Positions 1 through 64,000 of a stretch of 64,000 bases of DNA are shown one piece after another (position 1 is the stretch's first letter; each line of letters opens with the position of its first letter). The notes below the pieces were generated by a model. That model searched no databases. It was given only the letters and a program-made list of their open reading frames with translations, and was not told the origin of the DNA. Made by a program: the position numbers and the translations under genes. The stretch comes from Oceanimonas pelagia (GTDB lineage: Bacteria; Pseudomonadota; Gammaproteobacteria; Enterobacterales; Aeromonadaceae), in contig NZ_CP118224.1 in the NCBI RefSeq assembly GCF_030849025.1, forward strand, positions 3,055,001 through 3,119,000, in the 5' to 3' direction.

Positions 1-163
1 GTTCCAGCACCCGCTCCACCAGATGGACCTCGCCCAGCTCGCCATAGGGAAAGCAGGCGTTGTCGAACAGGTAGAAGTACTGGTGTGCCGGCAGCGCCCG
101 GTGCACTTCCCGGTAGACGGAAAGCCCCCCCATGCCGGAGTCGAAGATAAGAATGTTTGCCAC
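1..163 (-). CDS. murI: Glutamate racemase MurI, N-terminal part only
   Basis: Converts L-glutamate to D-glutamate for peptidoglycan synthesis in the cytoplasm. Only the first 54 codons lie in the window; the rest runs off the left edge. The translation from a GTG start at 163 has the family N-terminus [15 protein letters not shown], with the catalytic-loop motif DSGxGGLSV, then a [10 protein letters not shown] stretch where the family has DNxxFPYGE. A GAGGG ribosome-binding site lies about 7 bases upstream. It follows btuB on the same strand, the same order as trmA-btuB-murI in E. coli. Confidence 0.93.
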
Positions 164-262
164 TGACTGCCCTCGCTGTGCAAGGGCGCCATGATAACGC
201 CAACGGCCAAAAAAGAAAAAAGCCGGCGCGAGGGCCGGCCTGGGGCGGAAATGTCTGGACGA

Positions 263-2122
263 TCAGAAGCGGTAGTCAGCGCCGACGTAGAACTCCATAT
301 CGGGGGCATCGTAGCCATAAGTAACCTGATAGTCCTTGTCGAACAGGTTGTTCACCTTGCCATTCAGGGTCAGGTTGCTGGTGAGCGGATAGCGGGCACC
401 GACGTTCCAGATAGTGTAGGAAGGCAATACCAGCTCTCTTGCCGGCCAAGTACTGAAATCGTTATCGCTCCGTTCACCCACATACAACACCTGAGCAAAC
501 AGGTTGACATCGGCCACATCAATATCACCGGTCCAACTGGCCTTGCGCTTGGCACGACGGATCAGCTGACGACCATTATTGTTCAGATCGTCAATATCGG
601 TATGTTCAAAACTGACGGTGTGATGCAGCAGGCCTGTGTCCGCCTTGACGCTCAGTTCCAGCCCCTTGATCACCACATCGGTATTACCGAACCTTCTCTC
701 ACCCTGTCGACTAATCAGATTTTGAATATTGTTGCGGTACAGATTCAACTGCCAGTCAAGCAAGGAGTAATCACCAGACAACATCAACTCCCAGCTTTCC
801 GATTCTTCGGGTTCCAGATTTGGCTTTTCATAGGAAGGCCAGTAGAGCTGGGTAAAGCTGGGCGCCTTGAAGGCAGTACCATAGCTAAGGGTAGCCTTGT
901 GCTGCGCCGGCAGTTCCACCGACACAGCGGTTTGCCAGGTGTCATAAGTACCGAACTGCTCATTGTCATCGATTCGCCCGGTCAGCTCGATGGACACGGG
1001 CGCCCAGGTATGGAACACAGACGCGTAAACGCCGGTGTTATCCCTGTCGGGGGCGGAAAAGCTGATCAGCCCCGGCGGGAAGGTGTTCCAGTCCTGCGCT
1101 CTGGAACTAGACAACAAGCGCTCCCGCTGCCAGTCCATCCCCGCCAGCACATAGCCGGCGTCGGCGTAATGATACTGGGTCAGCCCCGCCACCTGAGTAA
1201 CGGCCGTGCTGAGGTTGGTCTGGTACTGGCTGCCTTTGCCTTCGCCTTCATTCCAGGAAAGCAGCTCGGTTTCGCCGTAGCTTACGCTCAGCTGGCTATT
1301 CAACTGCTCATCCCGATAACGAATGCCGGCATCGGCCTGATAGGCGGTGGTCTGGGAGTAATCACCATCCCAGGGGTTGATGAAGTCACGGTTGACGTCA
1401 TAGGCCACCTCATCCTGCCAGCTGTTCAAATTGGCATCCAACGTCCAGCGCGGATCCAGCTGATGCTCCACACCCAAAGTCAGATTTTTGCTTTCAAAGC
1501 CGTCGCGATCCGATTCATTATTATCTGCCACCACATCGTAACCACGGGTTTCCCGGTAACCGGTGGCCAGCTGCAGCCGAGTCGCGTCGGTCACCCACTG
1601 GTTGATGGAGACATCGGCGGCATAGTAGTCGTGACTACCAGTGGTAACTCCTACCTGAGCAGAGTTAACCTTGGAAGTGGTAATAATATTGACCACGCCA
1701 CCGATGGCCTTGGAGCCATAAATGGCGGCGCGAGGACCACGAATATACTCAACGCGCTCCACATTATTCACCGGCAGCTGACTGAAGTTCACATCGCCAG
1801 AGACTGACCTGGCCATGGGCTTGCCATTCAGCAACACCAGTACGTGATCAGAATTGGTACCACGGATAAAGAGGCTGGAGTTTTGGCCAATACCACCGTT
1901 CTGGGTACCGAACTGCATTCCCGGCAGGGTTTCAAGCAAGTCGACGAGAGATCGGGGCTGGCGGCGTTCAATTTCGGCCTTGGTGATCACTTCCACCGGG
2001 GCCAGAGCACTGGTGAGCGGCTGCTCAACCCGGTTGTAGATGGTGATGGAGGTGGGGTCGGATGAATTCTGGGCAAAGGCGGCCCATGGCAGCAAGGCGG
2101 CTGCCAACAACTTTCTGGACAT
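263..2122 (-). CDS. btuB: TonB-dependent vitamin B12 outer-membrane receptor BtuB
   Basis: A 619-aa outer-membrane receptor that imports cobalamin using TonB energy. It starts with a signal peptide (MSRKLLAAALLPWAAFAQ), then a TonB-box-like segment (TSITIYNR), a plug domain (VEVITKAEIERRQPRSLVDL, then LFIRGTNSDHVLVLLNGKP) and a beta-barrel ending in an aromatic residue (YVGADYRF). E. coli BtuB is 614 aa. I chose the ATG at 2122 because it opens the signal peptide and has an AGGGAAG ribosome site; an open frame upstream runs into the riboswitch and is not coding. Its expression should be repressed by adenosylcobalamin through the leader. Confidence 0.93.
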   Translation of the reverse strand: MSRKLLAAALLPWAAFAQNSSDPTSITIYNRVEQPLTSALAPVEVITKAEIERRQPRSLVDLLETLPGMQFGTQNGGIGQNSSLFIRGTNSDHVLVLLNGKPMARSVSGDVNFSQLPVNNVERVEYIRGPRAAIYGSKAIGGVVNIITTSKVNSAQVGVTTGSHDYYAADVSINQWVTDATRLQLATGYRETRGYDVVADNNESDRDGFESKNLTLGVEHQLDPRWTLDANLNSWQDEVAYDVNRDFINPWDGDYSQTTAYQADAGIRYRDEQLNSQLSVSYGETELLSWNEGEGKGSQYQTNLSTAVTQVAGLTQYHYADAGYVLAGMDWQRERLLSSSRAQDWNTFPPGLISFSAPDRDNTGVYASVFHTWAPVSIELTGRIDDNEQFGTYDTWQTAVSVELPAQHKATLSYGTAFKAPSFTQLYWPSYEKPNLEPEESESWELMLSGDYSLLDWQLNLYRNNIQNLISRQGERRFGNTDVVIKGLELSVKADTGLLHHTVSFEHTDIDDLNNNGRQLIRRAKRKASWTGDIDVADVNLFAQVLYVGERSDNDFSTWPARELVLPSYTIWNVGARYPLTSNLTLNGKVNNLFDKDYQVTYGYDAPDMEFYVGADYRF

Positions 2123-2173
2123 GTTCTTCCCTAGTACGCGTAGTGAGGCCAGCAGGCCTTGTGATTTCCTCTT

Positions 2174-2340
2174 TGGCAGGTATTCGGGCTTGAAGGCTCG
2201 GGCTGTGGCCCACCTACGGCGACGGCTTCCCACCTTGCGGCAGTGCCTGAGTTTCCCCGTGTCGCTTTCGTTCCTTTTTACCGCTGCGCGCCAGCTCCGG
2301 ATTTGCACCGGATTCCCGTTTACGCCTGTCGGCACCAAAG
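2174..2340 (-). promoter_or_regulatory. Cobalamin riboswitch of btuB
   Basis: Read on the minus strand, the leader has the conserved blocks of the AdoCbl riboswitch in order: a GGTGCC...AGGCG entry, GGGAATCCGGTGCAAATCC then GGAGCTG, CGCAGCGGTAA, GGGGAAACTCAGGCACTGCC, GGTGGGAAG, and finally a B12-box-like AGCCCGAATACCTGCC about 50 bases before the btuB start. The boundaries are approximate. It should reduce btuB expression when adenosylcobalamin is abundant. Confidence 0.93.
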
Positions 2341-2347
2341 CGCGGGC

Positions 2348-2376
2348 ATTATAGGCATTGGTGATCTGACTGTATA
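2348..2376 (-). promoter_or_regulatory. Sigma-70 promoter of btuB
   Basis: On the minus strand there is a perfect -10 TATAAT (2348-2353) and, after a 17-base spacer, a -35-like TATACA (2371-2376). It lies just before the 5' edge of the riboswitch, so transcription would start at about the first riboswitch stem. Confidence 0.75.
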
Positions 2377-2536
2377 TGCATATTTAGCGACAGAAAAAGC
2401 ACACCTCCTGCAAACGGCAAATATGAGCGAGCTCGCAATTACAGAATATTTACATATATTTAACTTCGAACTGTTTGATAGCCTGAATGTTAACCATATG
2501 AGCCCCATCGCCAACCACGCACAAGGAGAGAACATC
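2377..2536. other. Divergent btuB/sorA intergenic remainder
   Basis: This AT-rich stretch lies between the btuB promoter and the sorA start. It must hold the sorA promoter, but no hexamer pair stands out. The sorA ribosome site AAGGAGAG is at its right end. Nothing else is recognised here. Confidence 0.5.
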
Positions 2537-3877
2537 ATGGCCAGCGACTCCGACAACAAGCAACCGCCGCAGCAGCGGGGACTGCACGAGCTTTACCGGG
2601 AAGACCCCATCAAGGCCGATGAGCAACTCTGGGGCCGGGAAACCGATCCCGGCAGCCGCCGCGGCTTTTTAAAACGCAGCGGCCTGCTGGCCATGGCCAC
2701 GGCACTGGGGGCCAGCATTCCCTTTGCCAAAAACATGCCGGCCGGCCTGATCCCGGCGGCCTTTGCCCAGTCGGACGAACCCTTTACCCTGCCGGGCAAG
2801 GAAGGACTGGTGGTGCTCAACGACAGGCCCATCAATGCCGAAACGCCGCCGCACCTGCTGGATGACGAAGTCACGCCGGCCCGGCACATGTTTGTGCGCA
2901 ACAACGGCCTGGTGCCCAATATTGACACTCTGAACCCGGACAACTGGACCCTGGAGATAGGTGGCGAATCCTGCGAGACCCCCACCACCTTTACCCTTGC
3001 CGAGCTCAAGTCCCGCTTCAAGCATTACAGCTATCAGCTGACGGTGGAATGCGGCGGCAACGGCCGCAGTGAATACGTACCGGCGGCCAGCGGCAACCAG
3101 TGGACGACGGGAGCGGTGGCCTGCCCCAAATTTACCGGGGTGCGACTGCGGGATGTACTGGAAGCCTGCGGCATCAAAAAGGACGCGGTGTACATCGGCT
3201 ACTACGGCGGCGATCTGCACCCCAGCGGCGACCCGAGCAAGGAAGCCATTTCCCGGGGCGTGCCCATGTCCAAGGCGCTGGAAGACGAAACCCTGATCGC
3301 CTGGGCCATGAACGATGAAGACATGCCGGTACTGAACGGTCATCCGCTGCGGCTGGTGTGCGGCGGCTGGCCCGCCTCCACCTCGGGCAAATGGCTGAAG
3401 AAAATCGTGATCCGCAACCAGGTGCACGACGGCAACAAGATGGCCGCCCCCTCCTATATGGTGCCCAAATACCCGGTGGCGCCGGGCACCCAGGTGCCGA
3501 ACGAAGATATGGAAATTATTGAATCCATGCCGGTCAAATCGCTGATCACCTTTCCCAAAACCGGCATCAGCCACGCGCTGGGCCAGCCACTGGCGGTGCG
3601 TGGACACGCCTGGGCCGGAGACCTGGCGGTGAACGAAGTGCACCTGTCCATCGACTTTGGCGCCACCTGGCACAAGGCCGAATTGCGCGCTCCGGTCAAC
3701 CGGCTGGCCTGGCAGCACTGGCACAGCGAGCTGAGCTTTCCGGAAAAGGGCTATTACGAGATCTGGGCCAAGGCGGTAGACACCAATGGCAAGGCGCAAC
3801 CCATGGTGGTGCCGGGCTGGAACCCCAGAGGCTACCTCAACAACGCCTGCCATCGCATTGCGGTGCAAATCGTCTAG
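2537..3877 (+). CDS. sorA: Periplasmic sulfite dehydrogenase, molybdopterin subunit (SorA-like)
   Basis: A 446-aa sulfite-oxidase-family protein, expected to oxidise sulfite to sulfate in the periplasm and pass electrons to cytochrome c. A twin-arginine signal (SRRGFLKRSG, arginines 41-42) followed by a hydrophobic stretch indicates Tat export of the folded molybdoprotein. The Mo-ligand cysteine is in VECGGNGR (Cys172). A dimerisation domain fills the C-terminus. Start ATG 2537 follows AAGGAGAG by 6-7 bases; the open frame upstream lacks family features. The next gene encodes a small c-type cytochrome, the arrangement of SorAB. SoxCD-type enzymes are related alternatives, but no sox genes are present. 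Confidence 0.82.
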   Translation: MASDSDNKQPPQQRGLHELYREDPIKADEQLWGRETDPGSRRGFLKRSGLLAMATALGASIPFAKNMPAGLIPAAFAQSDEPFTLPGKEGLVVLNDRPINAETPPHLLDDEVTPARHMFVRNNGLVPNIDTLNPDNWTLEIGGESCETPTTFTLAELKSRFKHYSYQLTVECGGNGRSEYVPAASGNQWTTGAVACPKFTGVRLRDVLEACGIKKDAVYIGYYGGDLHPSGDPSKEAISRGVPMSKALEDETLIAWAMNDEDMPVLNGHPLRLVCGGWPASTSGKWLKKIVIRNQVHDGNKMAAPSYMVPKYPVAPGTQVPNEDMEIIESMPVKSLITFPKTGISHALGQPLAVRGHAWAGDLAVNEVHLSIDFGATWHKAELRAPVNRLAWQHWHSELSFPEKGYYEIWAKAVDTNGKAQPMVVPGWNPRGYLNNACHRIAVQIV

Positions 3878-3886
3878 GAGGCACCC

Positions 3887-4252
3887 ATGATACGCACTGC
3901 TGCACTGGGCCTGCTGCTGGGCCTGGCCGCCATACCGGCCGCTGCCGCCGAACTGGACCCGCAAACCGGCTTTATCATCGCCCCCGGCTGGGAGACGGTG
4001 CGCAACAACTGCACCGCCTGCCATTCCGCCAAACTGGTTACCCAGAACAGCGGCAGCCGGGAGCACTGGCTGTCACTGATCCGCTGGATGCAGGAGAAGC
4101 AGGGATTGTGGGCCTTTGATGCCCAGACCGAAGACACCATTCTCAGCTATCTGAGCACCGCCTATGGGCCCAAGACCGGCGCCCGCCGGCCACCACTGAG
4201 GATGGATCAGCTGCCGGAAAATCCCTACCGGCCATCGACCGAATCTCAGTAA
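3887..4252 (+). CDS. sorB: Small mono-haem cytochrome c, SorB-like partner of sulfite dehydrogenase
   Basis: A 121-aa periplasmic cytochrome c. Residues 1-21 form a Sec signal peptide. The haem site is CTACH (Cys42, Cys45, His46), and a methionine in LIRWMQEKQG is a candidate second axial ligand. It starts 9 bases after the sorA stop with a good AGGAGG ribosome site, so it is surely co-transcribed. The expected role is to accept electrons from the SorA molybdenum centre and hand them towards a terminal oxidase. Its 3' end overlaps the convergent adenosyltransferase gene by 7 bases. Confidence 0.82.
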   Translation: MIRTAALGLLLGLAAIPAAAAELDPQTGFIIAPGWETVRNNCTACHSAKLVTQNSGSREHWLSLIRWMQEKQGLWAFDAQTEDTILSYLSTAYGPKTGARRPPLRMDQLPENPYRPSTESQ

Positions 4253-4773
4253 TTCACGCTGATGTAGGGCACTTCTTCCACGTTCAGCCGGGCCTTGATG
4301 GCCACGGTGAGCACACAGAAGAAGTTGGCCAGCACATTGGCAAAGCGGGGCAGGGTTTCGTCGAAACGCCTGCCTTCTTCCTCCAGCCGCACCAGCATGC
4401 GCACAATTTTCTTGGCGGTACAACGGCACAGGTGCAGCTGCGGCACCGGTGCCGGCCCGCGGGGCAACACGAATCCCGTTACCCTGCCCTGGGTTTGCTG
4501 CTGATAATGGCTGTAACGCTCTTTCAGCCACTCGATATGCGGCTCAAAAATGCCGTTCTTGCCCCGTACCGACCCGTTCAGGTGATAAATCAGTGGCTGT
4601 AGCTGCTCGAGATCAACCTGGATGTCGTCGCAGCCTGCGGGCAGTGCCGCCAGCACCACGCCAAGGTGGCAGCAGAGCTCGTCGGTGAGAATTTCATAAT
4701 CGCAGGTGAGGCGGGTTTCATAGATGAAGGGGTAACACCACTCCCGCAAGTCGTCCGGCCTGGGTCGCCGCAT
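4246..4773 (-). CDS. PduO-type cob(I)alamin adenosyltransferase-like protein
   Basis: A 175-aa all-helical protein resembling the PduO-type ATP:corrinoid adenosyltransferases. TDELCCHLG matches the family's VDELNSxLG helix, and GFVLPRGPAPVPQLHLCRCT aligns with the FxLPGGxxxAxxLHxAR region. The usual N-terminal ATP loop (TKTGD) is not evident: YETRLTCDYE stands in its place, so activity is uncertain. ATG 4773 was chosen over 4815 because AGGAG lies 7 bases upstream. It sits 2 kb from the riboswitch-controlled btuB, a reasonable setting for making adenosylcobalamin. Confidence 0.6.
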   Translation of the reverse strand: MRRPRPDDLREWCYPFIYETRLTCDYEILTDELCCHLGVVLAALPAGCDDIQVDLEQLQPLIYHLNGSVRGKNGIFEPHIEWLKERYSHYQQQTQGRVTGFVLPRGPAPVPQLHLCRCTAKKIVRMLVRLEEEGRRFDETLPRFANVLANFFCVLTVAIKARLNVEEVPYISVNY

Positions 4774-4908
4774 GGGCTGGCTCCTGAAGTCTGAATGCTG
4801 CCCCAAGTCTGGCAAAAAGTCCTCACTGCCACCAGCTTCGGGGCGGCCAACTGGACAAATTCACTACAACCCGTAGAATTTGCGCTCCGTTTTAAAGTGA
4901 GGCACGTC

Positions 4909-6006
4909 ATGAGCACCCAGGTCACCCCGCACAGCTACCAGACCCAACTGGACGAAAAGGCCGCCCGGCTGGAGCAGACCTTTGCTCCCTTCAATCCACC
5001 CGCGCTGGAAATCTTTGCGTCCGAACCCGAGCACTACCGCATGCGGGCCGAATTCCGGGTGTGGCACGAAGGCGACGACCTCTACTACATCATGTTCGAC
5101 CAGGCCACCCGGGAAAAATACCGGGTTGAGCGGTTTCCGGCCGCCTCAGCACTGATCAACACCGCCATGCCGCTGCTGCTGGAAGCGCTCAGGCCCAACC
5201 CGGTACTGCGCCGCAAGCTGTTTCAGGTAGACTTTCTGTCGTCTTTGAGCAACGAGCTGGTGATCAGCCTGCTGTATCACCGCCAGCTGGGTGAAGACTG
5301 GCAGGCCGAGGTGCAGCATTTACGCGCCCGGCTGAAAGAACAAGGCATCAGCGCCCATATTATCGGCCGCGCCAAAAAGCAGAAGCTGGTGCACGACTGC
5401 GATTATGTAGTGGAGCGGCTGAACGTGGCCGGCAAAGAGCTGATTTATCAGCAGGTAGAAAACAGCTTTACCCAACCCAACGGCCGCATGAACGAGCACA
5501 TGCTGGGCTGGGCGCTGGACGTGACACAAGGAGCCAGTGGTGATCTGCTGGAGCTGTATTGCGGTAACGGCAACTTCTCCCTGGCCCTGGCGCGAAACTT
5601 TCGCCGGGTGCTGGCCACGGAGATTTCCAGCTCGTCGGTGAAGTCGGCCCAGTACAACATTGCCGAAAATGCCATCGACAACGTCACCATACTGCGCATG
5701 TCGGCGGAAGAGTTCACCCAGGCCATGCGTGGCGTACGCGAGTTTCGCCGGTTAAAAGGCGTGGACCTGCAAAGCTACGAGTGCAACACCATACTGGTGG
5801 ATCCGCCCCGGGCCGGACTGGACGAAGACACCGTGAAGCTGGTGCAGGACTACGACAACATCGTTTATATCTCCTGCAACCCGGACACCCTGCTCCAAAA
5901 CCTGAACACCCTGGGTCAGACCCACCATATCGGCCGCTTTGCGCTGTTTGACCAGTTCCCCTACACCCACCATATGGAAGCCGGAGTATACCTGACCCGT
6001 AAGTAA
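4909..6006 (+). CDS. trmA: tRNA (uracil-5-)-methyltransferase TrmA
   Basis: A 365-aa SAM-dependent enzyme that makes 5-methyluridine at position 54 of tRNA. The SAM-binding loop is [16 protein letters not shown]. The catalytic cysteine lies in YISCNPDTL, after the substrate-side DPPRAGLD motif, and a C-terminal [11 protein letters not shown] is characteristic. The length matches E. coli TrmA (366 aa). Start ATG 4909 follows GAGG; the frame upstream is not conserved. It lies near btuB-murI as in E. coli, but the gene pair is separated here by sorAB and the adenosyltransferase. Confidence 0.96.
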
Positions 6007-6050
6007 GGAGTGACGGGTGAGGAGATTCACCCTCCCCCTCACGTCTCACA
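6004..6050. repeat. Short inverted heptamer repeat after trmA
   Basis: Starting with the trmA stop codon, the sequence reads in 7-base steps: TAAGGAG, TGACGGG, TGAGGAG. After a short centre, the complementary strand carries TGAGGGG and TGAGACG units running the other way. The inner GGGTGA/TCACCC (6015-6020 and 6027-6032) can form a hairpin. It is related to the heptamer arrays at 29298, 38285 and 54154. Confidence 0.6.
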
Positions 6051-6061
6051 TTCAAAATAAC

Positions 6062-6089
6062 AAAAAGGGGAGCCGAAGCTCCCCTTTTT
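6062..6089. terminator. Bidirectional rho-independent terminator (trmA / maeB)
   Basis: AAAAAGGGGAGC, CGAA loop, GCTCCCCTTTTT: a perfect GC stem flanked by A and T runs, so it works on both strands. It sits between the convergent trmA and malic enzyme genes. Confidence 0.93.
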
Positions 6090-6105
6090 CATACTGGGCC
6101 GAAAC

Positions 6106-7350
6106 TCAGTCCAGCATGTAGTTTTCCGGCAGGGCGATGCGGGCCACACCGGATTCCACGGCGGCCACGGCCACGGCGCGGGCCACGCGGGGCAGCAGGC
6201 GCGGGTCCATCGGCTTCGGAATCACGTAGTCCTTGCCGAACGTCAGCGAGTCGTAACCGGAAGCAACCAGCACTTCCTGGGGTACCGGTTCCTTGGCCAG
6301 GGCACGAATGGCGTCAACGGCAGCCACTTTCATCTCGTCGTTGATCTGGGTGGCACGCACGTCCAGAGCACCGCGGAAGATGAAGGGGAAGCACAGCACG
6401 TTGTTCACCTGGTTGGGGTAGTCGGAACGACCGGTACCCATCACCAGATCATCACGGGTAGCGTGAGCCAGCTCGGGCTTGATCTCCGGATCCGGGTTGG
6501 AGCAGGCGAAGATAACCGGGTTCGGCGCCATCAGCTTGACGGCCTCGGCCGGCAGCACGTCGGGGCCGGATACACCCACGAACACGTCGGCGTCGGTGAT
6601 CACATCTTCCAGGGTACGCTTGTCGGTGTTGTTGGCAAACAGCGCCTTGTATTCGTTCAGATCGTCACGGCGAGTATGAATAACGCCGTTGCGGTCCAGC
6701 ATGTAGATGTTCTCACGCTGGGCGCCACACTTGATCAGCAGCTCCATACAGGCTACTGCGGCGGCACCGGCGCCCATGCACACGATGCGGGCTTCGGCGA
6801 TGTCCTTGCCCTGCACTTCCAGAGAGTTGATCAGACCCGCTGCGGTTACGATGGCAGTGCCGTGCTGGTCGTCGTGGAACACGGGCACGTTGCAGCGCTC
6901 GATGAGTTCACGCTCGATCTCAAAGCACTCGGGCGCCTTGATGTCTTCCAGGTTGATGCCGCCAAAAGTGTCGGCGATGGCTTCAACGGTCTGAATGAAC
7001 TCTTCGGTGGTGCGGTGCTTGACTTCGATGTCTACGGAGTCAAGGCCGGCGAAACGCTTGAACAGCAGCGCCTTGCCTTCCATGACCGGCTTGGATGCCA
7101 GCGGTCCCAGGTTACCCAGACCCAGAATGGCGGTACCGTTGGAGATAACCGCAACCAGGTTGCCTTTGGCGGTGTACTTGTAGGCATTTTCCGGATCGGC
7201 GGCGATTTCGCGCACCGGCTCGGCTACGCCCGGGCTGTAGGCCAGAGCCAGATCCTTGGCGGTCTCTGCCGGCTTGCTGATTTCAACGGAGATTTTGCCC
7301 GGCTTGGGGAAAGCATGATAGTCGAGCGCTTTTTGACGGAAGTCGGTCAT
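6106..7350 (-). CDS. maeB: NADP-type malic enzyme, short form
   Basis: A 414-aa cytoplasmic enzyme that oxidatively decarboxylates malate to pyruvate and makes reduced nicotinamide cofactor. It has the [10 protein letters not shown]-terminal motif, the substrate-loop [19 protein letters not shown], the metal site [10 protein letters not shown] and a Rossmann motif GAGAAAVAC. It stops after the malic-enzyme domains, so the C-terminal phosphotransacetylase-like domain of the 759-aa E. coli MaeB is absent. NADP preference is inferred from family membership. The upstream region holds a strong palindrome at 7408-7433. Confidence 0.88.
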
Positions 7351-7395
7351 TTTGCAAGTACCCTGATGCGATTGTAGACATTTGTTCGATTACAC

Positions 7396-7433
7396 TGTGA
7401 ACAAGTTTATCACAATGTTTATACAATGTGATA
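7396..7433. promoter_or_regulatory. Palindromic operator-like site upstream of maeB
   Basis: TATCACA (7408-7414) and TGTGATA (7427-7433) are perfect inverted arms around a 12-base AT-rich centre. An overlapping pair TGTGA (7396-7400) and TCACA (7410-7414) is spaced by 9. An 11-base direct periodicity (ACAAGTTTAT, ACAATGTTTAT, ACAATGTGATA) is also visible. It lies about 50-80 bases before the malic enzyme start. No regulator can be assigned; the spacing does not fit CRP. Confidence 0.45.
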
Positions 7434-7470
7434 CTAATCAACTTTTTTCACCTTGCCCAGCCTGATCCCG

Positions 7471-8208
7471 TTATTTTTCCCGGTAGAACTGCCAGGGGTG
7501 GTTAAGCCACAGCAGCCATCCGGCGTCGGTTCTGTGCACCCGGCCACGAACAAACAAGTGTTCGCCGGTCCGCAGCCGGCCCAGTGCCCGGCGTGACTCG
7601 GCGGGCAATTGCCGGCCGGCACGCAGCTCCAGTCCGCCTGCACCCAGCAGCGTCACGCGGCCGCGGTGCGCACGTACTTCATGCACCCGGATCAACAGGG
7701 GCTGCCAGCCCGGTTGCACGGGCACATTGGGCACCCCGTGCGACCAGATACCCAGTTGCCGGCGGCGAGCGCGCTGCTCGGCCTGCAACAGGCAACGCCA
7801 GTGACCGTGATTGGGCGGGATCAGCATCAGCTCCCCCAAGCCTGCCGCCAGCATGCCTGCTACCAGCAAGCGGCCATCGTTGGTCAGAGGGTGAGCCAAA
7901 AGGCGTCCATAATCATCACGCCTTTTTCTGGCAAAAACCAGTTTCATTTGACTCTCATCAGGCAATTTATTGCGCAGCCACCGCCTCGCCGCCACAGCAC
8001 CGGGCTCGGGAGCGAAACGACCGTTTTTGTATAGCTCTGGCGAATTTATTCCTACAAAGCGAATGCGTCTGCCATCTTCAAGATGGACAGTATCTCCGTC
8101 TATTACCTTTTTGACATTTACGGTTTCGTACTGGTGGTACTGCGGGCAGGCGGACGCCGCCTCAAGGGGAAATAAAACAAGCAGAAAAAGACAGATTCGA
8201 ACCAACAT
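7471..8208 (-). CDS. Exported thermonuclease-family (SNase) protein with C-terminal extension
   Basis: A 245-aa protein with an N-terminal signal peptide (LVRICLFLLVLFPLEAASA) and a staphylococcal-nuclease domain. Motifs seen: VIDGDTVHL (metal-binding Asp), RIRFVGINSPEL (catalytic Arg and Glu) and RDDYGRLLAHPL (second catalytic Arg). It probably cleaves DNA/RNA in the periplasm or outside. After the nuclease domain, about 75 residues (LIRVHEVRAHRGRVTLL to HLFVRGRVHRTDAGWLLWLN) look like a small beta-barrel, possibly OB-like. ATG 8208 was chosen because the signal peptide begins there; no strong ribosome site is visible. Confidence 0.78.
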   Translation of the reverse strand: MLVRICLFLLVLFPLEAASACPQYHQYETVNVKKVIDGDTVHLEDGRRIRFVGINSPELYKNGRFAPEPGAVAARRWLRNKLPDESQMKLVFARKRRDDYGRLLAHPLTNDGRLLVAGMLAAGLGELMLIPPNHGHWRCLLQAEQRARRRQLGIWSHGVPNVPVQPGWQPLLIRVHEVRAHRGRVTLLGAGGLELRAGRQLPAESRRALGRLRTGEHLFVRGRVHRTDAGWLLWLNHPWQFYREK

Positions 8209-8281
8209 GATGGCACACCGGTATCGGGCTGACCTGATTAACCATGCAGGAACAAGGGGGGTTGCGCAAATGGCAGGCAAC

Positions 8282-8307
8282 AAAAAAGCGCCCGCAGGCG
8301 CTTTTTT
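8282..8307. terminator. Rho-independent terminator downstream of rpmE
   Basis: AAAAAAGCGCC, CGCA loop, GGCGCTTTTTT: a symmetric hairpin just after the rpmE stop on the minus strand. Confidence 0.92.
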
Positions 8308-8322
8308 CGAAACCGAAACAGC

Positions 8323-8538
8323 TTACTTCTTGCTGCCCAGCATGCCGAAACGCTTGTTGAAGCGATCAACACGGCCGCCGGTATCAACGATCTTCTGCTT
8401 GCCGGTGAAGAAGGGGTGGCAGGCGGAGCAAACGTCCAGGTTCAGATCATGGCCCAGGGTGGAGCGGGTCTTGATCTCGTTACCGCAAGAACATTTGGCA
8501 ACAATTTCTTTGTATTCCGGGTGGATACCTTGTTTCAT
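8323..8538 (-). CDS. rpmE: 50S ribosomal protein L31 (zinc-binding form)
   Basis: A 71-aa large-subunit ribosomal protein starting MKQGIHPEY. It keeps the zinc ligands of the C+ form: Cys-x-Cys in KCSCGNE and Cys-x2-Cys in VCSACHPF. The true start is ATG 8538 behind AGAGG. It is divergent from priA, the same neighbour as in E. coli. Confidence 0.96.
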
Positions 8539-8663
8539 GGACAACCTCTGTCAATAGGCCGTGTCGCTATCTGATCCTGAGCCAGACACCACACGAGTGT
8601 TACACGTTTTGTGAAGGGTGCGAATAATATAGGATCGCCCTTTTTCAGGCAAGGAAAATGCGG

Positions 8664-10874
8664 ATGAAAAAACCAGCAACGCCCCCTCCCGGTCAGGCCG
8701 GCCTGCTGCGCGTGGTGCTGCCCGTTCCGCTGCGCCGGGAATTCGATTATCTTTGCCCCCTGCCCCTGCCCTTACCCGGTTGCCGGGTGAGGGTACCTTT
8801 CGGCAACCGGTCTCTGGTGGGGCTGGTGCTGTCCCATCCCGAACACACCGAGGTCGACCTCGCCCGCATCAAGCCGGTGACCGCCGTGATTGATACCTGT
8901 CCCGTGCTCGGGAAAGCCGAGCGCAAACTGCTGGCCTGGGCGGCACAATACTATCTGCACCCGCCGGGCGAGGTGTACTTCCAGGCCCTGCCCACCCTGT
9001 TGCGCAAGGGCGAGGATGCCGGCTACAAACCGGTGGAGGCCTGGCACGCACTGAGCGGCGATAGCACCACCCTGAGCAGGGCGGTCAAACAACGGCAGGC
9101 CTTCGAGCTGCTGACTCAGGGGCCCATGCCCCCGGGGGAACTGGCGGCCCGGGGCGTGACCTCCGCCACCCTCAACGCCCTGGCCAGAAAAGGCCTGGCG
9201 GAAAAGCGGCAAACCCTGCCCACCCCCACCGACTGGCACGGTGAAGTGACCATCAATGAGGACGGCAAGCCGCGCCTGACCACGGAGCAGGCGCTGGCGG
9301 TGAGCCTGTTGCAGCAAGCCGAGGGCTTCAGCCCGTTTCTGCTGGAGGGCATTACCGGCTCGGGCAAGACCGAAGTGTATCTGCAGGCCATGGAGCCGGT
9401 GCTCAAGGCCGGCAAACAGGTGCTGGTCATGGTGCCGGAAATCGGCCTCACGCCCCAGACCATTGCCCGCTTTCAGCGCCGCTTTCCGCTGCCGGTGTGC
9501 ACCCTGCACTCGGCCATGAACGAGCGGGAACGGCTCGACGCCTGGCTGGCCTGCAAGGACGGCAGCGCCGCCATCGTGATTGGCACCCGCTCGGCACTGC
9601 TCACCCCCTTTGCCCGGCTGGGGCTGATCATCATCGACGAGGAGCACGACGCTTCATTCAAACAGCAGGATGGCTTTCGCTACCATGCCCGGGATCTGGC
9701 GCTGCTGCGCGCCCGGCAGCTGAACATTCCCATCGTACTGGGCTCGGCCACCCCCAGCTTTGAAAGCCTGCACAACACCGCCAATGGCAAGTACCAACGG
9801 CTGACCCTGAGTCAGCGCCCGGGCAGCGCCACCGTGGCCGAGCACCTGCTGCTCGACAGCCGCCACGTGCAGCTGGAGGCCGGACTGTCGCCCCAGTTGC
9901 AGCAGCTGATGGCCGGTGAGCTGGAGCAGGGCAATCAGGTGATGCTGTTTCTCAACCGCCGGGGTTATGCCCCGGTGCTGCTGTGCCACGACTGCGGCTG
10001 GCTGGCCGACTGCGAGCGCTGCGATGCGCACTACACCTGGCACAAGAGTGGCAACCGGCTGCACTGCCACCACTGCGATCACCAGCGAGCCAAACCGCCC
10101 CACTGTCCTCAGTGCGGCAGTGTCAGGCTGGTGGGCACCGGCCTGGGTACCGAGCAGGTGGAGCAGGCGCTGGCAGTATTGTTTCCCCAGTACAGCACCA
10201 TTCGTATCGACCGGGACAACACTCGGCGTAAGGGCAGCTTTGAGCAGCATCTGGAAGGCATTCGCGCCGGCAAGTACCAGATCCTGATCGGCACCCAGAT
10301 GCTGGCCAAGGGCCATCATTTTCCCGACGTCACCCTGGTGGCCATGCTGGACGTGGACGGCGCCCTGTTTGCCGGCGACTTTCGGGCCGCCGAGCGCCTG
10401 GCCCAGCTCTATATTCAGGTGGCCGGCCGCGCCGGCCGCGCCAGCAAGCCGGGCCGGGTGGTGTTGCAGACCCACCACCCGGATCATGCTCTGTTGCAGG
10501 ATCTGGCCAACCAGGGCTATCGCCACTTTGCCCACACCGCGCTGGAAGAACGCCGCCGGGCCGGGCTGCCGCCCTACAGCCATCAGGCGCTGTTTCGCTG
10601 CCAGGCCACGCAGGGGGAAGCCTGCCGGGAATTTCTGGTGCCCCTGGCGCAACAACTGACCCCCGCCCTGCCCGCCACCGTGCTGTGCCTGGGCCCGTTC
10701 AGCGCCCGCATGGAGCGCAAGGCCGGGCAGTACCGCTATCAGATGCTGCTGCAGGCAAACAGCCGGCGGGATCTGGCCTCGGCCTGCCGGCGGGCGCTGG
10801 CCATTGCCGACACCTTGCCGGCGGCACGCCGAGTAAGATGGTCGCTGGATGTGGATCCACAGGAATTGTGGTAA
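8664..10874 (+). CDS. priA: Primosomal replication-restart helicase PriA
   Basis: A roughly 736-aa 3'-5' helicase that recognises stalled forks and reloads the replisome. The N-terminal 3'-DNA-binding domain (VVLPVPLRREFDYLCP) is followed by Walker A GITGSGKTE, the DEEH box in IIIDEEHDASFKQQ, and motifs GSATPS, GTQMLAKGHHFPDV and QVAGRAGR. Eight zinc-binding cysteines (CHDCGW, CERCD, CHHCD, CPQCG) sit inside the helicase core as in E. coli. Two ATGs are close together; 8664 is preferred because AAGGA lies 8 bases upstream, while 8658 is too close to it. It is divergent from rpmE. Confidence 0.96.
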   Translation: MKKPATPPPGQAGLLRVVLPVPLRREFDYLCPLPLPLPGCRVRVPFGNRSLVGLVLSHPEHTEVDLARIKPVTAVIDTCPVLGKAERKLLAWAAQYYLHPPGEVYFQALPTLLRKGEDAGYKPVEAWHALSGDSTTLSRAVKQRQAFELLTQGPMPPGELAARGVTSATLNALARKGLAEKRQTLPTPTDWHGEVTINEDGKPRLTTEQALAVSLLQQAEGFSPFLLEGITGSGKTEVYLQAMEPVLKAGKQVLVMVPEIGLTPQTIARFQRRFPLPVCTLHSAMNERERLDAWLACKDGSAAIVIGTRSALLTPFARLGLIIIDEEHDASFKQQDGFRYHARDLALLRARQLNIPIVLGSATPSFESLHNTANGKYQRLTLSQRPGSATVAEHLLLDSRHVQLEAGLSPQLQQLMAGELEQGNQVMLFLNRRGYAPVLLCHDCGWLADCERCDAHYTWHKSGNRLHCHHCDHQRAKPPHCPQCGSVRLVGTGLGTEQVEQALAVLFPQYSTIRIDRDNTRRKGSFEQHLEGIRAGKYQILIGTQMLAKGHHFPDVTLVAMLDVDGALFAGDFRAAERLAQLYIQVAGRAGRASKPGRVVLQTHHPDHALLQDLANQGYRHFAHTALEERRRAGLPPYSHQALFRCQATQGEACREFLVPLAQQLTPALPATVLCLGPFSARMERKAGQYRYQMLLQANSRRDLASACRRALAIADTLPAARRVRWSLDVDPQELW

Positions 10875-10879
10875 GGCCC

Positions 10880-11470
10880 TCAGTGCCGCTGACCGGGACG
10901 GGGCTCGGGGGTGATCATCGATAACAGAAAGGTCAGTGCCCGGTGGCAGCTGGGCTCGCTCATCAGCAGCTGGGTATAGTCGTTCTTGATGGGCAGCACT
11001 TCCAGCCAGCGCTGGGTTACCCAGGCGGCGTCCTGCCAGCGGGGCCTGGGGTGCAGGTCTGCCAGCTCCGGATATTCGCTGAATACTTCCTGCAGCTTGT
11101 CGGACAGGATCTGCTGCACCGGTGACAGTGAGCAGGAACGCCAGTTGTCGAGCAACTCCACCTCGGCCTGCAGCAGGCCATCGGCTTCCCGCTCCAGTGC
11201 GCGAATGCGAAAGCGCTCGGTAGCTTCCACGGTAATGCCGAGCAGGCCGTCATCCAGGGTATAGAAGTCCACAATCTTCACCCGGGCGCCCAGCATGTAA
11301 AGATCGCCCTTGCCGCGGTCGTCGGGTTCTTCCAGCATGCCGATGCCAAAGCCGCGCTCGTCCCTGCCGGCCTCGGCCACCATGCGCACATATTTGGGTT
11401 CAAAAATGCGCAGCGGCACCCGACCTTCCGGCAGCAGATGCAGGGTGAGCGGTAACAGTGCCAGTCTCAT
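10880..11470 (-). CDS. Lon-protease substrate-binding-domain-like protein
   Basis: A 196-aa stand-alone protein with the N-terminal (LON/PUA-like) domain of Lon protease but no ATPase or peptidase. It starts MRLALLPLTLHLLPEGRVP, then RIFEPKYVRMV, the typical PLRIFEPRY signature. Function is unknown; such proteins are presumed to bind proteins or peptides. ATG 11470 is supported by AAGGAG 7 bases upstream. It is convergent with priA (5-base gap) and divergent from argS. Confidence 0.8.
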   Translation of the reverse strand: MRLALLPLTLHLLPEGRVPLRIFEPKYVRMVAEAGRDERGFGIGMLEEPDDRGKGDLYMLGARVKIVDFYTLDDGLLGITVEATERFRIRALEREADGLLQAEVELLDNWRSCSLSPVQQILSDKLQEVFSEYPELADLHPRPRWQDAAWVTQRWLEVLPIKNDYTQLLMSEPSCHRALTFLLSMITPEPRPGQRH

Positions 11471-11587
11471 GGGCGGCTCCTTCGTTGCTTTCTTCAGCAT
11501 GAACGAGTAGGACAGACTTTGCCAGCATGCCGTTTTGAAGCCACTGGCCAGTCGTGCCGTTACATTCAAAAGACCCGTTTACGGTAA

Positions 11588-11604
11588 CGCCACTTTCAGT
11601 GGCG
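11588..11604. other. Perfect hairpin in the divergent LonSB/argS region
   Basis: CGCCACT, loop TTC, AGTGGCG. There is no T run on either side, so it is not an obvious terminator. It lies about 100 bases before argS, upstream of a possible -10 TAGAAT, and may be a protein-binding palindrome. Confidence 0.35.
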
Positions 11605-11707
11605 GGTTGCCGGCGGCCTTGAACGGTAGTTTTTGACGCCCGTTATGAGTAGAATTTGGGCCCCTCGGGTTTTCTTCGACCTTGTCTCAAACTTTGGTGA
11701 ACTGACA

Positions 11708-13462
11708 ATGAAAGAACATATTCAAGCGCTGCTTGAGCAGACGGTCTCTACTCTCAAGCAACAGGGCAAGCTGCCTGCCGAGCTGGAGCCCCGCATCCAG
11801 GTAGACCGCACCAAAGACAAGGCTCACGGCGATCTGGCCACCAACCTGGCGCTGCTGCTGGCCAAGCCCGCCGGCCAGAATCCCCGCGCCCTGGCCCAAT
11901 TGCTGGTGGATAACCTGCCCGCGTCCGAGCTGGTGGCCAAAACCGAGCTGGCCGGACCCGGATTTATCAACTTTTTTCTCGACAGCGGCTGGCTGGCCCG
12001 CCAGATCGACGCCATGGTGACCGATGAACGCGCCAATGTGCCGCTGGCCGAGCAGCCACAAACCGTGGTGGTGGACTACTCCGCGCCCAACGTGGCCAAG
12101 GAAATGCATGTGGGCCACCTGCGCTCCACCATCATCGGCGACGCCGTGGTACGCACCCTGGAATTCCTGGGTCACAAGGTGATTCGCGCCAATCACATCG
12201 GCGACTGGGGCACCCAGTTCGGCATGCTGATCGCCTATCTGGAAAAGCTGGAGCAGGAAAACCCGGACGTGCTGTCTTCCGGTCTGTCGGATCTGGAGCA
12301 GTTCTACCGGGAGTCCAAGCAGCAGTACGACGCCGACCCCGACTTCGCCGAGCGCGCCCGCAACTATGTGGTGAAGCTGCAGGGCGGCGACGCCTACTGC
12401 CTGAACATGTGGCAAAAGCTGGTGGACGTGACCCTGAAGCACAACCAGGAAGTGTATGACCGCCTGGGCGTGTCGCTGACCCCGGACAACGTCATGGGCG
12501 AAAGCATGTACAACCCCATGCTCAACGACATCGTCGCCGATCTGCAGCAACAGGGACTGGCGGTGGAAGACGAGGGCGCCCTGGTAGTGTACCTCGACGA
12601 ATACAAGAACAAGGACGGCGACCCCATGGGGGTGATCGTGCGCAAGAAGGACGGCGGCTTCCTCTACACCACCACCGACATCGCCTGCGCCAAATACCGT
12701 TACGAGCAGCTGGGTGCCGACCGGGCGCTGTATTTTATCGACTCCCGCCAGCACCAGCACCTGATGCAGGCATGGACCATAGTGCGCAAGGCCGGTTATG
12801 TGCCCGACACCATGAGCCTGGAGCACCACGCCTTTGGCATGATGCTGGGCAAGGACGGCCGCCCGTTCAAGACCCGCTCCGGCGGCACCATCAAGCTGGT
12901 GGATCTGCTCAACGAGGCCGAGGAGCGCGCAGCTGCCCTGCTGGAGCAGAAACAGACCGATCTCAGCGCCGAAGAAAAGGCCCAGGTAGTGCGGCGGGTG
13001 GCCATGGCGGCGGTGAAATACGCCGATCTGTCCAAGAGCCGCACCACCGACTACATCTTCGACTGGGACAACATGCTGTCGTTCGAGGGCAACACCGCCC
13101 CCTACCTGCAGTATGCCTATACCCGGGTGCAGTCCATCTTCCGCAAGGCCGGCGTCAGCGCCGAGGCCCTGAGTGGCAAGGTGGTGATCGAGGCCCCGGC
13201 GGAAGAAGCCCTGGCCCAGAAGCTGGTGCAGTTCAACGATACCGTCAGATCGGTGGCCGACAAGGGCATGCCCCACCTGCTGTGCCTCTACCTGTACGAG
13301 CTGTCCGGTGCCTTTATGAGCTTCTACGAAGCCTGTCCCATCAACAAGGACGGCGTCACCGGCGAGGCCCGGGCCAGCCGCCTGCGGCTGTGCGCCGCCA
13401 CCGCCAAGGTGCTGCAGCAGGGCCTGTCCCTGCTCGGCATCGACACTCTGGAGCGCATGTAA
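11708..13462 (+). CDS. argS: Arginyl-tRNA synthetase
   Basis: A 584-aa class I aminoacyl-tRNA synthetase that charges tRNA-Arg. It has an N-terminal Add1-like domain, the HIGH-type motif in [13 protein letters not shown], and the ArgRS-specific degenerate second motif region ([12 protein letters not shown]) in place of a canonical KMSKS. The C-terminal anticodon-binding DALR domain begins near [11 protein letters not shown]. Start ATG 11708 matches the family N-terminus ([11 protein letters not shown]). It lies 3 bases before ftsN, where E. coli has cytR instead. Confidence 0.96.
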
Positions 13463-13465
13463 GCC

Positions 13466-14050
13466 ATGGCCAGGGATTACGTTCGCCGCAGTCCGCCCAA
13501 AAGAAAGGGAGGCGGCCAGCAGCGTGCCGGCGGCCGAGGCCGGGCACCCGAGCGGCGTGTTCCCTGGCTGGCCATGCTGTTCGCCCTGGCGCTGCTGGGC
13601 GGCATGGGCTACCTCATTCATCTGGTCAAGGGCTCGGCAGGTGATCACCGCCCCGCCGAGCCCGCCCCGGCGCAACAGCCGGCGCCGGCGAACAAGGTCA
13701 ATCCCATCGATCAAAAGCCGGTGGAAAAATGGCGTTACATCGAGCAGCTGGAAAACAAGGAAGTGGTGGTGAGCGTGCCCACCCCCGCCAACGAGCGTAA
13801 AAAGCCCGACGCCACCCCCAGCGTGACCTACTACATGCAGTGCGGCTCCTTTCGCTCTTCGGCCCAGGCAGAGCAGCTGAAGGCGCGCATCGCCTTTCAG
13901 GGCCTGGCCTCGGAGGTCAAACGCAGCGAAGGCAGCAACGGCGTCTGGTACCGGGTGGTGATGGGCCCCTACGACAGCAAGCGCCAGGCCGACCAGGAAA
14001 AGCACAAGATGAGCCGCATCAACACCGGCTGCATTGTACTGCAGGGCTGA
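13466..14050 (+). CDS. ftsN: Cell-division protein FtsN (SPOR domain)
   Basis: A 194-aa bitopic inner-membrane protein that activates septal peptidoglycan synthesis. A basic cytoplasmic tail (residues 1-32) is followed by one membrane segment (VPWLAMLFALALLGGMGYLI), a proline/alanine-rich periplasmic linker and a C-terminal SPOR domain (YYMQCGSFRSSAQAEQLKA to GVWYRVVMGPYDSKRQA) that binds denuded glycan. It is much shorter than E. coli FtsN (319 aa). It is 3 bases downstream of argS and upstream of hslVU, the usual neighbour. Confidence 0.9.
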   Translation: MARDYVRRSPPKRKGGGQQRAGGRGRAPERRVPWLAMLFALALLGGMGYLIHLVKGSAGDHRPAEPAPAQQPAPANKVNPIDQKPVEKWRYIEQLENKEVVVSVPTPANERKKPDATPSVTYYMQCGSFRSSAQAEQLKARIAFQGLASEVKRSEGSNGVWYRVVMGPYDSKRQADQEKHKMSRINTGCIVLQG

Positions 14051-14120
14051 ATTCGGGCCCGGTACCGCCTTCACCTCTTTTCGATCACCACACTGCCGGC
14101 ACAGTGGTATCACCCCGGGG

Positions 14121-14148
14121 TTGAAGTTTTTCTTGCTCGCCCCCATCT
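14121..14148 (+). promoter_or_regulatory. Sigma-32 heat-shock promoter of hslVU
   Basis: TTGAAG (14121-14126), a 14-base spacer and CCCCATCT (14141-14148) match the sigma-32 consensus (CTTGAAA, 13-15 bases, CCCCATNT) closely. It lies about 60 bases before the hslV start, giving heat-shock control of the protease operon. Confidence 0.87.
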
Positions 14149-14205
14149 CCGTGAACATGACATTCTCGCCGGCCCGGCCGGCAACACCGTCAAGTGAGGT
14201 TCACA

Positions 14206-14736
14206 GTGACAACAATCGTTTCAGTACGCCGTAACGGCAAGGTGGTTATCGGTGGCGATGGCCAGGTTTCCCTGGGCAATACCGTGATGAAAGGCAACGC
14301 CCGCAAGGTACACCGCCTGTACAACGGCAAGGTGCTGGCCGGTTTTGCCGGCGGCACCGCCGATGCCTTTACCCTGCTGGAACGCTTTGAGGCCAAGCTT
14401 CAGGCCCACCAGGGCAACCTGGAACGTGCCGCCGTGGCGCTGGCCAAGGACTGGCGGACCGACCGCGCCCTGCGCCGGCTTGAAGCCCTGCTGGCGGTGG
14501 CCGACGAAAAGCATTCCTTTATCATTACCGGCAACGGCGACGTGGTGCAGCCCGAGCAGGATCTGATCGCCATCGGCTCCGGCGGCGCCTTTGCCCAGTC
14601 CGCCGCCCGCGCCCTGCTGGAAAACACCGACATGAACGCCCGCGACATAGTGGAAAAGGCGCTGACCATCGCCGGCGACATCTGTGTTTACACCAACGGC
14701 AACCAGACCATTGAAGAACTCGACTACGGCCGCTGA
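14206..14736 (+). CDS. hslV: ATP-dependent protease peptidase subunit HslV (ClpQ)
   Basis: A 176-aa proteasome-like peptidase that degrades unfolded proteins together with HslU. After removal of the first residue it begins [10 protein letters not shown], exposing the catalytic N-terminal threonine; this fixes the start as GTG 14206, with GAGG 6 bases upstream. Conserved [14 protein letters not shown] and [13 protein letters not shown] are present, and the length equals E. coli HslV. It is followed by hslU after 26 bases and driven by the sigma-32 promoter upstream. Confidence 0.97.
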
Positions 14737-14762
14737 GGCTGCCGCTGCAACAGGATTACATT

Positions 14763-16091
14763 ATGTCTGAGATGACCCCGAGAGAAATCGTCCACGAGCT
14801 GGACCGTCATATCGTTGGCCAAAGCGAGGCCAAGCGCGCCGTGGCCATTGCCCTGCGCAACCGCTGGCGGCGCATGCAGCTCGAGCCCGAACTGCGCCAG
14901 GAAGTGACTCCCAAGAACATTCTGATGATAGGTCCCACCGGCGTGGGCAAGACCGAAATCGCCCGCCGCCTGGCCAAGCTGGCCAACGCCCCCTTTATCA
15001 AGGTGGAAGCAACCAAGTTCACCGAAGTGGGCTATGTGGGCAAGGAAGTAGACTCCATCATTCGCGATCTTACCGACATTGCCATGAAGATGGTGCGCGA
15101 GCAGCAGATGGAAAAATACCGTCACCGCGCCGAGGAAGCCGCCGAGGAGCGGGTGCTCGACGCCCTGCTGCCCAACCCCCGCAACGGCTGGGGTGAGGAA
15201 GAAAAGGCCGACAACAGCGGCAGCCGCCAGATCTTTCGCAAGAAGCTGCGAGAAGGCCAGCTCGACGACAAGGAAATCGAGATCAACGTGGCCGCGCCGC
15301 AAATGGGCGTGGAGATCATGGCCCCTCCCGGCATGGAGGAAATGACCAACCAGCTGCAGGGCATGTTCCAGAACCTGGCCGGCAATACCAGCAAGCAGCG
15401 CAAAATGAAGATCAAGGAAGCCTTCAAACTGCTGGTGGAAGAAGAGGCCGCCAAACTGGTGAACCCGGAAGAGCTGAAGGAACAGGCCATTCACGCGGTG
15501 GAAAACCACGGCATCGTGTTTATCGACGAGTTCGACAAGATCTGCAAGCGCGGCGAAAGTTCCGGCCCCGATGTATCCCGCGAGGGCGTACAGCGGGATC
15601 TGCTGCCACTGATTGAAGGCAGCACCGTCAACACCAAGCACGGCATGGTGCGCACCGACCACATGCTGTTTATCGCTTCAGGGGCCTTTCAGGTGGCGCG
15701 GCCTTCCGATCTGATCCCCGAGTTGCAGGGCCGCCTGCCCATTCGGGTGGAGCTGAATTCGCTCAACACCGAAGACTTCGAGCGCATTCTCACCGAGCCC
15801 AGCGCCTCGCTCACCGAGCAGTACAAGGCACTGCTGGCCACCGAAAACGTGAACGTGGAATTCACCAAGGAAGGCATTCGCCGCCTGGCCGAGGCCGCCT
15901 GGCGAGTGAACGAAACCACCGAGAATATCGGTGCCCGTCGTCTGCACACCGTGATGGAGCGGTTGCTCGACGAGCTGTCGTTCGAGGCGTCCGACAAGTC
16001 CGGTGAAACCATTACCGTGGACGCCGACTATGTGGATCGTTACCTCAAGAACCTGGTGGAAGACGAGGATCTGAGCCGCTTTATTCTTTGA
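14763..16091 (+). CDS. hslU: ATPase subunit HslU (ClpY) of the HslVU protease
   Basis: A 442-aa AAA+ unfoldase hexamer that feeds substrates into HslV. Walker A is GPTGVGKTE, Walker [11 protein letters not shown], the pore loop is [10 protein letters not shown], and the C-terminal tail EDLSRFIL inserts into HslV to activate it. The intermediate I-domain lies around residues 110-240. The length is close to E. coli HslU (443 aa). It forms an operon with hslV. Confidence 0.97.
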
Positions 16092-16104
16092 TTCATATGA
16101 TTCC

Positions 16105-16141
16105 GGGAGCGGTCACATCATTGTGATTGAAAACCGCTCCC
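16105..16141. other. Hairpin between hslU and rraA, overlapping the rraA promoter
   Basis: GGGAGCGGT (16105-16113) pairs perfectly with ACCGCTCCC (16133-16141); the loop holds a smaller CACA/TGTG stem. Only a weak T tract follows. It could terminate hslU transcripts. Its right arm occupies the spacer of the rraA promoter, so it may also act as an operator. Confidence 0.5.
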
Positions 16142-16154
16142 GCCTCTTTATACT
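16127..16154 (+). promoter_or_regulatory. Promoter of rraA
   Basis: TTGAAA (16127-16132), a 16-base spacer and TATACT (16149-16154), ending 33 bases before the rraA start. Good matches to sigma-70/sigma-S type hexamers. Confidence 0.65.
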
Positions 16155-16187
16155 GAAGTTACCTTGTCTTCAGGCGTGGCTGATCCC

Positions 16188-16673
16188 ATGGAATACAATA
16201 CTTCTGAACTGTGCGATACCTACATTGACATGGTCGACGTCGTCGAACCCATGTTTTCCACTTTTGGCGGACGCAGCTCTTTTGGCGGCGTGGTCACCAC
16301 CGTCAAATGCTTTGAGTCCAACGGACTGATCCTTGAGGCGGTAAAGCAAAACGGCGTGGGTCGGGTATTGCTGATCGACGGCGGCGGCTCACTGCGCCGG
16401 GCGCTGGTCGATGCCGAGATCGCCGAAACCGCGGCGGAAAACGGCTGGGAAGGCATTGTCTGCTATGGCTGCGTGCGCGAAGTCGACGCCCTGGAAGACA
16501 CCGATATCGGTATTCAGGCGCTGGCCTCCATTCCGGTGGGTGCCGACGACAGCGACACCGGCGAAATGGATGTACCGGTCAACTTCGGCGGCGTGACCTT
16601 TCTGCCGGAAGATCACCTGTATGCCGACACCACCGGCATTATTCTGTCGCCGGAAGCCCTCGACATCGAGTAA
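16188..16673 (+). CDS. rraA: Regulator of ribonuclease E activity RraA
   Basis: A 161-aa trimeric protein that binds and inhibits RNase E, altering mRNA turnover. It begins [21 protein letters not shown] and has [17 protein letters not shown] and [20 protein letters not shown], characteristic of RraA, with the same length as E. coli. Start ATG 16188 was chosen on homology; the ribosome site is weak. It carries its own promoter upstream and a strong terminator after it, so it is probably monocistronic. Confidence 0.94.
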
Positions 16674-16693
16674 TGCCGCTGTCGTCAGCCAAT

Positions 16694-16722
16694 AAAAACG
16701 CCGGCCACTGGCCGGCGTTTTT
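16694..16722. terminator. Bidirectional terminator between rraA and zapB
   Basis: AAAAACGCCGGCC, loop ACT, GGCCGGCGTTTTT: a strong stem flanked by A and T runs between two convergent genes. Confidence 0.94.
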
Positions 16723-16751
16723 ATATCGGTCCGGACCGCAAGGGCGCTGGA

Positions 16752-16961
16752 TCAGACGTTTTCTTCTACCTGGTCAATCTTGCCCAGCAGTGCCTGCAGG
16801 CGCTCCTGCCAGGCCTGGTGCTGCTGACGCAGTTGCTGGTTTTCATCATCCAGCTTGCCGTTCTGCTCCTTGAGCTCGTCCACTTCCATCTGCAGCAGAG
16901 AAATGGTGTCCACCGCGGTCTGGATTTTGGCTTCCAGCTTTTCCAGTACATCAAAAGACAT
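16752..16961 (-). CDS. zapB: Cell-division coiled-coil protein ZapB
   Basis: A 69-aa cytoplasmic protein, almost entirely coiled coil with heptads running from [15 protein letters not shown] through [16 protein letters not shown]. It stabilises the Z-ring through ZapA. The N-terminus [10 protein letters not shown] is typical of the family. AGGGG lies 8 bases before ATG 16961. It stands next to rraA as in E. coli. Confidence 0.92.
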
Positions 16962-17102
16962 GTGCTAACCCCTGTAATTCATGTTGACGGCCGACCGGCC
17001 CCTCAGCCCCGAGCATACCTTGGGCCTGCACGGACAACAAGATGCGGGTCCGGGCGGAACGCCGTTTGCCGCAAAATTATGCCGGCACCGTCAAATCCTG
17101 CG

Positions 17103-17885
17103 TCAGATGTTCTGACTCATGTCGAGAGAGGGCTTGTCGGAGCCCGGCCGGCCCACCACCCGGGCCGGCACCCCGGCCACCGTGGTGTGGGCCGGCACCG
17201 GCTCCAGCACCACGCTGCCGGCGCCAATCTTGGCCCCCGTGCCCACCTCGATATTACCGAGTATCTTGGCGCCGGCGCCGATCATCACGCCTTCCCGAAT
17301 CTTGGGATGGCGATCGCCGCATTCCTTGCCGGTGCCTCCCAGGGTCACCCCCTGCAAAATGGAAACATCGTCCTCGATCACGGCGGTCTCCCCCACCACT
17401 ATGCCGGTGGCATGGTCAAACATGATGCCCTTGCCAATGCGCGCCGCCGGATGTACATCCACGCCGAACACCACGGAAATCTGGTTCTGCAGATAGGTAG
17501 CCAGGGCGCGACGGCCGTGCCGCCACAGCCAGTTGGCGATGCGGTAGCCCTGCAGGGCATGAAACCCCTTGAGATACAACAACGGGGTGGAAAACAGTTC
17601 CACCGCCGGATCCCGCTCCTGCACCGCGCAAATGTCGGTGGCCACCATGTCCAGAATAACGGGCTCTTCATCCAGGGCGCCTTCAATAATCTCCCGCAGG
17701 CTGATGGCCGGCATCACCGCACTTTCCAGCTTGTTGGAAAGAATAAAGCTCAGGGCACACTTGAGAGTGTCGTGATTGAGAATGGTCGAGTAAAAAAAAC
17801 TGCCCAGCATGGGCTCTTCCGCAATCATGCGCTGGGCTTCTTCGCGAATACTCAGCCAGGTTCTGGATTGAATGCCGTCTTCCAT
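17103..17885 (-). CDS. cysE: Serine O-acetyltransferase CysE
   Basis: A 260-aa cytoplasmic enzyme that acetylates L-serine from acetyl-CoA, the first step of cysteine synthesis. The N-terminal helical domain (WLSIREEAQRMIAEEPML) is followed by a left-handed beta-helix of hexapeptide repeats. The active site includes FDHATGIVVGETAVI and GVTLGGTGK, and the C-terminus ends in Ile (MSQNI), as needed to insert into cysteine synthase. It lies 28 bases downstream of fieF on the same strand. Confidence 0.93.
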   Translation of the reverse strand: MEDGIQSRTWLSIREEAQRMIAEEPMLGSFFYSTILNHDTLKCALSFILSNKLESAVMPAISLREIIEGALDEEPVILDMVATDICAVQERDPAVELFSTPLLYLKGFHALQGYRIANWLWRHGRRALATYLQNQISVVFGVDVHPAARIGKGIMFDHATGIVVGETAVIEDDVSILQGVTLGGTGKECGDRHPKIREGVMIGAGAKILGNIEVGTGAKIGAGSVVLEPVPAHTTVAGVPARVVGRPGSDKPSLDMSQNI

Positions 17886-17913
17886 GGGTAAAACCTTGTT
17901 TTTGAAATGTATG

Positions 17914-18813
17914 TCACTCGCTTTCGAGCCGGGCCTCGAAAGTTACTACCGACACAGGATCCATATGGATGATGATATCGGCGTCGGGAAACAGCTGGCG
18001 CAGCTCCCGTTCGGCCCGCTCGGCTATGCCGTGGGCGCAAACCAGAGGCAGGTGATCATCCAGCTCCAGGTGCAGCTGAATAAAGCGGGTCCGGCCCGAC
18101 CGCCGGGTGCGCAGATCGTGCAGCCCCTGCACCCCTTTCACCGCCAGACAGCGTTCCATAATGCGCTTTTGCTCTTCATCGGGCAACCGTCTGTCGAGCA
18201 ACATTTGGGCGGAGTCATAGCCGATTTTCAGGGCCCCGTACAGAATGTGGCCGCCGATCAGCACCGCAAACAGGCCATCGGCCCAGTGCCAGCCATACCA
18301 GGACAGCACGATGGCCAGCAGCACCGCCAGGTTGAGCAGAATGTCGCCCCGGTAGTGCAACTGATCGGCCTTGATGGCCAGCGACTGGGTGCGGTGAATC
18401 ACGTATTGCTGAAAGGCGATCAGGGCACCGGTGAGCACCAGCGAAAACACCATCACCCAGATGCCGGCTTCCGGCCGGCTGACCTGCTCCGCATGCAACA
18501 GCCGGGAAATGCCGTTGATCACCAGAAACACCGCCGACCCGCTGATAAAGGCCGACTGGGCCAGACCGGCAAGGGATTCCGCCTTGCCATGGCCAAAGCG
18601 GTGCTCTTCATCGGCAGGCACCAGGGCATAGCGAATGGCCATCAGGTTAATCAGCGAGGCGCTGATATCCAGCAGGGAGTCGGTAAGCGAGGCCAGCATG
18701 CTGGCGGAACCGGTATAGAACCAGGCGAAGAGTTTGGCGATGATCAGCAACCCGGCAACCAGGGTGGCCGCCGTGGCCGCCCCGGTCACCAGGCGCGAAT
18801 AGTGTTGGGTCAT
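17914..18813 (-). CDS. fieF: Cation-efflux (CDF) pump, FieF/YiiP-like
   Basis: A 299-aa inner-membrane CDF transporter exporting Zn2+/Fe2+ in exchange for protons. Six membrane helices are followed by a cytoplasmic C-terminal metal-sensing domain. Metal-site motifs: DSLLDISAS (two Asp), HRFGHGKAE and ADQLHYRGDILLN, matching the tetrahedral site of YiiP. The C-terminal domain has FIQLHLELDDHLPL and ADIIIHMDPVS. Length is one residue from E. coli FieF. No ribosome site stands out. Confidence 0.9.
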   Translation of the reverse strand: MTQHYSRLVTGAATAATLVAGLLIIAKLFAWFYTGSASMLASLTDSLLDISASLINLMAIRYALVPADEEHRFGHGKAESLAGLAQSAFISGSAVFLVINGISRLLHAEQVSRPEAGIWVMVFSLVLTGALIAFQQYVIHRTQSLAIKADQLHYRGDILLNLAVLLAIVLSWYGWHWADGLFAVLIGGHILYGALKIGYDSAQMLLDRRLPDEEQKRIMERCLAVKGVQGLHDLRTRRSGRTRFIQLHLELDDHLPLVCAHGIAERAERELRQLFPDADIIIHMDPVSVVTFEARLESE

Positions 18814-18891
18814 GGGGCGGCCGGTGGAAACATTTGGGTCATTATACCCCCAAGCCGGCCGCCGTCAGTGTTTTCCGGCAGGGGCCAACGC

Positions 18892-19188
18892 TCAGGCCAG
18901 ATCGCACATCAGCTCTTCCAGCTCTTCACGGCTGTTCTCCATCAGGTGGTAGAGCTCAAAGGCGTCGCGGCTGTTAAGCGACAGGCACACGGGGGCACCG
19001 GCCACGTCTTCGCAAATCAGCACCATGCCCCGCTCTCCCCGGCGAAACTGCACGCGATCGAAGTCGACAGTAAAATGCTGCTGTCGTTCAGCTACCTCCA
19101 CTTCCAGGCTGCCGGTGGGGTGCAACACCATATGGGCCTTTACCGGATGGGCGTCCATCAGTGTGTAGCTGCATCGTCTGATCAACAT
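18892..19188 (-). CDS. Conserved-looking protein of unknown function, 98 aa
   Basis: I do not recognise this family. It is a soluble, acidic 98-aa protein with no signal peptide or membrane segment: an N-terminal beta-rich part (VLHPTGSLEVEVAERQQHF, VQFRRGERGMVLICED) and a C-terminal helix rich in Glu/Leu (AFELYHLMENSREELEELM). ATG 19188 is favoured because GGAG lies 8 bases upstream; the longer frame upstream has no support. It lies between fieF and trmL on the same strand. The coding character looks real. Confidence 0.6.
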   Translation of the reverse strand: MLIRRCSYTLMDAHPVKAHMVLHPTGSLEVEVAERQQHFTVDFDRVQFRRGERGMVLICEDVAGAPVCLSLNSRDAFELYHLMENSREELEELMCDLA

Positions 19189-19278
19189 GGCCGTGCTCTC
19201 CTTGGTTGCCGACTTCAGCCACCAAGTGTAGGCCAGATTGGTCAATAAACAATCACATTCAATGAATATGCGTCCGGC

Positions 19279-19755
19279 TTAGTTCTGCACCGGGAGGGCC
19301 CCGGCAAAGCCCTGCTGACGCCAGGCCTCGTAGCTGATCACCGCCACCGCGTTGGACAGGTTGAGGCTGCGGCTGTCGGGCTGCATGGGAATGCGAATGC
19401 GAAAACCGGGCTCAATGCCGGCCAGCACCTCATCGGGCAGCCCCCGGGTTTCGGGGCCAAACAGCAACACGTCGCCAGGCCGGTAGCTCGCCTCGTGATG
19501 GTGCCGGCTGCCCTTGGTGGTGCAGGCGAACATGCGCCGGCCGGCCATGGCCTGCACAAAGGCGGCGTAGTGTGGGTGCACGGTAATGCGACCGTAATCG
19601 GCATAGTCCAGCCCGGCCCGGCGCAGGCGTTTTTCGTCCAGGCTGAAGCCGAGGGGCTCGATCAAATGCAGCCGGCAGCCGTTGTTGCGCACCAGGCGCA
19701 TAATGTTGCCGGTGTTGGGGGCAATTTCCGGCTCGTACAGGGCAATATCAAACAT
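19279..19755 (-). CDS. trmL: tRNA (cytidine/uridine-2'-O-)-methyltransferase TrmL
   Basis: A 158-aa SPOUT methyltransferase that 2'-O-methylates the wobble base 34 of tRNA-Leu isoacceptors. Motifs: [18 protein letters not shown] (motif 1), [11 protein letters not shown] (motif 2) and [18 protein letters not shown] (motif 3, trefoil knot). E. coli TrmL is 157 aa. Start ATG 19755 fits [11 protein letters not shown]; the gene begins 4 bases after the dinF stop, so they are translationally coupled. Confidence 0.93.
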
Positions 19756-19759
19756 AGGG

Positions 19760-21121
19760 TTATTTCTCCGCGGGCAAGGCGTCGGGAACAAAGGCACGGC
19801 GGCCATCCAGCCGCCACCAGGCCCAGCCCAGGGTCAGGCCACGGGCCGCCATAAAACACAGCATCGCCAGCCAGAGAGCGTGATTGTCCAGCCCCCGAGC
19901 AAGCCACCATACCGGAAAGAACACCCCCAGAGTGGACACCAGCATCATGTTGCGCATGGCCCGCCCCTGGGTGGCACCGATAAAGATGCCGTCCAGCACA
20001 AAGCACCAGCACGACACCAGCGGCATGGCCACCAGCCAGGGCAGAAAATCGCCGGCCTGCTCGCGCACTTCTGTGATGGTTGTGATCTGGTGCACCAGCG
20101 CCTTGCCGGCAAATGCAAACACCAGGGTAAACAGCACTGCCACCAGGGCGCCCCAGAACAGGTTAAGGGCGCAGGCCAGCCGGAAATGCCTCCGGCTGCC
20201 CCGGCCAATGGCCTTGCCCACCATGGCTTCGGCGGCATAGGCAAAGCCGTCCATGCCGTAGGAGATAAACATCAGAAAGTTCATCAGCACGGCATTGGCG
20301 GCCACGACGGCGTCTCCCAGCCGGGCGCCCTGAAAGGTCATGAACACAAAGGTCAATTGCAGGCACAGCGCCCGAATGAAAATGTCCCGGTTCAGCCCGA
20401 GCAGGCGGCGAAAGGCCGCGCCGTTCAGGGCGTCGCGCCAGCAGCCGGCCGCCGGCCGCAGTCCGCGCCGCTCCAGGGTGCGCCACACCAGCCAGGCTCC
20501 CAGCCCGGTGGCGGCATAGTCGGCCAGCACCGAAGCGCCCGCGGCCCCCTTCACCTGCCAGCCCAGTCCCACCACAAACCAGATATCCAGCACTATGTTG
20601 GCACCATTGCCGAGGATCAGCAGCCACATGGGCGCCCTGGCGTTCTGGTTGCCCAACAGCCAGCCCAGCAGCACCAGGTTGGTGAGCGCCGCCGGTGCGC
20701 TCCAGATACGCACACTCACATACTGACGACCATACTGTTCCACCTCGGCACTGGCCCCGGCCAGACTGAACGCCAGTTCGATAATGGGCGCTTGTAGCAA
20801 CAGCAAGCACAGCGCCAGTCCCCAGGCCAGCAGCAATGCCCGGGCCAGCACCCCCAGCAGCTCCGGCTCGTTGCGGGCACCAAAGGCCTGGGCGGTGAGG
20901 CCGGTGGTGGACATGCGCAAAAAGCCCAGCAGAAAAAACAGCAGGCTGATAATGGTGGCGCCCACCGCCACCCCGCCCAGGTACCAGGCCTGCTCCAGGT
21001 GGCCAATCACCATGGTGTCGACCAGCCCCAGCAGGGGCACGGTAATGTTGGACAACACCATGGGCAGCGCCAGGGCAAACACCCGGCGATGCCGGTCGGC
21101 ATTAAAAAAGGACGTCTTCAA
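19760..21121 (-). CDS. dinF: MATE-family efflux protein DinF
   Basis: A 453-aa inner-membrane MATE transporter with 12 predicted helices. Its N-terminus ([20 protein letters not shown], then VIGHL and [25 protein letters not shown]) is close to E. coli DinF, the SOS-inducible protein normally next to lexA. Here lexA is 8.4 kb away, with the cytochrome oxidase cluster between. The only start in the open frame is a TTG at 21121 with no good ribosome site, 27 bases after the SCO1 stop, suggesting expression coupled to the oxidase assembly genes. No SOS box is visible in front of it. Confidence 0.86.
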
Positions 21122-21148
21122 GAAAGGCTCGTAACTACAAAAGAAGCA

Positions 21149-21796
21149 TCAGCCGCGCCAGCGGGCGATAATGCGTTCCAGGTCCTGCAGCAGCAACTGA
21201 CCGTCCACCAGGGGCATGCCGCTGCCTTCGTCAAACACCGGGCGGAACGAGGCGTGCAACTCGCCATTCGGGTTCACCAGGGCGATGGAGGCGGAGTGAT
21301 CCACCAGATAGTCCTGGTCGCCGCGCTCGTGTACGCCGTAGATCAGCCCCAGTTGCTGCACCGCCGGCATCAGTTGCGCATGGCCGGCGGTGGCGGCGAT
21401 AAACTCGGGGTTAAAATGAGCGGTGTAGGCCTTGAGCCGTTCGGGGGTATCCCGGCCGGGATCGGCGGAGATAAATACCACCTGAGTCTTGTCGCTCAAT
21501 TGTTTGAGTTCAGGATAGATGCGGGCCAGGTCCGACAGGGTGGTGGGGCAGATATCCGGGCAATAGGTATAGCCCACAAAGACCAGGCTCCAGTGCTCCC
21601 GCAGGCGCTGCTCGGTAAAGGGCTGACCATTGGCATCGGTCAGCGCCATCGGCTTCAGTGGCCGGGGCTCGGGATAGACCACCACGGCCTCGGTCAGGGT
21701 GCCGGCCCGCTTGTTGTACCAGGCAACCCCGCTCAGGGTGCCCGCCACCAGCAGGGTCAGCACCAGTAACCAAATCAGCTTGCTCGTGTTAGCCAT
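21149..21796 (-). CDS. SCO1/SenC copper chaperone for cytochrome oxidase
   Basis: A 215-aa membrane-anchored thioredoxin-fold protein that delivers copper to the CuA site of subunit II. An N-terminal membrane anchor ([20 protein letters not shown]) is followed by the Cu-binding Cys79-x3-Cys83 in YTYCPDICP and a conserved His in [14 protein letters not shown] 21796 overlaps the ctaB stop by 8 bases, so translation is coupled. It is part of the oxidase assembly operon. Confidence 0.92.
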
Positions 21797-22685
21797 AGTC
21801 TATCCAGTGATCCGCCAGAATAAGAACAAACAGCCACATCAGGTGACTGATTGAAAAGCGGAAACATTGTAATGCGGTTTGCGGCCCGGGTCTAAACTTG
21901 AGCCGCCAGGCCCACTGCACAAAGCGCAGGTTAAGCAGCAGCGAACCCAGCAAATAGACCGGCCCCGACATGCCCACCACCCAGGGCAGCAGGCACACCA
22001 GGGAGAGCAGCAGGGTATAAAGCAGCACGCAGGTTTTGGTGAACGCAATGCCGTGGGTCACCGGCAGCATGGGAATTTCCGCCCTGGCGTAATCGTCCCG
22101 CCGGTGAATGGCCAGCGCCCAGAAATGGGGGGGCGTCCAGGTAAAGATGATCATCACCAGCAGCAGGGCATGGCCGTGAAATTCACCGCTGACCGCGGTC
22201 CAGCCCAGCAGGGGCGGCATGGCGCCGGCCAGGCCACCGATCACGATATTCTGCGGCGTGGCCCGCTTCAGCCAGACGGTATAGACCACCGCATAGCCCA
22301 GCAGGGACGCCAGGGTCAGCCAGGCGGTCAGGGCATTGACCAGCAGCAACAGCACCGCCAGCCCGCTGGCCGACAACGCCAGGGCAAAGGCCAACGCCGG
22401 TGCCGTGGCCACCCGGCCCTGAGCCACGGGCCTGTGGTGAGTGCGCGCCATTTTGATGTCGATGCGCCGATCCAGCACATGGTTGATGGCCGCCGCCCCT
22501 CCCGCCATCAGACCAATCCCCAGGGTGGCCGCCAGCACCGTCAGCGGTGACGGCAGGCTGTCGGTCAAAAACATGCCGACCACGGCGGTAAGCAGGATCA
22601 GCGCCACCACCCTGGGTTTGGTCAGCGCGAAATAGTCCCGCCAGACTCGTACTCCCGTGGCGGATAATGCCAGGCTTCGTGCCAT
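21789..22685 (-). CDS. ctaB: Protohaem IX farnesyltransferase (haem O synthase) CtaB/CyoE
   Basis: A 298-aa polytopic UbiA-superfamily enzyme that adds a farnesyl group to protohaem to give haem O. The prenyl-diphosphate motif is [19 protein letters not shown]; the second conserved region is [20 protein letters not shown]. About nine membrane segments. Start ATG 22685 follows GGGAGG by 5 bases. It overlaps the 3' end of ctaA by 64 bases, unusually long. Its product feeds CtaA, which makes haem A for subunit I. Confidence 0.94.
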
Positions 22686-23653
22686 ATTGCCTCCCTGTGG
22701 CGCCCCAGGCGCTCTCCCGTTCCCGTTAAAATAAGCAGCAAGACGGCGGCGCCGCCATTGTGCGCCACCGCCACCCACAGCGGCAGGTGCAGCACCACAT
22801 TGGCCAGGCCCAGCGCCAGCTGCACCAGCACCATGCTTGCCAGTGCCAGCCCCCAGCCGCGCAGACCGGGCCGGCGAACGAGCCGCCAGGCCAGGGCCAG
22901 CAACAGCAGTGCCGTTACCATGGCCCACAGCCGGTGAGCGGCGTGTATGGTGGCCCGCTCCGCCTGACTGAGCACCCCGTACTGGTAGTTCTCCGCCGGC
23001 ATGCCGTGAGGATGAAAGGCGCTCCATTGCCACTGGCCCAGCCAGTCACCCTGGCACACCGGCAGCTCGGTGCAGGCCATGGCCGCATAGTTGGCGGCGG
23101 TCCAGCCTCCCAGTGCAATCTGCAGCACCAGTGCCGCCAGCGCCAGCCGGAACAAACCGCTCAGATCACGCCCATCATGCCGGGTGCCAGCGTGTGTTCC
23201 ATGCCGGCACCACAGCCAGAACAGCAGCGACAATATGGTAAAGCCACCCAGCAGGTGGCCCATGACCACAAAGGGCAACAGATTGAGGGTAACGGTGAGC
23301 ATGCCGAGCGTGGCCTGGCCGATTACCAGTGCCAGCAGCACAAAGGCCGGCAGCCGGTAACGGCGGTTGCTGTGTTTCAGGGAGCACAATGCCATCAGCA
23401 GTATGGTCAGCCCCAGGGTGCCGGCGGCATAACGGTGGATCATTTCATTGCGGGCCTTGGCCACTTCCAGCGGCGCATCGGGAAAGCGCGCGGCGGCCAG
23501 GGCATGCTCCCCGGCGGTGGCCGGCACATAATGAAAGCCGTAACAGCCGGGCCAGTCGGGGCAACCCAGACCGGCATCGGTGAGCCGGGTCCAGGCTCCC
23601 AGCACCACCACAACCAGAGTCAGCACAAAGGCAAAGGCGCAGAGCTTGTGCAT
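22622..23653 (-). CDS. ctaA: Haem A synthase CtaA (COX15)
   Basis: A 343-aa inner-membrane protein that oxidises haem O to haem A. Eight membrane helices are expected. Seen: [19 protein letters not shown] near the N-terminus, [12 protein letters not shown] and [11 protein letters not shown] with conserved haem-ligand histidines, and [22 protein letters not shown]. Start ATG 23653 follows AGGAGG. The last 21 codons are read in another frame over the start of ctaB. Confidence 0.92.
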
Positions 23654-23661
23654 GGTGCCTC

Positions 23662-24093
23662 CTATCCCGCCCGGGAATACTTGAGCAAACGGCGCAGATC
23701 CTGCAACAGCCGCCGCCCGGTGCTGATGTTTTGCTGCTCGTCCCCCACCAGGGGATAGCGCATGATCAGCAGGCCCGGCGGATCGGCGATATACACAAAA
23801 CCGGCTTCCAGCACGTCTCCGGCGGGCCGTTGCACCACGGTCACCCGCTCTCCGTCCCGCCCCAGGGCCAGGTTCAGGTTGGTGAGCATTCGGCTGGCAG
23901 ACTCGCAATAGTCACAATCTTGCGGGCGGCTCAGCACCAGCCGCCACTGCCTGGCCGGGCCAATATGGCCCTGTACCCATTCGCCATGGCCCCGGGTGCC
24001 GGCGTTGAACCAGCCCTGCTCCAGTACCAGCCAGGCCAGTGCCAGCGGCAGCAGAAAAACACCCAATAACGCCAGTACCGGTTTATGCGTCAT
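23662..24093 (-). CDS. Small membrane-anchored protein of the oxidase assembly cluster
   Basis: A protein of about 143 aa with one N-terminal membrane segment (VLALLGVFLLPLALAWLVL) and a periplasmic part containing CDYCES, a Cys-x2-Cys pair suggestive of a redox or metal site. It lies between SURF1 and ctaA, the place where pseudomonads carry a similarly sized unassigned gene (the PA0111 position). Two in-frame ATGs exist (24105 and 24093); 24093 is preferred with GGGAGG upstream. It overlaps SURF1 by 11 bases. Function unknown, presumably oxidase assembly. Confidence 0.72.
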   Translation of the reverse strand: MTHKPVLALLGVFLLPLALAWLVLEQGWFNAGTRGHGEWVQGHIGPARQWRLVLSRPQDCDYCESASRMLTNLNLALGRDGERVTVVQRPAGDVLEAGFVYIADPPGLLIMRYPLVGDEQQNISTGRRLLQDLRRLLKYSRAG

Positions 24094-24763
24094 GTCGCCT
24101 CCCATGCCACCACCAGGCCGCCAGCCAGATGGCGAAGGTCATGGCAAACCATTGCACCGCATAGCCGAGGTGCTTTTCCGGCCCCATCGACACCGGCTGC
24201 CAGCTGCCGGCATCCATATCGGTTTTCAGTACCATGGGCAGCACCGGCTGACCCCAGCGACCTGCCAGCTCATCGGGATCCAGGCTGGCGACGCGCCGGG
24301 ACAGAGCGTCACGGTCGGTGTCGCCCAGTGACAACGGCGGTTGCCAGGGCCGCACCAGCACACCGGCCACGATCACGGCACCGTCGTCAAGATCCTCCAC
24401 CGGCGGCAACCGACTGCGATCACCGTGCGCCGGCCACCAGCCCCGGTCCACCGCCAAAAGCCCCAGTGGTGTTTGCAACGGCCGGATCAGCCGGTAACCG
24501 GCCCGGCCCTGCTCAATCTGGTTATCGAGAAACAGCTCGCCGCCGGCCAGAAAGACTCCCCCCGTCCGCAGCCGGTACCCAAAGGGGCTCTGCATGGCCA
24601 GGGCCTCTTTCAGCTCCAGCTCCACCTGGCTGCGCTGCTCCCACTCCTGCAGCAGCCGGCGTTTTTCATCGGCCCTGGACAGCTGCCACACGCCCATGAA
24701 CACCATCAGACCGGTCAGGACGGCCGTCAGTACCAGTAATCCCCCGCGTTTTCCTATACTCAA
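24083..24763 (-). CDS. SURF1-family cytochrome oxidase assembly protein
   Basis: A protein of about 226 aa with an N-terminal and a C-terminal membrane helix (LTAVLTGLMVFMGVWQLSRA; LGYAVQWFAMTFAIWLAAWW) around a periplasmic domain, the SURF1 layout. It probably helps haem A insertion into subunit I. The start is uncertain: ATG 24790 has no ribosome site and lies 2 bases from the divergent gene's ATG. TTG 24763 has AAAGGA 7 bases upstream and gives a typical short N-terminus, so I use it. Confidence 0.85.
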   Translation of the reverse strand: MSIGKRGGLLVLTAVLTGLMVFMGVWQLSRADEKRRLLQEWEQRSQVELELKEALAMQSPFGYRLRTGGVFLAGGELFLDNQIEQGRAGYRLIRPLQTPLGLLAVDRGWWPAHGDRSRLPPVEDLDDGAVIVAGVLVRPWQPPLSLGDTDRDALSRRVASLDPDELAGRWGQPVLPMVLKTDMDAGSWQPVSMGPEKHLGYAVQWFAMTFAIWLAAWWWHGRRHDA

Positions 24764-24792
24764 GGCGTCGTCCTTTGTCCCGGGTCTCATCC

Positions 24793-24999
24793 ATGTTATT
24801 GAAACTGCTGGTTTTACTTTTGCTGCTGCTGATGATTGGTAACCTGATGCTGGGCCTGCGCGCCATGCTCCAGCGGCGGGATCCGGCACTGATGGCCCGT
24901 TATATCGGCCGCCGCCTCTGGCTGGCCGCCATCATTCTGGCCCTGCTGATCCTCGCTCTGGCCAGCGGTCTGCTGATCCCCAATCCCATACCTTACTGA
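24793..24999 (+). CDS. Twin-helix membrane protein, DUF2909-like
   Basis: A 68-aa protein with two membrane segments (LLKLLVLLLLLLMIGNLML; LWLAAIILALLILALASGLL) joined by a basic loop (RRDPALMARYIGRR). Small proteins of this type sit between cox3 and SURF1 in pseudomonad oxidase clusters, on the opposite strand as here. Role unknown, likely linked to oxidase assembly. ATG 24793 faces the SURF1 start region head-on, so the two genes share nearly overlapping 5' ends. Confidence 0.75.
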   Translation: MLLKLLVLLLLLLMIGNLMLGLRAMLQRRDPALMARYIGRRLWLAAIILALLILALASGLLIPNPIPY

Positions 25000-25014
25000 G
25001 CACCAAACGAACCC

Positions 25015-25884
25015 TTACAAAATATAGACAAACACAAACAGGCACAGCCAGACCACGTCCACAAAGTGCCAGTACCAGCTGCTGGCCTGAAAGCCGAAGT
25101 GCTGAGCCGGAGTGAAGTGCCCCTTGTTGACCCTGAGCCACATGATGAACAGCATCAGAGTGCCCAGGGTGACGTGGGCGCCGTGAAAGCCGGTGAGCAA
25201 AAAGAAGGTGTTGCCGTAAATGCCGGAGTCGAGTCGCAGCCCCAGCTCCTGATAGGCGTGCACGTACTCCCATATCTGCAATGCCAGGAACAGGGCGCCC
25301 AGCAGCACGGTAACTCCCAGCCATTGCTTCAGCCGGCCACGCTGTTCCTGCAACAGCGCCAGATGGGCGGCATGCACCGTGACCGACGAGCTCAGCAGAA
25401 TGATGGTGTTGACCAGCGGCAGCCCGAGCCAGCCCATGGCGGTGGTTTCAATACCGCCGGGGGTGCTAAGCAGGGGCCAGACCGCATTGAATTCGGGCCA
25501 CAGCACCTCGTGGGTCATGGCATTGTTGCCGGCGCCACCCAGCCAGGGCACCGCCAGCACCCGGGCATAAAACAGGGCACCGAAGAAGGCGCCAAAGAAC
25601 ATCACTTCCGAGAAAATGAACCAGCTCATGCCCTGGCGAAAGGAGCGGTCCATCTGCTCGCTGTACAGCCCCTGATGGGACTCACTGATCACATTGGAGA
25701 ACCAGCCAAACAGCATGACGGTCATCACCAGGGTGCCGGCGGCAAACACCAGGGGCCCGGCAATGCCGGCGATGCCGGCGGCCCACATGCCCGCTCCTGC
25801 GGCCAGCAGAAACAACCCCAGCGCCCCCACCACCGGCCAGGGGCTTTGCGCCGGCACGTAGTATTTTTCCGTTTTGACCGCCAT
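25015..25884 (-). CDS. ctaE: Cytochrome c oxidase subunit III
   Basis: A 289-aa seven-helix membrane subunit that stabilises the catalytic core. It has HQGLYSEQMDRSFRQGMSWF, FIFSEVMFFGAFFGAL with the conserved Glu, VTVHAAHLALLQ, LLTGFHGAHVTLG and SSWYWHFVDVVWL. Start ATG 25884 follows AAGGAGG by 5 bases. It lies 13 bases after ctaG in the cox2-cox1-ctaG-cox3 order. Confidence 0.96.
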   Translation of the reverse strand: MAVKTEKYYVPAQSPWPVVGALGLFLLAAGAGMWAAGIAGIAGPLVFAAGTLVMTVMLFGWFSNVISESHQGLYSEQMDRSFRQGMSWFIFSEVMFFGAFFGALFYARVLAVPWLGGAGNNAMTHEVLWPEFNAVWPLLSTPGGIETTAMGWLGLPLVNTIILLSSSVTVHAAHLALLQEQRGRLKQWLGVTVLLGALFLALQIWEYVHAYQELGLRLDSGIYGNTFFLLTGFHGAHVTLGTLMLFIMWLRVNKGHFTPAQHFGFQASSWYWHFVDVVWLCLFVFVYIL

Positions 25885-25897
25885 GCTTGCCTCCTTG

Positions 25898-26425
25898 TCA
25901 GCCTTGCCCGGCCGCCTGCTCGCTGATGTCGTAAAGGGTGTAGGACAGGGTAAACACCTCAATGTCGGCGGGCAGCGCCTCATCCACGTAAAAGCTCATG
26001 GGCATCACCGCTCGCGCCCGGCCATCGAGAGGTTGCTCCTCAAAACAGAAGCACTCGGTCTTGCGCAGGTAGCCCGCCGCTCGCCCCGGCGACACCGAGG
26101 GAATGGCCCGCAGCACCCGGCTGTCCACGCCCGGATTGGTCACGGTAAAGTCGACCCGGTGCATTTCCCCCGGATGCACGGCCAGCCGGCGTACCGAAGG
26201 GGAAAATTCGCCGCCCAGGCCGGTGTGCTGATAGGTCACAAACTCCACCGTCACCAGCCGCGCCTCGTCCACGCCCTGAGCGGTCATCGCCGCCGTGCTG
26301 GCGGTTTTGCCGTTCAGTCCGGTGATGTCGCAAAACACGTCATACAGGGGCACCAGGGCAAAGCCAAAACCGAACATGGCCAGCGCCACCAGGCCCAGCC
26401 GCCGGGCCTTTTTGACCGTATTCAT
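25898..26425 (-). CDS. ctaG: CtaG/Cox11 copper chaperone
   Basis: A 175-aa membrane-anchored protein that inserts the CuB copper of subunit I. One N-terminal helix (LGLVALAMFGFGFALVPLYD, with VFCDITGLNG just after it) leads into an immunoglobulin-like periplasmic domain with the copper motif TECFCFEEQPL. ATG 26425 overlaps the cox1 stop by 4 bases (ATGA), so the genes are translationally coupled. Confidence 0.95.
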   Translation of the reverse strand: MNTVKKARRLGLVALAMFGFGFALVPLYDVFCDITGLNGKTASTAAMTAQGVDEARLVTVEFVTYQHTGLGGEFSPSVRRLAVHPGEMHRVDFTVTNPGVDSRVLRAIPSVSPGRAAGYLRKTECFCFEEQPLDGRARAVMPMSFYVDEALPADIEVFTLSYTLYDISEQAAGQG

Positions 26426-28026
26426 CCGTCCACCTTCGGCGGGGTGTCAAAGGTGTGGTAGGGCGCCGGCGACGGCACCGTCCATTCCAGGCCTTCGGCG
26501 CCCTCCCAGGGTTTGGCCTGGGCCCGCTCGCCGCCGCGAATGCACTTTACCAGCACCGCCACAAACAGGAGCTGGGACAGGCCGAAGGCGAAACCGCCGA
26601 TGCTGACCAGGGCATTGATGTCGGCAAATTGCAGCGAATAATCGGGAATACGCCGGGGCATGCCGCCCAGGCCGAGAAAATGCATGGGGAAGAACAGAAT
26701 GTTCACCGACACCACAGAGCACCAGAAATGCCATTTGGCCAGGCGCTCGTCAAACATGTGGCCGGTCCACTTGGGCAACCAGTAGTAGGCCGCCGCCATG
26801 ATCGAGAAAATGGCTCCCGACACCAGCACGTAATGAAAATGCGCCACCACGAAATAGGTGTCGTGATACTGAAAGTCCGCCGGGGTAATGGCCAGCATCA
26901 GGCCACTGAAGCCGCCGATGGTGAACAGCACGATAAAGGCCAGGGCGAACAGCATGGGCACTTCAAAGCTGAGGGAGCCACGCCACATGGTGGCTACCCA
27001 GTTGAACACCTTGACCCCGGTGGGCACCGAAATCAGCATGGTGCAATACATGAAGAACAGCTCCGCCGCCACCGGCATGCCCACGGTAAACATGTGGTGC
27101 GCCCACACCAGGAAGCTGAGCCCGGCAATGGACGCAGTGGCATACACCATGGAGGCGTAGCCGAACAGCCGCTTGCGGCTGAAGGCAGGCACGATGGCCG
27201 AGATAATACCGAAACTCGGCAATATCATGATGTACACCTCGGGATGGCCGAAGAACCAGAAGATATGCTGGAACATGACCGGATCCCCGCCTCCGGCAGC
27301 TTCGAAAAAGCTGGTACCGAAATACTTGTCGGTCAGCACCATGGTCACGGCGCCGGCCAGCACCGGCATGACCGCAATCAGCAGAAAGGCGGTGATCAGC
27401 CAGGTCCAGCAGAACAGCGGCAGTTTCATCCAGGTCATGCCCGGTGCACGCAGGTTCCAGATGGTAACAATCACGTTGATCGCCCCCATGATGGAGCTGA
27501 TGCCCATGATATGAATGGCAAACACAAACAGGGCGGTGCTGTCGGGGCCATAGGTGGTGGACAGGGGCGCATAAAAGGTCCAGCCGAAATTGGGGCCGCC
27601 ACCGGGCACAAACAGCGAGCTCAGCATCAGCACAAAGGCGAAGGGCAGGATCCAGAAGCTCCAGTTGTTCATGCGCGGCAGCGCCATGTCGGGCGCGCCG
27701 ATCATCATGGGAATCATCCAGTTGGCCAGGCCGACAAAGGCCGGCATCACGGCACCGAACACCATGATCAGGCCGTGCATGGTGGTCATCTGGTTAAAGA
27801 AGTTGGGCTCTACCAGCTGCAGCCCGGGCTGAAACAACTCGGCCCGGATCACCATGGCCATGCCCCCGCCCACCAGAAACATGGTGAGGCTGAACAGCAG
27901 GTAGAGACTGCCGATATCCTTGTGGTTGGTGGTGAACAGCCAGCGGCTGATGCCCTTGGCGGGACCGTGGTGATGCTCATCCACCAGGTGAATATTCGCG
28001 GTTTCCGTGCGATCCATCTGCGCCAT
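26422..28026 (-). CDS. ctaD: Cytochrome c oxidase subunit I (aa3-type)
   Basis: A 534-aa, twelve-helix catalytic subunit that reduces O2 to water and pumps protons. Seen: TTMHGLIMVFGAVMP (low-spin haem a His), QHIFWFFGHPEVYIMILP (CuB His and the cross-linked Tyr), WAHHMFTVG (CuB histidines) and YFVVAHFHYVL (haem a3 and haem a ligands). PDMALPRMNNWSFW carries the D-channel region, and the K-channel Lys is in ISVPTGVKVFNW. ATG 28026 is favoured by the GGGGG 5 bases upstream; GTG 28029 is too close to it. Confidence 0.97.
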   Translation of the reverse strand: MAQMDRTETANIHLVDEHHHGPAKGISRWLFTTNHKDIGSLYLLFSLTMFLVGGGMAMVIRAELFQPGLQLVEPNFFNQMTTMHGLIMVFGAVMPAFVGLANWMIPMMIGAPDMALPRMNNWSFWILPFAFVLMLSSLFVPGGGPNFGWTFYAPLSTTYGPDSTALFVFAIHIMGISSIMGAINVIVTIWNLRAPGMTWMKLPLFCWTWLITAFLLIAVMPVLAGAVTMVLTDKYFGTSFFEAAGGGDPVMFQHIFWFFGHPEVYIMILPSFGIISAIVPAFSRKRLFGYASMVYATASIAGLSFLVWAHHMFTVGMPVAAELFFMYCTMLISVPTGVKVFNWVATMWRGSLSFEVPMLFALAFIVLFTIGGFSGLMLAITPADFQYHDTYFVVAHFHYVLVSGAIFSIMAAAYYWLPKWTGHMFDERLAKWHFWCSVVSVNILFFPMHFLGLGGMPRRIPDYSLQFADINALVSIGGFAFGLSQLLFVAVLVKCIRGGERAQAKPWEGAEGLEWTVPSPAPYHTFDTPPKVDG

Positions 28027-28035
28027 CACAGCCCC

Positions 28036-29169
28036 CTATTGTTCCTGTCTGGCCTGGTGAATATCTTTTGGCTGCACCAGGTCGCCGGTGTCGTTGCCCC
28101 AGGCATTGCGCTCGTAGGTGATCACCGCCGCCAGCTCCTTCAGCGCCAGTTGCTTGTCAAAGCTCTGCATGGCGGTACCCGCCTTGCCATACAGCACTAT
28201 GTTGATGTGAGCGGCCCGGTCGTTCAGCACCAGCTCGCTGCTCCTGAGCGCCGGAAAGGCGCCGGGAATGCCTTCGCCATTGGCCTGATGACAGGCGGCA
28301 CAGGCCTTCTGATAGACCTGCTCACCCAGCGTCATCAGCTCGTCCCTGCTCATGTTCATGGCCAGCAGTTCCTGCTCGGCGGCCCTGGCCTCGGCCTGCT
28401 CGGTTTTGCGCCGGGCCAGCCAGCCATCAAATTCCTCGGGAGAGCGGGCATCCACGACGATGGGCATAAAGCCGTGATCCTTGCCGCACAGCTCGGCGCA
28501 CTGGCCACGATACAGGCCCGGCTGCTCGATGCGGGTCCAGGCCTCGTTGATAAAACCGGGAATGGCATCCTTTTTCACCGCGAAAGCCGGCACCCACCAG
28601 GAGTGGATCACATCGTCGGAGGTGATCAGAAAGCGCACCTTGCGCTCCGTGGGCAGCACCAGGGGATGATCCACCTCCAGCAGGTAGTGCTCCCGCTTGC
28701 GCACCTCACCGCTGATCTGTTGCGGCAGGGTAGCCAGCAGGCTGTAAAACTCCACGTCTTCGTCAAAGTAACGGTAATGCCACTTCCACTGAGAGCCGGT
28801 GATCTGCACGGTGAGATCCGGCTTTGAAGCGTCTTCCATCGCCACCAGGGTTTTGGTGGCGGGAATGGCCATGGCCACCAGAATGAGAAAGGGAATGATG
28901 GTCCAGAGGATCTCGACCCTGGTGCTTTCGTGAAACTGGGCTGCCCGGGCGCCTCTGGACTTGCGATGGTGAATAATGGCCCAGAACATGGCCCCGAACA
29001 CCAGCAGACCGATGACCGCGCAGATGGTGAGAATGGTCATGTGCAGGCCATACACTTTCTGGCTGATTTCGGTGACCCCTTCGGTCATGTTGAGGCGGAC
29101 CTGGGCCTCGGCGGGCAGGGTTGCCAGCAAGGACAACAGCAGCAAAATCGGCTTCACGCGCACCCCCAT
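28036..29169 (-). CDS. ctaC: Cytochrome c oxidase subunit II with fused cytochrome c domain
   Basis: A 377-aa protein: signal peptide (VKPILLLLSLLATLPAEA), two membrane helices, the cupredoxin CuA domain (GQCAELCGKDHGFMPIVV, with the two Cys, His and Met ligands) and a C-terminal cytochrome c domain (ACAACHQANGEGIPGAFPAL). The fused haem domain makes this a caa3-type enzyme. ATG 29169 follows AGGA by 7 bases. It is the first gene of the cluster; its promoter must lie within about 130 bases, between the start and the heptamer array. Confidence 0.95.
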   Translation of the reverse strand: MGVRVKPILLLLSLLATLPAEAQVRLNMTEGVTEISQKVYGLHMTILTICAVIGLLVFGAMFWAIIHHRKSRGARAAQFHESTRVEILWTIIPFLILVAMAIPATKTLVAMEDASKPDLTVQITGSQWKWHYRYFDEDVEFYSLLATLPQQISGEVRKREHYLLEVDHPLVLPTERKVRFLITSDDVIHSWWVPAFAVKKDAIPGFINEAWTRIEQPGLYRGQCAELCGKDHGFMPIVVDARSPEEFDGWLARRKTEQAEARAAEQELLAMNMSRDELMTLGEQVYQKACAACHQANGEGIPGAFPALRSSELVLNDRAAHINIVLYGKAGTAMQSFDKQLALKELAAVITYERNAWGNDTGDLVQPKDIHQARQEQ

Positions 29170-29297
29170 CGTTTCATCCTGTAACACCGGAGCACTTGAA
29201 TTCGGCATTGGTGGCCGCCGAACGACCGCATCCCTTCCATTCGGCTGACTCTAAGTAAAGCAGCAGTTAAGGAAATGTAAAATATAAAGAAATGGGA
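29170..29297 (-). other. Upstream region of the cox cluster
   Basis: About 130 bases between the cox2 start and the heptamer array; it presumably holds the cox promoter. On the minus strand it becomes AT-rich near 29270-29290, but no confident hexamer pair was picked. Confidence 0.4.
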
Positions 29298-29443
29298 GAT
29301 TGGGGATTGGGGATTGGGGATTGGGGATTGGGGATTGGGGATTGGGGATTGGGGATTGGGGATTGGGGATTGGGGATTGGGGATTGGGGATTGGGGATTG
29401 GGGATTGGGGATTGGGGATTGGGGATTGGGGATTGGGGATTGG
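29298..29443. repeat. Heptanucleotide tandem array (TGGGGAT)n, about 21 copies
   Basis: An uninterrupted run of the 7-base unit GATTGGG (equivalently TGGGGAT) over 146 bases, with one degenerate copy at the left edge (GGGAGAT). Every unit has four consecutive G on the plus strand, a G-quadruplex-capable pattern. It lies between the lexA hairpin and the cox2 upstream region. No protein is likely; the IPNPQSP-type translation is a by-product. Confidence 0.97.
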
Positions 29444-29470
29444 CAGGCCACCATAAGTTTGCGGCCTGCC
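29442..29470 (-). terminator. Hairpin after lexA, touching the heptamer array
   Basis: GGCAGGCC (29442-29449) and GGCCTGCC (29463-29470) form a perfect 8-bp stem with a 13-base loop, 16 bases after the lexA stop. There is no T run on the minus strand, which continues into AATCCCC repeats, so termination may be Rho-dependent or weak. Confidence 0.55.
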
Positions 29471-29486
29471 GGGTCAAGCGGGTTTG

Positions 29487-30101
29487 TCAGAAGTCGCCGT
29501 TGCGGATCACCCCCACCGCCAGACCTTCGATAATCAGCTCCTGGGTACGCAAGTCCACCTCAATGGGCGACAGCTCCTCGTTTTCGGGCACCAGGCTGAC
29601 CTTGCTGCCCTTGCGCTGAAAGCGCTTCACCGTGACTTCGTCGTCGAGCCGGGCCACCACCACCTGGCCATTGCGGGCCTCCCGGGTCTTGTGCACCGCC
29701 AGCAGATCACCGTCCATGATGCCGATATTCTTCATGCTCGTGCCCCGAACCCGCAGCAAAAAGTCCGCCGAGGGATGGAACAGGGCGGGATCGAGCCGGT
29801 AATGACTCTCGATGTGCTGTTGCGCCAGTATGGGTTCACCGGCGGCCACCCGGCCCACCAGCGGCAGGCCCTGTTCTTCTTCCGCCTCTTCCCCGGCCAG
29901 GCGAATGCCCCGGGAAGTACCGGGCATGATTTCAATCACGCCCTTTTTGGCCAGCGCCTTGAGGTGCTCTTCCGCCGCATTGGCGGACTTGAACCCCAGC
30001 ACCCGGGCAATTTCCACCCGGGTGGGCGGCATGCCGGTTTGCTGAATGTGTTCCTTGATAATGTCCAGCACCTGCGACTGGCGGGGAGTAAGGGCTTTCA
30101 T
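29487..30101 (-). CDS. lexA: SOS-response repressor LexA
   Basis: A 204-aa repressor with an N-terminal winged helix-turn-helix ([36 protein letters not shown]) and a C-terminal self-cleaving peptidase. The cleavage site is Ala87-Gly88 in GRVAAGEP; the catalytic dyad is Ser122 (RGTSMKNIG) and Lys159 (EVTVKRF). Two SOS boxes upstream give autoregulation. ATG 30101 has AGG 7 bases upstream. dinF, its usual neighbour, is found 8.4 kb away beyond the cox cluster. Confidence 0.97.
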
Positions 30102-30109
30102 GGTGAAAC

Positions 30110-30125
30110 CTGTCTGTTTATACAG
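30110..30125 (-). promoter_or_regulatory. SOS box 1 of lexA
   Basis: CTGTCTGTTTATACAG fits the LexA consensus CTG-N10-CAG. It sits between the promoter and the lexA start. Confidence 0.9.
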
Positions 30126-30129
30126 TTAA

Positions 30130-30145
30130 CTGTCAGTATATCCAG
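30130..30145 (-). promoter_or_regulatory. SOS box 2 of lexA
   Basis: CTGTCAGTATATCCAG fits CTG-N10-CAG, 4 bases from box 1. It covers the -10 region, so LexA bound here would block polymerase. Paired boxes are usual for lexA. Confidence 0.9.
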
Positions 30146-30162
30146 TAATGAGTCCAGAGCAA
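30135..30162 (-). promoter_or_regulatory. lexA promoter
   Basis: On the minus strand there is a -35 TTGCTC (30157-30162), a 16-base spacer and a -10 TATACT (30135-30140), overlapped by SOS box 2. Confidence 0.7.
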
Positions 30163-30179
30163 GTCCCAAAGCCTTTCAC

Positions 30180-31052
30180 TTACCACAGCGCCAGCACCAG
30201 ACCGGCAAAGATGGCCATGCCGACGTGGTTGTTGTTAAGAAAGGCGCGAAAGCAGGGCATGCGTTCCCGGTCGCGGATCAGCCGCTGCTGATACACAAAC
30301 AGTCCGGCAGCCGCCAGCAGCCCCCAGTAAAAGGACGCGGCCAGCTCAAACACCCCACCCGCCGCCACCAGCAGCAACAGGGTGGCCAGCTGCAGCAGAC
30401 CCACGATCAACTTGTCGCGGCGGCCAAACAGAATAGCGGTGGACTTGACCCCGATTTTGAGGTCGTCGTCCCGGTCCACCATGGCATACATGGTGTCGTA
30501 GGCCACGGTCCAGGTGAGGTTGGCGGCAAACAGCAGCCAGAGCCCGGGGGGCAGGCTGTTGCTCTGAGCGGCAAAGGCCATGGGAATGGCCCAGGAAAAG
30601 GCAATGCCGAGAAACAGCTGGGGCAGATGAGTCACCCGCTTCATAAAGGGATAGAGCGCCGCCCAGAACAGGCCGGCAAAGGCCAGACCAATGGTGAGGG
30701 CATTGGTGGTCAGCACCAGCACAAAGGAAATGCCCACCAGCAGGGCGAAAAAGCCCAGTGCCTGGCGCTCGGTGAGTTCACCGGCGGGCAGCGGCCGGGC
30801 ATGGGTACGCTTGACGTGGCCGTCGATATGGCGATCGGCGTAGTCGTTGATCACACAGCCGGCGGAACGCATGGAAAACACCCCGGCCACAAACACCAGC
30901 AGCAACCAGGGGGATGGCAGGCCCTCGGCGGCAATCCACAGCGCCCACAGGGTAGGCCACAACAGCAGCAGGGTGCCGATGGGCTTGTCGAGCCGGGCCA
31001 GAGCCAGGTAGGCGCGCCAACGCGGCCGTGAAAAAGAAGTCAGGGTGGTCAT
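30180..31052 (-). CDS. ubiA: 4-hydroxybenzoate octaprenyltransferase UbiA
   Basis: A 290-aa inner-membrane prenyltransferase that attaches the polyprenyl tail to 4-hydroxybenzoate in ubiquinone synthesis. Both aspartate-rich motifs are present: [15 protein letters not shown] and [17 protein letters not shown]. About nine membrane helices. ATG 31052 overlaps the ubiC stop by one base (TAATG), so the pair is coupled and the enzymes act in sequence. Confidence 0.96.
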
Positions 31053-31627
31053 TACACTATATTCCGGTAGGGTGCCGAAGCCGGCAGAAAGAGTTCGGTC
31101 ACCAGCACCCGGGCGGCACCGGTGCTGAGAGTGGAGCGCCGGGCCCAGGGCAAGGTATCGCTCAAGGCGGCATTGAACCCGGCACGGGTCTGCAACCGCC
31201 GATACTCCACCGCGGAGAGCTCGGCAAGATCAAAGGGAGTCCGTTGCAGATCCGTCGCTTCAAACATCAACTCTCCCAGCGCCTTGCTGCCCAGCCCGGC
31301 CAGTGCCGGCAATGCCGCTTGCGTGGCGGAGGAATAGAGCGAGCTGGCGTACACCCAGGGCACCTCATCGCACAACAGCAACACTTCCCGGCAATAGGCC
31401 TGCCCGGCCTGAAGGCGCTCCACCTGAGCCGGCGTGAGCGGACGCAACACCGAATCGGACAATACCTGTACCCGGAAGTGCCGGCAGTGACGACGCAGCC
31501 GCCGGGTCAGCGAGCCCGGCTCGTGCAGCCAGTCGCCCAGGGCGGATGACGCCGGTGCTGAACGGCCCCAGCGCCAGTCACTGTCGACACTGGGCGTCAT
31601 GGTTGTTTGCTGAAGTGGCAAAGACAT
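31052..31627 (-). CDS. ubiC: Chorismate pyruvate-lyase UbiC
   Basis: A cytoplasmic enzyme of up to 191 aa that cleaves chorismate to 4-hydroxybenzoate and pyruvate, the first committed ubiquinone step. It has the conserved Arg in [23 protein letters not shown], and the active-site Glu in VTELFLPA near the C-terminus. The start is uncertain between ATG 31627 and ATG 31600; neither has a good ribosome site and both fit the family length. Followed immediately by ubiA. Confidence 0.92.
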
Positions 31628-31764
31628 AAAAATGACTTGGGTCCTGCTTTGGCGGTAACATCACCACCGCATTTTCGGGCCATGATACAGAAAACCGTCG
31701 ACGGACTTGACCGCACCGGCAAATATTTAAACAATGCCCGCTCTCTCATTGCTCGGAGACTCAT

Positions 31765-32166
31765 ATGTTTCGGTTACTTGCCCTCTGCCTGCTGCTGGCG
31801 GCCCCGGGCACGCTCAGCGCTCAGGAGGAAACGGCGGCACCCGCCGGGCCCATATACTACACCATGACACCGGACATTATTACCAACTACCAGAACTCCG
31901 GGCAAAACCTGGGCTATGTGCGGGTGGCGGTGGAGCTGATGCTGGAGCGCCCGGAGCAACTGACGGTAGTGGAAGAGAATATGCCGCTGCTGCGGGATGC
32001 GCTCAACGACTTGCTGGCGGAAAAAAGCCGGCAGGAAATCCGCTCCCTGCCGGCCCGGGCCGGGCTGGCCGATGAGGGCCGGGAGCGGCTCAACGAGCTG
32101 CTGTTGCAGGAAACCGGGCAAACGCCGGTACGCCGCCTGCTGTTTACCACCTTCCTTTATCAGTAA
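31765..32166 (+). CDS. FliL-like periplasmic/membrane protein
   Basis: A 133-aa protein with an N-terminal signal or anchor (LLALCLLLAAPGTLSAQ) and a FliL-type domain: YYTMTPDIITNYQNSG, LGYVRVAVELML, a run predicting a helix before the end, and a C-terminal LLFTTFLYQ. FliL proteins act at the flagellar stator, but no flagellar genes are nearby. A similar gene next to ubiC is, to my knowledge, found in Vibrio. GGAG is 6 bases before the ATG. Its 3' end overlaps convergent glpG by 23 bases. Confidence 0.75.
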   Translation: MFRLLALCLLLAAPGTLSAQEETAAPAGPIYYTMTPDIITNYQNSGQNLGYVRVAVELMLERPEQLTVVEENMPLLRDALNDLLAEKSRQEIRSLPARAGLADEGRERLNELLLQETGQTPVRRLLFTTFLYQ

Positions 32167-32995
32167 CCCGCCGGCGATTGTCCAGCCAGGCCTGCAACAA
32201 GCCGATGAGCGCGCCGCCCAGGTGCGCCATGTTAGCCACCGGCGTGCCCAGCAGGTCGGCAAAGCCCAGCACCAGCCACACCAGCATAAACACCGCCATG
32301 CCGTCGGGCAGGCCCATGCCCCGAGCCGGGTTGAGCCGGCCGCTGAACCAGACATAGGCCAGCAGCGCATACACCACTCCCGACAGGCCGCCAAAGCGCG
32401 GGCCGCTGGCCCAGAACTGCAGCAGGTTGGGCAGCACCGCCGCCACCAGCAGCAGCACCAGCAGCTTGCCGCTGCCCAGCCGCCGCTCCACCATGCCGCC
32501 CAGGTACCACCACCAGAACAGGTTGAATACCAGGTGCATCAGGGAAAAGTGCATCAGCGCCGGGGTAAAGGCGCGCCAGAATTCGGTGCCCAGCAGCCAT
32601 TCGGCCCGGGGCGGAAACGACAGCACCCCAAACATGGGCAGGCCCAGCCAGCTCAGGCCGTAAACCAGCAGGCAGGCCAGCAGCACCAGCAGATTCACCG
32701 GCCCGGTCTGGCGCAGCAGGTCGCTGATCCAGCCGGTTTGCCGGGCCCCGTCGGTAAAGCGGGCGTGGCTGTCGCCCCGCTTCCAGGACGCTTCCTGGTA
32801 GCGGGGATGAAACGGCTCGGCCAGAAAACGCTTGACCTCCCGCTGGGCCTGCTCGAAACGGGATTCGTCCACCAGCCAGATATGCACGTTACCGTCGTCG
32901 TCCTGAGTCAGCTCGCAGTGCAGGCCAAGCTCACTCAGATAGTCCACAAAGGCCTGGGCCCGGCGCGGCTCGTCGAGCACCAGCAGCGCCTTCAC
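32144..32995 (-). CDS. glpG: Rhomboid intramembrane protease GlpG
   Basis: A 283-aa membrane protease. The N-terminal cytoplasmic domain ([20 protein letters not shown]) is followed by six helices. The catalytic Ser is in [11 protein letters not shown] and the catalytic His in [30 protein letters not shown] holds the oxyanion-side HxxxN. ATG 32995 overlaps the glpE stop by 4 bases. The glpE-glpG pair is conserved with E. coli, but glpR is absent. Confidence 0.95.
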
Positions 32996-33312
32996 GACTG
33001 GCCGACCACCGGCTGGCTGCGCCGCCAGGCCTCGAAGCCGCCGTCCAGGCTGTAGACTTCCTCAAAGCCCTGATTCACCAGATACTGGGCCGCGCCCTGA
33101 CTGCTGATGCCGTGATAACACATCACGATCACCGGCACGTCGTAATCCACCTCATTGGTAAAGGCCACCAGGCTGTCGTTGGTCAGGTGAAAGGCGCCTT
33201 CGGCGTGCGCCAGGGCAAAGGACTGGGGGTCGCGAATATCCACCAGCCGGGCCCGGCCCTCGCTCAGCATGATGTGGGCGTCGTCCACCGAAATATGGGC
33301 AAACTGATCCAT
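32992..33312 (-). CDS. glpE: Thiosulfate sulfurtransferase GlpE (single-domain rhodanese)
   Basis: A 106-aa cytoplasmic rhodanese that moves sulfane sulfur from thiosulfate to cyanide or thioredoxin-like acceptors. The active-site loop is [13 protein letters not shown] with the catalytic Cys; [14 protein letters not shown] is the conserved N-terminal motif. Its GAGGAGG ribosome site is excellent. It precedes glpG in a two-gene operon. Confidence 0.94.
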
Positions 33313-33356
33313 GAATTCCTCCTCATTAATGTGGCGCCAGTGTACCCAATTCGGCT

Positions 33357-34060
<704 letters not shown>

Positions 34061-34061
<1 letters not shown>

Positions 34062-34825
34062 CAGGCTTCTCCCAGGTAGGCGTTGATCACATCGGGATGG
34101 CTGCGCACCGCCTCGGGGCTGCCGTCCGCCAGGGGCCGGCCCTGGTTGACCACGTAAATATGATCGGAAATGTCCATCACCAGCTTCATGTCGTGCTCGA
34201 TCAGCAGCACGCTGACCCCTTCGTTATCGCGCAGATCCTGGATCAGCCGGTTCAGCTCCTGAGTCTCGTTCGGATTCAGCCCCGCCGCAGGCTCGTCCAG
34301 CATCAGCAGGGCCGGTCGTGCCGCCATGCAGCGGGCGATCTCCAGCCGGCGCTGCTGACCATAGGCCAGGTTGCCGGCGGCGCGGTTGGCAAATTCGGTG
34401 AGATTGACCTTTTCCAGCCAGTAATGGGCCCGCTCCAGCCCTTCCCGTTCGGCCCGGCGAAAGCCCGGAGTTTTCAGCAGGCCGGCGAGAAAGTGGGTGT
34501 TGAGGTGGGCATGCTGAGCCACCAGCAGGTTTTCCAGCACCGTCATCTCCTTGAACAGGCGCACATGCTGAAAAGTGCGCACCATCCCTAACCGGGCAAT
34601 CTTGTGGCCGGGCAGACCGGCGATGGCCTGGCCACGAAAGTTGACATTGCCGCCACTGGGCCGGTAAAAGCCCGACAGGCAGTTGAACACGGTCGTTTTA
34701 CCGGCGCCGTTGGGGCCGATGATGGACACGATTTGCCGTTCGTTCATGGTAAGCGCCACCCCGTCCACCGCCACCAGGCCGCCAAAGCGCATGGTGAGGC
34801 CGGATACCTTCAGCAGTTCACTCAT
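34061..34825 (-). CDS. livG: Branched-chain amino acid ABC transporter, ATPase LivG
   Basis: A 254-aa partner ATPase. Walker [10 protein letters not shown], signature [16 protein letters not shown], Walker [16 protein letters not shown] and switch [17 protein letters not shown]; the insertion around the Q-loop ([15 protein letters not shown]) is typical of LivG. ATG 34825 overlaps the livM stop by 4 bases. Confidence 0.95.
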
Positions 34826-36063
34826 GATTTCAGCTCCATGTGGGGGCGATGCATCGGCAGCAGCCCTTGAGGCCGCCAGATCATCATCAGCACCATCAGC
34901 AGGCCAAACAGCAGCATGCGGTACTCGTTAAATTCCCGGGTCAGCTCCGGCAGTATGGTCATGATGATGGCCGCCAGCACCACACCAATCTGCGAGCCCA
35001 TGCCCCCCAGCACCACGATGGCCAGAATGATGGCCGACTCGATAAACACAAAGGACTCGGGGCTGATAAAGCCCTGCCGGGCGGCAAAGAAGCAGCCGGC
35101 AAACCCCGCAAAGGCCGCCCCTATGGTAAAGGCGCTGAGCTTGATCAGGGTGGGGTTAAGCCCGAGGGAGCGGCAGGCGATTTCATCCTCGCGCAGCGCC
35201 TCCCAAGCCCGCCCCAGGGGCATGCGCAGCAGGCGGTTGATGATAAAGATGGTCAGCACCACCAGCACCAGTGCCAGCAGGTAGAGGAAGATCACCTTGT
35301 GCCCCGAGTTGTAGGCGATGCCGAAAAACTCGTGAAAGGGATTGTCGCCCCGGCGCTCGAACTCCAGCCCGAACAGGGTGGGCTTGGGAATGCCGGCAAT
35401 GCCGTTGGGGCCGCCGGTCAGCTCGGTCATATTGTTGAGCAATATACGAATGATCTCGCCGAACCCCAGGGTCACGATGGCCAGGTAGTCCCCCCGCAGC
35501 CGCAGCACCGGAAAACCCAGCAGAAAGCCAAAGGTTGCCGCCAGGGCGCCGCCCAGCAGCAGGCAGGTCCAGAAATCCAGCCCGAAATAAGCGTTAAGCA
35601 GGGCGTAGCTGTAGGCGCCCACCGCATAAAAGGCCACGTAGCCCAGATCGAGCAGGCCAGCCAGGCCCACCACCACATTGAGGCCCAGCCCCAGCATGAC
35701 GTAAATCAGGGTGAGCGTGGCCAGATCCACGGCGCCGCGCGAGCCCATAAAGGGCCATACCAGCAGGGTAGCCAGCACCAGCACGGTGACGATGCGATAC
35801 AACCAGGGCTGTTCTTCGGGGGCCGGCAGGGCAAAACTGCCCTTGCGATCCGAAAGGTAACGAAAGGGTTTGCGCCACTGATCGGCAAACAGCTGGGCCA
35901 GAAATACCAGCCCCGCCCCCAGTGCCAGCCACTGCCAGCTGGCGTCCAGCCGGTTGGACACCACCAGCCGGGTGCCCGCGGTCTCCAGCCGGAATCCGAG
36001 CAGCCAGCCCGCCAGCAGCAAGAACAGGCCGGCGGCAATGAGTGAGGATTTGAGTCGGCTCAT
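34822..36063 (-). CDS. livM: Branched-chain amino acid ABC transporter permease LivM
   Basis: A 413-aa permease with about ten membrane segments. The N-terminal extension with three helices is LivM-like; the conserved core includes [40 protein letters not shown] and the coupling loop [24 protein letters not shown] 36063 overlaps the livH stop by 4 bases (ATGA), with AAGG close upstream. Confidence 0.94.
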
Positions 36064-36983
36064 ACCTTTTCCACCTCCGGTTTGCCCAGAATGCCAGTGG
36101 GCATGAACAGCAGCACGAAGATCAGCAGGCCAAAGGACACCACGTCCTTGTATTCGGTGCTGAAATAGGCGCCGGTCATGGCCTCGGTCACACCCAGCAG
36201 CAGTCCGCCGAGCACGGCGCCGGGAATGCTGCCAATGCCGCCGAGCACGGCGGCGGTAAAGGCCTTGAGCCCGGCAATAAAGCCGATGTAGGGGTTGATC
36301 ACGCCGTAGTAGGAGCCAAGCAGCACCCCGGCCACCGCCGCCAGCGCCGCGCCGATAACAAAGGTCAGGGCGATAATGCTGTTGCTGTTGATGCCGAGCA
36401 GGTTGGCCATTTTCAGATCTTCGGCGCAAGCACGGCAGGCCCGACCCATGCGCGAGCGGGAAATAAACAGCGACAGCAGGGTCATGGTGATAAAGGTCAC
36501 CACAAAGATAATGAGCTGCATGTAGGACAAGGTGGCCTGAAAGCCCTCGTTGCCAAAACTCCAGCCGCCGGGCAGCAGGGAAGGAATGGCGATATCCCGG
36601 GAGCCCTGGGCCAGGCGCATCATGTTCTGCAGAAAGATGGACATGCCGATGGCGGAGATCAGCGCAATCAGCCGCTTGCTGCTGCGCAGCGGCCGGTAGG
36701 CCACCCGCTCGATAGAATAACCGTAGACACTGGTCAGGATAATGCTCACCAGAAAGGCAGCGCACAGCAGCAGCGCGGTGCTGTCAATACCCAGCATGGT
36801 CAGGGCGGTCATCACCATAAAGGCGGCGTAGGCGCCGATCATGTATACCTCGCCGTGGGCGAAGTTGATCATGCCGATAATGCCGTACACCATGGTGTAA
36901 CCGATGGCGATCAGCGCATAGGTGCTGCCAATGGTCAGGCCGTTAAGCAATTGCTGAATAAAATAAAGAAGGGGCTCGGACAT
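36060..36983 (-). CDS. livH: Branched-chain amino acid ABC transporter permease LivH
   Basis: A 307-aa permease starting [20 protein letters not shown]. Conserved [31 protein letters not shown], and the coupling segment [21 protein letters not shown]. It pairs with LivM to form the membrane channel. It lies 83 bases after livK, with a strong hairpin between them. Confidence 0.95.
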
Positions 36984-37023
36984 ACAACCTTTCCTTGTCG
37001 TTGCACAATGAGCGCCGTCAGAT

Positions 37024-37045
37024 CAGGCGGAGCAGGCTCCGCCTG
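37024..37045 (-). other. Strong hairpin between livK and livH
   Basis: CAGGCGGAGC, two-base loop, GCTCCGCCTG: a perfect 10-bp stem with flanking GTCA/TGAC that can extend it. No T run. In the livK-livH gap it could protect the livK transcript 3' end or reduce read-through, setting binding protein above permease levels. Confidence 0.6.
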
Positions 37046-37066
37046 TTGACGATAAAATGACCGGAG

Positions 37067-38182
37067 TTACAGTTGGGTGGAGGTGCCGTCCTTGTGCCAG
37101 GCGAACACACCGAACTCAAAACCCTTGAGGTCGCCTTTTTCATCCCAGGACAGCGGGCCCATCACGGTGTCGACCGGCTCGGCCCGCAGCGCGGTGGCCA
37201 CCGCTTCCGGATCGGCACCGGCGCGTTTAATGCCCTCGGCAATAGCCTCCACCGCCGCATAGGTGGTCCACACAAAGGGGCCGGTGGGATCTTCGCCCCT
37301 GGCCTGAATGGCCGCCACTATGTCGGCGTTGGCCGGGTCGAGGTCATATTTCTTGGGCAGGGTCACCAGCAGGCCTTCGGAGGCGTCGCCGGCGATGGAG
37401 GTGATGTCTTTATGGCCCACGCCTTCCGGTCCCATAAAGCGGGCCTTGAACCCCTTTTCGGCGGACTGGCGCAAAATCAGCCCCAGCTCCGGGTGGTAGC
37501 CGCCGTAATAGACGAAGTCCACCTGCTCCCGCTGCAGTTTGGCGATCAGCGCCGAGAAATCCTTGTCGCCGGAGGTGATCCCCTCATAGGCCACCACATT
37601 GGCACCGGCCTCCTTGAGTGCATCGCGCACACTGGACGCCAGCCCTTCACCGTATTGCTTCTTGTCGTGAATAATGGCGATGCGCTCGGGTTTGACCTGC
37701 TCCACAATATAGTGCGCCGCGGTGGGGCCCTGATCGCTGTCGAGGCCGATGGTGCGCATCACGAATTCCAGACCCCGCTCGGTAATGGCCGGGCTGGTGG
37801 CCGCCGGAGTGACCATCAGAATGCCTTCATCGTCGTAGACGTCCGACGCCGGCAGGGTGCTGTCGGAGCACAGGTGGCCGGCCACGAACTGAATGCCGTC
37901 GTTGACGATGCGGTTGGCCACCGCCACTGCCTGCTTGGGATCACAGGCGTCGTCGTACTCCACCGCTTCCAGGGTATGCTCGCCCAGCTTGCCGGACTTG
38001 TTGATCAGCTCCACCGCCATGCGGCCGCCGGTGAACTGCATGTCGCCGTACTGGGCCACCGGACCGGTAATGGGGCCGGCAATGGCAATCTTGATGATCT
38101 CGGCCTGTGCAGAGAACGCTGCGCCATACCCCAGGGCCGCAAACACCGCCAGTGCCACCGCCTTTTTATTCCTTGTCACCAT
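37067..38182 (-). CDS. livK: Branched-chain amino acid periplasmic binding protein
   Basis: A 371-aa periplasmic binding protein. A signal peptide ends at AFSAQA, then the mature start [22 protein letters not shown]. The [12 protein letters not shown]-like loop ([17 protein letters not shown]), [15 protein letters not shown] and [14 protein letters not shown] are typical LivJ/LivK ligand-site regions. ATG 38182 follows GAGGA. It heads the livKHMGF operon. LivJ versus LivK specificity (leucine or Leu/Ile/Val) cannot be told from sequence alone. Confidence 0.93.
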
Positions 38183-38284
38183 ACGAACATCCTCTATTCG
38201 AAATCGGGTAGCCGGAACGGCTCCGGCCGTCTTCTCTGTTCTAACCCTTGTACGAAATTAGCACAAGAGGAAAATGCTTCGAAT

Positions 38285-38348
38285 GGGACTGGGGACTGGG
38301 GACTGGGGACTGGGGACTGGGGACTGGGGACTGGGGACTGGGGACTGG
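38285..38348. repeat. Heptanucleotide tandem array (TGGGGAC)n, about 9 copies
   Basis: Uninterrupted 7-base unit GGGACTG over 64 bases, differing from the 29298 array by C for T at one position. Four-G runs every 7 bases on the plus strand. It lies 103 bases upstream of livK and 28 bases beyond the tdh hairpin, mirroring the lexA-cox2 layout. Confidence 0.97.
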
Positions 38349-38376
38349 CAATATGGTAAGAGAGTCGCCTCGGTAA

Positions 38377-38402
38377 CAAGGGCCTGCACTTACAGGCCCT
38401 TG
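38377..38402 (-). terminator. Hairpin after tdh
   Basis: CAAGGGCCTG, six-base loop, CAGGCCCTTG: a perfect 10-bp stem 11 bases after the tdh stop. No T run on the minus strand, so intrinsic termination is uncertain. Confidence 0.6.
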
Positions 38403-38413
38403 CGATAACCGGC

Positions 38414-39439
38414 TTACTGCCAGTCGAGGATCACCTTGCCGGACTGGCCGGAGCGCATGGTGTCGAAGCCCTGCTGGAAGTCATCCACCTTGAAGTGGTG
38501 GGTGATGATGGGGCTCAGATCCAGGCCCGACTGGATCAGGCTGGCCATCTTGTACCAGGTTTCAAACATCTCCCGGCCGTAAATGCCCTTGAGCACCAGC
38601 CCCTTGAAGATCACCTGGTTCCAGTCAATGGCCATGTCGGAAGGCGGAATGCCCAGCATGGCCACCTTGCCGCCGTGGTTCATCTTGGCCAGCATGTCCT
38701 GGAAGGCCGCCGGCACACCGGACATCTCCAGACCTACATCAAAACCCTCGGTCATGCCCAGCTCGGCCATCACATCATTCAGGTTTTCACTGGCCACGTT
38801 CACCGCACGGGTCACACCCATTTTGCGCGCCAGCTCGAGGCGGTAATCATTGACGTCAGTGATCACCACATGGCGCGCGCCCACATGGCGGGCCACGGCG
38901 GCAGCCATGATGCCGATGGGGCCGGCACCGGTGATCAGCACGTCTTCACCCACCAGATCAAACGACAGCGCGGTGTGCACGGCGTTGCCGAACGGATCGA
39001 AAATGGCGGCCAGATCGTCGGAGATTTCATCGGGCAGCTTGAAGGCGTTAAAGGCCGGGATCACCAGGTATTCGGCAAAGGCCCCTTCCCGGTTGACGCC
39101 CACGCCCACGGTATTGCGGCACAGGTGAGTACGGCCGGCCCGGCAGTTGCGGCAGTGGCCGCAGGTGATATGGCCTTCACCGGAGACCCGGTCGCCGATT
39201 TCAAAGCCGCGCACTTCCTGGCCGATGGCCACCACCTCGCCCACGTATTCGTGGCCCACCACCATGGGCACCGGAATGGTCTTTTGCGACCAGTCGTCCC
39301 AGTTGTAGATGTGAATGTCGGTGCCGCAGATGGCGGTCTTGCGGATTTTAATCAGCAGATCGTTGTGCCCCAGCTCGGGCGCGGGTACGTCTGTCATCCA
39401 GATGCCGGGTTCGGCTTTCAGTTTTGCCAGTGCTTTCAT
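38414..39439 (-). CDS. tdh: L-threonine 3-dehydrogenase
   Basis: A 341-aa zinc- and NAD-dependent enzyme that oxidises L-threonine to 2-amino-3-ketobutyrate. Catalytic zinc ligands lie in [10 protein letters not shown] (Cys) and [10 protein letters not shown] (His-Glu); structural zinc cysteines in [17 protein letters not shown]. The Rossmann motif is [12 protein letters not shown]. The length equals E. coli Tdh. GAGGAG lies 7 bases before the ATG. It is co-transcribed with kbl, whose enzyme takes its unstable product. Confidence 0.97.
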
Positions 39440-39450
39440 GGTTTTTCTCC

Positions 39451-40641
39451 TCAGATCACGCCCAGTTCACGGCCCACTTCGGTAAAGGCCGCAATGGCCC
39501 GATCCAGCTGCTCGCGGCTGTGGGCCGCCGACATCTGGGTGCGAATACGGGCCTGGCCCTTGGGCACCACCGGGAAGGAAAAGCCGATAACGTAAATGCC
39601 CTTCTCCAGCAGCCTGTCGGCCATTTTCGCCGCCAGGGCGGCATCGCCCAGCATCACCGGAATGATGGCGTGATCCTTGCCGGCCAGGGTAAAGCCGGCG
39701 GCGGTCATTTTTTCTCTGAAATAGTCGCTGTTTTCCCGCACTCTTTGCCGCAGATCGTCACCGTTTTTCAGCATCTCCAGTACCTTGATGGAAGCGGCTA
39801 CAATGGCCGGCGCCACCGAGTTGGAGAACAGGTAAGGCCGGGAGCGCTGGCGCAGCCAGTCGATCACTTCCTTCTTGCCCGAGGTGTAACCGCCGGAGGC
39901 GCCGCCCAGGGCCTTGCCAAGGGTGCCGGTGATGATGTCGACCCGCTCCATCACCTGGCAGTATTCATGGGTGCCCCGGCCCTGTTCGCCGACAAAACCC
40001 ACGGCGTGGGAGTCGTCCACCATCACCAGGGCATTGTACTTGTCGGCCAGATCGCAGATGGCCTTGAGGTTGGCGATGACGCCGTCCATGGAGAACACGC
40101 CATCGGTGGCAATCAGCTTGAAACGGGCACCGTCGGCCTCGGCCTGTTGCAGGCAGGCTTCCAGCTCGGTCATGTCGTTGTTGGCGTAGCGGTAGCGTTT
40201 GGCCTTGCACAAACGCACCCCGTCGATGATGGAGGCATGATTGAGCGCATCGGAAATGATGGCGTCTTCCGGACCCAGCAGGGTTTCGAACAGGCCGGCA
40301 TTGGCGTCGAAGCAGGAAGTGTAAAGAATGGTGTCTTCCATACCCAGGAAGGACGACAGCTCGGCTTCCAGCTGCTTGTGCAGATCCTGGGTACCGCAGA
40401 TAAAGCGCACCGAGGCCATGCCGAAACCGTGGCTGCCCAGGCCCTGCTGCGCCGCCTCGACCAGGGCCGGATGATTGGCCAGTCCCAGATAGTTGTTGGC
40501 GCAGAAGTTGATCACCTCCTGCTCGCCCACGCGAATGGCGGCACTCTGGGGGGAACTGATCACCCGCTCCTTCTTGTAGAGACCTTCCGCTTTGGTGTTT
40601 TCCAGCTGCTCGCTTAAATAAGCATAAAATGCCGACGACAT
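39451..40641 (-). CDS. kbl: 2-amino-3-ketobutyrate CoA ligase (glycine C-acetyltransferase)
   Basis: A 396-aa PLP enzyme that splits 2-amino-3-ketobutyrate with CoA into glycine and acetyl-CoA. The PLP lysine is in [22 protein letters not shown] holds the PLP-ring Asp, and [14 protein letters not shown] and [11 protein letters not shown] are conserved. GGGAG lies 7 bases before the start. It precedes tdh by 11 bases. Confidence 0.97.
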
Positions 40642-41033
40642 AACAAACTCCCGTTTTCCATGTGGCTATCTGGGTTTAACTCAGACCATTTTACTACCTC
40701 ATTATGCGATACTCATAACTTATTCCGCGCATACCCGCTATTTGTGAAAGGGATCACCGGGCTCGGCCGCCAATGCCCGATAATGTGCCGGAAGGTGGCG
40801 CAAAACGAGTCCTTTTATTCGAAGCAAACGGACGGCACGAAACACAGCTCCACAGGACCGGCTTCTCCGGACAACGTCGCGGTGCTTCATCGAATAATAG
40901 AAGGCATTGTGCGCCCGGGCCCGCCGGCAACCGCCCTTGGGGTTAGTTTTTCGCGGCGCAGGCGTGGTAAACTGGCGCCAATTTTTGTTCGAACAGCCGA
41001 ACATGCGGTTCGGTCAGCAAGAGGCAGACAGAG
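40642..41033. other. Divergent kbl / hldD intergenic region (392 bases)
   Basis: No gene is supported here. The left 100 bases are AT-rich and must hold the kbl promoter. The right part has a short hairpin, CCGAAC (40997-41002) with GTTCGG (41008-41013), just before the hldD ribosome site, and a possible -10 TAAACT near 40967. No JUMPstart-like element was found. The middle is featureless. Confidence 0.5.
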
Positions 41034-41987
41034 ATGATCATTGTAACTGGCGGTGCCGGCTTTATTGGCAGCAACCTGGTAAAAACCCTGAACGAGCAAG
41101 GCCGCACCGATGTGGTGGTGATCGACGATCTGACCGACGGCACCAAGTTCGTCAACCTGGTCGACCTGACCATCGCCGACTACCTGGACAAGGACGAGTT
41201 CCTGCACCGTATCGTGTCCGGCGACGAGTTCGAGGAATGGGGCGGCATCGAGGTGATCTTCCACGAAGGCGCCTGCTCCGCCACCACCGAGTGGAACGGC
41301 AAGTTCATGATGGAGAACAACTACGAGTACTCCAAGGATCTGCTGCACTACTGCCTGGAGCGGGAAATTCCGTTTATCTACGCCTCTTCCGCCGCCACCT
41401 ACGGCGGTCGCAACGACAACTTCATTGAAGAGCCGCAATACGAACAACCGCTCAACGTCTACGGCTACTCCAAGCAGCTGTTCGACCAGTATGTGCGCCG
41501 CCTGATGCCGGAGATCAGTTCCCAGGTGGTCGGCCTCAAGTACTTCAACGTGTACGGCCCCCGCGAGCAGCACAAGGGCAGCATGTCGAGCGTGGCTTTT
41601 CACCTCAACACTCAGCTGCACCAGGGCGAAAACCCCAAGCTGTTTGAAGGCTGCGACGGCTATGGCAACGGCGGCCAGATGCGCGACTTCATCTATGTGG
41701 GCGACGTGTGCAAGGTCAACCTCTGGTTCTGGCAGAACCCGACCGTATCCGGCATCTTCAACTGCGGCACCGGCCGCGCCGAGCCCTTCCAGCACGTGGC
41801 CGAGGCGGTGATCAAGTATCACGGCAAGGGCGAGGTGGAATACATCCCCTTCCCCGACCACCTCAAGGGTCGTTACCAGAGCTTTACCCAGGCCGACCTC
41901 ACCAAACTGCGCGCCGCCGGTTACCCCCACGAGTTCAAAACCGTGGCCGAAGGTGTGGCTGAGTATATGAGCTGGCTGAATAAATAA
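41034..41987 (+). CDS. hldD: ADP-L-glycero-D-manno-heptose 6-epimerase HldD
   Basis: A 317-aa short-chain dehydrogenase-type enzyme that makes ADP-L-glycero-D-manno-heptose, the LPS inner-core sugar donor. NADP motif [14 protein letters not shown], catalytic region ASSAATYG with [11 protein letters not shown] (Tyr-x3-Lys), and [18 protein letters not shown]. First gene of the LPS core region; the downstream fusion gene starts 8 bases after its stop. Confidence 0.96.
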
Positions 41988-41995
41988 GGCATTCC

Positions 41996-43759
41996 ATGAA
42001 CATTCTGATGGCGTTATCTCAGCTCGAGGTGACCGGCGCGGAGGTATATGCCACCACGGTGGGCGATGCGCTTGGCGCACGCGGCCACCGGGTGTTTTAT
42101 GTCTCCGACACCCTGACCAAGCCACATCAGGGGGAATTCTTCAGACTGCGCTTTAACAAACGCAGTATTCCCCGTCGTTTCTGGCACGTGGGCTACCTGA
42201 TTTACCTCATCAGAAGGCATCGCATTCAGCTGGTGCATGCCCACAGCCGCGCCTCCAGCTGGAGCTGCTACGTGGCCTGCAAGCTGACCGGCACTCCCAT
42301 GATCACCACAGTGCATGGTCGCCAGCCGGTGCATGCTTCACGCAAGAAGTTTCACGCCCTGGGCGACCGTGCCCTGGCGGTGTGCGAAGCGGTGCGGGAT
42401 CAGCTGATTACCGGGCTGGGCGTTGCGCCCGAGCTCATTGCCATCGGCCGCAACGGCATCGACACCCAGCGCTACCAGCCGGTGCCACCACCCGCCAACG
42501 ACAAACCGGTGATCAGCATTATTGGCCGGCTCACTGGCCCCAAAGGCGAGCTGTGCTACCAGCTGTTGGACCAGTGCCTGGACCTGGACCGCTATCAAGT
42601 GCAAATCGCGTCTGGTTCACGAGTGCCCGAACGTTTCCATCGCTTTCAGAATAAGGTTGAATTTCTCGGCTACGTGCAGGACGTGCCCGGACTCATGGCC
42701 CAATCCGATCTGGTCATCGGCGCCGGCCGGGTGGCCATGGAAGCCATACTGATGCAACGGCCGGTGTTTGCCGTGGGTGAAGCCGAGGCCGTGGGGCTGG
42801 TGACTCCCGACAACATTCAGGCCGCCATGGCAAGTAACTTCGGCGATATTGGCCCGAACGATCTGGATATCGACTTTACTACCCTGCCCACTCAAATTAC
42901 CGCAGCTCTGGACACCCGCTTTGACAGCGTCGCCCTGGCCGATAGCGTAAAAGCCGCCTATGACCTGCAAGCCGTGACCAGTGAGCTGGAAGCTCACTAC
43001 CAGAGCGTGATCGTGCATCGGCTGCGGCGGGAAGTACCCATCATCATGTATCACCGCTTCATAAAGGATGACAGCGAAAAAGGTGTGCATGGCACCTATC
43101 TGCATGTGAACATGCTGGAAAAGCACTTCAAATTGCTGAAACGGCTGGGTTATGAAACCCTCACCTTTGCCGATCTCGCCGACAACGGTCTGGCCAGCCG
43201 GCTGGAAGCCGGCAAGAAGTACATCATCATCACGGTGGATGACGGCTACAAGGACAACTTTGATCTGCTGTTTCCGCTGCTGAAAAAGTACGGCTTCAAG
43301 GCGGTGATCTACGCCGTTACCGGAGAAAGCTTTAACCGCTGGGACGTGGAAAACCCCGACAACCCGGAAAAAACCGTGGAGCTGATGACCCCGGACCAGA
43401 TAAAGGAAATGGCCGCCTCGGGCCTGGTGGAGTTTGGCGGCCATACCCTGACCCACCCCAAACTGGATCGGCTCGACCGGGAGCAGCAACACGCCGAAAT
43501 CGCCGGCAACAAGGCACAACTGGAGCAACTATTGGGGCATTCACTCCATTCGTTTGCCTATCCCTACGGCATTCATAACAACGACAGCAAGCAACTGGCC
43601 AAAGAGTTGGGTTACCCCTTTGCCGTGGCCACCAACAGCGGCCCCTTGGCCATGCACGAGGACCCCTGGCAGATCCGCCGCATCGCCATCTTCCCCCGCA
43701 CCGATGCATTCGGATTGTGGCGGAAGATTAAAGGGAATTATGTGTTCAGGAAAGCTTAA
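41996..43759 (+). CDS. Fusion of GT4-type glycosyltransferase and NodB-type polysaccharide deacetylase
   Basis: A 587-aa two-domain protein. Residues 1 to about 335 look like a GT-B glycosyltransferase: MNILMALSQLEVTGAEVYA, VHAHSRASSW, and a donor-site GAGRVAMEAILMQRPVFAVG; the first Glu of the EX7E motif is missing. Residues about 345-587 form a polysaccharide deacetylase: ITVDDGYKDN (Asp415-Asp416 for TFDDG), GGHTLTHPKL (His483, His487) and FAYPYG. The simplest idea is that it adds an N-acetylhexosamine to the LPS core and removes its acetyl group. There is no signal peptide, so action at the cytoplasmic face is likely. Substrate unknown. Confidence 0.85.
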   Translation: MNILMALSQLEVTGAEVYATTVGDALGARGHRVFYVSDTLTKPHQGEFFRLRFNKRSIPRRFWHVGYLIYLIRRHRIQLVHAHSRASSWSCYVACKLTGTPMITTVHGRQPVHASRKKFHALGDRALAVCEAVRDQLITGLGVAPELIAIGRNGIDTQRYQPVPPPANDKPVISIIGRLTGPKGELCYQLLDQCLDLDRYQVQIASGSRVPERFHRFQNKVEFLGYVQDVPGLMAQSDLVIGAGRVAMEAILMQRPVFAVGEAEAVGLVTPDNIQAAMASNFGDIGPNDLDIDFTTLPTQITAALDTRFDSVALADSVKAAYDLQAVTSELEAHYQSVIVHRLRREVPIIMYHRFIKDDSEKGVHGTYLHVNMLEKHFKLLKRLGYETLTFADLADNGLASRLEAGKKYIIITVDDGYKDNFDLLFPLLKKYGFKAVIYAVTGESFNRWDVENPDNPEKTVELMTPDQIKEMAASGLVEFGGHTLTHPKLDRLDREQQHAEIAGNKAQLEQLLGHSLHSFAYPYGIHNNDSKQLAKELGYPFAVATNSGPLAMHEDPWQIRRIAIFPRTDAFGLWRKIKGNYVFRKA

Positions 43760-43900
43760 AATAATATTTAAAGACACTCTGTATGTTATAAAGGAAAGAT
43801 GTTGAACATAAAAATCTAGCTCAGAAACAAAATCAAAGTTCAATCTGGAAACCGTTTACAAATCCATCCTCCCACCAGATTCAGAGGGTGTGAGATTTTT

Positions 43901-44351
43901 ATGAAAGAAAAAACAACTCTCTATTCATTGAAGAAAGTTGCAACATCAAGAATATGAAAATTGAAATACTGGGAGATGACTGCACTATTCATATTGGTGC
44001 GGGAACAGCCAACACCGGCAACTGCAAACTCTCCTGTAGAGAGCGAGGCACAAAACTGGCCATTGGCAGAAACCGTCTTTTTGCTCACAACGTGATGATA
44101 TTTACCAGTGACGGACATGAAATTTATGAAAATGGCCATCATATCAATCATGCTGGTAACATTGTCATAGGTGACCACGTATGGCTTGCAGAAAATGTCA
44201 TGGTTCTTAAAGGATCCGAGATAGGCAGGACAGTGTGATCGGTGCCAATTCGGTCGTTACCGGAAAGCACGATAAAAACATCATTGCCGCAGGTGTACCG
44301 GCCAGAAAAATAAAAGAAAATATATCATGGAATGAGAAGCTGACATTTTAA
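43901..44351 (+). pseudogene. Frameshifted hexapeptide-repeat O-acyltransferase
   Basis: Reading from ATG 43954 gives IEILGDDCTIHIGAGTANTG and SDGHEIYENGHHINHAGN, then VIGDHVWLAENVMVLKGSEIG, a left-handed beta-helix acetyltransferase of the sugar O-acetyltransferase type. A TGA at 44236 stops it, but the family's next segment (SVIGANSVVTGKHDKNIIAA, then GVPARKIKEN) continues in the -1 frame to a stop at 44351. One missing base near 44228-44232 explains this. Homologous sequence (NNSLFIEESCNIKN) also extends upstream, and a possible start at 43901 is out of frame across an A-rich run, so a second lesion is likely. The region is AT-rich. Confidence 0.75.
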
Positions 44352-44370
44352 TGCCAGCTTCATCAAAACT

Positions 44371-45453
44371 CTATCCAATCATTTTTCCAAAATATGATTT
44401 CAAAGCCTGTTCAAAATCTGCAGACTCAATATTATTAACATTCTGAATTCCACCACTATCCTTTCGGGCAAAAACAACAACAGCGAGGCTCGACCTGGGA
44501 CTCCACTCAGAGAAGTTGCCTTCGTCCTCATTATAAATCCCAAGCAATGGCTTATTAAGCCCACTGGCTATATGCACAATGGCAGTATCGACAGAAATAA
44601 CGGCATCCGACAAGCGTACGATCTCAATCGCATCTTGGATGGTTTCAGCACAACCGACTGTAAATACTCGCTCTTCTCCGAGCTCATGACACCATTTTTC
44701 CACTTCCAGCTTGGTATCTGGCGTCGACATCAGGCAAACCTGCCATGCCGGCTTATACTTTCCTATCTGCTCAACCAGCATGGATACACTGTCAAAATTA
44801 AGGCGCCGGCTGCTGCCACTGCCATACGGGTTCAACGCTATAACAGAAGAATCTGGCCACTCACCCTGTATAAGCAAGCGCCGCTCACCATCTTCAGGAA
44901 GAATATACTGACAGTCCGGCAAAGAGATCCCAAGCAAGTTGAGGGCATAAGCAAATTTTTCTGAAAAATGGCGCCCCTTGGTAGCCTCACCAAGCTTAAT
45001 GTTCACCATATTCAAATCATCGTCTAGTCCCATTACATTACTGGCTTTGAGGCAATGAAGAAAATAGATATCCTTCATTTTAAGATGCTTGCCGAGGTGA
45101 ATAACCAAGTCCACAGCTCCAATTTCAGAGGCCAGTTCTTTCAACTCAGCATAACTCGGCCGTTTTTTACAGCAGTAAACATTATCCACCCCAAAGTGCT
45201 CCTGATACAGGGTAGCCATATGCGGGGCAGTAATCACATCAATGCAAATATCCGGCCTAAAACGCCGTAATTCTCTAAAGAAAAACGACGAAACAATGGA
45301 ATCACCAATTTTGGCATCCCAACGAACTAACAACACCCGCTTCACCTGAGCCAGATCACCTCCGGATGAAGGCTTGTCAAACATAAGCCTGCCCAGATTC
45401 CGACGTAGCTGATCCCTGAATAGCTGCGAACGGGAAATGAATCGTCTAAACAC
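44371..45453 (-). CDS. GT9 (heptosyltransferase-like) glycosyltransferase, AT-rich
   Basis: A 360-aa GT9-family protein: KRVLLVRWDAKIGDSIVS near the N-terminus, donor-site region LNPYGSGSSRRLNFDSVSML, and a C-terminal VRLSDAVISVDTAIVHIASG followed by KPLLGIYN. Likely adds a heptose or other sugar to the LPS core; acceptor unknown. The start is probably GTG 45453 without a clear ribosome site. Base composition is visibly more AT-rich than its neighbours, suggesting transfer together with the adjacent broken acyltransferase. Confidence 0.78.
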   Translation of the reverse strand: MFRRFISRSQLFRDQLRRNLGRLMFDKPSSGGDLAQVKRVLLVRWDAKIGDSIVSSFFFRELRRFRPDICIDVITAPHMATLYQEHFGVDNVYCCKKRPSYAELKELASEIGAVDLVIHLGKHLKMKDIYFLHCLKASNVMGLDDDLNMVNIKLGEATKGRHFSEKFAYALNLLGISLPDCQYILPEDGERRLLIQGEWPDSSVIALNPYGSGSSRRLNFDSVSMLVEQIGKYKPAWQVCLMSTPDTKLEVEKWCHELGEERVFTVGCAETIQDAIEIVRLSDAVISVDTAIVHIASGLNKPLLGIYNEDEGNFSEWSPRSSLAVVVFARKDSGGIQNVNNIESADFEQALKSYFGKMIG

Positions 45454-45465
45454 TGCGCATTACCA

Positions 45466-45494
45466 TGGAGTGGGCCGGACGCCGATTGTATAAT
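45466..45494 (+). promoter_or_regulatory. Candidate promoter of waaF-waaA
   Basis: A perfect TATAAT at 45489-45494, 31 bases before the waaF ATG. The -35 position at 17-base spacing reads TGGAGT, a poor match, so activity may need an activator. Confidence 0.45.
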
Positions 45495-45525
45495 CCCCCC
45501 ACACCAAAGACAAAGTAACAACGCC

Positions 45526-46554
45526 ATGAAAATTCTGGTTATAGGCCCGTCTTGGGTCGGAGACATGGTGATGTCCCAGAGCCTGTACATCACCCTGAAA
45601 AAGCAACACCCCGAGGCCAAGCTGCATGTGATGGCGCCGGCCTGGTGCTGTACCCTGCTGGAACGCATGCCGGAGGTCGACAGGGCCATAGTGATGCCGC
45701 TTGGGCACGGCGAATTCAGGCTCAGCGAGCGTTTCAGGCTGGGCAGACAACTGGCAAAAGAGGGCTATGACTGGGCCATAGTTCAGCCCAACTCGCTGAA
45801 ATCGGCGCTGATCCCGTTGTTTGCCGGTATTAAAAAGCGTACCGGCTGGAAGGGCGAATCCCGCTACGGCCTGCTCAACGATCTGCGCAGCAACAGGCGG
45901 GACTTTCCGCTGATGGTGGAGCGCTATAATGCCCTCGCCTACCCCAGATCCCAAATGCAAAGCCACCAGAATATTCCCGAGCTGCCCTGGCCGGCCCTGA
46001 CGGTAGATGGACAAAACCAGCAGACCGCGCTTACTGCATTCGGTCTGAACACAGCCCGGCCGGTGCTGAGCCTGTGCCCCGGCGCCGAATTCGGCCCCGC
46101 CAAGCGCTGGCCCGAGCAGTACTACGCCGAGGTGGCGCAACAGCAGATTGAGCAGGGCCGGCAGGTGTGGATTTTCGGCTCCGCCAAGGATCTGCCGGTA
46201 GCAGAAGCCATCAGGCATTATTTACCTGCTCACCAGCAGCAATATTGCCATGTGCTGGCGGGTAAAACCTCACTGCATCAGGCCATCGACCTGCTGGCAC
46301 TGAGCGCCGCCGTGGTGTCCAACGACTCCGGACTGATGCATATCGCCGCCGCCCTGCAACGGCCGCTGGTGGGGGTGTATGGTTCGACCTCGCCTCAATA
46401 CACGCCGCCGCTGGCGGAAAAAGTGGCCGTGGTGCATACCGATATTGAATGCCGGCCCTGCTTCAAGCGAGAGTGCCCGCTGGGTCATCTGAAGTGTCTG
46501 AAAGAGCTGCCGCCCCAGCGCGTGATTGATGCACTGACCCGTCTGGCGAGCTGA
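45526..46554 (+). CDS. waaF: ADP-heptose:LPS heptosyltransferase II (WaaF)
   Basis: A 342-aa GT9 enzyme that adds the second heptose to the LPS inner core. N-terminus MKILVIGPSWVGDMVMSQSL, then VQPNSLKSALIPLFAGI, PGAEFGPAKRWPEQYYAEVA and SNDSGLMHIAAALQRPLVGV, all WaaF-like, with a C-terminal PCFKRECPLGHLKCL. It is followed after 5 bases by waaA, so the two are an operon. Confidence 0.94.
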   Translation: MKILVIGPSWVGDMVMSQSLYITLKKQHPEAKLHVMAPAWCCTLLERMPEVDRAIVMPLGHGEFRLSERFRLGRQLAKEGYDWAIVQPNSLKSALIPLFAGIKKRTGWKGESRYGLLNDLRSNRRDFPLMVERYNALAYPRSQMQSHQNIPELPWPALTVDGQNQQTALTAFGLNTARPVLSLCPGAEFGPAKRWPEQYYAEVAQQQIEQGRQVWIFGSAKDLPVAEAIRHYLPAHQQQYCHVLAGKTSLHQAIDLLALSAAVVSNDSGLMHIAAALQRPLVGVYGSTSPQYTPPLAEKVAVVHTDIECRPCFKRECPLGHLKCLKELPPQRVIDALTRLAS

Positions 46555-46559
46555 CCACC

Positions 46560-47819
46560 ATGATTTATCGACTGGCGTACAACCTGCTTATTCACCTGTT
46601 CAGTCCGCTGCTGCTGGCCCTGCTGTACCGGCCCCAAAGGGGCAAGCCCGGTTTTGGCAAACGCTGGCCGGAACATCTGGGCCTGGTCCCCCCCACCACC
46701 GGCCAGCGGCCGGTGTGGCTGCATGCGGTGAGTGTGGGTGAAATGGTGGCGGCCACCCCACTGATCAAGCAGCTGAAGTCCGAACATCCGGAGCTGCCGG
46801 TGCTGGTGACCACCACCACCCGTACCGGTGCCGATCAGGCCGCAAAGCTCGGAAATCTGATCGAGCATCGCTATGCGCCGCTGGACTTTCCCTGGGCGGT
46901 GGCGCTGTTTTTACGCCGGGTCCGGCCCCGGGCATTACTCATTATGGAAACCGAACTGTGGCCCAACTGGCTGGCCGCCTGCGGAAAACGCAGCTTGCCG
47001 GTCATGGTGCTCAACGCTCGTCTCTCTGCGCGCTCTGCCGACAGATACCGGAAATTTCACCGCATTTTCCGCCTGTTATCCCAAAATATTACGCATATTG
47101 CCTGCCAGTACCAAGACGATGCCGACCGCTTTGCCGGCCTGGGCATGCCGAAACACAGGCTGAGCGTGACCGGCTCCATCAAGTTTGATATCGACTACGA
47201 CGATGACGTACGAAACCAGGGTCAAATGCTGCGTGCGCAACTGGGAGAAAAGCGCCCGGTATGGATTGCCGCCTCCACCCATGAAGGGGAAGACGAGCAA
47301 CTGCTGGACGCTCACAAAAGCCTTTTACAGCGTTTTCCTGATGCCCTGCTGATCCTCGTGCCCCGCCATCCCCAGCGCTTTGAACAGGTGGCGGCTCTGG
47401 TGCGGCAACAGGGGCTCAGCCTGCACCGCCGAACCGGAGGGGAGCACGATGCAGACTTTCAGGTCTATCTGGGGGATACCATGGGCGAGTTGCCGCTGAT
47501 GCTGGCGGCAGCCGATGTGGCCTTTGTGGGGGGCAGTCTTATTGAACACGGTGGTCATAACCTGCTGGAGCCGGCAGCCCTGGGCAAGCCGGTGCTGACC
47601 GGCCCCTCAACCTTTAACTTCAGTGATATTCACCAGCGCCTTGAAAACCACAATGCCCTGCTCACGGTGACTGACTCAGACTCTATCAGCCATGCCCTGG
47701 CCACCTTGATGGCAGACAAGGCATACCGGCAAACCCTCGGCCACAATGCCAGGCTGACAGTCGAAAATAACAAAGGCGCCATCGCCAAAACGATGGCGCC
47801 CCTGCAAACTTTTCTCTGA
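46560..47819 (+). CDS. waaA: Kdo transferase WaaA (KdtA)
   Basis: A 419-aa inner-membrane-associated GT30 enzyme that transfers Kdo to lipid A precursor. N-terminal membrane segment (YNLLIHLFSPLLLALLY), WLHAVSVGEMVAATPLI with the catalytic Glu, ETELWPNWLA, and donor-site GGSLIEHGGHNLLEPAA. Because a Kdo kinase gene (kdkA) is nearby, it may be monofunctional, adding a single Kdo as in Haemophilus; that is inference. Confidence 0.95.
   Translation: MIYRLAYNLLIHLFSPLLLALLYRPQRGKPGFGKRWPEHLGLVPPTTGQRPVWLHAVSVGEMVAATPLIKQLKSEHPELPVLVTTTTRTGADQAAKLGNLIEHRYAPLDFPWAVALFLRRVRPRALLIMETELWPNWLAACGKRSLPVMVLNARLSARSADRYRKFHRIFRLLSQNITHIACQYQDDADRFAGLGMPKHRLSVTGSIKFDIDYDDDVRNQGQMLRAQLGEKRPVWIAASTHEGEDEQLLDAHKSLLQRFPDALLILVPRHPQRFEQVAALVRQQGLSLHRRTGGEHDADFQVYLGDTMGELPLMLAAADVAFVGGSLIEHGGHNLLEPAALGKPVLTGPSTFNFSDIHQRLENHNALLTVTDSDSISHALATLMADKAYRQTLGHNARLTVENNKGAIAKTMAPLQTFL
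47775..47800. other. Hairpin inside the 3' end of waaA
   Basis: GGCGCCATCG, loop CCAAAA, CGATGGCGCC: a perfect 10-bp stem within the last codons of waaA. A weak T stretch follows further on. It may act as the terminator of the waaF-waaA transcript. Confidence 0.5.
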
Positions 47820-47825
47820 CTTCAT

Positions 47826-47844
47826 GAGCGGCTGACCGCCGCTC
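47826..47844. terminator. Hairpin between waaA and the acyltransferase gene
   Basis: GAGCGGC, loop TGACC, GCCGCTC between convergent genes. No adjoining T run, so it is a weak candidate terminator. Confidence 0.4.
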
Positions 47845-47854
47845 GGTATATTCA

Positions 47855-49885
47855 CTAATTTTTCAGCCGCTCTAGCAAGATTCGATAGTGATCCGTCTCC
47901 CGATACTTCCGGTACAGCAGCTCGCTGCCCCTGGCATTAAGGTGGTCATTATCAAAATACAAGGGGATCCCGTCCAGCTGGCTGACACACTTGCCCCCTG
48001 AACAAACCAGGTTATTTAGGCGTATAACCAGCAATTGCGGATATCTGGCCTCCATCTCCGCGATGACCCGATTGGCATAAGCCTGCCGCAGTTCGACTTC
48101 AGCCTTGTCCATGTCGCAGTCTATATCGCCCATCCAGACATACCTGGCTTTTTTCACCAGACAATTGCTGGGCTCAAAGGAATAGGAGGGCACCTGCTCA
48201 AACAACACCGGTCGCTTGTTGCTGTCGATCAGGCCTTTGATGGTGGCCTCCATGCCCTTTCGAAAGGCCCGCCGGCTGTTTTCTACCGATTCGGTGTAAT
48301 CGCTGCTGTCCCCAAGAAAGACTCGACTGCCCTTCTCTCCTTCAGAGCGGGTTGTTTCCGTATACATGGCCCAACGGCCGGCCAGAAAAACCAAGGAGGC
48401 TTCGGACGCTTTGATTGTATCAAACAGCGCGTTGTTTCTGTCGGTACATTCGGCCTCCGGACGGCCATGTTTGATCAGATCCACACCGATAAAGGGAGGA
48501 CAACCGCCAGCACCACCATAAAGTGCATAGAAACCATTATCCCTTCCCAGTTGCTCAATAAAGGAACGGAAGTGCCCGGCATGGGAGTCCCCCCATAACA
48601 AGGCACCAGGCCTGGCAGGGAGGAGGGTTTCATCACCAACAGGTATCGGCTCAAAAGGCCGATAACCCGCATCAGCTGCGACAACCTTCACTACATCATT
48701 AAAGCTTGAGACGGAAATCTCGTACAACGCCAAAGCCTGTTCGGGCATTCTTTGCTGGTACCCTTCATTTTTCTTGATATCCTTTGCAACCAGCACCAGA
48801 GCAACAACCGGAATAACAAAATAACCCAGCCACACCCAACGGCCTTTAATTTTCAGGTATCTGCAGGGCTTTTCAACGTATTTCCAGGAAACAAAGGAAA
48901 GCAGCAAGGTCAGCAAGGCACATAAAATATACCCTGCCCCCTCAATTGCGTTGAAATAATAACGATAAAGTACCAGCACCGGCCAATGCCAAAGATAAAG
49001 CGAGAAGGAAAGCCGGCCAAACAATGCCAACCCCCGATTGCTGAGTAAACGATAGATGAATCCTTTTCTTAGCTCACCATTCAAAATGATCAAAGCGCTT
49101 GCTATTGATACCATAAAGGCATTCAATCCGGGAAATATCGCCTCCTTGTCGAGCCATACGAAGTACCATGCCAGGATTACTGCTCCCATCATTCCCAGAC
49201 AAGCGATGGCAGACTCACGGGAAGAGAAAGAGCTCCCCCTGTCATGTACCAGCATGCTCAACAGAGCACCCACCAGCAGTTCGCTCCCCCGATACTGGAT
49301 CAGGTAATACGCCGACGCCTCATTGGTACGGGCGGCATATTCAGAAATCCCAACCAAAGCCAGCATGACGATGAAAAAAATCCATTTACGAGTGGGAGGT
49401 GAAAAAAACTTTATTGACAGAAAAAGCAATAATGGCCAGGCAAAATAGAACTGCTCTTCTACCGACAATGACCACATATGCAACAGCGGCATATTCTCTG
49501 CTGCAGGTGCAAAGTAGCCAGAGTTTCTTTCAAAATGAACATTGGCAATAAATACACTGGCATAACGAATGCTGTCGGCAAGCCGCACCAGATCATCCGG
49601 CGTAAGAATCAGCCATGCAACCAGCAGGCTGGATATCGACACCAGATAAAACAGTGGCAATATCCGCTTAATTCGCTTGACGTAAAACTGTAAAAAAGAA
49701 AAGTTATTAGTCGTCATTTCCGAATAAATGATTCGAGTGATAATGTATCCGGAAATCACAAAGAACACATCCACTCCAATAAATCCTCCAGGTAGCCACT
49801 GGTTATTGAAATGGAACAGTATTACCGTTAACACGGCAATGGCCCTCAGACCGTCAATGTCAGGCCGGTAAGTTGTAAATGCCAC
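47855..49885 (-). CDS. OafA/YrhL-type acyltransferase with C-terminal SGNH domain
   Basis: A 676-aa protein. The N-terminal half is an acyltransferase-3 membrane domain with about ten helices (YRPDIDGLRAIAVLTVILFH, GVDVFFVISGYIIT, WSLSVEEQFYFAWPLLL). The C-terminal half is a periplasmic SGNH domain with ALLWGDSHAGHF (block I Ser) and DNDHLNARG (block V Asp-x2-His). Such proteins O-acetylate LPS or other surface glycans. Start GTG 49885 fits the family N-terminus; upstream codons are not conserved. It is probably part of the LPS core or O-antigen modification set. Confidence 0.88.
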   Translation of the reverse strand: MAFTTYRPDIDGLRAIAVLTVILFHFNNQWLPGGFIGVDVFFVISGYIITRIIYSEMTTNNFSFLQFYVKRIKRILPLFYLVSISSLLVAWLILTPDDLVRLADSIRYASVFIANVHFERNSGYFAPAAENMPLLHMWSLSVEEQFYFAWPLLLFLSIKFFSPPTRKWIFFIVMLALVGISEYAARTNEASAYYLIQYRGSELLVGALLSMLVHDRGSSFSSRESAIACLGMMGAVILAWYFVWLDKEAIFPGLNAFMVSIASALIILNGELRKGFIYRLLSNRGLALFGRLSFSLYLWHWPVLVLYRYYFNAIEGAGYILCALLTLLLSFVSWKYVEKPCRYLKIKGRWVWLGYFVIPVVALVLVAKDIKKNEGYQQRMPEQALALYEISVSSFNDVVKVVAADAGYRPFEPIPVGDETLLPARPGALLWGDSHAGHFRSFIEQLGRDNGFYALYGGAGGCPPFIGVDLIKHGRPEAECTDRNNALFDTIKASEASLVFLAGRWAMYTETTRSEGEKGSRVFLGDSSDYTESVENSRRAFRKGMEATIKGLIDSNKRPVLFEQVPSYSFEPSNCLVKKARYVWMGDIDCDMDKAEVELRQAYANRVIAEMEARYPQLLVIRLNNLVCSGGKCVSQLDGIPLYFDNDHLNARGSELLYRKYRETDHYRILLERLKN

Positions 49886-49961
49886 TATATTTCCCGCTGC
49901 AAGCGCCAGGCCATCAACATGGCCCGGCAAGTTAAGTCATTATTATCTTCAAAGGGCAGAC

Positions 49962-50678
49962 TCAACTTCCCTTGTAATACCCCTTCAGCAGGGCTTTCCA
50001 GTCCTGCTCTTCCCAGTGAAACTCCTGGTGCAGGCTTTGCTCCTTGCGGAACGAACGCAGCAGGCGCTCCATGTTTTCCTTGGCCCAGCTGCTGGGCTGG
50101 CGGAAATGACATTTGTCAAAGTCGATCAGCCAGCTTTGACCTTTGTCGTCCAGCAGTATGTTATGGCTGTTGAGATCGGCATGATACAAGCCGGCATTAT
50201 GAAAGCGGCGAATGGTCTGACCAATGCTTTGCCACTGTTCGGCGTTCAGCTCGCGCTCTTTGAGCATCGCCACCAGATCCTGTGCCCCTTCAATACGGGT
50301 AAGAATAATGTCGGCACGATAAACAAAGTTGGAACGGATCATGCGGGCGGCACAGGGGCGTGGCACCGGCAGGCCCTTGCGATACAGCTTGGCCAGCACG
50401 GTAAACTCCGCCATGGCCCGGCTCTTGGACTCGGCCACATGCAGAAAGGTGTCTTCCATCACCCGGCCGATCATGCCACCCCGGTAGTAATGACGCAGCA
50501 CCTTGTGGCCCACCTCGTCTTCCACAAACCAGGTGGTATTGCGCCCCACCGACTTGCCGCGAATGGCGTTCTGCTCGCGCCAGTAGTCGATTTCAAAGAA
50601 ATCCCGGTGAAAGTCGCCAAAACATTCCGGGTCGTACCAGATAATTTCGGAGCCGTGCTCAATTCGTTCCATTGCCAT
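49962..50678 (-). CDS. kdkA: 3-deoxy-D-manno-octulosonic acid kinase KdkA
   Basis: A 238-aa cytoplasmic kinase that phosphorylates the inner-core Kdo residue. Kinase-like motifs: HADLNSHNILLDD (catalytic loop) and WLIDFDKCHFR (metal-binding Asp), with KVLRHYYRGGMIGR near the N-terminus. Two ATGs (50678 and 50672) follow a GGGGGG; the second is better spaced, the first is used here. It implies a core with one phosphorylated Kdo, as in Haemophilus and Vibrio. Confidence 0.92.
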   Translation of the reverse strand: MAMERIEHGSEIIWYDPECFGDFHRDFFEIDYWREQNAIRGKSVGRNTTWFVEDEVGHKVLRHYYRGGMIGRVMEDTFLHVAESKSRAMAEFTVLAKLYRKGLPVPRPCAARMIRSNFVYRADIILTRIEGAQDLVAMLKERELNAEQWQSIGQTIRRFHNAGLYHADLNSHNILLDDKGQSWLIDFDKCHFRQPSSWAKENMERLLRSFRKEQSLHQEFHWEEQDWKALLKGYYKGS

Positions 50679-50758
50679 CCCCCCAGCGAAAAGCCGAATT
50701 TTACATGGCCGAAAAGGCTTTGCATAATGCCGGACTCCAATTCCACAAGAGTTTCCTT

Positions 50759-51820
50759 ATGGCACTGTTCACCTCGGCCCCCGAGTCTCTGTGTTTGCTG
50801 CGCCTGTCCGCCATTGGCGACTGCTGCCACGCGGTGGCGCTGGTACAGGCCATTCAGCGTCAATGGCCCGGCACCCGCATTACCTGGGTCACCGGCAAAA
50901 TCGAAGCCCAACTGCTGAGCCAGTTGCCCGCTGTCGAGATCATCATCTTTGATAAAAGCGCCGGCTGGCAAGGCTACCGCCGGTTGTGGCAGCAACTGCG
51001 CGACCGTCGCTTTGACGCCCTGCTGCACATGCAGGCGGCCATCCGCGCCAGCATCGCCAGCCTGGGCATCCGCGCTGAATATCGCCTCGGATTTGAGCGC
51101 GAGCGCGCCAAGGACGGCCAGTGGCTGTTTACCAATCTCAAGGTGAGCGCTCGCGGTGAACACGTGGCCGACGGCTTTATGAGCTTTGGCGAGGTGCTGG
51201 GACTCACGGAGACCACGCCGAGCTGGCACTGGCCCATTCCGCCGGAAGCACAAACACAGGCGGACCGGCATAAGGACGGGCGCCCGCTGCTGCTGATCTG
51301 CCCCGCCGCCAGCAAGGCCTACAAGAACTGGACTGCCGCAGGCTATGCCGCCCTGGCCGATCACGCCCACACACACGGCATGAAGGTCATGCTGATCGGC
51401 AGCCCGGCAAAGATGGAACGTGATCTTGCCGACAGAATTCAGCAAATAAGCGGTAACATCGGCGAAAACCTGGTAGGAAAAACCAGCCTGCCCGAGTTGA
51501 TGGCGCTTATCAAAAGCGCCAGCCTGGTGGTGGCCCCCGACACCGGCCCGGCGCACATGGCCACCCTCACCGGCACCCCGGTGCTGGGGCTCTACGCTCA
51601 TCACAATCCGGCCCGTACCGGCCCCTATCACTGCCGGGATTACGTGGTCAGCGCCTATGAAGAGGCGCTGCTGGCGGAAACCGGCAAAACGCCGGCCGAA
51701 CTGCCCTGGCGCACACGAGTGAAAGATCCACACGCCATGGAGCGCATCACCATAGAGCAGGTGACCACACAATTCGACCGCATCTGCCGGGATTTCAATC
51801 TGTTACAGGAGCCATCATGA
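50759..51820 (+). CDS. GT9 heptosyltransferase, possibly OpsX-type heptosyltransferase I
   Basis: A 353-aa GT9 protein: [56 protein letters not shown] and [21 protein letters not shown]. In organisms with KdkA, the first heptose is often added by an OpsX-type transferase, and this gene is divergent from kdkA, so that role is plausible. No other gene here looks like canonical WaaC. ATG 50759 is preferred; an upstream ATG at 50705 lacks support. It overlaps the next gene by 4 bases. Confidence 0.78.
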
Positions 51821-52593
51821 GCCGCCCTAGCCTTGCCGCCGTACTGATTGTAAAGAACGAGGCCGACACCCTGGCCGAGTGCCTCGCCACCCTGGACTGG
51901 GTGGATGAAATCGTGGTGATGGACTCGGGCAGTACGGACGCCACTCAAGCCGTGGCCGAAGCCGCCGGTGCCCGCTTTTTTGTCAACGACCCGTGGCCGG
52001 GCTTTGGCCCTCAACGCCGGCTGGCCCAGAGCAAGGTTCAGTCCGACTGGGTGCTGTGGGTCGATGCCGACGAGCGGGTTACCCCCGAGCTGCGCCAGAG
52101 CATAGAAGCCGTGCTGGCCAGCCCCGTCACCAACACCGTTTACTCCATCCCCCGCCTGTCCTGGGTATTTGGCCGCTTTATTCGCCATTGTGGCTGGTAT
52201 CCGGACCGGGTACTGCGGCTCTATCCCAGAACGCTCACCGGCTACAACGACGCCCTGGTACATGAAAAGGTGGAGATCGGCCCCGGCATCAAGACCGCGC
52301 CACTCAAGGGCGATCTGTTGCATTACACCTACCGGGATCTGCAGCACTACCTGGTGAAATCGGCCGGCTATGCCGCCGCCTGGGCCGAGCAGCGCCAGCG
52401 GCGCGGCAAAAAGGGCTCACTCTCACAGGGTCTGCTGCACGGCATCGGCTGCTTTGTGAAAATGTATGTACTCAGGGCCGGCTTTCTCGACGGCAAGCAG
52501 GGGCTGCTGCTCAGCCTGCTGTCCGCCCACTCCACCTTTGTGAAATACGCCGACCTCTGGATCAGGACAGAAACGCAGCCGCCCAGGGGCTGA
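51817..52593 (+). CDS. GT2 glycosyltransferase, WaaE/LgtF-like (core glucosyltransferase)
   Basis: A 258-aa inverting GT-A transferase. [35 protein letters not shown] and [15 protein letters not shown] (DxD-type) are typical of the WaaE/LgtF group that adds beta-1,4-glucose to heptose [16 protein letters not shown] is shared by that group. ATGA overlap with the preceding GT9 gene indicates coupling. Convergent with the next gene, with a 32-base overlap. Confidence 0.82.
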
Positions 52594-53581
52594 CTTTGTC
52601 GGCCACGGCGGCGACGTTCACGCTGCTCATGTCTTCGGCTTCCGCTCCTGCCGGCGGGTGAAACGCCAGATGGCGGCCCTCGCTGTTAAGGGGCCGCCAG
52701 CGCAGCGGCGTGGCCGAGCGGCGCAGGGGAAAGAATCCCACGGTAGGCACATCCAGAGCGGCGGCAATGTGCAGCGGCCCGGTGCTGCCGGCCACAAACA
52801 GCTGGCCGCAGGCCAGCAGCCGGCAAAAGTCCGGCAGCGGCAGTCCGCTGGCCGTCACGGCGCCGTCGCCGGCCATGCCGGCCACTTCTTTCGCCAGCGC
52901 CTCTTCTCCCGGCCCGGCGGTCAGCACCGCTTGTGCAACGGGACAGTCCGCTTTTAACCGGGTAATAAGCTCCGCATATTGCGCCGCACTCAGGTTGTTG
53001 GCGGAACCGCCGCTGCCGGCATGCACCAGCAGCCAGGGCCGGTCGGCATCAATGCCAAGCGCAGTTGCCTGCCGGACGCGAAATGCCGCCAGCTCATCGG
53101 CCTCAAAATGCAGGTAGGGGGGGCTCGGCTCGACCGGCGTGATGCCGTTTTCAGCCAAAAAAGCGCGCACCAGATCCAGGTTGTATTCGTATTCCGGTTT
53201 GGCGGACTCGGAACGGCGCTGTTTTACCCTGTGGGTATAAAACACCTGGGCCAGCTTGGTGGCCGGCGCCCAGCGCCGGGGAATGCCCGCCTGCCACATT
53301 AACTTTGCATTGCGAAAATTGGAAAACAGGCAGATAACGGCATCGAAGTTACCGTTTTTCAGCTGTTTCAGCAGGGATTTTTGCGCGGCGGCATCACCGT
53401 TCTTGCCCGGATCTGCCAGCACGGCGTCAATGTCGGGACACAGCCCGGCCAATGGCTGTGTGTAACCGGGCACCAGGGCGGTAAGATGGCAGTCGAGGGA
53501 TGCCTTCAGCAGGGCAAAGGCCGGCCAGGCCAGCATAAAGTCGCCGATCTTGTCGTTACGTACCACCAGTATTCGCTTCAT
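52562..53581 (-). CDS. GT9 glycosyltransferase (heptosyltransferase-like)
   Basis: A 339-aa protein starting [20 protein letters not shown]. Conserved [20 protein letters not shown] and [20 protein letters not shown] place it in GT9, perhaps transferring a further heptose. Start ATG 53581 has GGGAG 6 bases upstream. It is the last gene of the LPS core region before coaD, which is a common boundary of waa loci. Confidence 0.8.
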
Positions 53582-53650
53582 TCCGCTCTCCCGCTTGCTC
53601 ACGTGCTGCGGTATTCTACCTTAAAGTCTTTGCCTGTCTTTTGTTTATAA

Positions 53651-54145
<495 letters not shown>

Positions 54146-54153
54146 TTATCTTG

Positions 54154-54222
54154 TAAGGGGTAAGGGGTGAGGGGTGGGGGGCTGTGAACCAGCACGATTT
54201 TACGCCTCACTCCTCACACGTC
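54154..54222. repeat. Diverged inverted heptamer repeat between coaD and mutM
   Basis: Left half in 7-base steps: TAAGGGG, TAAGGGG, TGAGGGG, TGGGGGG (54154-54181). The right half on the opposite strand reads TGAGGAG, TGAGGCG, TAAAATC. The halves are in inverted orientation and could pair imperfectly. It fills the gap between two convergent genes, up to the mutM stop. Confidence 0.75.
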
Positions 54223-54223
54223 C

Positions 54224-55036
54224 TCAGCGCTGGCAGCGCCCGCAAAACACCGTGCTGCGGCCATTCATGCGGATTTCCTTCAGCAGGCTGCCGCATTGCC
54301 CACAGGGCTGTCCGGCCCGGCCATACACCTGCAGCTCCTGCACGAAATAGCCGGGCTTGCCGTCACTGCCGGTAAAGTCCTTGAGGGTGGTGCCCCCCTG
54401 ACCGATGGCCCGGGCCAGCACGGCCTTGATTTCTTCCGCCAGTTTCAGGTAACGCGCCCGGCTGATGCTGCCCGCTTCCCGCTGGGGGTGAATACCCGCC
54501 GCAAACAGCGACTCGTTGGCGTAGATGTTGCCCACCCCCACCACAGTATGATTGTCCATGATGAACTGCTTCACCGCGGTCCTGCGGCCCCGGCTGCGGG
54601 TAAACAGGTGGTCGCCGTCAAAGTCATCGGTGAGCGGCTCCGGGCCGAGCTTCGCCAGCAGGGGGTGCTGTTCCACCGGCTCGCGGGTCCACAGCAGGCA
54701 GCCAAAGCGGCGCGGGTCGTTCAGCCGCAGCAGCTTGCCATTGGCAAATTCGATGTCCACGTGGTCGTGCTTGCCGGCCGGGGTGCCGTGGGGCAGCACC
54801 CGTAAATTGCCGGACATGCCCAGGTGCAGAATGGCGGTGCCCCAGTCGGTTTGCAGCAGCAGATATTTGGCCCGGCGGCGTATGCCGGTTACGGTCAGCC
54901 CGGTGAGCTCCTGGATCTCTTCCGGCACCGGCCAGCGCAGGCTGGCGTTGCGCACCACCACCCGCATCACCGACGCTCCCAGCAGGTGCGGGGTAATGCC
55001 CAGACGACTCACTTCCACTTCCGGCAATTCCGGCAT
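54224..55036 (-). CDS. mutM: Formamidopyrimidine-DNA glycosylase MutM (Fpg)
   Basis: A 270-aa base-excision repair enzyme that removes 8-oxoguanine and formamidopyrimidines and nicks the strand. The catalytic N-terminal proline follows Met in MPELPEVE, which fixes the start at ATG 55036 rather than the ATG 6 bases earlier. Also seen: [20 protein letters not shown] and a zinc finger Cys-x2-Cys...Cys-x2-Cys (CGQCGSLL ... FCGRCQR). AAGGAG is 7 bases upstream of the chosen start. Confidence 0.97.
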
Positions 55037-55091
55037 TCGCATTCTCCTTCACTCCACGGCGGGCGGCAGTATAGCCCGGGCGCCGAGCATA

Positions 55092-55119
55092 AAAAAACCC
55101 GGCCGGGGCCGGGTTTTTT
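55092..55119 (-). terminator. Rho-independent terminator after rpmBG
   Basis: AAAAAACCCGGCC, two-base loop, GGCCGGGTTTTTT, 16 bases beyond the rpmG stop on the minus strand and upstream of mutM. Symmetric flanks make it bidirectional. Confidence 0.93.
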
Positions 55120-55134
55120 GTAGAGGGCAAAATC

Positions 55135-55305
55135 TTACTTGATTTTGCCTTCCTTGTAGATCACATGCTGACGAACAACGGGATCAAACTTTTTGATTTC
55201 CATTTTTTCGGGCATGTTGCGCTTGTTCTTGGTAGTGGTGTAGAAGTGACCAGTACCGGCGCTGGAGTTCAGGCGGATCTTCTCGCGAATACCTTTAGCA
55301 GCCAT
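55135..55305 (-). CDS. rpmG: 50S ribosomal protein L33 (zinc-free form)
   Basis: A 56-aa ribosomal protein: [20 protein letters not shown], then [15 protein letters not shown] and [19 protein letters not shown]. No cysteines, so this is the C-minus paralogue that does not bind zinc. It follows rpmB by 11 bases in the conserved rpmB-rpmG operon, with AAGGAG in front of the ATG. Confidence 0.97.
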
Positions 55306-55316
55306 GGGTTATCTCC

Positions 55317-55553
55317 TTAGACCTTTTCGCCACGGGCACGCAGGTCAGCCAGGACACTGTCGATACCTTTCTTGTCGATAATACGCATACCCTTGGTGGT
55401 GATGCGCAGTTTTACAAAACGCTTTTCGCTCTCAACCCAGAAACGGTGAGTTTGCAGGTTGGGCAGGAAGCGACGCTTGGTGGCGTTGTTCGCGTGAGAG
55501 CGGTTGTTACCAACAGCTGGCCGCTTACCAGTTACTTGGCATACTTTAGACAT
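55317..55553 (-). CDS. rpmB: 50S ribosomal protein L28
   Basis: A 78-aa ribosomal protein starting [20 protein letters not shown], with [19 protein letters not shown] and [16 protein letters not shown]. Start ATG 55553 behind GGAG. First gene of rpmBG, with a good promoter upstream. Confidence 0.97.
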
Positions 55554-55632
55554 GTCAGTCTTCTCCAAAACTTACTTTTGCTCGAGCAATGATACCCCGT
55601 TGGCCGTCAGTCGGGGCAAAATAAGGCGGCAA

Positions 55633-55661
55633 TTTATACAGCAAATCCCGCTCGAGATCAA
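55633..55661 (-). promoter_or_regulatory. Promoter of rpmB-rpmG
   Basis: Minus strand: -35 TTGATC (55656-55661), a 17-base spacer, -10 TATAAA (55633-55638). The 80-base leader between it and rpmB contains a CCCCGAC/CGGGG pairing that might form a small stem. Confidence 0.7.
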
Positions 55662-55683
55662 CAAATACGCCAAACGCCCGGCA

Positions 55684-56358
55684 TCAAAGCCAGCCACGTT
55701 CGGCAAAGGATACGGTTTCGCCATCGCCTACAACTAGATGGTCCAGTACGCGAATATCCAGCAGCCCCAGGGCGGCCTGTATACGCTCGGTGATCATGCG
55801 ATCCGCCCGGCTGGGCTCGGCCACTCCGGACGGATGATTATGCACCAAAATGACCGCGGCGGCACCCTGCTTGAGCGCCAGGGTGACGATTTCCCGCGGA
55901 TACACCGCCGCCGCATCCAGGGTGCCGTAAAACAGCTCGTGAAACTCAATCACCCGGTGCTGATTATCGAGCAGCAGCAGGGCAAACACTTCCCGGGGCT
56001 GATCCCTGAGCCGCAACTGCAAAAACGCCCGGGTCAGCGCCGGACTGGTGAGGGCATGCTCCCGCTTTATCCGTTCATCAAGAAACCGACGCATCAGCTC
56101 CATGCTGGCCTTCAATTGCACGTATTTGGCCAGGCCCAGACCGGGCCCTTCGCAAAACTGGCGCGCCTCCGCCTGCATCAGGCCACGCAATGAGCCAAAC
56201 CGAGCCAGCAGGGTGCGGGCCAGGGTGACCGCGTCCATGCCTTTGGCGCCGGTGCGCAAAAAAATGGCCAGCAGCTCGGCGTCCGACAGGCTGGCCGCCC
56301 CCCGGCTCAGCAGCTTTTCCCGTGGTCGCTCATCCGCAGGCCAGTCCTTGATGCTCAT
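55684..56358 (-). CDS. radC: RadC-family JAB1/MPN domain protein
   Basis: A 224-aa protein with an N-terminal helix-hairpin-helix-like part ([38 protein letters not shown]) and a C-terminal JAMM domain with metal motif [14 protein letters not shown]. The true function remains unclear; the historical DNA-repair role is not supported. AAGGAGG lies 7 bases before ATG 56358. Divergent from coaBC. Confidence 0.94.
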
Positions 56359-56473
56359 GGCAATGCCTCCTTGACCAAGCACAATTGAGTCTGGAAGGTT
56401 AAGCCTAGCCCAAAGCGCACAGCCGCAGGGGTTTGTGATAACCTTGCCGCCTGACCTCGAGGAGAACCAAGCC

Positions 56474-57682
56474 ATGTCCGTTGCGGGAAAACGCATTGTC
56501 ATCGGCATCACCGGCGGCATTGCCGCCTACAAGGTGCCCGAGCTGGTACGCCGGCTCAAGGAGCGCGGCGCCGAGGTGCGGATCATCATGACCGCCTCCG
56601 CTCAGGAATTCATCACCCCATTGACCCTGCAGGCGGTGTCGGGCGAGCCCGTATCCCACGCCCTGCTCGACCCGGCGGCCGAGGCCGGCATGGGCCATAT
56701 CGAGCTGGCCAAATGGGCCGAGCTGCTGCTGATCGCCCCCGCCAGCGCCAATACCCTTGCCCGGCTGGCCAACGGCCTTGCCGACGATCTGCTCACCACG
56801 GTGGCGCTGGCCACGGCGGCGCCGCTGGCGGTGGCCCCGGCCATGAATCAGCAGATGTACCGCCACCCGGCCACCCAGGCCAACCTGGCCATCCTGCAGA
56901 CCCGTGGCACTCACATCTGGGGGCCGGCTCAGGGCGAACAGGCCTGTGGCGACGTGGGCCCCGGACGTATGCTGGAAGCCATGGCGCTGGTGGCCGAGGT
57001 GGAGCGGCATTTTGCCCCCAAAGCCCGGCCCCTGGCGGGACTCAGGCTGATGCTCACCGCCGGCCCCACCCGGGAAGCCCTGGATCCGGTGCGCTACATC
57101 TCCAACCACAGCTCGGGCAAGATGGGCTTTGCCCTGGCCGCCGCCGCACAGGCACTGGGTGCCGCGGTCACCCTGGTGAGCGGCCCGGTGAGTCTCGCTA
57201 CCCCCGCCGGGGTGCAGCGGGTCAACGTGGAAAGCGCACAGAACATGTATGACGCCGTGATGGCCGGCATCGAGGAACAACAGATCTTTATCGCCTGCGC
57301 CGCCGTGGCCGACTATGCGCCAAAAATGGTGGCATCGCACAAGATCAAGAAGACCCGCGCCGATAATATGGTGGTGGAGCTGATAAAAAACCCCGACATC
57401 GTCGCCTCGGTTGCTGCCCTGCCCCGCAAGCCCTTTACCGTGGGGTTTGCCGCCGAAACGCGGGATGTGGAAAAATACGCCCTCGACAAACTCGAGCGCA
57501 AAAACCTCGACATGATCGCCGCCAACGACGTATCCGGCAGCGATCGTGGGTTTAACAGCGACCAAAATGCCCTGAGCGTGTTCTGGCCCGGTGGCCGGCA
57601 GCATTTACCCCTGGCCGGCAAGACCGAGCTGGCCGAACAGTTACTGACATTGATTGCGAACCGATACCATGAAACCCATTGA
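56474..57682 (+). CDS. coaBC: Bifunctional phosphopantothenoylcysteine decarboxylase/synthetase CoaBC (Dfp)
   Basis: A 402-aa enzyme for two CoA steps. The N-terminal flavoprotein domain ([18 protein letters not shown], catalytic His in [12 protein letters not shown], Cys in [15 protein letters not shown]) decarboxylates. The C-terminal domain ([24 protein letters not shown] loop) ligates cysteine. ATG 56474 follows GAGGAG. It overlaps dut by 14 bases. Confidence 0.96.
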
Positions 57683-58124
57683 GCTGAAAATTCTCGACCC
57701 CCGGGTCGGCACCGACTTTCCCCTGCCCGCCTACGCCACCCCCGGCTCCGCCGGCCTGGATCTGCGCGCCTGCCTGGATGAGCCCCTCACCCTGGCGCCG
57801 GGTGACACCCAGCTGCTGCCCACCGGCCTGGCCATGCACATTCAGGATCCCGGGCTGTGCGCCACCATACTGCCCCGCTCCGGCCTGGGCCATAAGCACG
57901 GCATCGTACTGGGCAACCTGGTGGGGCTGATCGACTCTGACTATCAGGGTCAGCTGATGGTATCCTGCTGGAACCGTAGCAACGACAGCTTCACCATTCA
58001 GCCCGGCGAGCGCATTGCCCAGCTGGTGATCCTGCCGGTGGTACAGGCCCAGTTCACACTGGTTGAGGACTTTGAGCAAAGCGAGCGAGGAGAAGGCGGT
58101 TTCGGCTCTTCCGGTCGCCATTAA
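57669..58124 (+). CDS. dut: dUTP pyrophosphatase
   Basis: A 151-aa trimeric enzyme that hydrolyses dUTP to dUMP, keeping uracil out of DNA. The five motifs are present: [39 protein letters not shown] and the C-terminal [10 protein letters not shown] arm. It starts inside the coaBC 3' end, as in E. coli. Confidence 0.97.
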
Positions 58125-58140
58125 CCAAGCGGACATCTTC

Positions 58141-58740
58141 ATGGCCAATACGAACCAGAACAGGAAAAACCGCCGGGAGCAGATCCTGCAGGCGCTGGCC
58201 CACATGCTGGAAACCAGCCCGGGGCAACGCATTACCACCGCCAAGCTGGCCGCCGCGGTGGGCGTGTCGGAAGCCGCCCTTTACCGGCACTTTCCCAGCA
58301 AGGCACGCATGTTTGAGGGGTTGATCGACTTTATTGAGGAATCCCTGTTTTCCCGCATCAACCTGATACTGCAGGACGAAAAGGACAGCGGCCTGCGGCT
58401 GCGTTACGTGTTGCAGCTGGTGCTGGGCTTTTGTGAACGCAACCCGGGCATTACCCGCCTGCTCAACGGCGATGCCCTGCAGGGTGAGCACGAGCGGCTG
58501 CTGGCCCGCATCAACCAGCTGTTCGACCGGCTGGAAACCCAGCTCAAGCAGATCATGCGCGAGCGCCGCCTGTATGAAGGGGACGGTTTCGCCGAGAGCG
58601 AAACCGTGCTGGCCAACCTGCTGCTGGCCTATGTGGAAGGCCGCATCAACCAGTATGTACGCAGCCAGTTCCGGCAAAAGCCCACCCTCAACTTCGACAG
58701 CCACTGGCAACTGTTGCACCGGCAACTGGCGGCGGCGTAA
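58141..58740 (+). CDS. slmA: Nucleoid occlusion protein SlmA
   Basis: A 199-aa TetR-family protein that binds chromosomal sites and blocks FtsZ assembly over the nucleoid. Helix-turn-helix [20 protein letters not shown] near the N-terminus; E. coli SlmA is 198 aa. It follows dut by 16 bases, the conserved coaBC-dut-slmA order. Confidence 0.95.
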
Positions 58741-58784
58741 CCGGACCGCCGCTTTCATTTCAATAACCACAGAGGCACGAGAGA

Positions 58785-59639
58785 ATGGAAACCGAACTCC
58801 TTAATGCGGGCTTTTTACAGGATGCCCAAAGCTGGATTGTGAACAATCAGGAGCTGATTATTCGCTACACGGTCAACATGGCCGCCGCCCTGCTCACCCT
58901 GGTGATCGGCTTTATCGCCGTGGGCATGCTCACCGGTGGCCTGAACCGGGTACTCAAGGCGCGCAAGGTCGACAGCACCATTTCCGACTTCGTGACCAGC
59001 CTGCTCAAATACGGCCTGCTGGCCTTTGTGATCATCGCCGCGCTCAGCCGGGTGGGGGTACAAACCGCGTCCTTTGTGGCGGTGGTGGGTGCCGCCGGCC
59101 TGGCCATCGGTCTGGCGCTGCAGGGCTCCCTGTCCAACTTTGCCGCCGGCGTGCTCTTGATTGGCTTTCGCTTCTTCAAGGCCGGTGACTACATCGAAGC
59201 GGGCGGCACCGCCGGCACCGTGCACTCGGTGCAGATCTTCACCACCATTCTGATGACCCCGGACAACCGCATGATAGTGGTGCCCAACTCCAAGATCCTC
59301 AACGACAGCATCGTCAACTATTCCAGGGAGAGCACCCGCCGCCTCGATCTGGTGATTGGCGTGGCCTACAACGCCGACCTCCAGCTCACCCGGGAGGTGC
59401 TGACCCGCATTCTCGATAACGAACCCCGGGTACTGAAAGAGCCCGCCTACCGCATTGCGGTCAGCAACCTGGGGGCCTCGTCCGTCGACTTTATCGTGCG
59501 TCCCTGGGTCAAGGCGGAAGATTACTGGAACCTGAAGTTCGATCTGCTGGAAAAGATCAAGAACGAGCTGGATGCCAACAACATCGGTATTCCCTTTCCG
59601 CAAATGGACGTGCACCTGTTCCGGCAGGACAAGGCCTGA
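58785..59639 (+). CDS. mscS: Small-conductance mechanosensitive channel MscS
   Basis: A 284-aa inner-membrane channel that opens under membrane tension to release solutes in osmotic downshock. Three membrane helices; the pore helix FVAVVGAAGLAIGLALQGSL carries the Gly/Ala packing pattern. The cytoplasmic cage domain has MTPDNRMIVVPNSKILND. Length is close to E. coli MscS (286 aa). Monocistronic, with a terminator after it. Confidence 0.95.
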   Translation: METELLNAGFLQDAQSWIVNNQELIIRYTVNMAAALLTLVIGFIAVGMLTGGLNRVLKARKVDSTISDFVTSLLKYGLLAFVIIAALSRVGVQTASFVAVVGAAGLAIGLALQGSLSNFAAGVLLIGFRFFKAGDYIEAGGTAGTVHSVQIFTTILMTPDNRMIVVPNSKILNDSIVNYSRESTRRLDLVIGVAYNADLQLTREVLTRILDNEPRVLKEPAYRIAVSNLGASSVDFIVRPWVKAEDYWNLKFDLLEKIKNELDANNIGIPFPQMDVHLFRQDKA

Positions 59640-59674
59640 TTGCCTTCGGCTGAAGGAGGCCCCCGCCGGCAAAC

Positions 59675-59703
59675 AAAAAGGCAGCCCAAGGGCTGCCTTT
59701 TTT
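59675..59703. terminator. Terminator between mscS and allE
   Basis: AAAAAGGCAGCCC, loop AA, GGGCTGCCTTTTTT between convergent genes; works in both directions. Confidence 0.94.
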
Positions 59704-59719
59704 ATTGTTCCGCTGTCGC

Positions 59720-60571
59720 TCAGCGACGGTTGCCGCGGTAAGCGGGGGACGGATTCAGCACCATGTGGCGGTTCACGTCCTTGTACAGCAGGTAGCGGAA
59801 ACGGCTCGGGCCGGCGGCATAACAGGCCTGCGGGCAGAAGGCGCGCAGCCACATGTAGTCGCCGGCTTCCACTTCCACCCAGTCCTGGTTCAGGTGGTAA
59901 ACCGCCTTGCCTTCCAGCACGTACAGGCCGTGCTCCATCACGTGGGTTTCGTCGAACGGGATCACACCGCCGGACTGGAAGGTCACGATGTTTACATGCA
60001 TGTCGTGACGCAGATCGGTCGGATCGGTGAAACGGGTGGTGGCCCACACGTCGTTGGTATCCGGCATGGAGGTCGGCGCAATGTCGTTCTCGTTGGTCAC
60101 GAAGGCTTCCGGCACGTCGATGCCATCCACGTATTCGTAGGCCTTGCGCAGCCAGTGGAAGCGCACCGGCGCGGCACTGTTGTTCTTCACGGTCCACTTG
60201 GCACCCGGCGGCAGGTAGGCGTAGCCGCCCAGCTCCATGTGGTGCTCTTTGCCTTCCAGGGTCAGGGTCATTTCACCTTCAACGATGAAGATAACGCCTT
60301 CGGCACCGGGGTCCAGCTCGGGCTTTTCACTGCCGCCATTGGGAGACACTTCCATGATGTAGTGAGAGAAGGTCTCGGAGAAACCGCTCATCGGACGGGC
60401 AATCACCCACAGGCGGGTTTCGTCCCAGAACGGCAGGAAGCTGGTCACGATGTCGCTCATCACGCCTTTCGGGATCACGGCGTAGGCTTCGGTAAACACG
60501 GCACGATCGTGGATCAGTTGAGTCTGCGGGGGCAGACCGCCCTTGGGGGCATAATAGGTATTACGGGCCAT
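59720..60571 (-). CDS. allE: (S)-ureidoglycine aminohydrolase AllE
   Basis: A 283-aa bicupin that converts ureidoglycine to ureidoglycolate and ammonia in allantoin breakdown. N-terminus MARNTYYAPKGGLPPQTQL; the first cupin has EGVIFIVEGEMTLTLEG. The second holds the metal set Glu, His, His (DETHVMEHGLYVLEG) and Gln in CPQACYA, matching the Mn-binding residues known for this family. ATG 60571 follows AAGGA by 7 bases. Divergent LysR gene next to it is the likely regulator. Confidence 0.9.
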   Translation of the reverse strand: MARNTYYAPKGGLPPQTQLIHDRAVFTEAYAVIPKGVMSDIVTSFLPFWDETRLWVIARPMSGFSETFSHYIMEVSPNGGSEKPELDPGAEGVIFIVEGEMTLTLEGKEHHMELGGYAYLPPGAKWTVKNNSAAPVRFHWLRKAYEYVDGIDVPEAFVTNENDIAPTSMPDTNDVWATTRFTDPTDLRHDMHVNIVTFQSGGVIPFDETHVMEHGLYVLEGKAVYHLNQDWVEVEAGDYMWLRAFCPQACYAAGPSRFRYLLYKDVNRHMVLNPSPAYRGNRR

Positions 60572-60663
60572 TACTTTGTCCTTTATGCTGAATGGTTGGA
60601 CATTGCCAACGAAAGCAGCCCGGTCGCGAAAACAGGCGTACCGCACTGCTTAAATGCTGAACA

Positions 60664-60712
60664 CATGGATTGTAGAGCATGGCCAAATAATTTATAAATT
60701 AAATAATCCAAT
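60664..60712. promoter_or_regulatory. AT-rich palindromic region between allE and its LysR gene
   Basis: AATTTATAAATT (60689-60700) is a perfect 12-base palindrome, flanked by ATGGATT near 60665 and AATCCAAT near 60705 in inverted orientation. Located between divergent allE and LysR genes, it is a candidate LysR operator. No effector is known. Confidence 0.4.
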
Positions 60713-60745
60713 GAAGGCCAGTGCATTTACCACTAACAGGTTGCT

Positions 60746-61615
60746 ATGACTCAACTGACAACGCTCGATCCCGTGCTGCTGCGCAGCTTTGTGGCCGTGG
60801 TGGACACCGGCAGCTTTACCCGTGCCGCCGACAGCACCCATCTCACCCAGTCCACCGTCAGCCAGCAGATACGCAAGCTGGAATCCCAGCTCGGCTGCGA
60901 ACTGCTCAACCGCAAAGGCCGCTACATTACCGCCACCCTGGAAGGCGAGCGGGTGCTCAACTATGCCCGGCGCATTCTGCAGCTGATGCACGAGGCGCTG
61001 GCCCAGACCAGCCTGAGCATTGAACAGCAGAAAATTCGCCTGGGCGTGCCGGAAGACTTTGCCACCCACGCCATCATGCCGGCGCTGTCGGCATTTGCCG
61101 ATCAGTACCCCGGCATTCGGCTGGAGGTAAAAAGTGGCCTGTGCAGCGACATCTGGCGGGAATTTCAGCGCGGCGAGCTGGATCTGGCCCTGGTCAAGCA
61201 GCGCCCGGGCAGCGTGCCCGGGCTGGCCAGCTGGCCCGAGCCGCTGTGCTGGATAGACGGCCTGGAGAGCAATAACCTGGCCAGTCAGCCGGTGCCGCTG
61301 GTCACCTTTCCCATCGGTGGTCTGTACCGGGGGGAAATGGCCCACACCTTTGACCGGCTGGGCCGAAGCTGGCGGCTGGCTTACGTGAGCACCAGCCTGT
61401 CGGGGGTCTGTTGCGCGGTGGAAGAAGGCTTTGGCATCTCACTGCTGCCCCGCCGGCTGGTTACCGCCAGACACCGTATTCTCACCGAGGAAGACGGTCT
61501 GCCGAACGTGCCGGACCTGGAGCTGACCCTGCACGCCCAGGACCAGCTCTCGGCCCACAGCAAGCTGCTGGCGGAACGGCTGATCAGCGCCTGCAACGAC
61601 ACCTGCCGGCAATAG
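60746..61615 (+). CDS. LysR-family transcriptional regulator
   Basis: A 289-aa regulator with N-terminal winged helix (LLRSFVAVVDTGSFTRAADS, HLTQSTVSQQIRKLESQLG) and a substrate-binding-like effector domain (IRLGVPEDFATHAIMPALSA). Divergent from allE with 174 bases between, the usual layout for a LysR regulator and its target, so it probably controls ureidoglycine/allantoin use. The effector cannot be told from sequence. Confidence 0.88.
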   Translation: MTQLTTLDPVLLRSFVAVVDTGSFTRAADSTHLTQSTVSQQIRKLESQLGCELLNRKGRYITATLEGERVLNYARRILQLMHEALAQTSLSIEQQKIRLGVPEDFATHAIMPALSAFADQYPGIRLEVKSGLCSDIWREFQRGELDLALVKQRPGSVPGLASWPEPLCWIDGLESNNLASQPVPLVTFPIGGLYRGEMAHTFDRLGRSWRLAYVSTSLSGVCCAVEEGFGISLLPRRLVTARHRILTEEDGLPNVPDLELTLHAQDQLSAHSKLLAERLISACNDTCRQ

Positions 61616-61634
61616 CGCCGGCCGCCGGCACGAC

Positions 61635-62120
61635 CTAATCCCGCCTGATATGCTCGTTGCCGCCCTGGCCGTGGCGTTCCCGCCACAGCTCGAACACGGC
61701 GGTTTTTTCTGCCAGCGGCAGATGCACGGTGACAACGCCCTGTTCACCAAAGGGCTGCTGCATGCGCCGGTAGAGATAGTCGGTAGACCAGCCGTAGCCC
61801 TCGCCCACGTCGTCGCCGGCGCAATACACCAGTCGCGAGACCCCGGCCTGGATCATGGCCGCCATGCACATGGCGCAAGGCTTGCCGCTGGCATACATGG
61901 TGCTGCCGGCAAACAGCGACCGCTGGTGAATGCGGGCGGCGTTGCGCAATGCCTGAATTTCGGCGTGGGCGGTGGGATCGTGGTCGATATAGGTCTGATT
62001 TACGCCTTCCGCCAGCACCTCACCATCCTTTACCAGTACGGCGCCGAACGGCTGGCCACCCCTGGCCACGTTGTCCTTCGCCAGCGCTATGCTGGCCTTC
62101 AGGAAGTCCAAATCCGCCAT
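61635..62120 (-). CDS. Cytidine-deaminase-fold purine/guanine deaminase-like protein
   Basis: A 161-aa zinc deaminase of the nucleoside/guanine deaminase (GuaD) group. Zinc and catalytic motifs: TAHAEIQALRNA (His-Ala-Glu) and SGKPCAMCMAAMI (Pro-Cys-x2-Cys). The C-terminal part (GYGWSTDYLYRRMQQPF) resembles bacterial guanine deaminases rather than TadA. It would turn guanine to xanthine, feeding the purine catabolic route that ends at AllE. Substrate is inferred. Confidence 0.75.
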   Translation of the reverse strand: MADLDFLKASIALAKDNVARGGQPFGAVLVKDGEVLAEGVNQTYIDHDPTAHAEIQALRNAARIHQRSLFAGSTMYASGKPCAMCMAAMIQAGVSRLVYCAGDDVGEGYGWSTDYLYRRMQQPFGEQGVVTVHLPLAEKTAVFELWRERHGQGGNEHIRRD

Positions 62121-62222
62121 TCCCTTTTACTCCCAGATAAAACGGCGACCCAGGGCCGCCGCGTCATTTTAAGTAAAATCAGTAAGTTGGCATCATAACC
62201 GGAGGGGCACGCCGGTCAAGCT

Positions 62223-62918
62223 TCAGAAGTCGGCAAAGATATGCTTGAGGTTGACGTCTTCCTCTGCCGGCGGTTCCAGCTGCAGCCGGGCCTCGATCTC
62301 GTTAAGGTGGTCGATCATCAGCTGCACCGCCCGCTCGGTGTGGTGGCCGGCAATGGCTTCCAGCAGCTCATTGTGCTCGCTGCAGGGCCCGGCATGATGA
62401 TGGCCCTTGCGCACGCCGCTTTGCTGATACAGGGCCACGATCAGTGACGAGCGGGGAATGATCTCGTGCAGAAAGGAAGTCAGCACCGGCTTGTTGGCCA
62501 GCTTGCCAATCAGCAGGTGAAACTCGCCCGAAAGACGAATGCGCAGGCTCTGATCCCCCTGCTCCAGTGCCTGGTGCTCTTTTTCCAGGTGTTCCTGCAG
62601 CAGCTTTTTCTCCCTCAGGGTGCACTTGCTCGCCAGCTCCCGCACCAGCTCGGCCTCAATCAGCCGGCGAGCCTGAAAAATGTCCCTCGCCTCTTCCGGT
62701 GAGGGCTCGGCCACAAAGGCGCCACTGTTGGGCACCAGGTTGACCAGCTTGTGATAGGACAGCTGCAGCAGCAGCTTGCGTACAAAGCCCCTGCTCAGGC
62801 CAAAGGTGTCGCACAGCTCTTCTTCCTTCAGCCGGGTACCCGGCAGCAGCTTGTGGGCAACGATCGCCTCCCAGATACGCTGGTAAACCTTGTCCAGATC
62901 CGTGTTTTTATTATTCAT
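62223..62918 (-). CDS. GntR-family (FCD) transcriptional regulator
   Basis: A 231-aa regulator with an N-terminal GntR winged helix (KVYQRIWEAIVAHKLLPGTR, FGLSRGFVRKLLLQLSYHKL) and an all-helical FCD effector domain with metal-binding-type histidines (SGEFHLLIGKLA, CSEHNELLEAIAGHHTERAV). ATG 62918 has AGGACA 6 bases upstream. Likely regulates purine catabolism, given its neighbours; target unproven. Confidence 0.87.
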   Translation of the reverse strand: MNNKNTDLDKVYQRIWEAIVAHKLLPGTRLKEEELCDTFGLSRGFVRKLLLQLSYHKLVNLVPNSGAFVAEPSPEEARDIFQARRLIEAELVRELASKCTLREKKLLQEHLEKEHQALEQGDQSLRIRLSGEFHLLIGKLANKPVLTSFLHEIIPRSSLIVALYQQSGVRKGHHHAGPCSEHNELLEAIAGHHTERAVQLMIDHLNEIEARLQLEPPAEEDVNLKHIFADF

Positions 62919-63389
62919 TGGCTTGTCCTGTGTGCTCGGCCGGGCGAGCGCGTCATGGCCTCGCCGCCATCCCGTAAACCGCGGTGAAAAGACCACCGTT
63001 TAACCCGAGATTAACATAGCTTCACATTGTCAACAATCAGGTGCTCATTCGTTAAGAAACTCGCCCTCCGCTACCGCTGAGAGCGGACTGGCATGGCTCC
63101 CGTGCGACGCCCGCTGACGTAAGGCCGGCACGGAGCGCCCGATCACGACGGCGCACCGGCCGGCGGGGCAATGCCGCGGGCTACCGGGGCAAACACCCGC
63201 GGACGACCAGCCGCCACACCGCCGTCGGCCCGACTGAAACTGGCGGGGCCGGGGTCACCCCGCTAGCATTTTACCTGACCGCCGCCCGGAGCGCCCCATA
63301 CGGCGCCAACCCGAGACCGGCGCGTCAGGCACAGTGGCATCATAACCGCGCTCCGCCATGCGAAGGCCGGGCGAACGAGGAACCTCAGG
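62919..63389. other. GC-rich, structured intergenic region (471 bases)
   Basis: No gene is supported. After a short AT-rich part near 63010-63050, the sequence becomes very GC-rich and carries several perfect hairpins: CCGCGGG/CCCGCGG (63174-63180 and 63196-63202), GCGGGG/CCCCGC (63243-63248 and 63258-63263) and TCCGCT/AGCGGA near 63066-63086. It may be a long structured leader of the downstream secreted-protein gene or hold a small RNA. No known riboswitch family was matched. Confidence 0.4.
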
Positions 63390-64000
63390 ATGAACTTCAA
63401 ACCAAGCACTCCCCTTGCCGGGTGTCTGATGTCACTGCTGGTGACGTTTGCCGCCCAGGCCACGCCCGGGTTCGACGGCAACCCCGACAATCTGCCTCCC
63501 GGCCGGCTGAAATCCCAGATCGAAAGGCTGCCCCTCCCCGCCCGGCAGCGGGCCCTGGAGTGGCTCGAGCGGCTCAATATTCCCACTCAGGACTTCGAGT
63601 TCCTGCGGGCCGACCAGGACGGCGCCATTTTCTATGAAGACACCGTGCTGCCGGAACAGGGCGAGGCGCCGGCCATCGACGAGGTGGCCGAGCCACTGAC
63701 GGTGGCGCCGGAAGACACCTTCTTTCTGCACAGCCGGCCCGGCGCCGGCAAGGTGGTGTTCCTCGACTTTGACGGCCATGTGCTCAGCAACACCGCCTGG
63801 AGCACCGCTCCTCTCTACGCCAGGCCTTACGATACCGATGGCAGCCCGAACAGTTTCAGCGACGCCGAGCGCAGCCGCATTGCCGAAATCTGGCACCGAA
63901 TCGCCGAAGACATGGCGCCGTTCGACATCGACGTTACCACAGAGGCGCCTGCGGCCTTTGGCCCGAACGTGGGCCATGTGCTGATCACCGAAGACACCGA
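63390..64000 (+). CDS. Secreted metallopeptidase-like or surface protein, N-terminal part
   Basis: The first 203 codons of a larger exported protein that runs off the right edge. A signal peptide (LAGCLMSLLVTFAAQA) is followed by a pro-region and then VVFLDFDGHVLSNTAWSTA, and ERSRIAEIWHRIAEDMAPFD before IDVTTEAP. That pattern is seen at the start of large secreted bacterial proteins with matrixin-like peptidase or PKD/pre-peptidase domains; the zinc site would lie beyond the window. ATG 63390 has a GAGGA ribosome site upstream. Confidence 0.65.
   Translation, partial: MNFKPSTPLAGCLMSLLVTFAAQATPGFDGNPDNLPPGRLKSQIERLPLPARQRALEWLERLNIPTQDFEFLRADQDGAIFYEDTVLPEQGEAPAIDEVAEPLTVAPEDTFFLHSRPGAGKVVFLDFDGHVLSNTAWSTAPLYARPYDTDGSPNSFSDAERSRIAEIWHRIAEDMAPFDIDVTTEAPAAFGPNVGHVLITEDT

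Follow-up and report, generated by a model that had tools for sequence, protein, structure and literature searches.

Tandem heptanucleotide repeats are represented in cyanobacteria by the STRR sequences, with CCCCAGT and CCCCAAT units that complement those found in Oceanimonas. The closest described systems are the G-rich (GGGANTN)n heptamer repeats of Xanthomonas and the GGGGA(C/T)T repeats of Nostoc sp. PCC 7120 (Rehm 2015, PMC4692102), reported in a study that also cites an account of heptanucleotide repeats in Calothrix. According to that study, such repeats are mainly intergenic, comprise 2 to 26 units, with four units being preferred, and differ in length between relatives. They form convergent inverted pairs in Xanthomonas and few pairs in Nostoc, lie in proximity to stop codons, are few between divergent ORFs and show no preference for the leading or lagging strand. 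The study also reports that (GGGGATT)4 and (GGGGATT)3GGGG fold as quadruplexes in K+, as shown by CD, with the latter presenting a melting point above 95 C, that phase variation was judged unlikely for the heptamer family, and that function was left open (Rehm 2015, PMC4692102). Intergenic heptamer arrays are also formed by the TAACTGA direct repeats of Beggiatoaceae, which are patchily spread over distant phyla (MacGregor 2015, PMC4679880). A literature search found no study on the function of GGGGATT-type heptamer repeats later than that of Rehm (2015), the only publication in which the GGGGATT heptamer was found, and none joining Oceanimonas with a tandem repeat.

Examination of the window, i.e., the whole 64,000-nucleotide stretch of Oceanimonas pelagia DNA analyzed, revealed a G-rich heptamer array in the gap between lexA and cox2 (Table 1). 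The homogeneous array of about 21 TGGGGAT copies that a sequence-only reading had placed at 29298-29443 is real, these coordinates being those of the perfect period-7 tract (146 bp; 20.9 copies), in which 20 exact TGGGGAT units stand in an unbroken row (29301-29440). The first unit of the array is degenerate (TGGGAGA). Read as (GGGGATT)n, (TGGGGAT)21 is a tandem of at least two units of the GGGANTN or GGGGA(C/T)T type. The array is G-rich on the plus strand, where its 151 bp contain 86 G, 43 T, 22 A and no C, and appears as C-rich (CCCCAAT)n on the strand that is sense for lexA and cox. Its G4Hunter score is 2.21, as compared to a window mean of -0.06 (sd 0.21). A three-unit pattern searched for with up to three mismatches gave 25 matches in the window, 19 in the lexA-cox array and 6 in a second array at 38285, and a maximum of 0 matches in 100 dinucleotide shuffles of the window; the lexA-cox array is far above chance expectation. 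Placed on the non-coding strand, it is separated from the lexA stop by 44 nt and from the called cox2 start by 133 nt, and no inverted partner array, i.e., no G-arm, accompanies it. A search for known RNA families in 28900-29700 gave no match at E values of up to 1. The array is open in one plus-strand and one minus-strand frame (GIGDWGL and NPQSPIP repeats), such that an encoded peptide was considered and rejected; these open frames were judged accidental, since a period of seven has few stops.

Table 1. Features of the window and lexA-cox arrays of Oceanimonas genomes, with G000 being the genome analyzed.
Feature	Positions	Strand	Copies	Unit	Remarks
G-rich heptamer array (TGGGGAT)21.4	29293..29443	+	21.4	TGGGGAT	TRF: period 7, 99% matches
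lexA, 204 aa	29487..30101	-			Gene upstream of array; array at its 3' end
lexA 3' stem-loop GGCAGGCC...GGCCTGCC	29442..29470	-			3' arm directly joins array, no U-tract between
Conserved cox upstream segment TTTACA...CTTTACTTA	29252..29281	-			Putative -35/-10, by eye
cox2, first gene of cytochrome oxidase operon	28036..29169	-			Start codon uncertain
Second window array (GGGACTG)9.1	38285..38348	+	9.1	GGGACTG	TRF; antisense between two minus-strand genes
lexA-cox array, G000			20.9	GGGGATT	
lexA-cox array, G009			11.1	GGGGATT	
lexA-cox array, G013			6.3	GGGGATT	
lexA-cox array, G002			8.4	GGGGACT	
lexA-cox array, G007			4.4	GGGGACT	
lexA-cox array, G003			3.7	Mostly GGGGACT	Perfect copies inside five mixed units
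lexA-cox array, G001			11.0	GGGAAGC	
lexA-cox array, G018			16.7	GGGAAGC	
lexA-cox array, G020			17.1	GGGAAGC	
lexA-cox array, G016			9.5	GGGAAC	Hexamer

Along the minus strand, the lexA stop is followed by the stem-loop, (CCCCAAT)n, a T-rich stretch, the conserved segment and cox2 (so named after the label of the earlier reader and the look of the protein), confirming the placement of the array between the hairpin behind lexA and the region upstream of cox2. The array ends approximately 11 nt upstream of the putative cox -35, as judged by eye; a consensus promoter scan did not list the TTTACA...CTTTACTTA segment. The lexA hairpin is followed by the tail AATCCCCA, with a single T in 8 positions, and so differs from an intrinsic terminator, namely, a hairpin with a U-tract; a scan of 29100-29520 found no terminator-like site. 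The T-rich stretch beyond the array could still play the part of a U-tract or of an upstream element of a promoter.

The orthologous gap was next compared across the genus, with one genome per species being considered, such that differences in copy number are those between species. G009 is identical to Oceanimonas sp. CHS3-5 over 2,668 bases (L108 against L053), and the window shares 90% identity with that record over 6.6 kb, consistent with its assignment to Oceanimonas. Of the 23 congeneric genomes, counting the one analyzed, 22 gave a LexA match, with none being found in G008; the CTTTACTTA motif appears no more than 900 nt downstream of lexA in 19 of these 22 loci. Ten of these 19 loci contain a pure array, one contains a degenerate remnant (G004) and eight contain neither; in six of the latter, the cox2 start itself is visible, while for G019 and G021, only the cox motif falls within the stretch examined. 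The unit at this site turns over as a block between species, as listed in Table 1, and the appearance in G016 (locus L066) of a hexamer where relatives have heptamers means that the period itself can change. The instability anticipated for so pure an array was thus borne out between species, with 0 to approximately 21 copies and block changes of unit being seen at one orthologous site.

Against this turnover, the flanks of the array are conserved. The distance from the lexA stop to the array start is 35-45 nt in nine of the ten array-bearing species and 56 nt for the perfect tract of G003, while that from the array end to CTTTACTTA is 31-37 nt in nine of the ten and 49 nt in G016, even as array length ranges from 26 to 146 bp. 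Because the array-to-motif distance is nearly constant whatever the length of the array, length leaves the cox upstream layout unaltered. As such, the proposal that the array sets the distance of the cox promoter found no support, given that the array lies outside the conserved segment. In G001, G016, G018 and G020, the first array units constitute the 3' arm of the predicted hairpin. At the 12 congeneric loci lacking a pure array, the tail of the best hairpin contains 3-6 T in 8 positions in ten cases, as compared to 1-2 T in 8 at those seven array loci where the correct hairpin was picked (the script picked another in G009, G018 and G020), a contrast that is partly built in, since the array stands where the tail would be. 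Two loci, those of G022 (2 T) and G010 (0 T), have neither an array nor a T-rich tail. At eight lexA loci from other genera of the family, tails contain 1-4 T, with at least 3 T in four of the eight. These tail counts are to be read in light of the script reporting a hairpin in all 30 loci and having been run without a control.

Several gaps also contain, next to an array or instead of one, a larger repeat that is dispersed, includes CGGCAATCCCCACTG or CATTTCA/CATTTTATGGTCGG-like stretches and has, by eye, a MITE-like look, as at approximately 328450 and 362950 in G000 and in the lexA-cox gap of G019 (L062), as well as on the far side of lexA in G009 (L053).

The lexA-cox array is not the single local array upstream of the cox operon that it had been taken for, and instead belongs to a genome- and genus-wide family. 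The suggested genome search for other arrays was fruitful: the fetched stretches of G000 contain 73 arrays of two or more GGGANNN units, at least 56 of them with three or more. A pattern search of the same genome gave 56 matches with at least three G-tracts, as compared to 29 for the backward control, and missed some arrays, the lexA-cox array included; backward controls are non-zero because GGGATTA arrays match in both directions. In G000, array numbers drop sharply past four units (24 arrays with four, 4 with five). Many arrays are mosaics and others are long and pure, with a maximum of 23 units, the commonest units being GGGACTG, GGGATTA, GGGATTG, GGGAATG, GGGACTA, GGGAATA and GGGAGCA. Judged by eye, the second window array is separated from the stop of its upstream gene by a hairpin. 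When arrays were assigned to the leading or lagging strand, with dnaA at 3.25 Mb and the terminus assumed to lie opposite, no replication-strand bias was detected (25 leading, 31 lagging; p 0.50).

Placement relative to genes was addressed for arrays of at least three units, using the 56 arrays from the fetched stretches of G000, together with 67 from sampled stretches of G003 (10 of 75 listed places having been left out, by hand count), and gene edges computed with a self-trained gene model. None of the 123 arrays lies inside a called gene. Of 121 placed arrays (two of the 67 from G003 have no neighbor on one side and are omitted), 68 are flanked by convergent genes, 23 by tandem genes for which the G-rich strand is sense, 29, including the lexA-cox array, by tandem genes for which it is antisense, and a single one by divergent genes. 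When the 5' neighbor of an array is a sense gene, the array starts -8 to +16 nt from the stop of that gene in 80 of 91 cases, with a median offset of 5 nt in the convergent class and 7 nt in the tandem-sense class. An offset of -8 was seen in 10 cases, in which the called frame ends at a TAG from the first array unit. At L046 (G000 2973732), L041 (G000 2406655), L260 and L275 (G003), the TAG that ends the upstream gene apparently comes from the array itself, with two such array-supplied stops being common to G000 and G003 orthologues.

The arms of the family are strictly ordered. Of the 122 arrays counted (out of 123), 76 have a C-rich arm of two or more units no farther than 200 nt downstream of the G-arm, as compared to two with such an arm upstream, and the inverted pairs of G000 comprise 24 convergent and one divergent pair. 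Paired arms fold into stable hairpins, with z below -2 in 28 of the 29 pairs for which both arms comprise 2-6 units (60 shuffles each). In the 26 of these considered for arm co-evolution, arms matched their own partner no better than those of other loci (mean percentile 0.447), and therefore the stem derives from the shared unit rather than from co-evolution. The 8 nt following C-arms contained at least 4 T in 21 of the 47 convergent cases and in 7 of the 19 tandem ones, as compared to 13% of background 8-mers, weakly supporting a terminator role. Behind an RNase R-like gene, 12 of 15 species showed, by eye, hairpins with G- and C-rich arms, and the remaining three an ordinary hairpin and a T-run. 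At another convergent gap, a G/C-arm pair in G000 (L039; 2343903-2343950) corresponds to a nearly empty gap in G009 (L095), a candidate empty site.

To determine how widely the family is distributed, the motif GGGANTRGGGANTRGGG was sought in other genomes. It was found in 20 of 22 congeneric genomes (being missing from G011 and G022), in two of 52 from other genera of Aeromonadaceae and in none of 74 from other families of the order, with the backward control not being clean, i.e., also non-zero in the genus. In G006, matches to the backward control (51 and 53) outnumber those to the motif (17 and 21), and this genome must therefore contain many arrays of another unit, recognized by the control pattern alone. 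In database records, exact (GGGGATT)5 arrays occur in at least 120 stretches; among the matches listed (80 titles) are those from cyanobacteria, Xanthomonadales genera, Caldilineales, Anaerolineae, Pirellulales, Verrucomicrobiota and others. In a viral collection, a three-and-a-half-unit pattern was found in only eight stretches. At foreign loci, chosen for containing (GGGGATT)5, with arrays less than 700 nt from the locus end excluded and genes called as longest ORFs, the C-arm lies downstream of the G-arm in 62 of 144 cases and upstream in none. Arrays fall inside an ORF in 18 of 81 cases with a GC content below 0.5, in 29 of 56 at 0.6 or more and in two of seven between these values. Divergent gaps contain 8 of 62 arrays in the AT-rich set and 10 of 27 in the GC-rich set, and the distance to the sense stop is no more than 20 nt in 24 of 34 and 5 of 12 cases, respectively. 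Given the GC-rich counts, the 3'-end rule is not confirmed in that set, with stop-codon anchoring being clear only in the AT-rich one.

It is reasonable to assume, with somewhat more confidence than doubt, that the array is a satellite that grew by slippage at the hairpin closing lexA and is largely passive, affecting at most the end of lexA transcription. This reading starts from the identity of the unit with that of the known family, the position of the array at the hairpin arm, the turnover of copies and units, and the near-constant distance to the cox motif; slippage as the mechanism is what we infer from this pattern, as is near-neutrality for cox. Accordingly worded, one member of a dispersed GGGANTN-type family, found mostly at gene 3' ends, would have been seeded by the 3' arm of the lexA hairpin and have grown by replication slippage outward into the spacer that precedes the cox promoter. 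Slippage would keep the interior pure and leave edge units degenerate, and, following contraction, one variant unit could replace all others. Growth would be bounded by two functional edges, the lexA hairpin and the cox promoter, such that the length of the spacer between the operons would change and the cox upstream layout would not. For the heptamer family as a whole, the recurrence of the unit in unrelated phyla and the strict arm order exceed what neutral slippage would give, so that selection or a biased process is likely.

Were the array to have an effect, the end of lexA transcription is the likeliest candidate, ahead of cox. C-rich, G-free RNA is the kind of sequence on which Rho loads. 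The lexA-sense RNA of the array would offer approximately 150 nt of such sequence where a U-tract would stand, and Rho could load there; the composition fits a C-rich, G-poor Rho site, with Rho action here being putative. A barrier between the two operons, as had been proposed, is possible and would then belong to the lexA transcript end, since the array sits on the hairpin arm. In its stronger form, we hold this to be a minority possibility: hairpin and C-rich array would together constitute a Rho-dependent or combined terminator, shielding the cox operon from SOS-induced transcription of lexA. The direct junction of hairpin and array, the near avoidance of divergent gaps (1 of 121), the stable folding of arm pairs and the T enrichment past C-arms all speak for a terminator, whereas copy numbers of approximately 4 to 21 and the decay in G004 hint at weak constraint, a pure array is missing from 8 of 19 cox-motif loci, and the lexA-cox array has no G-arm with which to pair. 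Broader still is the idea of an element class shared across phyla at gene 3' ends, in which hairpins would be made of, and renewed by, G4-prone heptamers, and a C-rich arm, the lexA array being an example, could replace the U-tract and end transcription via Rho. The C-arm being only downstream in foreign loci and the G-strand typically starting within approximately 20 nt of the stop in Oceanimonas and in the AT-rich foreign set point to such a class, which is nonetheless unlikely.

Control of cox via its promoter is unsupported. Quadruplex folding of the array DNA, a potential originally ascribed to it, is plausible, since CD has revealed folding of the same oligonucleotide in K+ (Rehm 2015, PMC4692102), and the G4Hunter score points the same way. 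That a quadruplex or length-dependent topology upstream of the cox promoter tunes cox2, with slippage as the switch, is, however, improbable, despite the closeness of the array to the putative -35. The array-to-motif distance is independent of array length, the pure array is missing from 8 of 19 motif loci, like arrays occupy dozens of other gaps and phase variation was judged unlikely for the family (Rehm 2015, PMC4692102). Least credible of all, and very improbable, is a mobile MITE- or REP-like hairpin element, with heptad arms inserted just behind stops and copied by some enzyme, although the strict arm order, the orthologous gap filled in G000 and near-empty in G009, and an abundance restricted to the genus within the order would suit such an element. 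Reverse transcriptase (PF00078) and Y1 transposase (PF01797) matches were found in 13 and 18 of 23 genus genomes, respectively; G009 has no match to either and yet presents 62 motif matches, such that both enzymes were rejected as drivers of the arrays. REP/BIME elements with RAYT combine a conserved palindrome with an associated Y1 (RAYT) transposase. The Oceanimonas arrays have no strongly conserved ends, with conservation outside the units being limited to the surroundings of the stop codon and a loosely defined ...A(C/A/T)TGG end, and occur in G009 in the absence of a Y1_Tnp match, and so do not belong with such elements. Arms no better matched to each other than to those of other loci and the scarcity of the pattern in the viral collection likewise speak against mobility.

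With one site presenting 0 to approximately 21 copies, four units and conserved flanks, the genus offers a natural experiment, and the Oceanimonas site could serve to separate slippage, terminator replacement and promoter control. The lexA-cox array is a member, in another genus, of the already described GGGANTN-type heptamer repeats. Like the STRR sequences, the hosts of which are cyanobacteria, it is a tandem heptanucleotide repeat. To what is known of the family are added a finer anchoring to stop codons (median 5-7 nt), stop codons apparently supplied by arrays, block turnover of the unit between conserved flanks at a single orthologous position, and an array emerging from a hairpin arm. 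The TAACTGA repeats are likewise intergenic heptamer arrays with patchy spread, with a unit that differs and is not G-rich (MacGregor 2015, PMC4679880). The Oceanimonas arrays resemble the Xanthomonas and Nostoc repeats in their units, convergent pairing and stop-codon proximity and share with them the preference for four units and the lack of preference for the leading or lagging strand; they differ in belonging to another gammaproteobacterial genus and in that pairs, few in Nostoc, are common in Oceanimonas (Rehm 2015, PMC4692102).
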